From positions 1-11,346 of the forward strand of contig CALJPB010000138.1 of the NCBI GenBank assembly GCA_937981305.1: a DNA stretch of 11,346 bases. The letters run 5' to 3'. Made by a program: the position numbers and the translations under genes. Shown here piece by piece: positions 1 to 11,346 of the stretch; positions within the stretch are counted from its first letter, which is position 1, and each line of letters opens with the position of its first letter. A model generated the notes under the pieces. It was not told where the DNA came from. It worked only from the letters and a program-made list of their open reading frames with translations, and ran no database searches. Source of the stretch: an uncultured Selenomonas sp. (GTDB lineage: Bacteria; Bacillota; Negativicutes; Selenomonadales; Selenomonadaceae).

Positions 1-25
1 TTTGCGTGGAGTATTACGTAACGAT

Positions 26-54
26 AACAATAATATAAAATATTATGCTATAAA
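26..54 (+). promoter_or_regulatory. Putative nan operon promoter and operator
   Basis: The 88 bases before nanE are very AT-rich and hold no gene. An extended -10 element, TG-C-TATAAA, lies at 46-54. The -35 region 17 bp upstream (26-31, AACAAT) is poor, which is common for extended -10 promoters. A perfect inverted repeat, ATAATAT-AAA-ATATTAT, occupies 30-46, directly between the -35 and -10 positions, where a repressor such as the RpiR-type regulator at 4778 could block polymerase. The motif is seen in the sequence; its use as an operator is inferred. AT-rich DNA yields short palindromes by chance, so this is moderate evidence. Confidence 0.5.
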
Positions 55-88
55 TTACAATAAATAATAATAAATTGGAGGCGCTTTT

Positions 89-760
89 ATGGATTTTTTC
101 TCAGCCGTGAAGGGAAAACTCATCATCTCCTGTCAGGCACTGCCCGATGAGCCCCTGCACAGCCCGTTCATCATGGGACGCATGGCGCGTGCGGCAAGGG
201 AGGGCGGAGCAGTCGCCATCCGTGCGCAGAGCGTTGCGGACATCGAGGAGATCCGTGCCGCCGCACAGCTGCCCGTCATCGGTCTCATCAAACAGAACTA
301 CGCCGACTCCCCCATCTACATCACGCCGACCATGCGCGAAGTGGAGGCTCTGATCGGAACGGGCTGCGAGATGATCGCCCTCGACATGACCGACCGCGAG
401 CGTCCGCAGCAAACCGACGTGCGTGATCTTGTTGCACGCATCCACGAGGCACACCGCCTCGTTCTCGCCGACATCTCCACCTACGAGGAGGGGATGAAGG
501 CGCAGGAACTCGGCGTGGATGCCATCTCCACCACCCTCTCGGGTTACACCCCGTACAGCCCGCAGCTTGCGGGTCCCGACTACGAGCTCATGCGCCGCCT
601 CGCGCAGGACGCGTCCATCCCCGTCTTTGCCGAGGGTCGGATCAACACCCCCGAGGAACTCAAAGAGGCGATGCAGACGAGCGTATTCGGTGCGATCGTC
701 GGCTCCGCCATCACGCGTCCCCAGCTCATTGCGCGCCGCTTCACCGACGCGATCGCATAA
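89..760 (+). CDS. nanE: N-acetylmannosamine-6-phosphate 2-epimerase NanE
   Basis: A cytoplasmic enzyme that converts ManNAc-6-P to GlcNAc-6-P, the last step of the sialic acid branch before NagA/NagB. The product is 223 residues, a normal length for this single-domain TIM barrel. Family landmarks are visible: the N-terminal LIISCQALPDEPLHSP stretch (11-26), GLIKQNY around Lys68, the ALDMTDR strand (97-103), the ADIST strand (127-131), STTLSGYT (147-154) and FAEGRI with Glu182. Lys68 and Glu182 match the catalytic Lys/Glu pair described for Clostridium perfringens NanE. The start is set by GGAGG at 77-81, seven bases before the ATG. It is the first gene of the operon; nanA follows after a 63-base gap that contains a short GGAGC-TT-GCTCC hairpin (781-792). 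Confidence 0.95.
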   Translation: MDFFSAVKGKLIISCQALPDEPLHSPFIMGRMARAAREGGAVAIRAQSVADIEEIRAAAQLPVIGLIKQNYADSPIYITPTMREVEALIGTGCEMIALDMTDRERPQQTDVRDLVARIHEAHRLVLADISTYEEGMKAQELGVDAISTTLSGYTPYSPQLAGPDYELMRRLAQDASIPVFAEGRINTPEELKEAMQTSVFGAIVGSAITRPQLIARRFTDAIA

Positions 761-823
761 GGGAAGAATCGCTTATTTATGGAGCTTGCTCCCCACCCAT
801 CCATTTCTAAGGAGGAAATCATC

Positions 824-1699
824 ATGAGAGAACTCAAAGGCCTTTATTCCGCACTGCTCGGCGCGTTCCATGAGGACGGCACGATCAATGAGAAGGGACT
901 CCGCCAGATCATCCGCCACAACATCGACCACAACAAGATGGACGGACTCTACGTCGGCGGCAGCACGGGCGAGAACTTCATGCTCTCCACCGACGAGAAG
1001 AAGCGCATCTTCGAGATCGCCAAGGACGAGGCGAAGAACGACATCACCCTCATGGCGCAGGTCGGCTCCATCAACCTCAAGGAGTCCGTCGAGCTCGCGA
1101 AATTCGTCACAGACCTCGGCTACGATGCCATCAGCGCCGTCACGCCGTTCTACTACAAGTTCGGCTTCGACGAGGTGCGCCACTACTACGAGACCATCGT
1201 CGCCGACGTCGACACGCGCATGGTCATCTACTTCATCCCCTTCCTCACGGGCGTGAACATCAGCATAGACCAGTTCGCCAAGCTGTTCGAGAACAAGAAG
1301 ATCGTCGGTGTCAAGTTCACGCAGGGCGACTTCTACCTCCTGGAGCGTATGCGCAAGGCATTCCCCGACAAGCTCATCTTCGCAGGGTTCGACGAGATGC
1401 TTCTGCCCGCAACCGTCCTCGGCATCGACGGCGCAATCGGCTCGACCTACAACGTCAACGCCGCCCGCGCCCGTCAGATCTATGACCTCACGCGCGCGAA
1501 CAAGATCGCCGAGGCGCTCGAGGTGCAGCACGTCACGAACGACCTCATCACCGACATCCTCGACAACGGCCTCTACGGCACGATCAAACTCCTCCTGGAG
1601 GAGCAGGGCATCGAGGCGGGCTACTGCCGCGAACCGATGAAGGGATATACGCCGGAGATGCGTGCCCGCGCAAAGGAAATCTACAAAAAGTATTTCTGA
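824..1699 (+). CDS. nanA: N-acetylneuraminate lyase NanA
   Basis: A class I aldolase that cleaves open-chain Neu5Ac to ManNAc and pyruvate in the cytoplasm. The product is 291 residues, the usual length for the NAL/DHDPS family. It shows the carboxylate-binding GGSTGEN motif (45-51), the catalytic Tyr136 in VIYFIPFLTG, and the Schiff-base Lys164 in IVGVKFTQ. YFIPFLTG replaces the YNIPALSG seen in the E. coli enzyme, a normal variation among Firmicutes-type lyases. I chose the ATG at 824 because a strong AAGGAGG (809-815) precedes it by 8 bases. An in-frame ATG at 779 would add 15 residues without family support and has no ribosome binding site. The gene lies between nanE and the transporter and is probably co-transcribed with them. 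Confidence 0.95.
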   Translation: MRELKGLYSALLGAFHEDGTINEKGLRQIIRHNIDHNKMDGLYVGGSTGENFMLSTDEKKRIFEIAKDEAKNDITLMAQVGSINLKESVELAKFVTDLGYDAISAVTPFYYKFGFDEVRHYYETIVADVDTRMVIYFIPFLTGVNISIDQFAKLFENKKIVGVKFTQGDFYLLERMRKAFPDKLIFAGFDEMLLPATVLGIDGAIGSTYNVNAARARQIYDLTRANKIAEALEVQHVTNDLITDILDNGLYGTIKLLLEEQGIEAGYCREPMKGYTPEMRARAKEIYKKYF

Positions 1700-1729
1700 G
1701 CTCTATAATCATCTCAGGAGGAGATAACT

Positions 1730-3226
1730 ATGCATCAGGGATTTACCTGGATTGACACGGCAGTCCTCGTCATCTACCTGCTGGGCGTTCTGCTCGCAGG
1801 TCTCTACTACTCGAAAAAAGAAATGCAGGGCAAGGAGTTCTTCAAGGGCGACGGTACGATACCGTGGTACGTCACCTGCGTCTCCATCTTTGCCACACTG
1901 CTCAGCCCCATTTCCTTCCTCGCGATCCCGGGCAACTCGTACCACGGCTCATGGATCTTCTGGTGGGCGCAGCTCGGTATGCTGTTCGCGATCCCGCTGA
2001 CGATCCGCTACTTCCTGCCGATCTACAGCAAACTCGAGATCGACACCGCGTACCACTACCTCGAAAAGCGTTTCCAGAGCGGCAACCTCCGCATCCTCGG
2101 TGCGCTCATGTTCATCATCTACCAGCTCGGACGTATGTCCATCATCATGTACCTCCCGTCCATGGCGCTCGCCGAGGTCACGGGGCTCGATGTCAATATG
2201 CTGATCGTCGTCATGGGTGTCATCGCCATCATCTACTCCTACTCCGGCGGACTCAAGGCGGTTCTCTACACCGACTTCATCCAGGGCACAGTTCTCATCG
2301 TCGGCATCGCCCTCTCCCTCGTCGTCATGATCGGCAGCATCCACGGCGGATGGGGCACGGTCTGGGATACCCTCACCACGGGGCATAAGTTCATGCTCGA
2401 AAACGAAGTCTGGTTCAGCCCCGACATCGTCTCCTCCAGCGTCTTCATCATCTTCATCGGCGGCGGTCTTGGAACGTTCGCATCGTACATCTCCAGTCAG
2501 GACATTGTCCAGCGTTTCACCACAACCACGGACATGAAGCAGCTCAACAAAATGACGCTCGGCAACGGAGTTGTCTCCATCTTCGCCGCGACGGTCTTCT
2601 TCCTCGTCGGCACGGCACTCTTCGTCTTCTATCAGCAGAACCCCGACCTCCTCACGACGGACCGCCGCGACCTCGTGCTCGCAGCCTACATCACGTATGA
2701 GCTGCCCGCAGGTCTCACGGGTATCCTCCTCGCCGCCCTCTTTGCGGCGGCGCAGTCCACTCTCTCCACGGGCATCAACTCCGTTGCGACCAGCTGGGTT
2801 CTGGACATCCAGTCCGTCCTCAACCCCGCGATGGAGATGAAAAAGCAGACGCGCATCGCGCAGTTCATCTCTCTGGGCATCGGTATCCTCTCCATCGTCG
2901 TCGCCATCGTCATGGCGGGCAGCGACATCCGCTCGGCATACCAGTGGTTCAACAGCTTCATCGGACTCGCACTCGGGGCGTTGGCGGGGATGTTCGTCCT
3001 CGGCGCGTTCTGCCCGAAGGCAAACGCCAAGGGCGCACTCATGGGCTTCATCGTCGCGACGGCGGTTGTCCTCTACCTCAAGTATTTCGTTCCGTCCGTT
3101 TCCTTCTGGTCGTACACCCTCATCACCATCGTCATCTCCCTCGTCGTCGGCAACATCGTCAGCCGTCTCACCGAGCCGGACTACGAAGCGCCTGCGGGCA
3201 CGACGGTTCAGTCAACGAGGGGATAA
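1730..3226 (+). CDS. SSS-family sodium/sialic acid symporter
   Basis: An inner-membrane solute:sodium symporter (SSF family, LeuT fold) of 498 residues with about 13 hydrophobic segments and an extracellular N-terminus, like SiaT of Proteus mirabilis. The family signature runs from YSYSGGLKAVLYTDFIQG (about 169-186). The TM8 stretch AQSTLSTGINS (341-351) carries the Ser/Thr residues that form sodium sites in this family. Candidate substrate residues are Ser59, Ser62, Gln81 and Arg135. In SiaT the equivalent arginine salt-bridges the Neu5Ac carboxylate, so Arg135 supports a sialic acid substrate; this equivalence is from memory and needs an alignment. The position between nanA and nanQ supports the same substrate. 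The start follows AGGAGGAG at 1716-1723. Family is certain, substrate likely. Confidence 0.88.
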   Translation: MHQGFTWIDTAVLVIYLLGVLLAGLYYSKKEMQGKEFFKGDGTIPWYVTCVSIFATLLSPISFLAIPGNSYHGSWIFWWAQLGMLFAIPLTIRYFLPIYSKLEIDTAYHYLEKRFQSGNLRILGALMFIIYQLGRMSIIMYLPSMALAEVTGLDVNMLIVVMGVIAIIYSYSGGLKAVLYTDFIQGTVLIVGIALSLVVMIGSIHGGWGTVWDTLTTGHKFMLENEVWFSPDIVSSSVFIIFIGGGLGTFASYISSQDIVQRFTTTTDMKQLNKMTLGNGVVSIFAATVFFLVGTALFVFYQQNPDLLTTDRRDLVLAAYITYELPAGLTGILLAALFAAAQSTLSTGINSVATSWVLDIQSVLNPAMEMKKQTRIAQFISLGIGILSIVVAIVMAGSDIRSAYQWFNSFIGLALGALAGMFVLGAFCPKANAKGALMGFIVATAVVLYLKYFVPSVSFWSYTLITIVISLVVGNIVSRLTEPDYEAPAGTTVQSTRG

Positions 3227-3243
3227 AACATAGAAGTGCAGCG

Positions 3244-3290
3244 TGCGTGACATCTCAGTGAATCCTAGGGAAGCACTGATGTGTCACGCA
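3244..3290 (+). promoter_or_regulatory. Intercistronic imperfect hairpin in the nan operon
   Basis: The 89-base gap between the transporter and the anomerase gene contains two 17-base arms, 3244-3260 (TGCGTGACATCTCAGTG) and 3274-3290 (CACTGATGTGTCACGCA). They pair at 15 of 17 positions around a 13-base loop that itself contains CCTAGG. No T-run follows, so it does not look like a simple intrinsic terminator. It lies 15 bases before the AAGGAGG (3305-3311) of the next gene. It could be an RNA-processing or stabilising element that separates transporter and enzyme expression, a protein-binding palindrome, or a dispersed repeat. The pairing is direct observation; the role is not known. Confidence 0.6.
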
Positions 3291-3315
3291 TGAAACACAT
3301 ATCCAAGGAGGTTCT

Positions 3316-3768
3316 ATGATCTACGGCAGCATCTACCACGAAAAGACCTACGCATTCCTCCCGCCGCGCGTGCAGCAGGCGCTTGCCTTTGCCCGCACGC
3401 ACGACCTTGCCGCGCTCCCCAAGGGGCGCAACGACATCGACGGCGAGGATGTCTACGTCAACATCGCCCACTACACCACGGGCGAACGCAGCGAAAAGAT
3501 CTGGGAGGCACACCGCGCTTACATCGACATCCACATCCTCGCCGAGGGGACGGAGAAAATCGACGTGAGCCTCATCGAGCGGATGCAGACGCACCCGTAC
3601 GAGGAAGACAAGGACTACGTGCCCGCTGACGGCGCAGTCACCCAGACCACCATCATGCGGCCGGGCGACTTTCTCATCTGCTACCCCGAGGACGTACACC
3701 GCTCCGGGGTGAAGGTCGATGAGCCGGCCCCGCTCAAAAAAGGGATTTTCAAGGTTCGAGTGGAATAG
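3316..3768 (+). CDS. nanQ: YhcH/YjgK/YiaL family N-acetylneuraminate anomerase
   Basis: A small metal-binding, cupin-like cytoplasmic protein of 150 residues, the normal size for this family (DUF386, TIGR00022). E. coli YhcH (NanQ) is reported to speed anomer opening of Neu5Ac so that NanA receives the open-chain form. The conserved block WEAHRAYIDIHIL (63-75) and PEDVHRSG (124-131) are clear. Glu64, His66, His73 and His128 are candidate metal ligands. The start is set by AAGGAGG at 3305-3311. It sits between the transporter and the kinase within the sialic acid operon, which supports the anomerase role over a role with another sugar. The N-terminus is typical (MIYGSIYHEKTYAFLP). Confidence 0.88.
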   Translation: MIYGSIYHEKTYAFLPPRVQQALAFARTHDLAALPKGRNDIDGEDVYVNIAHYTTGERSEKIWEAHRAYIDIHILAEGTEKIDVSLIERMQTHPYEEDKDYVPADGAVTQTTIMRPGDFLICYPEDVHRSGVKVDEPAPLKKGIFKVRVE

Positions 3769-3792
3769 ACGACACAGAACGGAGGCGCATCC

Positions 3793-4686
3793 ATGTATAT
3801 CTGCATCGACATCGGCGGCACCGCCATCAAGTACGGCGTTGCAGACGCGTCGGGCGCGCTGCACACGCGCGGCTCCGTGCCAACCGAGGCGAAGGAGTAC
3901 GGCGGCACAGGCATTGTTCAAAAGGTCTTTGCCATCGTGCGTGAGGCGCAGCAGACCCACGGTGTGAAGGGCGTCGCCATCTCCACGGCGGGCATGGTCG
4001 ATCCGCAGGCGGGCTGCATCGTCTATGCGCTTGAGGATGCGATCCCCGACTACACGGGCACGGACTGGAAAGCACTCATGCACGATGCGTTCGGACTGCC
4101 CGCCTCCGTCGAGAACGATGTCAACTGCGCCGCGCTCGGCGAGCTGTGGCAGGGCGCGGGCAGGGGCTGCTCCTCCCTCTTTGCCATGACCGTCGGCACG
4201 AGCATCGGCGGCGCACTCATCGTCGATGGACGCATCGTCCACGGTGCGTCGGGGAGTGCGGGAGAAATCGCCTATATGCGCGTCCCCGGCGGACGTCTGC
4301 ACGAACGCTGCTCCGCGACTCGGCTCGTTGCTTCCGTCTGCCGCACCAAGGGTCTGCCCGCCGGCAGCATCGACGGCCACGCCGTGTTTGACCTTCTCAG
4401 GAAGGGCGACCCTGCCGCCGTGGAGGAGGTCACGGCACTCGTCAATGCCCTTGCCGACGCGATCACAAACGTCGTCTCGGTGGTCAGCCCCGAGTGCATC
4501 GTGCTCGGCGGCGGCATCATGGCACAGGAGGAGGCACTGCGCCCGCCGCTCGAGGAGGCGCTGCGTGACCGCCTCCCGCCCCTCATCTGCGCGGCGACCA
4601 AGATCACATTCGCCGCCACACAGAACGATGCGGGGATGCTCGGCGCACTCCGCCACTTTTTGCAGGAGTACGGAGATCTCGCGTAA
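3793..4686 (+). CDS. nanK: ROK-family N-acetylmannosamine kinase NanK
   Basis: A cytoplasmic sugar kinase that should phosphorylate ManNAc to ManNAc-6-P with ATP, linking NanA to NanE. The 297-residue product has the ROK phosphate-binding motif DIGGTAIKYG (6-15), VENDVNCAALGE (106-117) with the likely catalytic base Asp109, the second phosphate motif GTSIGGAL (135-142), GEIAYM (157-162) and the C-terminal VLGGGIM (237-243). The cysteine-rich zinc motif of many ROK proteins (CxCGxxGCxE) is absent: the region after Gly157 has only Cys173 and Cys183, so this belongs to the zinc-less subgroup. Substrate specificity is inferred from the operon. The stop is followed after 12 bases by a strong terminator, marking the end of the transcription unit. 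Confidence 0.88.
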   Translation: MYICIDIGGTAIKYGVADASGALHTRGSVPTEAKEYGGTGIVQKVFAIVREAQQTHGVKGVAISTAGMVDPQAGCIVYALEDAIPDYTGTDWKALMHDAFGLPASVENDVNCAALGELWQGAGRGCSSLFAMTVGTSIGGALIVDGRIVHGASGSAGEIAYMRVPGGRLHERCSATRLVASVCRTKGLPAGSIDGHAVFDLLRKGDPAAVEEVTALVNALADAITNVVSVVSPECIVLGGGIMAQEEALRPPLEEALRDRLPPLICAATKITFAATQNDAGMLGALRHFLQEYGDLA

Positions 4687-4698
4687 CGATCTGCACAC

Positions 4699-4730
4699 AA
4701 AACGCCGCCCGATGGACGGCGTTTTCTTTT
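4699..4730 (+). terminator. Intrinsic terminator of the nan operon
   Basis: A 9-bp perfect stem, AAAACGCCG / CGGCGTTTT, with a 9-base loop spans 4699-4725 and runs into a T-rich tail, TTTTCTTTT (4722-4730). It lies 12 bases after the nanK stop. The left-arm A-run could also allow weak termination from the opposite strand. Confidence 0.88.
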
Positions 4731-4750
4731 GGATCAAAATCTGCTATGAT
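4723..4750 (+). promoter_or_regulatory. Putative promoter of the RpiR-type regulator gene
   Basis: An extended -10 element, TG-C-TATGAT, lies at 4742-4750, about 28 bases before the regulator ATG. The -35 position falls in the T-rich terminator tail (around 4722-4728) and is weak. With the terminator just upstream, this suggests the regulator is transcribed separately from the nan operon. The -10 is clear; activity is inferred. Confidence 0.5.
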
Positions 4751-4777
4751 ACAGACAAGAACGGAAGAGGTGATCCC

Positions 4778-5620
4778 ATGAAGATACTTAGCCGGCTCGA
4801 CGATCCGCCGTTTCGCGTCTCCAAGGGCGACCGCAAGATCATCGACTGCATCCGCGCCCGCCTCACCGACATCCCGCGCATGACCATCTCCGAAATCGCT
4901 GCCGCAAGCGGCACGGGGGAGGCGACCTGCACGCGATTTGTCCGCAAGATGGGCTTCGCGGGGCTGGCCGACTTCAAGGCGGCGCTCGCCGGAGAGGGCG
5001 CGGAACTCGGCCGCTACATGGAGCGCGGGAACATCAAGAACAGTGAGACCGCACGCGAGACGGCGCACAAGCTCCTCTGTGCGAACATGATCGCCCTCGA
5101 AAAGACGCAGGACATCATCTGCAACGAGACCATTGACCGCTGCGCCGCCCTGCTCATTGCCGCCGATCGAATCGCGTTCATCGGCCTTGGGTACTCCGGC
5201 ATCATCGCGCAGGACTCCTATTTCAAATTCCTGCGTATCGGAATGCACTGCGTCGCACCGCGCGACAACCACACTATGCGGATGCTCGCCGCCATTATGG
5301 ATCCGAGCGACGTGATCTTTGCCATCTCCCATTCGGGCGAGACGGCGGAGATCCTGGAGACCGTCGCACTCGCACGGTCGCGCGGACTCAAGGTCATCTC
5401 CCTCACCGAGAACCACCCGTCCGCCCTGCGTGCGGCATCCGACGTGAGCCTGACCTATATCGCCGAGGAGACACCTCTTGAGACCGGCTCCATCGCCTCG
5501 AAGATCGTACAGTTTTTCCTCGTCGATCTCGTCTATACCGAGGTGCTCAAGAACCTCCCGCCGAGTGCCATGGAAAAGAAAATCCGCACGACCGAAGCCG
5601 TGCGGCGGCACAAACAATAG
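4778..5620 (+). CDS. RpiR/MurR-family transcriptional regulator, probable nan repressor
   Basis: A 280-residue DNA-binding regulator with the two domains of the RpiR family. The N-terminal helix-turn-helix domain covers about 1-77; its HTH is near 36-57 (ISEIAAASGTGEATCTRFVRKMGF region). The C-terminal SIS sugar-phosphate-binding domain covers about 120-258, with GLGYSG (136-141) and the phosphate-binding SHSGET (184-189). RpiR-type NanR proteins of some Vibrio and Firmicutes repress sialic acid genes and respond to ManNAc-6-P or GlcNAc-6-P, so with its location just after nanK it is the likely regulator of this operon; target and ligand are inferred. The frame is open far upstream into nanK, but the ATG at 4778 with GGAAGAGG (4763-4770) and the preceding terminator and promoter fix the start. 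Confidence 0.88.
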   Translation: MKILSRLDDPPFRVSKGDRKIIDCIRARLTDIPRMTISEIAAASGTGEATCTRFVRKMGFAGLADFKAALAGEGAELGRYMERGNIKNSETARETAHKLLCANMIALEKTQDIICNETIDRCAALLIAADRIAFIGLGYSGIIAQDSYFKFLRIGMHCVAPRDNHTMRMLAAIMDPSDVIFAISHSGETAEILETVALARSRGLKVISLTENHPSALRAASDVSLTYIAEETPLETGSIASKIVQFFLVDLVYTEVLKNLPPSAMEKKIRTTEAVRRHKQ

Positions 5621-5646
5621 GCGATACGGATCAAACCCGACCCCTC

Positions 5647-6837
5647 TTACGGACGAAGACGCGACGCAGACGATGTCCCCTGCACATCTTTCACGTAGAC
5701 GCAGCGGCAGAGCAGGGCGGCGGCACCGGCGATCACCGCGCCGATGTAGCCGATGTGGGCGAGGTGGCCGTTCCCCGCCGCGAGCCCGCCGAGGTACGTT
5801 CCGCTGCCGATGCCGAGGTTGAAGATGCCCGAGTAGATCGCCGTCGCAACCGTCGATGCGTCGCGCGGAACCGTTGCGAGAACCTCCGCCTGGAACATCG
5901 TGTTGTAGAGGGTTGCGAGTACCCCGAGCAACATCGTGAGCACGATCATCGTGCCGACGGAGATGGATGCCGTCTGCCAGAGGAAGAGCATGGCCGCAAC
6001 CCCGACAAGACACCAGCGCAGCAGGAAAAAGCGACGCTTTCCATACATCCGAGAGAAAACGAGGCTCGCGAGGATGCCGCTGACCCCGAGCAGCATGAGT
6101 GCGACCGTGATCAGATCGGGCGAGAACGCCGCGACATTGTGCAGGAACGGCTCGATGTAGCTGTACATCGTGAAGTACGCCGTCGCAAAGAGTGCCGTCA
6201 TGATGTAAATGCACGCAAGCGCCGGCTGACGGATGAGCGACGGCAGTTCGCCGATGGTGAACCCCTCTCCCGGTGACCGTTTCGGCAGGAGAATCCCGAG
6301 ATAGACACACGCAATGACGGCGACCGCAGCGAGCAGCAGAAACGTCATGCGCCACCCCGCCGCCAGACCGATCACACGCCCGAGCGGCAGCCCGACAATC
6401 GTCGCGACCGAGCTGCCCGTCACGATCATGCCGAGTGCCATCGGGCGATGCCCGCGCGTTACGAGCCGCGTCGCAAGCGGTGCGGCAATCGACCAGAAAA
6501 TCGAGTGTGCGCAGGCGACGATGATGCGTGCGCCGAGCAGCACATCATAGCTCGTCGCGAGACCCGAGACCAGCTGTCCGAGACCAAAGAGCGCGACCAT
6601 CAGCAGTAGAAGCCGTTTCAGCTCCATGCGGCAGGTCAGCAGCATGAGCGGCAGCGAGAGCAGAGCAACCACCCACGCATAGATCGTGATCATCTGCCCC
6701 GTCGCCGCCTCCGTCATGGAGAACGACTCCGAGATATCGATGAGCAGCGCAATCGGTATGAACTCGGATGTGTTAAAGATAAATGCGGCAATCGTAATGC
6801 CGAGCAGCGCCATATATTGGCGCAATGGAATCTTCAT
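5647..6837 (-). CDS. sotB: SotB-like MFS sugar/drug efflux transporter
   Basis: An inner-membrane major facilitator protein of 396 residues with 12 predicted membrane segments, the same length as E. coli SotB (YdeA), an exporter of arabinose, IPTG and similar small sugars. Stretches I recognise from SotB are AAFIFNTSEFIPIALLIDIS (17-36), TIYAWVVALLSLPLMLL (51-67), AHSIFWSIAAPLATR (110-124), GLPLGRVIGLAAGWRMTF (149-166) and a C-terminal SGIFNLGIGSGTYLGG. The start is supported by AGGGGG (6843-6848 on the - strand) and a good upstream promoter. It converges on the regulator gene with only 26 bases between the stop codons and no clear terminator there. The natural substrate is unknown; export of a sugar or small drug is the family expectation. 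A functional link to the nan genes is not shown. Confidence 0.85.
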   Translation of the reverse strand: MKIPLRQYMALLGITIAAFIFNTSEFIPIALLIDISESFSMTEAATGQMITIYAWVVALLSLPLMLLTCRMELKRLLLLMVALFGLGQLVSGLATSYDVLLGARIIVACAHSIFWSIAAPLATRLVTRGHRPMALGMIVTGSSVATIVGLPLGRVIGLAAGWRMTFLLLAAVAVIACVYLGILLPKRSPGEGFTIGELPSLIRQPALACIYIMTALFATAYFTMYSYIEPFLHNVAAFSPDLITVALMLLGVSGILASLVFSRMYGKRRFFLLRWCLVGVAAMLFLWQTASISVGTMIVLTMLLGVLATLYNTMFQAEVLATVPRDASTVATAIYSGIFNLGIGSGTYLGGLAAGNGHLAHIGYIGAVIAGAAALLCRCVYVKDVQGTSSASRLRP

Positions 6838-6869
6838 GAGAGCCCCCTATCCATATAGATGGTTTTTCC

Positions 6870-6897
6870 ATTATAGAAAAAAATGGGGCGTATGCAA
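6870..6897 (-). promoter_or_regulatory. Promoter of the sotB-like gene
   Basis: On the - strand a TTGCAT -35 (6892-6897), a 16-bp spacer and a consensus TATAAT -10 (6870-6875) precede the gene by about 33 bases. Between the promoter and the ATG are overlapping short repeats, CCAT-ATAG-ATGG (6851-6862) and ATGG-TTTTT-CCAT (6859-6871), which might be a small operator. Confidence 0.7.
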
Positions 6898-6912
6898 GAA
6901 AAAAGTGTAGTC

Positions 6913-6939
6913 AAAAAGTTCGCTCTACGACATCGTAGA
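6913..6939 (-). terminator. Possible weak terminator after the TNT-domain gene
   Basis: Reading the - strand, a perfect 7-bp hairpin TCTACGA-TG-TCGTAGA (6924-6939) follows the stop codon by two bases. A run of five T lies six bases further on (6913-6917). The 2-base loop would open to at least 4 bases in practice, and the T-run is detached, so termination would be weak. Confidence 0.35.
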
Positions 6940-6941
6940 CG

Positions 6942-7559
6942 TTATGCAGCGTCCTTCTCCTCGGCCAAGTCCACCTCGCGCAGCATCGACGCCTCCATCA
7001 GGTTCACGATGCGGTCGGGGAGCTTGTACTGGATACCGCCGCCCGTTCGTCCGAACCACGGCGCGATCTTCCCTTTCTGAACACCGTCGATGGGACGCTC
7101 AACACAGTAGACGTGAAAATCGCCCTCGTTCGTCGTGCTCGGCAGTGCCCGCTGCTCGAACGTCATGCCGTCGGGCGAGACATAGCGGCCCGTCGGCTTC
7201 CCGTAGCGTGTCAGCACATCGCCCGAGGGGAGCGTGACCGTCACAATCACGCCGACCGCGCCGTCGTTGCTCGGGTAGATCGGGCGGCCGTCGTCGGCGT
7301 AAAACCGCGCCTCACCCTTCTTGCCCGGGGTATAGGCGACACCCTGCTCCGCCGCCAGCTCCGCGATGAACGCATCCGTCGGCGGGGCGAAGTTGTAGTA
7401 CATCTGCCAGTAGCGCGGCTCGGTCTGTGCCTCCTGCGCCGCAGCGGCGGGCGTACCGATAGCAAGCGGTGCGTCCGCTGTCATGTGCGGCGTACCGAGG
7501 ACTGCGGCGAGGGCAAAGAGGGCGGCGGCAATCAGGCGCATGGGAGAGAGGGTCTGCAT
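6942..7559 (-). CDS. Secreted TNT-domain (NAD+ glycohydrolase-like) protein
   Basis: A 205-residue exported protein. Residues 1-41 form a signal peptide: hydrophobic core about 9-22, Ala-rich region 38-41 with likely cleavage near Ala41. The rest matches by eye the TNT domain (Pfam PF14021), named for the tuberculosis necrotizing toxin at the end of CpnT, which hydrolyses NAD+. Recognised blocks are YPSNDGAVG (95-103), LPSGDVLTRYGKPTGRYVSP (110-129), FEQRALP (134-140), FHVYCVERP (148-156), IAPWFGRTGGGIQYKLP (165-181) and a closing LREV (193-196). Arg118, His149 and Gln177 are candidate counterparts of CpnT Arg757, His792 and Gln822; spacing is similar, but this is from memory without an alignment. 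I chose the ATG at 7559 for its AAAGGAG 8 bases upstream; an ATG at 7631 lies before the promoter. No immunity gene is recognised next to it. Domain family likely, activity and target unknown. Confidence 0.78.
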   Translation of the reverse strand: MQTLSPMRLIAAALFALAAVLGTPHMTADAPLAIGTPAAAAQEAQTEPRYWQMYYNFAPPTDAFIAELAAEQGVAYTPGKKGEARFYADDGRPIYPSNDGAVGVIVTVTLPSGDVLTRYGKPTGRYVSPDGMTFEQRALPSTTNEGDFHVYCVERPIDGVQKGKIAPWFGRTGGGIQYKLPDRIVNLMEASMLREVDLAEEKDAA

Positions 7560-7602
7560 AGGAATCGCTCCTTTCAGCATATTCATACAATTCGATGTCT
7601 TT

Positions 7603-7631
7603 ATCATATAATGAAATACGAAAAAAGGCAA
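7603..7631 (-). promoter_or_regulatory. Promoter of the TNT-domain gene
   Basis: On the - strand TTGCCT (-35, 7626-7631), a 17-bp spacer and TATGAT (-10, 7603-7608) lie between the terminator of the lipoprotein gene and the TNT gene. This gives a leader of roughly 35 bases and indicates a separate transcription unit. Confidence 0.6.
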
Positions 7632-7633
7632 CG

Positions 7634-7657
7634 AAAAAAGAGCCGTATATGCGGCTC
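7634..7657 (-). terminator. Intrinsic terminator of the lipoprotein gene
   Basis: On the - strand a GAGCCG-CATATA-CGGCTC stem-loop (7640-7657) is followed by TTTTTT (7634-7639), starting 15 bases after the stop codon at 7673. Confidence 0.85.
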
Positions 7658-7672
7658 CTGTCGATGTCTACC

Positions 7673-8488
7673 TCAACGCGAACGCCTTGCCGCCTCCTCC
7701 TGCGCACTGCGCAGACAGCTCCCGAAGTAACGCGCGAGATTTTGCTCCAACGCAGCGACCTCCGTTTCGTTCGATGAAGAGCCGGGGTTGTCCGCCAGCG
7801 TCGCCGCCCAGTCGTTCGGACCCTTCAGCGTGAAGAACGCGACAAAGACCGCCCGCGTCCGATCCGTTTCGTTCGGCGGCAGATAGTAGAACGTGATCTT
7901 TCGCCCGTACAGCGCGGAGAGAACCGTGCCGTCCCCGTTTGGACGGTACAGCGCGTGGAGCTTCTTACAGATCGCCGCAAGATCCGCGCCGCGTGCGCCG
8001 TCCGTGACGAAAATAAAGTCCCCCTCGTCAAAGAGCGAGACCTCCCGCTCGAGGTGGTTGCGCTTCACCCCCGCATGGATCAGTGCCTCCGCCTCTGCGG
8101 TGGTCGCGGCGCGAAAGCCGTATTCCTCCGCCACACGCCCAATCGCCGCGTTCAGATGCGCGGCATAGCCCGTCGCGTACTGAAAGAACGCATTCGTGTC
8201 CCGTTCCGCACCGGGGCGCGGGAGCGTCGGGCGGCGGACGACCGCGTTGCAGGAAAACGTGAAATTATTCGCCGTATCGCGCAGGACGTAGATGCGCCGC
8301 TCGAACGGCTTTTCCTTTTCGATCTGCGTCTCCTCCCAAACGAGATGCGGCGTACAGGAGGAAAACTCCTCCTCCACCATCCCGATCACATCGTCCGGCG
8401 TATACGGATCACTGCTTTCTGTCGCCAGTGTCGAGGAACAGCCCGTGAGGAGGGCGCAGAGGAGGACGAGGATGCCCCATGGACGCAT
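7673..8488 (-). CDS. Putative lipoprotein of unknown function
   Basis: I do not recognise the family. The 271-residue product begins with a lipoprotein signal peptide: MRPWGILVLLCALLTGC, with the lipobox LTGC and lipidation Cys17, so it should be membrane-anchored outside the cytoplasm. The mature part is soluble and mixed alpha/beta, with no obvious repeats or further membrane segments. Features include a Ser/Pro-rich linker (18-30), a YATGYAAHLNAAIGRVAEEYGFRAATTAEAE helix region, a FIFVTDGARGADLAAIC stretch, FYYLPPNETDRTRAVFVAF and a charged Arg/Ala-rich C-terminus. The ATG at 8488 is preferred because it gives a clean signal peptide; an in-frame start at 8554 would place a charged tail before it and overlap the tRNA terminator. 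The ribosome site (AGGTG, 7 bases upstream) is modest. Only about 33 bases separate the ATG from the tRNA terminator and no good promoter is visible there. Confidence 0.72.
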   Translation of the reverse strand: MRPWGILVLLCALLTGCSSTLATESSDPYTPDDVIGMVEEEFSSCTPHLVWEETQIEKEKPFERRIYVLRDTANNFTFSCNAVVRRPTLPRPGAERDTNAFFQYATGYAAHLNAAIGRVAEEYGFRAATTAEAEALIHAGVKRNHLEREVSLFDEGDFIFVTDGARGADLAAICKKLHALYRPNGDGTVLSALYGRKITFYYLPPNETDRTRAVFVAFFTLKGPNDWAATLADNPGSSSNETEVAALEQNLARYFGSCLRSAQEEAARRSR

Positions 8489-8521
8489 TGCTGAACACCT
8501 GCCTTCATCGCATTTCCTTAC

Positions 8522-8550
8522 AAAAAAGAGCCGCCCTCTCGGACGGCTCT
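8522..8550 (-). terminator. Intrinsic terminator of tRNA-Gly
   Basis: On the - strand AGAGCCG (8544-8550), a 10-base loop, CGGCTCT (8527-8533) and a TTTTTT tail (8522-8527) follow the tRNA CCA end by 10 bases. The stem GAGCCG/CGGCTC is the same as in the terminator at 7634-7657. Confidence 0.88.
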
Positions 8551-8560
8551 GCACTTTCTA

Positions 8561-8634
8561 TGGAGCGGGCGATGGGAGTCGAACCCACCTCTAAAGCTTG
8601 GGAAGCTTTCATTCTACCGATGAACTACGCCCGC
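8561..8634 (-). tRNA. tRNA-Gly (anticodon CCC)
   Basis: A 74-base cloverleaf with encoded CCA. The acceptor stem is GCGGGCG/CGCCCGC with discriminator T. The D arm is GTTC-ATCGGTA-GAAT. The anticodon stem is AAAGC/GCTTT with loop TTCCCAA, placing CCC at 34-36 (+ strand 8600-8602). The T arm is GTGGG-TTCGACT-CCCAT. It closely resembles E. coli glyU (also CCC), and decodes GGG. A near-consensus promoter and a terminator flank it. Confidence 0.95.
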
Positions 8635-8647
8635 AGATACGCTAATC

Positions 8648-8677
8648 AGTATAGCGCAGAACGTGGCGATCTGTCAA
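8648..8677 (-). promoter_or_regulatory. Promoter of tRNA-Gly
   Basis: On the - strand a consensus TTGACA (8672-8677), an 18-bp spacer and TATACT (8648-8653) lie about 14 bases before the tRNA 5' end. This is a strong promoter suited to a stable RNA. Confidence 0.85.
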
Positions 8678-8696
8678 GAAAATCATCCTTTTTATC

Positions 8697-8717
8697 ATCG
8701 AAAGTTAATCTTTCGAT
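8697..8717 (-). other. Hairpin spanning the mnmG stop codon
   Basis: ATCGAAAG-ATTAA-CTTTCGAT is a perfect 8-bp stem whose 5-base loop contains the TAA stop of mnmG. No T-run follows (the next bases are GATAAAAAGG), so it is not a classic intrinsic terminator. It may protect the mRNA 3' end or act as a weak terminator between mnmG and the tRNA promoter. Confidence 0.5.
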
Positions 8718-10609
8718 GGCCGTGCGCTTTGCTCCGTGCGCCGCTCCTTCTCAAGGTAGACGAGGAGGACGGAGATGTCGGCGGGGGAGACCCCGCTGAT
8801 GCGGGATGCCTGTCCGATGGAGCGCGGGCGGATGGCGGCGAGCTTCTCCGCCGCCTCAAGGCGCAGGCTCGTGATGGCACTGTAGTCGAGTCCATCGGGG
8901 ATGCGGCGGCTCTCCAGGCGTTCCATGCGTGCGATCTGTTCGCGCTGCTTTTTGATATACCCGTCATACCGCGCCATGATCTCAACCTCCTCCTTGACAT
9001 CTGCCGCAAGAGGCGGGAGGTCAAAGAGCGGGGCGAGCGCGTCATAGCTCCCCTCGCGGGAAAGAAGCGCGAGGAGTGTCATCGGAACGCGCAGGGGCGC
9101 GATCCCCGCAGCGGCAAGACGCGCCTCGGTCTCGGCACTGGGGCTGAGTTTTGTGTGCTCCAACAGACGCAAGGTCTCCTCGATGGCATCCCGCTTCGCC
9201 GTAAACCGCGCCCACCGCGCATCGCTGACAAGGCCAATGGCGCGTCCAATCGGGGTGAGGCGCAGATCGGCATTGTCCTGCCGGAGGATGAGGCGGTACT
9301 CGGCGCGGCTCGTCATCATGCGGTAGGGTTCATCTGTACCCTTGGTGACGAGGTCGTCGATGAGGACGCCGATGTAGCCGTCGCTGCGGCGCAGGATCAG
9401 CGGCTCCGCCCCTGTGATTTCGCGTACGGCATTGATGCCTGCGATCAGTCCTTGTGCTGCCGCCTCCTCGTAGCCGCTCGTGCCGTTCGCCTGTCCCGCC
9501 GAGTAAAGCCCCGCGACACGTTTTACGGCAAGGGACGGCGTGAGTTGCAGCGGATCCAAACAATCATATTCGATGGCATATCCCGGGCGCATAATGCGTG
9601 CGTGCTCAAGCCCCGCGATGGTGGTGAGAAACGCCTCCTGCACATCCGTCGGCAGGCTGGTGGACATCCCCTGTACATAAATCTCGTTCGTATGCAGTCC
9701 CTCGGGTTCGAGGAAGAGCTGGTGGCGGTCCTTGTCGGGGAAACGTGCGATCTTCGTCTCGACGGAGGGGCAGTAGCGCGGCCCGATCCCCTCGATCACA
9801 CCGTTTGCCATCGGTGCGCGGTGGAGATTCGCACGGATGACCTCGTGTGTTGCCTCGTTTGTATAGGTGAGGTAGCACGGTGTCTGCTCATCCGGCATCA
9901 CATCCGTCAAAAAGGAGAATGCGGGGGCGGCAGGGTTGCCCTCCTGGATGGAGGTTTTGCCAAAGTCAATCGTGCGGCGGTCAACGCGTGCGGGCGTACC
10001 GGTCTTGAAGCGCATGAGCGTGAGACCGAGTGCTCTGAGCGAATCGGAGAGTGCCATCGCAGGGCGCTGTCCGTTCGGACCGCTGTCGTAGATGGTCTCG
10101 CCGAGGATGATGCGCCCGCGCAGGTACGTCCCCGTGGCGATAATAACAGCGCGTGCCGTGAGGCGTTCGCCCGTCTCGCAGAGGATGCCCGTGACACGTT
10201 TCTCTCCCGCAGTTTCCTCTGTGAGAAGCTCCGTCACAAGCAGCTGGCGTACATCGAGGTTCTCTGTGTTCTCAACGGTTTCCTTCATAATGCGCTGATA
10301 GAGGAACTTGTCCGCCTGCATACGGAGGGAGTGGACGGCAGGGCCCTTGCCCGTGTTGAGGAGGCGGCGCTGTATGCTCGCGCGGTCGGCGGCAATGCCC
10401 ATCTCCCCGCCGAGCGCGTCGATCTCGCGGACGAGGTGGCTCTTGCCGGGGCCGCCGACGGACGGGTTGCATGGCATCATGGCGATGTTGTCGAGCGAAA
10501 GCGTGACGATGAGGGTACGATGTCCCAGACGTGCGGCGGCAAGTGCCGCTTCGACACCTGCATGACCTGCGCCAATGACGATAATATCATAATCTGTAGT
10601 GGTATTCAC
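8705..10609 (-). CDS. mnmG: tRNA uridine-5-carboxymethylaminomethyl modification enzyme MnmG (GidA)
   Basis: An FAD-dependent cytoplasmic enzyme that works with MnmE to add carboxymethylaminomethyl groups to U34 of certain tRNAs. The 634 residues match the usual length. The FAD dinucleotide motif is GAGHAG (13-18). Catalytic Cys47 lies in MMPCNPSVGG, and the second conserved Cys280 in GPRYCPSVETK. RFKTGTPAR (200-208) and the C-terminal MnmE-binding helical region with RIPDGLDY and ISGVSPADIS are typical. The start is a GTG (10607-10609) preceded by AAAGGA (10618-10623) at 8 bases; the overlapping ATG at 10609-10611 meets a stop at once. The adjacent tRNA-Gly(CCC) has C34 and cannot be a substrate. 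A partner mnmE is not in the window. Confidence 0.97.
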   Translation of the reverse strand: MNTTTDYDIIVIGAGHAGVEAALAAARLGHRTLIVTLSLDNIAMMPCNPSVGGPGKSHLVREIDALGGEMGIAADRASIQRRLLNTGKGPAVHSLRMQADKFLYQRIMKETVENTENLDVRQLLVTELLTEETAGEKRVTGILCETGERLTARAVIIATGTYLRGRIILGETIYDSGPNGQRPAMALSDSLRALGLTLMRFKTGTPARVDRRTIDFGKTSIQEGNPAAPAFSFLTDVMPDEQTPCYLTYTNEATHEVIRANLHRAPMANGVIEGIGPRYCPSVETKIARFPDKDRHQLFLEPEGLHTNEIYVQGMSTSLPTDVQEAFLTTIAGLEHARIMRPGYAIEYDCLDPLQLTPSLAVKRVAGLYSAGQANGTSGYEEAAAQGLIAGINAVREITGAEPLILRRSDGYIGVLIDDLVTKGTDEPYRMMTSRAEYRLILRQDNADLRLTPIGRAIGLVSDARWARFTAKRDAIEETLRLLEHTKLSPSAETEARLAAAGIAPLRVPMTLLALLSREGSYDALAPLFDLPPLAADVKEEVEIMARYDGYIKKQREQIARMERLESRRIPDGLDYSAITSLRLEAAEKLAAIRPRSIGQASRISGVSPADISVLLVYLEKERRTEQSARPSKD

Positions 10610-10626
10610 ATCAGGATTCCTTTGAA

Positions 10627-10661
10627 TTATGTCACATAAAATATGTTATGCTTTGATGACA
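10627..10661 (-). promoter_or_regulatory. mnmG leader with palindromic motif
   Basis: The 100 bases between mnmG and the deaminase gene contain no gene. A perfect 13-bp palindrome, TTATGT-G-ACATAA (10627-10639), lies just upstream of the ribosome site. ACATA-AAA-TATGT (10634-10646) overlaps it, and outer arms TGTCA/TGACA flank the region (about 10630-10661). A possible - strand -10 (TAGAAT) lies near 10660. It could be an operator or leader structure; AT-rich chance palindromes cannot be excluded. No clear terminator follows the deaminase gene, so mnmG may also receive read-through. Confidence 0.35.
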
Positions 10662-10709
10662 TTCTATAACCTGCAAAAACGTTACGCAAACACCTCGTTG
10701 TGCAAGTGG

Positions 10710-11198
10710 TCAGGCATTTTGCGGGTCGCTTACTTCAAACTTCACAGGCACTTCGCGCAGCTCCGTCTCCATGCGCCGCCAGCGAACGCCCGCCGAGTCA
10801 AACATCCGCTTGGAGATCTTCGTCGCTTCGGTCGCGGCGTACTTGTCCGAGAGGTAGACGACCTCGCGGATGCCGCTCTGGATGATTGCCTTGCAGCATT
10901 CGTTGCATGGGAACAGGGAGACGTAGATACGACAGCCCTTCAGTGACGTGCTCGCGTTCAGAATCGCGTTGAGCTCGGCGTGTACGACATAGGGATATTT
11001 CTGCTCAGCAAACTCGCCCGTTCGTCCCCACGGGTACTCGCGGTCGTCGCAGCCGTTCGGCATACCGTTGTAGCCGACACCGACAATGTGCTTGTCCTCG
11101 TTGACGATGCACGCGCCGACCTGCGTGTGCGGATCCTTGCTGCGGTAGGCGGAGAAGATCGCAACGCCCATGAAGTATTCGTCCCAGGAGATGATCAT
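10710..11198 (-). CDS. Deoxycytidylate (dCMP) deaminase, ComEB type
   Basis: A zinc enzyme that deaminates dCMP to dUMP, feeding thymidylate synthesis. The product has 162 residues, the normal size. The zinc and catalytic motif is VVHAELNAIL (71-80), with ligand His73 and proton shuttle Glu75. The second motif is FPCNECCKAII (96-106), with ligands Cys98 and Cys101. The N-terminal SWDEYFMGVAIFSAYRSKDPHTQVGACIV region is typical of the dCMP deaminase branch rather than cytidine deaminase. The start has GAGGAA about 6 bases upstream (GCGAGGAACC on the - strand). It is upstream of mnmG in the same direction. B. subtilis calls its homologue comEB; this gene is not in a competence context here. Confidence 0.94.
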   Translation of the reverse strand: MIISWDEYFMGVAIFSAYRSKDPHTQVGACIVNEDKHIVGVGYNGMPNGCDDREYPWGRTGEFAEQKYPYVVHAELNAILNASTSLKGCRIYVSLFPCNECCKAIIQSGIREVVYLSDKYAATEATKISKRMFDSAGVRWRRMETELREVPVKFEVSDPQNA

Positions 11199-11218
11199 AT
11201 CGGTTCCTCGCTCTGTAC

Positions 11219-11247
11219 TTGCAAAATGTATGTTCGTCTGCTATCAT
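11219..11247 (+). promoter_or_regulatory. Promoter of the right-edge small ORF
   Basis: TTGCAA (-35, 11219-11224), a 17-bp spacer and TATCAT (-10, 11242-11247) with an extended TGC just before it (11239-11241). Spacing is ideal, and transcription would start near 11254. It lies in the divergent gap upstream of the deaminase gene. Confidence 0.7.
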
Positions 11248-11282
11248 AGAAAAAGGCACTGATAGGCACAGTGGTGACTCAG

Positions 11283-11297
11283 CCCCCGAAAGGGGGG
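11283..11297 (+). promoter_or_regulatory. Shine-Dalgarno sequestered in a GAAA-capped hairpin
   Basis: CCCCC-GAAA-GGGGG (11283-11296) forms a five-pair all-G/C stem with a GNRA tetraloop. The purine run GGGGGG (11292-11297), 6 bases before the ATG at 11304, is the only possible ribosome binding site and is the right arm of the stem. Translation should therefore be poor unless the structure opens, as in type I toxin mRNAs. A second short hairpin, CACTG-ATAGGCA-CAGTG (11257-11273), lies upstream in the leader. Confidence 0.65.
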
Positions 11298-11303
11298 ATC
11301 TGT

Positions 11304-11346
11304 ATGGAGACCTACGAATTTCTCACGTTTCTCGTAGTGTTTACCG
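11304..11346 (+). CDS. 5' end of putative holin-like small toxin (partial)
   Basis: The frame begins METYEFLTFLVVFT and is cut off by the window edge after 14 codons. A short polar start with a Tyr-Glu pair, followed at once by a hydrophobic segment, resembles the putative holin-like toxin family (Pfam Hol_Tox, PF16935), whose members are about 30-40 residues and begin like M-x-x-Y-E-x-L. The promoter with ideal spacing and the sequestered ribosome site fit a type I toxin gene. The rest of the gene and any antisense RNA lie outside the window, so this is a tentative call. Confidence 0.5.
   Translation, partial: METYEFLTFLVVFT

Follow-up and report, generated by a model that had tools for sequence, protein, structure and literature searches.

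A predicted periplasmic TNT-family NADase of oral Selenomonas, related to phage-borne toxins and possibly used for NAD salvage

Introduction

In bacteria, TNT enzymes are known as toxins, each paired with an immunity partner; in fungi they are secreted, and their purpose there is unclear. TelB exemplifies the LXG-TNT toxins (PMC5555719, in part), and secreted TNT-like enzymes have been noted in competition among Firmicutes (PMC6398120, in part). Both TelB and the TNT of M. tuberculosis (CpnT) have large delivery domains and a dedicated immunity partner (PMC7955114; PMC5555719, in part). The fungal surface NADases of A. fumigatus (AfNADase) and N. crassa form homodimers and possess a distinct thumb, disulfides, and glycans; the fungal TNT NADases are exported and have no immunity-factor homologue, for which their authors suggest export as one reason (PMC7955114). 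A separate precedent for the use of external NAD is the NadN/e(P4) route of Haemophilus, a periplasmic breakdown of external NAD in bacteria that are unable to make NAD (PMC10694654 and PMC4081464, both in part).

Here we analyze a TNT gene in an 11,346-nucleotide stretch of DNA (the window) from an uncultured Selenomonas sp. (GenBank contig CALJPB010000138.1). Its product shares the family and the catalytic set of TelB and CpnT, but a large delivery domain was not found in it, nor an immunity partner near its gene. The enzyme family is known; the architecture and the context are unusual. We found no open-licence paper on both tuberculosis necrotizing toxin and Selenomonas, and no title on exported stand-alone bacterial TNT enzymes in the open-licence literature; TNT and NAD are absent from the main text of the 2017 MuF toxin paper. 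A toxin core behind a signal peptide, with no immunity gene nearby and in a genome apparently incapable of making NAD, presents a testable case of passage from toxicity to nutrition. The window TNT may be a former toxin that now harvests NAD, and if this is true, oral Selenomonas can draw vitamin B3 from the NAD of the host or of neighbors.

A signal-peptide TNT protein that is not a bare domain

The TNT gene lies at 6942..7559 on the minus strand and encodes a 205-aa protein, recognized from its ORF, Pfam match, and homologues as a signal-peptide TNT protein and predicted NAD(P)+ glycohydrolase. The plus-strand reading of 6942-7559 was discarded as not being the gene. The original prediction, which our analysis supports in part, had described a secreted stand-alone TNT protein and proposed a search with the profile PF14021. 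That search bears out the family assignment: PF14021 covers residues 109-196 (codons at 6972..7235, minus strand) over all 88 model positions (1-88) with 94.8 bits and an E value of 4.4e-27, against a cut-off of 27 bits. The motifs quoted in the prediction (NDG, RYG, GRYVSP, RALP, APWFG..GGG.QY, and LREV) are all present in the 205-aa product. The predicted structure of the domain has the TNT fold, and its nearest folds are the fungal surface NADases, in the VIA fold comparison of model residues 84-205 against the families on the VIA list. There were 93 homologues at E ≤ 1e-3, a set far beyond chance, and 88 of them have a precomputed TNT domain. This search was restricted to 0.55-1.75 times the query length, so the absence of long relatives cannot be read from it; long relatives came from other searches. 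NCBIfam gave no name for the window protein.

The protein begins with MQTLSPMR, which contains one Lys or Arg and no Asp or Glu, and continues from residue 9 with the hydrophobic stretch LIAAALFALAAV, whose mean Kyte-Doolittle hydropathy is 2.81. Judged by hydropathy, the N terminus looks like a Sec signal peptide, in agreement with the original prediction. The signal-peptide-like region spans codons 1-42 (7434..7559, minus strand), and confidence in the predicted structure is low for residues 1-43. Pfam recognizes only TNT in the window protein, preceded by about 40 signal-like residues and an extension of about 60 residues, with no N-terminal delivery domain of the MuF, LXG, Rhs, or CDI type; nor does the protein contain an autotransporter or other outer-membrane export part. 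The term stand-alone is therefore apt in that a delivery domain is absent, but the TNT domain is not bare: codons 53-103 (7251..7403, minus strand) encode a conserved extension, APPTDxFIxxLA..GKxGxxRFYxDDGxPIYPxNDGAVG, that is shared with phage MuF-TNT toxins.

The prediction had further placed the gene in a Firmicute from which the enzyme would be exported to act on a host, on rivals, or on extracellular NAD+. The source organism is a Negativicute, a member of a class with an outer membrane; with nothing but a Sec signal, the enzyme would stay in the periplasm. That the protein is an NAD(P)+ glycohydrolase and is probably exported, the latter judged from hydropathy, is a well-supported prediction.

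Conservation of the active site

The Arg, aromatic, Arg, Gln catalytic set of the TNT family is found by alignment in the window protein as R118 (7206..7208), Y126 (7182..7184), R137 (7149..7151), and Q177 (7029..7031), all encoded on the minus strand. These residues align with AfNADase R129, F137, R148, and Q194, and with R757, Y765, R780, and Q822 of M. tuberculosis TNT (PMC8285248, in part), and R118, Y126, and Q177 are predicted to be catalytic. The original prediction had singled out R118, H149, and Q177. The first and last match R757 and Q822 of the M. tuberculosis protein in our alignment, and the active-site set is conserved. Of the 76 aligned rows P0002-P0076, 75 retain R118 and Q177 (one gap) and 74 retain R137 and H149 (two gaps). 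Across 72 toxin-type rows (P0118-P0189), R118, R137, and Q177 are invariant (72/72) and position 126 is always Phe (72/72); the two Arg and the Gln are also kept in all 14 rows of TNT-autotransporters from another genus.

By alignment, H149 (7113..7115, minus strand) is conserved within the genus but varies across the family, its position being Ser in 71 of 72 toxin-type rows and in 14 of 14 autotransporter rows. It is probably the counterpart of TelB H661, paired by motif position rather than by alignment, and a change of H661 was used for attenuating the TelB toxin (PMC5555719, in part).

The Asp of the DRXG motif, which forms a salt bridge, is common but not universal in the family as sampled, and the window protein has Thr117 in its place, as do all 75 gap-free genus-like rows and some MuF and signal-peptide TNTs. 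Loss of this Asp destabilized M. tuberculosis TNT (PMC6398120, in part). A MuF toxin (G379) with an adjoining immunity-like gene also reads TRYG, and for this reason we do not take Thr117 as loss of function.

The extension is shared with phage MuF toxins

A profile of the extension (residues 53-103) scored 53.9-112.7 bits in 12 signal-peptide TNTs, 102.4-108.7 bits in five short database proteins, and 36.3-85.2 bits in five Negativicutes MuF-TNT proteins; many of the signal-peptide and short rows were used to build the profile, and the MuF, G082, and G208 rows were outside it. It gave at most 10.1 bits or no match in autotransporter, LXG-, Rhs-, and CDI-type proteins, in the Thermoanaerobacterium and Clostridium proteins, in the MuF-like Agathobaculum protein, and in the fungal row. 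The window protein accordingly differs from the fungal NADases in its N-terminal extension, and also in the periplasmic location expected for it. Five Negativicutes proteins have both MuF and TNT over the Pfam cut-off (one has the MuF end only), and the MuF match of the Agathobaculum protein is below the cut-off.

A tree of 53 TNT domains places the autotransporters in one clade (100/100) inside an LXG/Rhs-type group and shows the signal-peptide and MuF forms interleaved, with MuF G379 joining P0081 and P0083 at 99/91. The phage MuF toxins of Negativicutes (e.g., G379 and G322) thus have the same extension and TNT core as the window protein. They differ in possessing a MuF head-protein domain rather than a signal peptide, and in having an immunity-like gene behind the toxin, whereas none was found near the window gene. 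To judge from the alignments and the tree, the window TNT domain and the toxin domains at the C termini of phage MuF polymorphic toxins probably have a recent common ancestor. Seventeen of the 46 inner branches are open, so we infer the direction of descent rather than read it from the tree.

An immunity-like gene family behind toxin-type TNT genes

To the question of an immunity partner, which the original prediction had not found in the window, the toxin-type loci provided a reference. An immunity-like ORF follows the toxin in all ten toxin-type TNT loci compared (five Negativicutes MuF, one MuF-like Agathobaculum, one Rhs, one CDI-like, one LXG-like, and one Clostridium), starting between −40 and +18 bp from the end of the toxin gene. 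Toxin-type loci outside the ten include L011, L032, L034, L035, L037, L055, L089, and L105. Eight of the ORFs encode 77-93 aa and two encode 160 and 199 aa. Examples directly behind TNT toxin genes are L103:5142-5399, L104:4411-4668, L029:10343-10588, L074:7932-8189, and L095:8861-9115. The ten align as one family, with pairwise tblastn support for some members, and an alignment of eight of them plus two more has invariant M1, L6, Y20, E49, E62, and A65. None of five members tried matched Pfam over the cut-off, and the best match in a PDB search with the alignment, at E 0.051, was not significant. Of 29 relatives obtained by a profile search, three have a species name (Dialister, Clostridium, and Veillonella).

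The same family occurs behind the signal-peptide TNTs of two other Negativicutes genera, G082 and G208 (best tblastn E 2e-6 and 1e-6). These proteins resemble the window protein in their signal-like start, extension, and TNT core, but differ in having the immunity-like gene directly behind, which rules out that all exported TNTs have lost immunity. Among frames of at least 35 aa, the profile matched nothing at E ≤ 1, whether in the window, in 25 genus loci totaling 464,417 bases, in locus L106, or in the autotransporter-locus DNA examined. That no immunity gene is obvious, as the original prediction had noted, thus holds up under test for these neighborhoods. PADLOC returned no matches among four proteins (the TNT protein, one immunity candidate, a Sir2-like neighbor, and a TNT-autotransporter). 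The immunity-like family could help to separate toxin-type TNTs from exported TNTs that have no immunity gene.

Distribution, selection, and gene neighborhood in the genus

The genus (oral Selenomonas/Centipeda) was drawn round the nearest genome, G001, and is represented by genomes of 14 species, so the counts below come from relatives of the window's genome. An intact TNT gene is present in nine of the 14 genomes; named relatives are Centipeda periodontii, Selenomonas infelix, S. massiliensis, and oral Selenomonas strains. G004 has TNT pieces only, and G003, G010, G011, and G014 gave no match. A second copy in G012 (L020:3511-4576) contains only residues 45-205 and lies beside a broken MFS gene, approximately 14 kb from the intact pair. 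The reading frame is open from start to stop in the window and in the nine genomes, and dN/dS values of 0.03-0.23 (45 pairs from 10 sequences, residues 50-205) indicate purifying selection. In one scan of putative viral contigs, L106, on a 114,551-base contig, was the sole match.

Directly after the TNT gene, and in the same direction, is an MFS transporter gene (5647..6837, minus strand) with its own promoter-like sequence, as judged by eye. An MFS gene follows TNT in nine of 12 genus copies, one of them broken (the window, G001, G005, G007, G008, both G012 copies, G013, and L106), and does not in G002, G006, and G009. Because MFS is missing in three copies and has its own promoter-like sequence, a TNT-MFS operon is unproven. 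Ahead of TNT are promoter-like hexamers, TTGCCT-17-TATGAT (7603..7631, minus strand), which match the consensus and have similar sequences ahead of several genus copies, and a terminator-like hairpin (7638..7659, minus strand) separates TNT from a predicted lipoprotein gene (LLTGC motif; 7673-8554, minus strand). The lipoprotein has no Pfam match over the cut-off and its family is unassigned; its gene adjoins TNT in the window and in several relatives. A tRNA-Gly (ccc) gene follows at 8561-8634 (minus strand), and Rfam gave tRNA only at E ≤ 0.5, with no NAD-responsive or other regulatory RNA in the window. Other immediate neighbors vary among the copies: mnmG with the lipoprotein gene, a Sir2-like gene with a macrodomain gene, an AlwI-type restriction system, or a DUF805 gene.

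Neither of two neighbors was retained as a candidate immunity partner. The lipoprotein gene is not beside TNT in G002, G006, and G009; the MFS protein is a membrane transporter, is missing from the same three, and has its own promoter-like sequence. In G002 and G009, TNT is adjoined by a Sir2-like gene (no Pfam match) and a macrodomain gene (L014:10509-12364 and the L019:7804-9560 region), the latter matching the NCBIfam protein-ADP-ribose hydrolase with 340.8 bits. The Sir2-like/macrodomain pair is also present, without TNT, in G003.

NAD metabolism of TNT-bearing genomes

The original prediction had drawn attention to sialic acid scavenging, and the window does encode sialic acid utilization at 89-5620 on the plus strand (nanE, nanA, an SSS-type transporter, YhcH, a ROK kinase, and an RpiR-like regulator). 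We consider NAD metabolism the more telling context. NadA was absent from all 14 genus genomes and was detected in 12 of 14 control genomes. No QPRTase exceeded the cut-off in any of the 14 genus genomes, with one weak match in G011, and PnuC was absent from all 14. Nicotinate phosphoribosyltransferase (NAPRTase) is present in 14/14, and the two that were tested, at 653.6 and 656.9, exceed the equivalog cut-off of 469. By NadA, QPRTase, and NAPRTase, with the tryptophan route outside the search, the genus therefore appears to have no de novo NAD synthesis and retains a salvage enzyme, and with PnuC also missing, it should depend on nicotinate or nicotinamide.

An e(P4)-like acid phosphatase gene was found in eight of 14 genomes: in seven of the nine with intact TNT, where it lies 1.6-18.5 kb from TNT, and in one of the five others, where it is split over two frames. 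The association with TNT has a Fisher p of 0.010 (one-sided) or 0.021 (two-sided), ignoring kinship; G009 and G012 have TNT but no e(P4)-like gene. The protein scores 196.6 against the e(P4) model cut-off of 216.05, and is thus below it. Its start is signal-like by eye, and its PDB neighbors are acid phosphatase 2i33 and then lipoprotein E/outer membrane protein P4. An isochorismatase-family gene with nicotinamidase-like positions (29.4 bits against a nicotinamidase cut-off of 174) is present in 13/14 genomes, including genomes without TNT. It is 2.5-26.3 kb from TNT in all nine TNT genomes and 1.7 kb away in L106, and in G001 the nicotinamidase-like, e(P4)-like, MFS, and TNT genes all fall within 4 kb. 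It is also near the MFS gene in G010 and G011, which have no TNT, so shared synteny may explain part of its linkage with TNT.

Across the class, 32 genomes have a TNT match. None of the 16 with an exported TNT (nine of the window genus, G082, G208, and five with autotransporters) has NadA, and the corresponding counts are 6/6 for long, Rhs, or contact-type TNTs and 0/4 for the MuF type; six genomes with partial or broken TNTs (two with NadA and four without) were set aside. A NadA match is missing in 288 of 380 genomes of the class and the exported set represents about four lineages, so the link between exported TNT and NadA absence fits salvage but is not significant.

Possible roles of the exported TNT enzyme

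Our best reading is that the window protein acts in the periplasm as an NADase, that it is kin to phage-borne toxins, and that it probably serves NAD salvage. Sec would export the enzyme to the periplasm of these diderm oral Selenomonas/Centipeda species, where it would split external NAD(P)+ into nicotinamide and ADP-ribose (phosphate). Nicotinamide could then be converted to nicotinate, for which the nicotinamidase-like gene in the region is a candidate, and passed to NAPRTase, and the e(P4)-like phosphatase may process nucleotide fragments. Such a pathway would recall the Haemophilus route in pairing external NAD breakdown with an e(P4)-like gene, but it would differ in its first enzyme and in its product, nicotinamide and not NMN/NR, and it would operate in a genus without PnuC. 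Once exported, the enzyme would not meet the NAD of the producing cell, and the lack of an immunity-like gene near TNT would then be accounted for. The family, the catalytic residues, the signal-like start, the missing de novo NAD genes, and the lack of an immunity match nearby all support this account, and from these sequence features we infer the activity, the periplasmic location, and the salvage role. We regard it as an even call whether a Sec-exported periplasmic TNT glycohydrolase of this kind splits external NAD(P)+ for salvage. Counted against it are Thr117 in place of the DRXG Asp, the nicotinamidase-like and e(P4)-like scores below their model cut-offs, and the G082 and G208 proteins, whose immunity-like genes fit toxins better. 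The five genus genomes without intact TNT also have no NadA, so TNT is not needed for life without NadA.

Among a host, rivals, and NAD salvage, which the original prediction had left side by side, salvage has the most support, although the salvage role is itself about evenly poised. The signal-peptide TNTs that keep an immunity-like gene are the main reason why action as a toxin stays open. The enzyme would then be aimed at neighboring bacteria or host cells and leave through vesicles, lysis, or an unrecognized secretion route, the producer being safe through export before folding or through a diverged, distant immunity gene. The closest domain relatives do belong to phage MuF, LXG, Rhs, and CDI-like proteins whose genes are followed by an immunity-like gene, and TNT-type NADases are proven antibacterial in the case of TelB (PMC5555719, in part). 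The window protein, however, has no delivery domain, Sec would take it no farther than the periplasm of a diderm cell, neither the window nor 464 kb of genus DNA yields a match to the immunity family, and the e(P4)-like association in a niacin-dependent genus points elsewhere, so we consider a toxin rather unlikely, at perhaps half the weight we give to salvage. More improbable still is an extracellular role in which the enzyme consumes NAD+ released by the host and so takes away a danger signal or a host-enzyme substrate, with neither direct toxicity nor nutrition as its purpose, as has been speculated for fungal surface NADases. It would suit the oral habitat of the named genus members, the fold similarity to fungal surface NADases, whose authors propose an advantage in contact with host or competitors (PMC7955114), and the autotransporter TNT of another genus of the family, which should sit at the surface, but the window protein has no autotransporter or other part for export across the outer membrane.

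The pieces in G004, the G012 copy that lacks its first 44 residues beside a broken MFS gene, and the Thr in place of the DRXG Asp throughout the genus could suggest that the gene is what remains of a toxin cassette, inactive or in decay. The low dN/dS in 45 pairs, the open frames in the window and nine genomes, and the retained catalytic residues argue the other way, as does the TRYG of the G379 MuF toxin with its adjacent immunity-like gene, and decay seems very improbable. Returning to salvage, we tentatively suggest a fuller history, to which we give roughly one chance in three: a phage-type toxin NADase may have taken on a signal peptide in place of its delivery domain, shed its immunity gene, and come to serve with the e(P4)-like phosphatase in periplasmic NAD-to-nicotinamide salvage in niacin-dependent oral Selenomonas, with a related genus separately having a different TNT toxin domain on an autotransporter.

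TNT-autotransporters of another genus

Another Selenomonadaceae genus has proteins with a signal-like start in which TNT and an autotransporter barrel are fused. Such genes were recognized by Pfam at three loci, L076:6834-8243, L077:7523-8932, and L078:2135-3436 (G122, G142, and G145), and are likely, by likeness, at L096:723-2147 and L097:2890-4320 (likely G260 and G283). There are 14 TNT-autotransporter proteins in all (P0096-P0109), each a predicted surface NADase. Like the window protein, they are predicted to be exported and have no immunity match in the DNA examined; unlike it, they are fused to a barrel and do not contain the extension. At one of the five loci, some of which are partial, a secreted-type 5'-nucleotidase gene of the UshA/NadN group (L077:8954-10483; 140.3 bits with the NadN model against a cut-off of 436) begins 21 bases behind the TNT-autotransporter gene.
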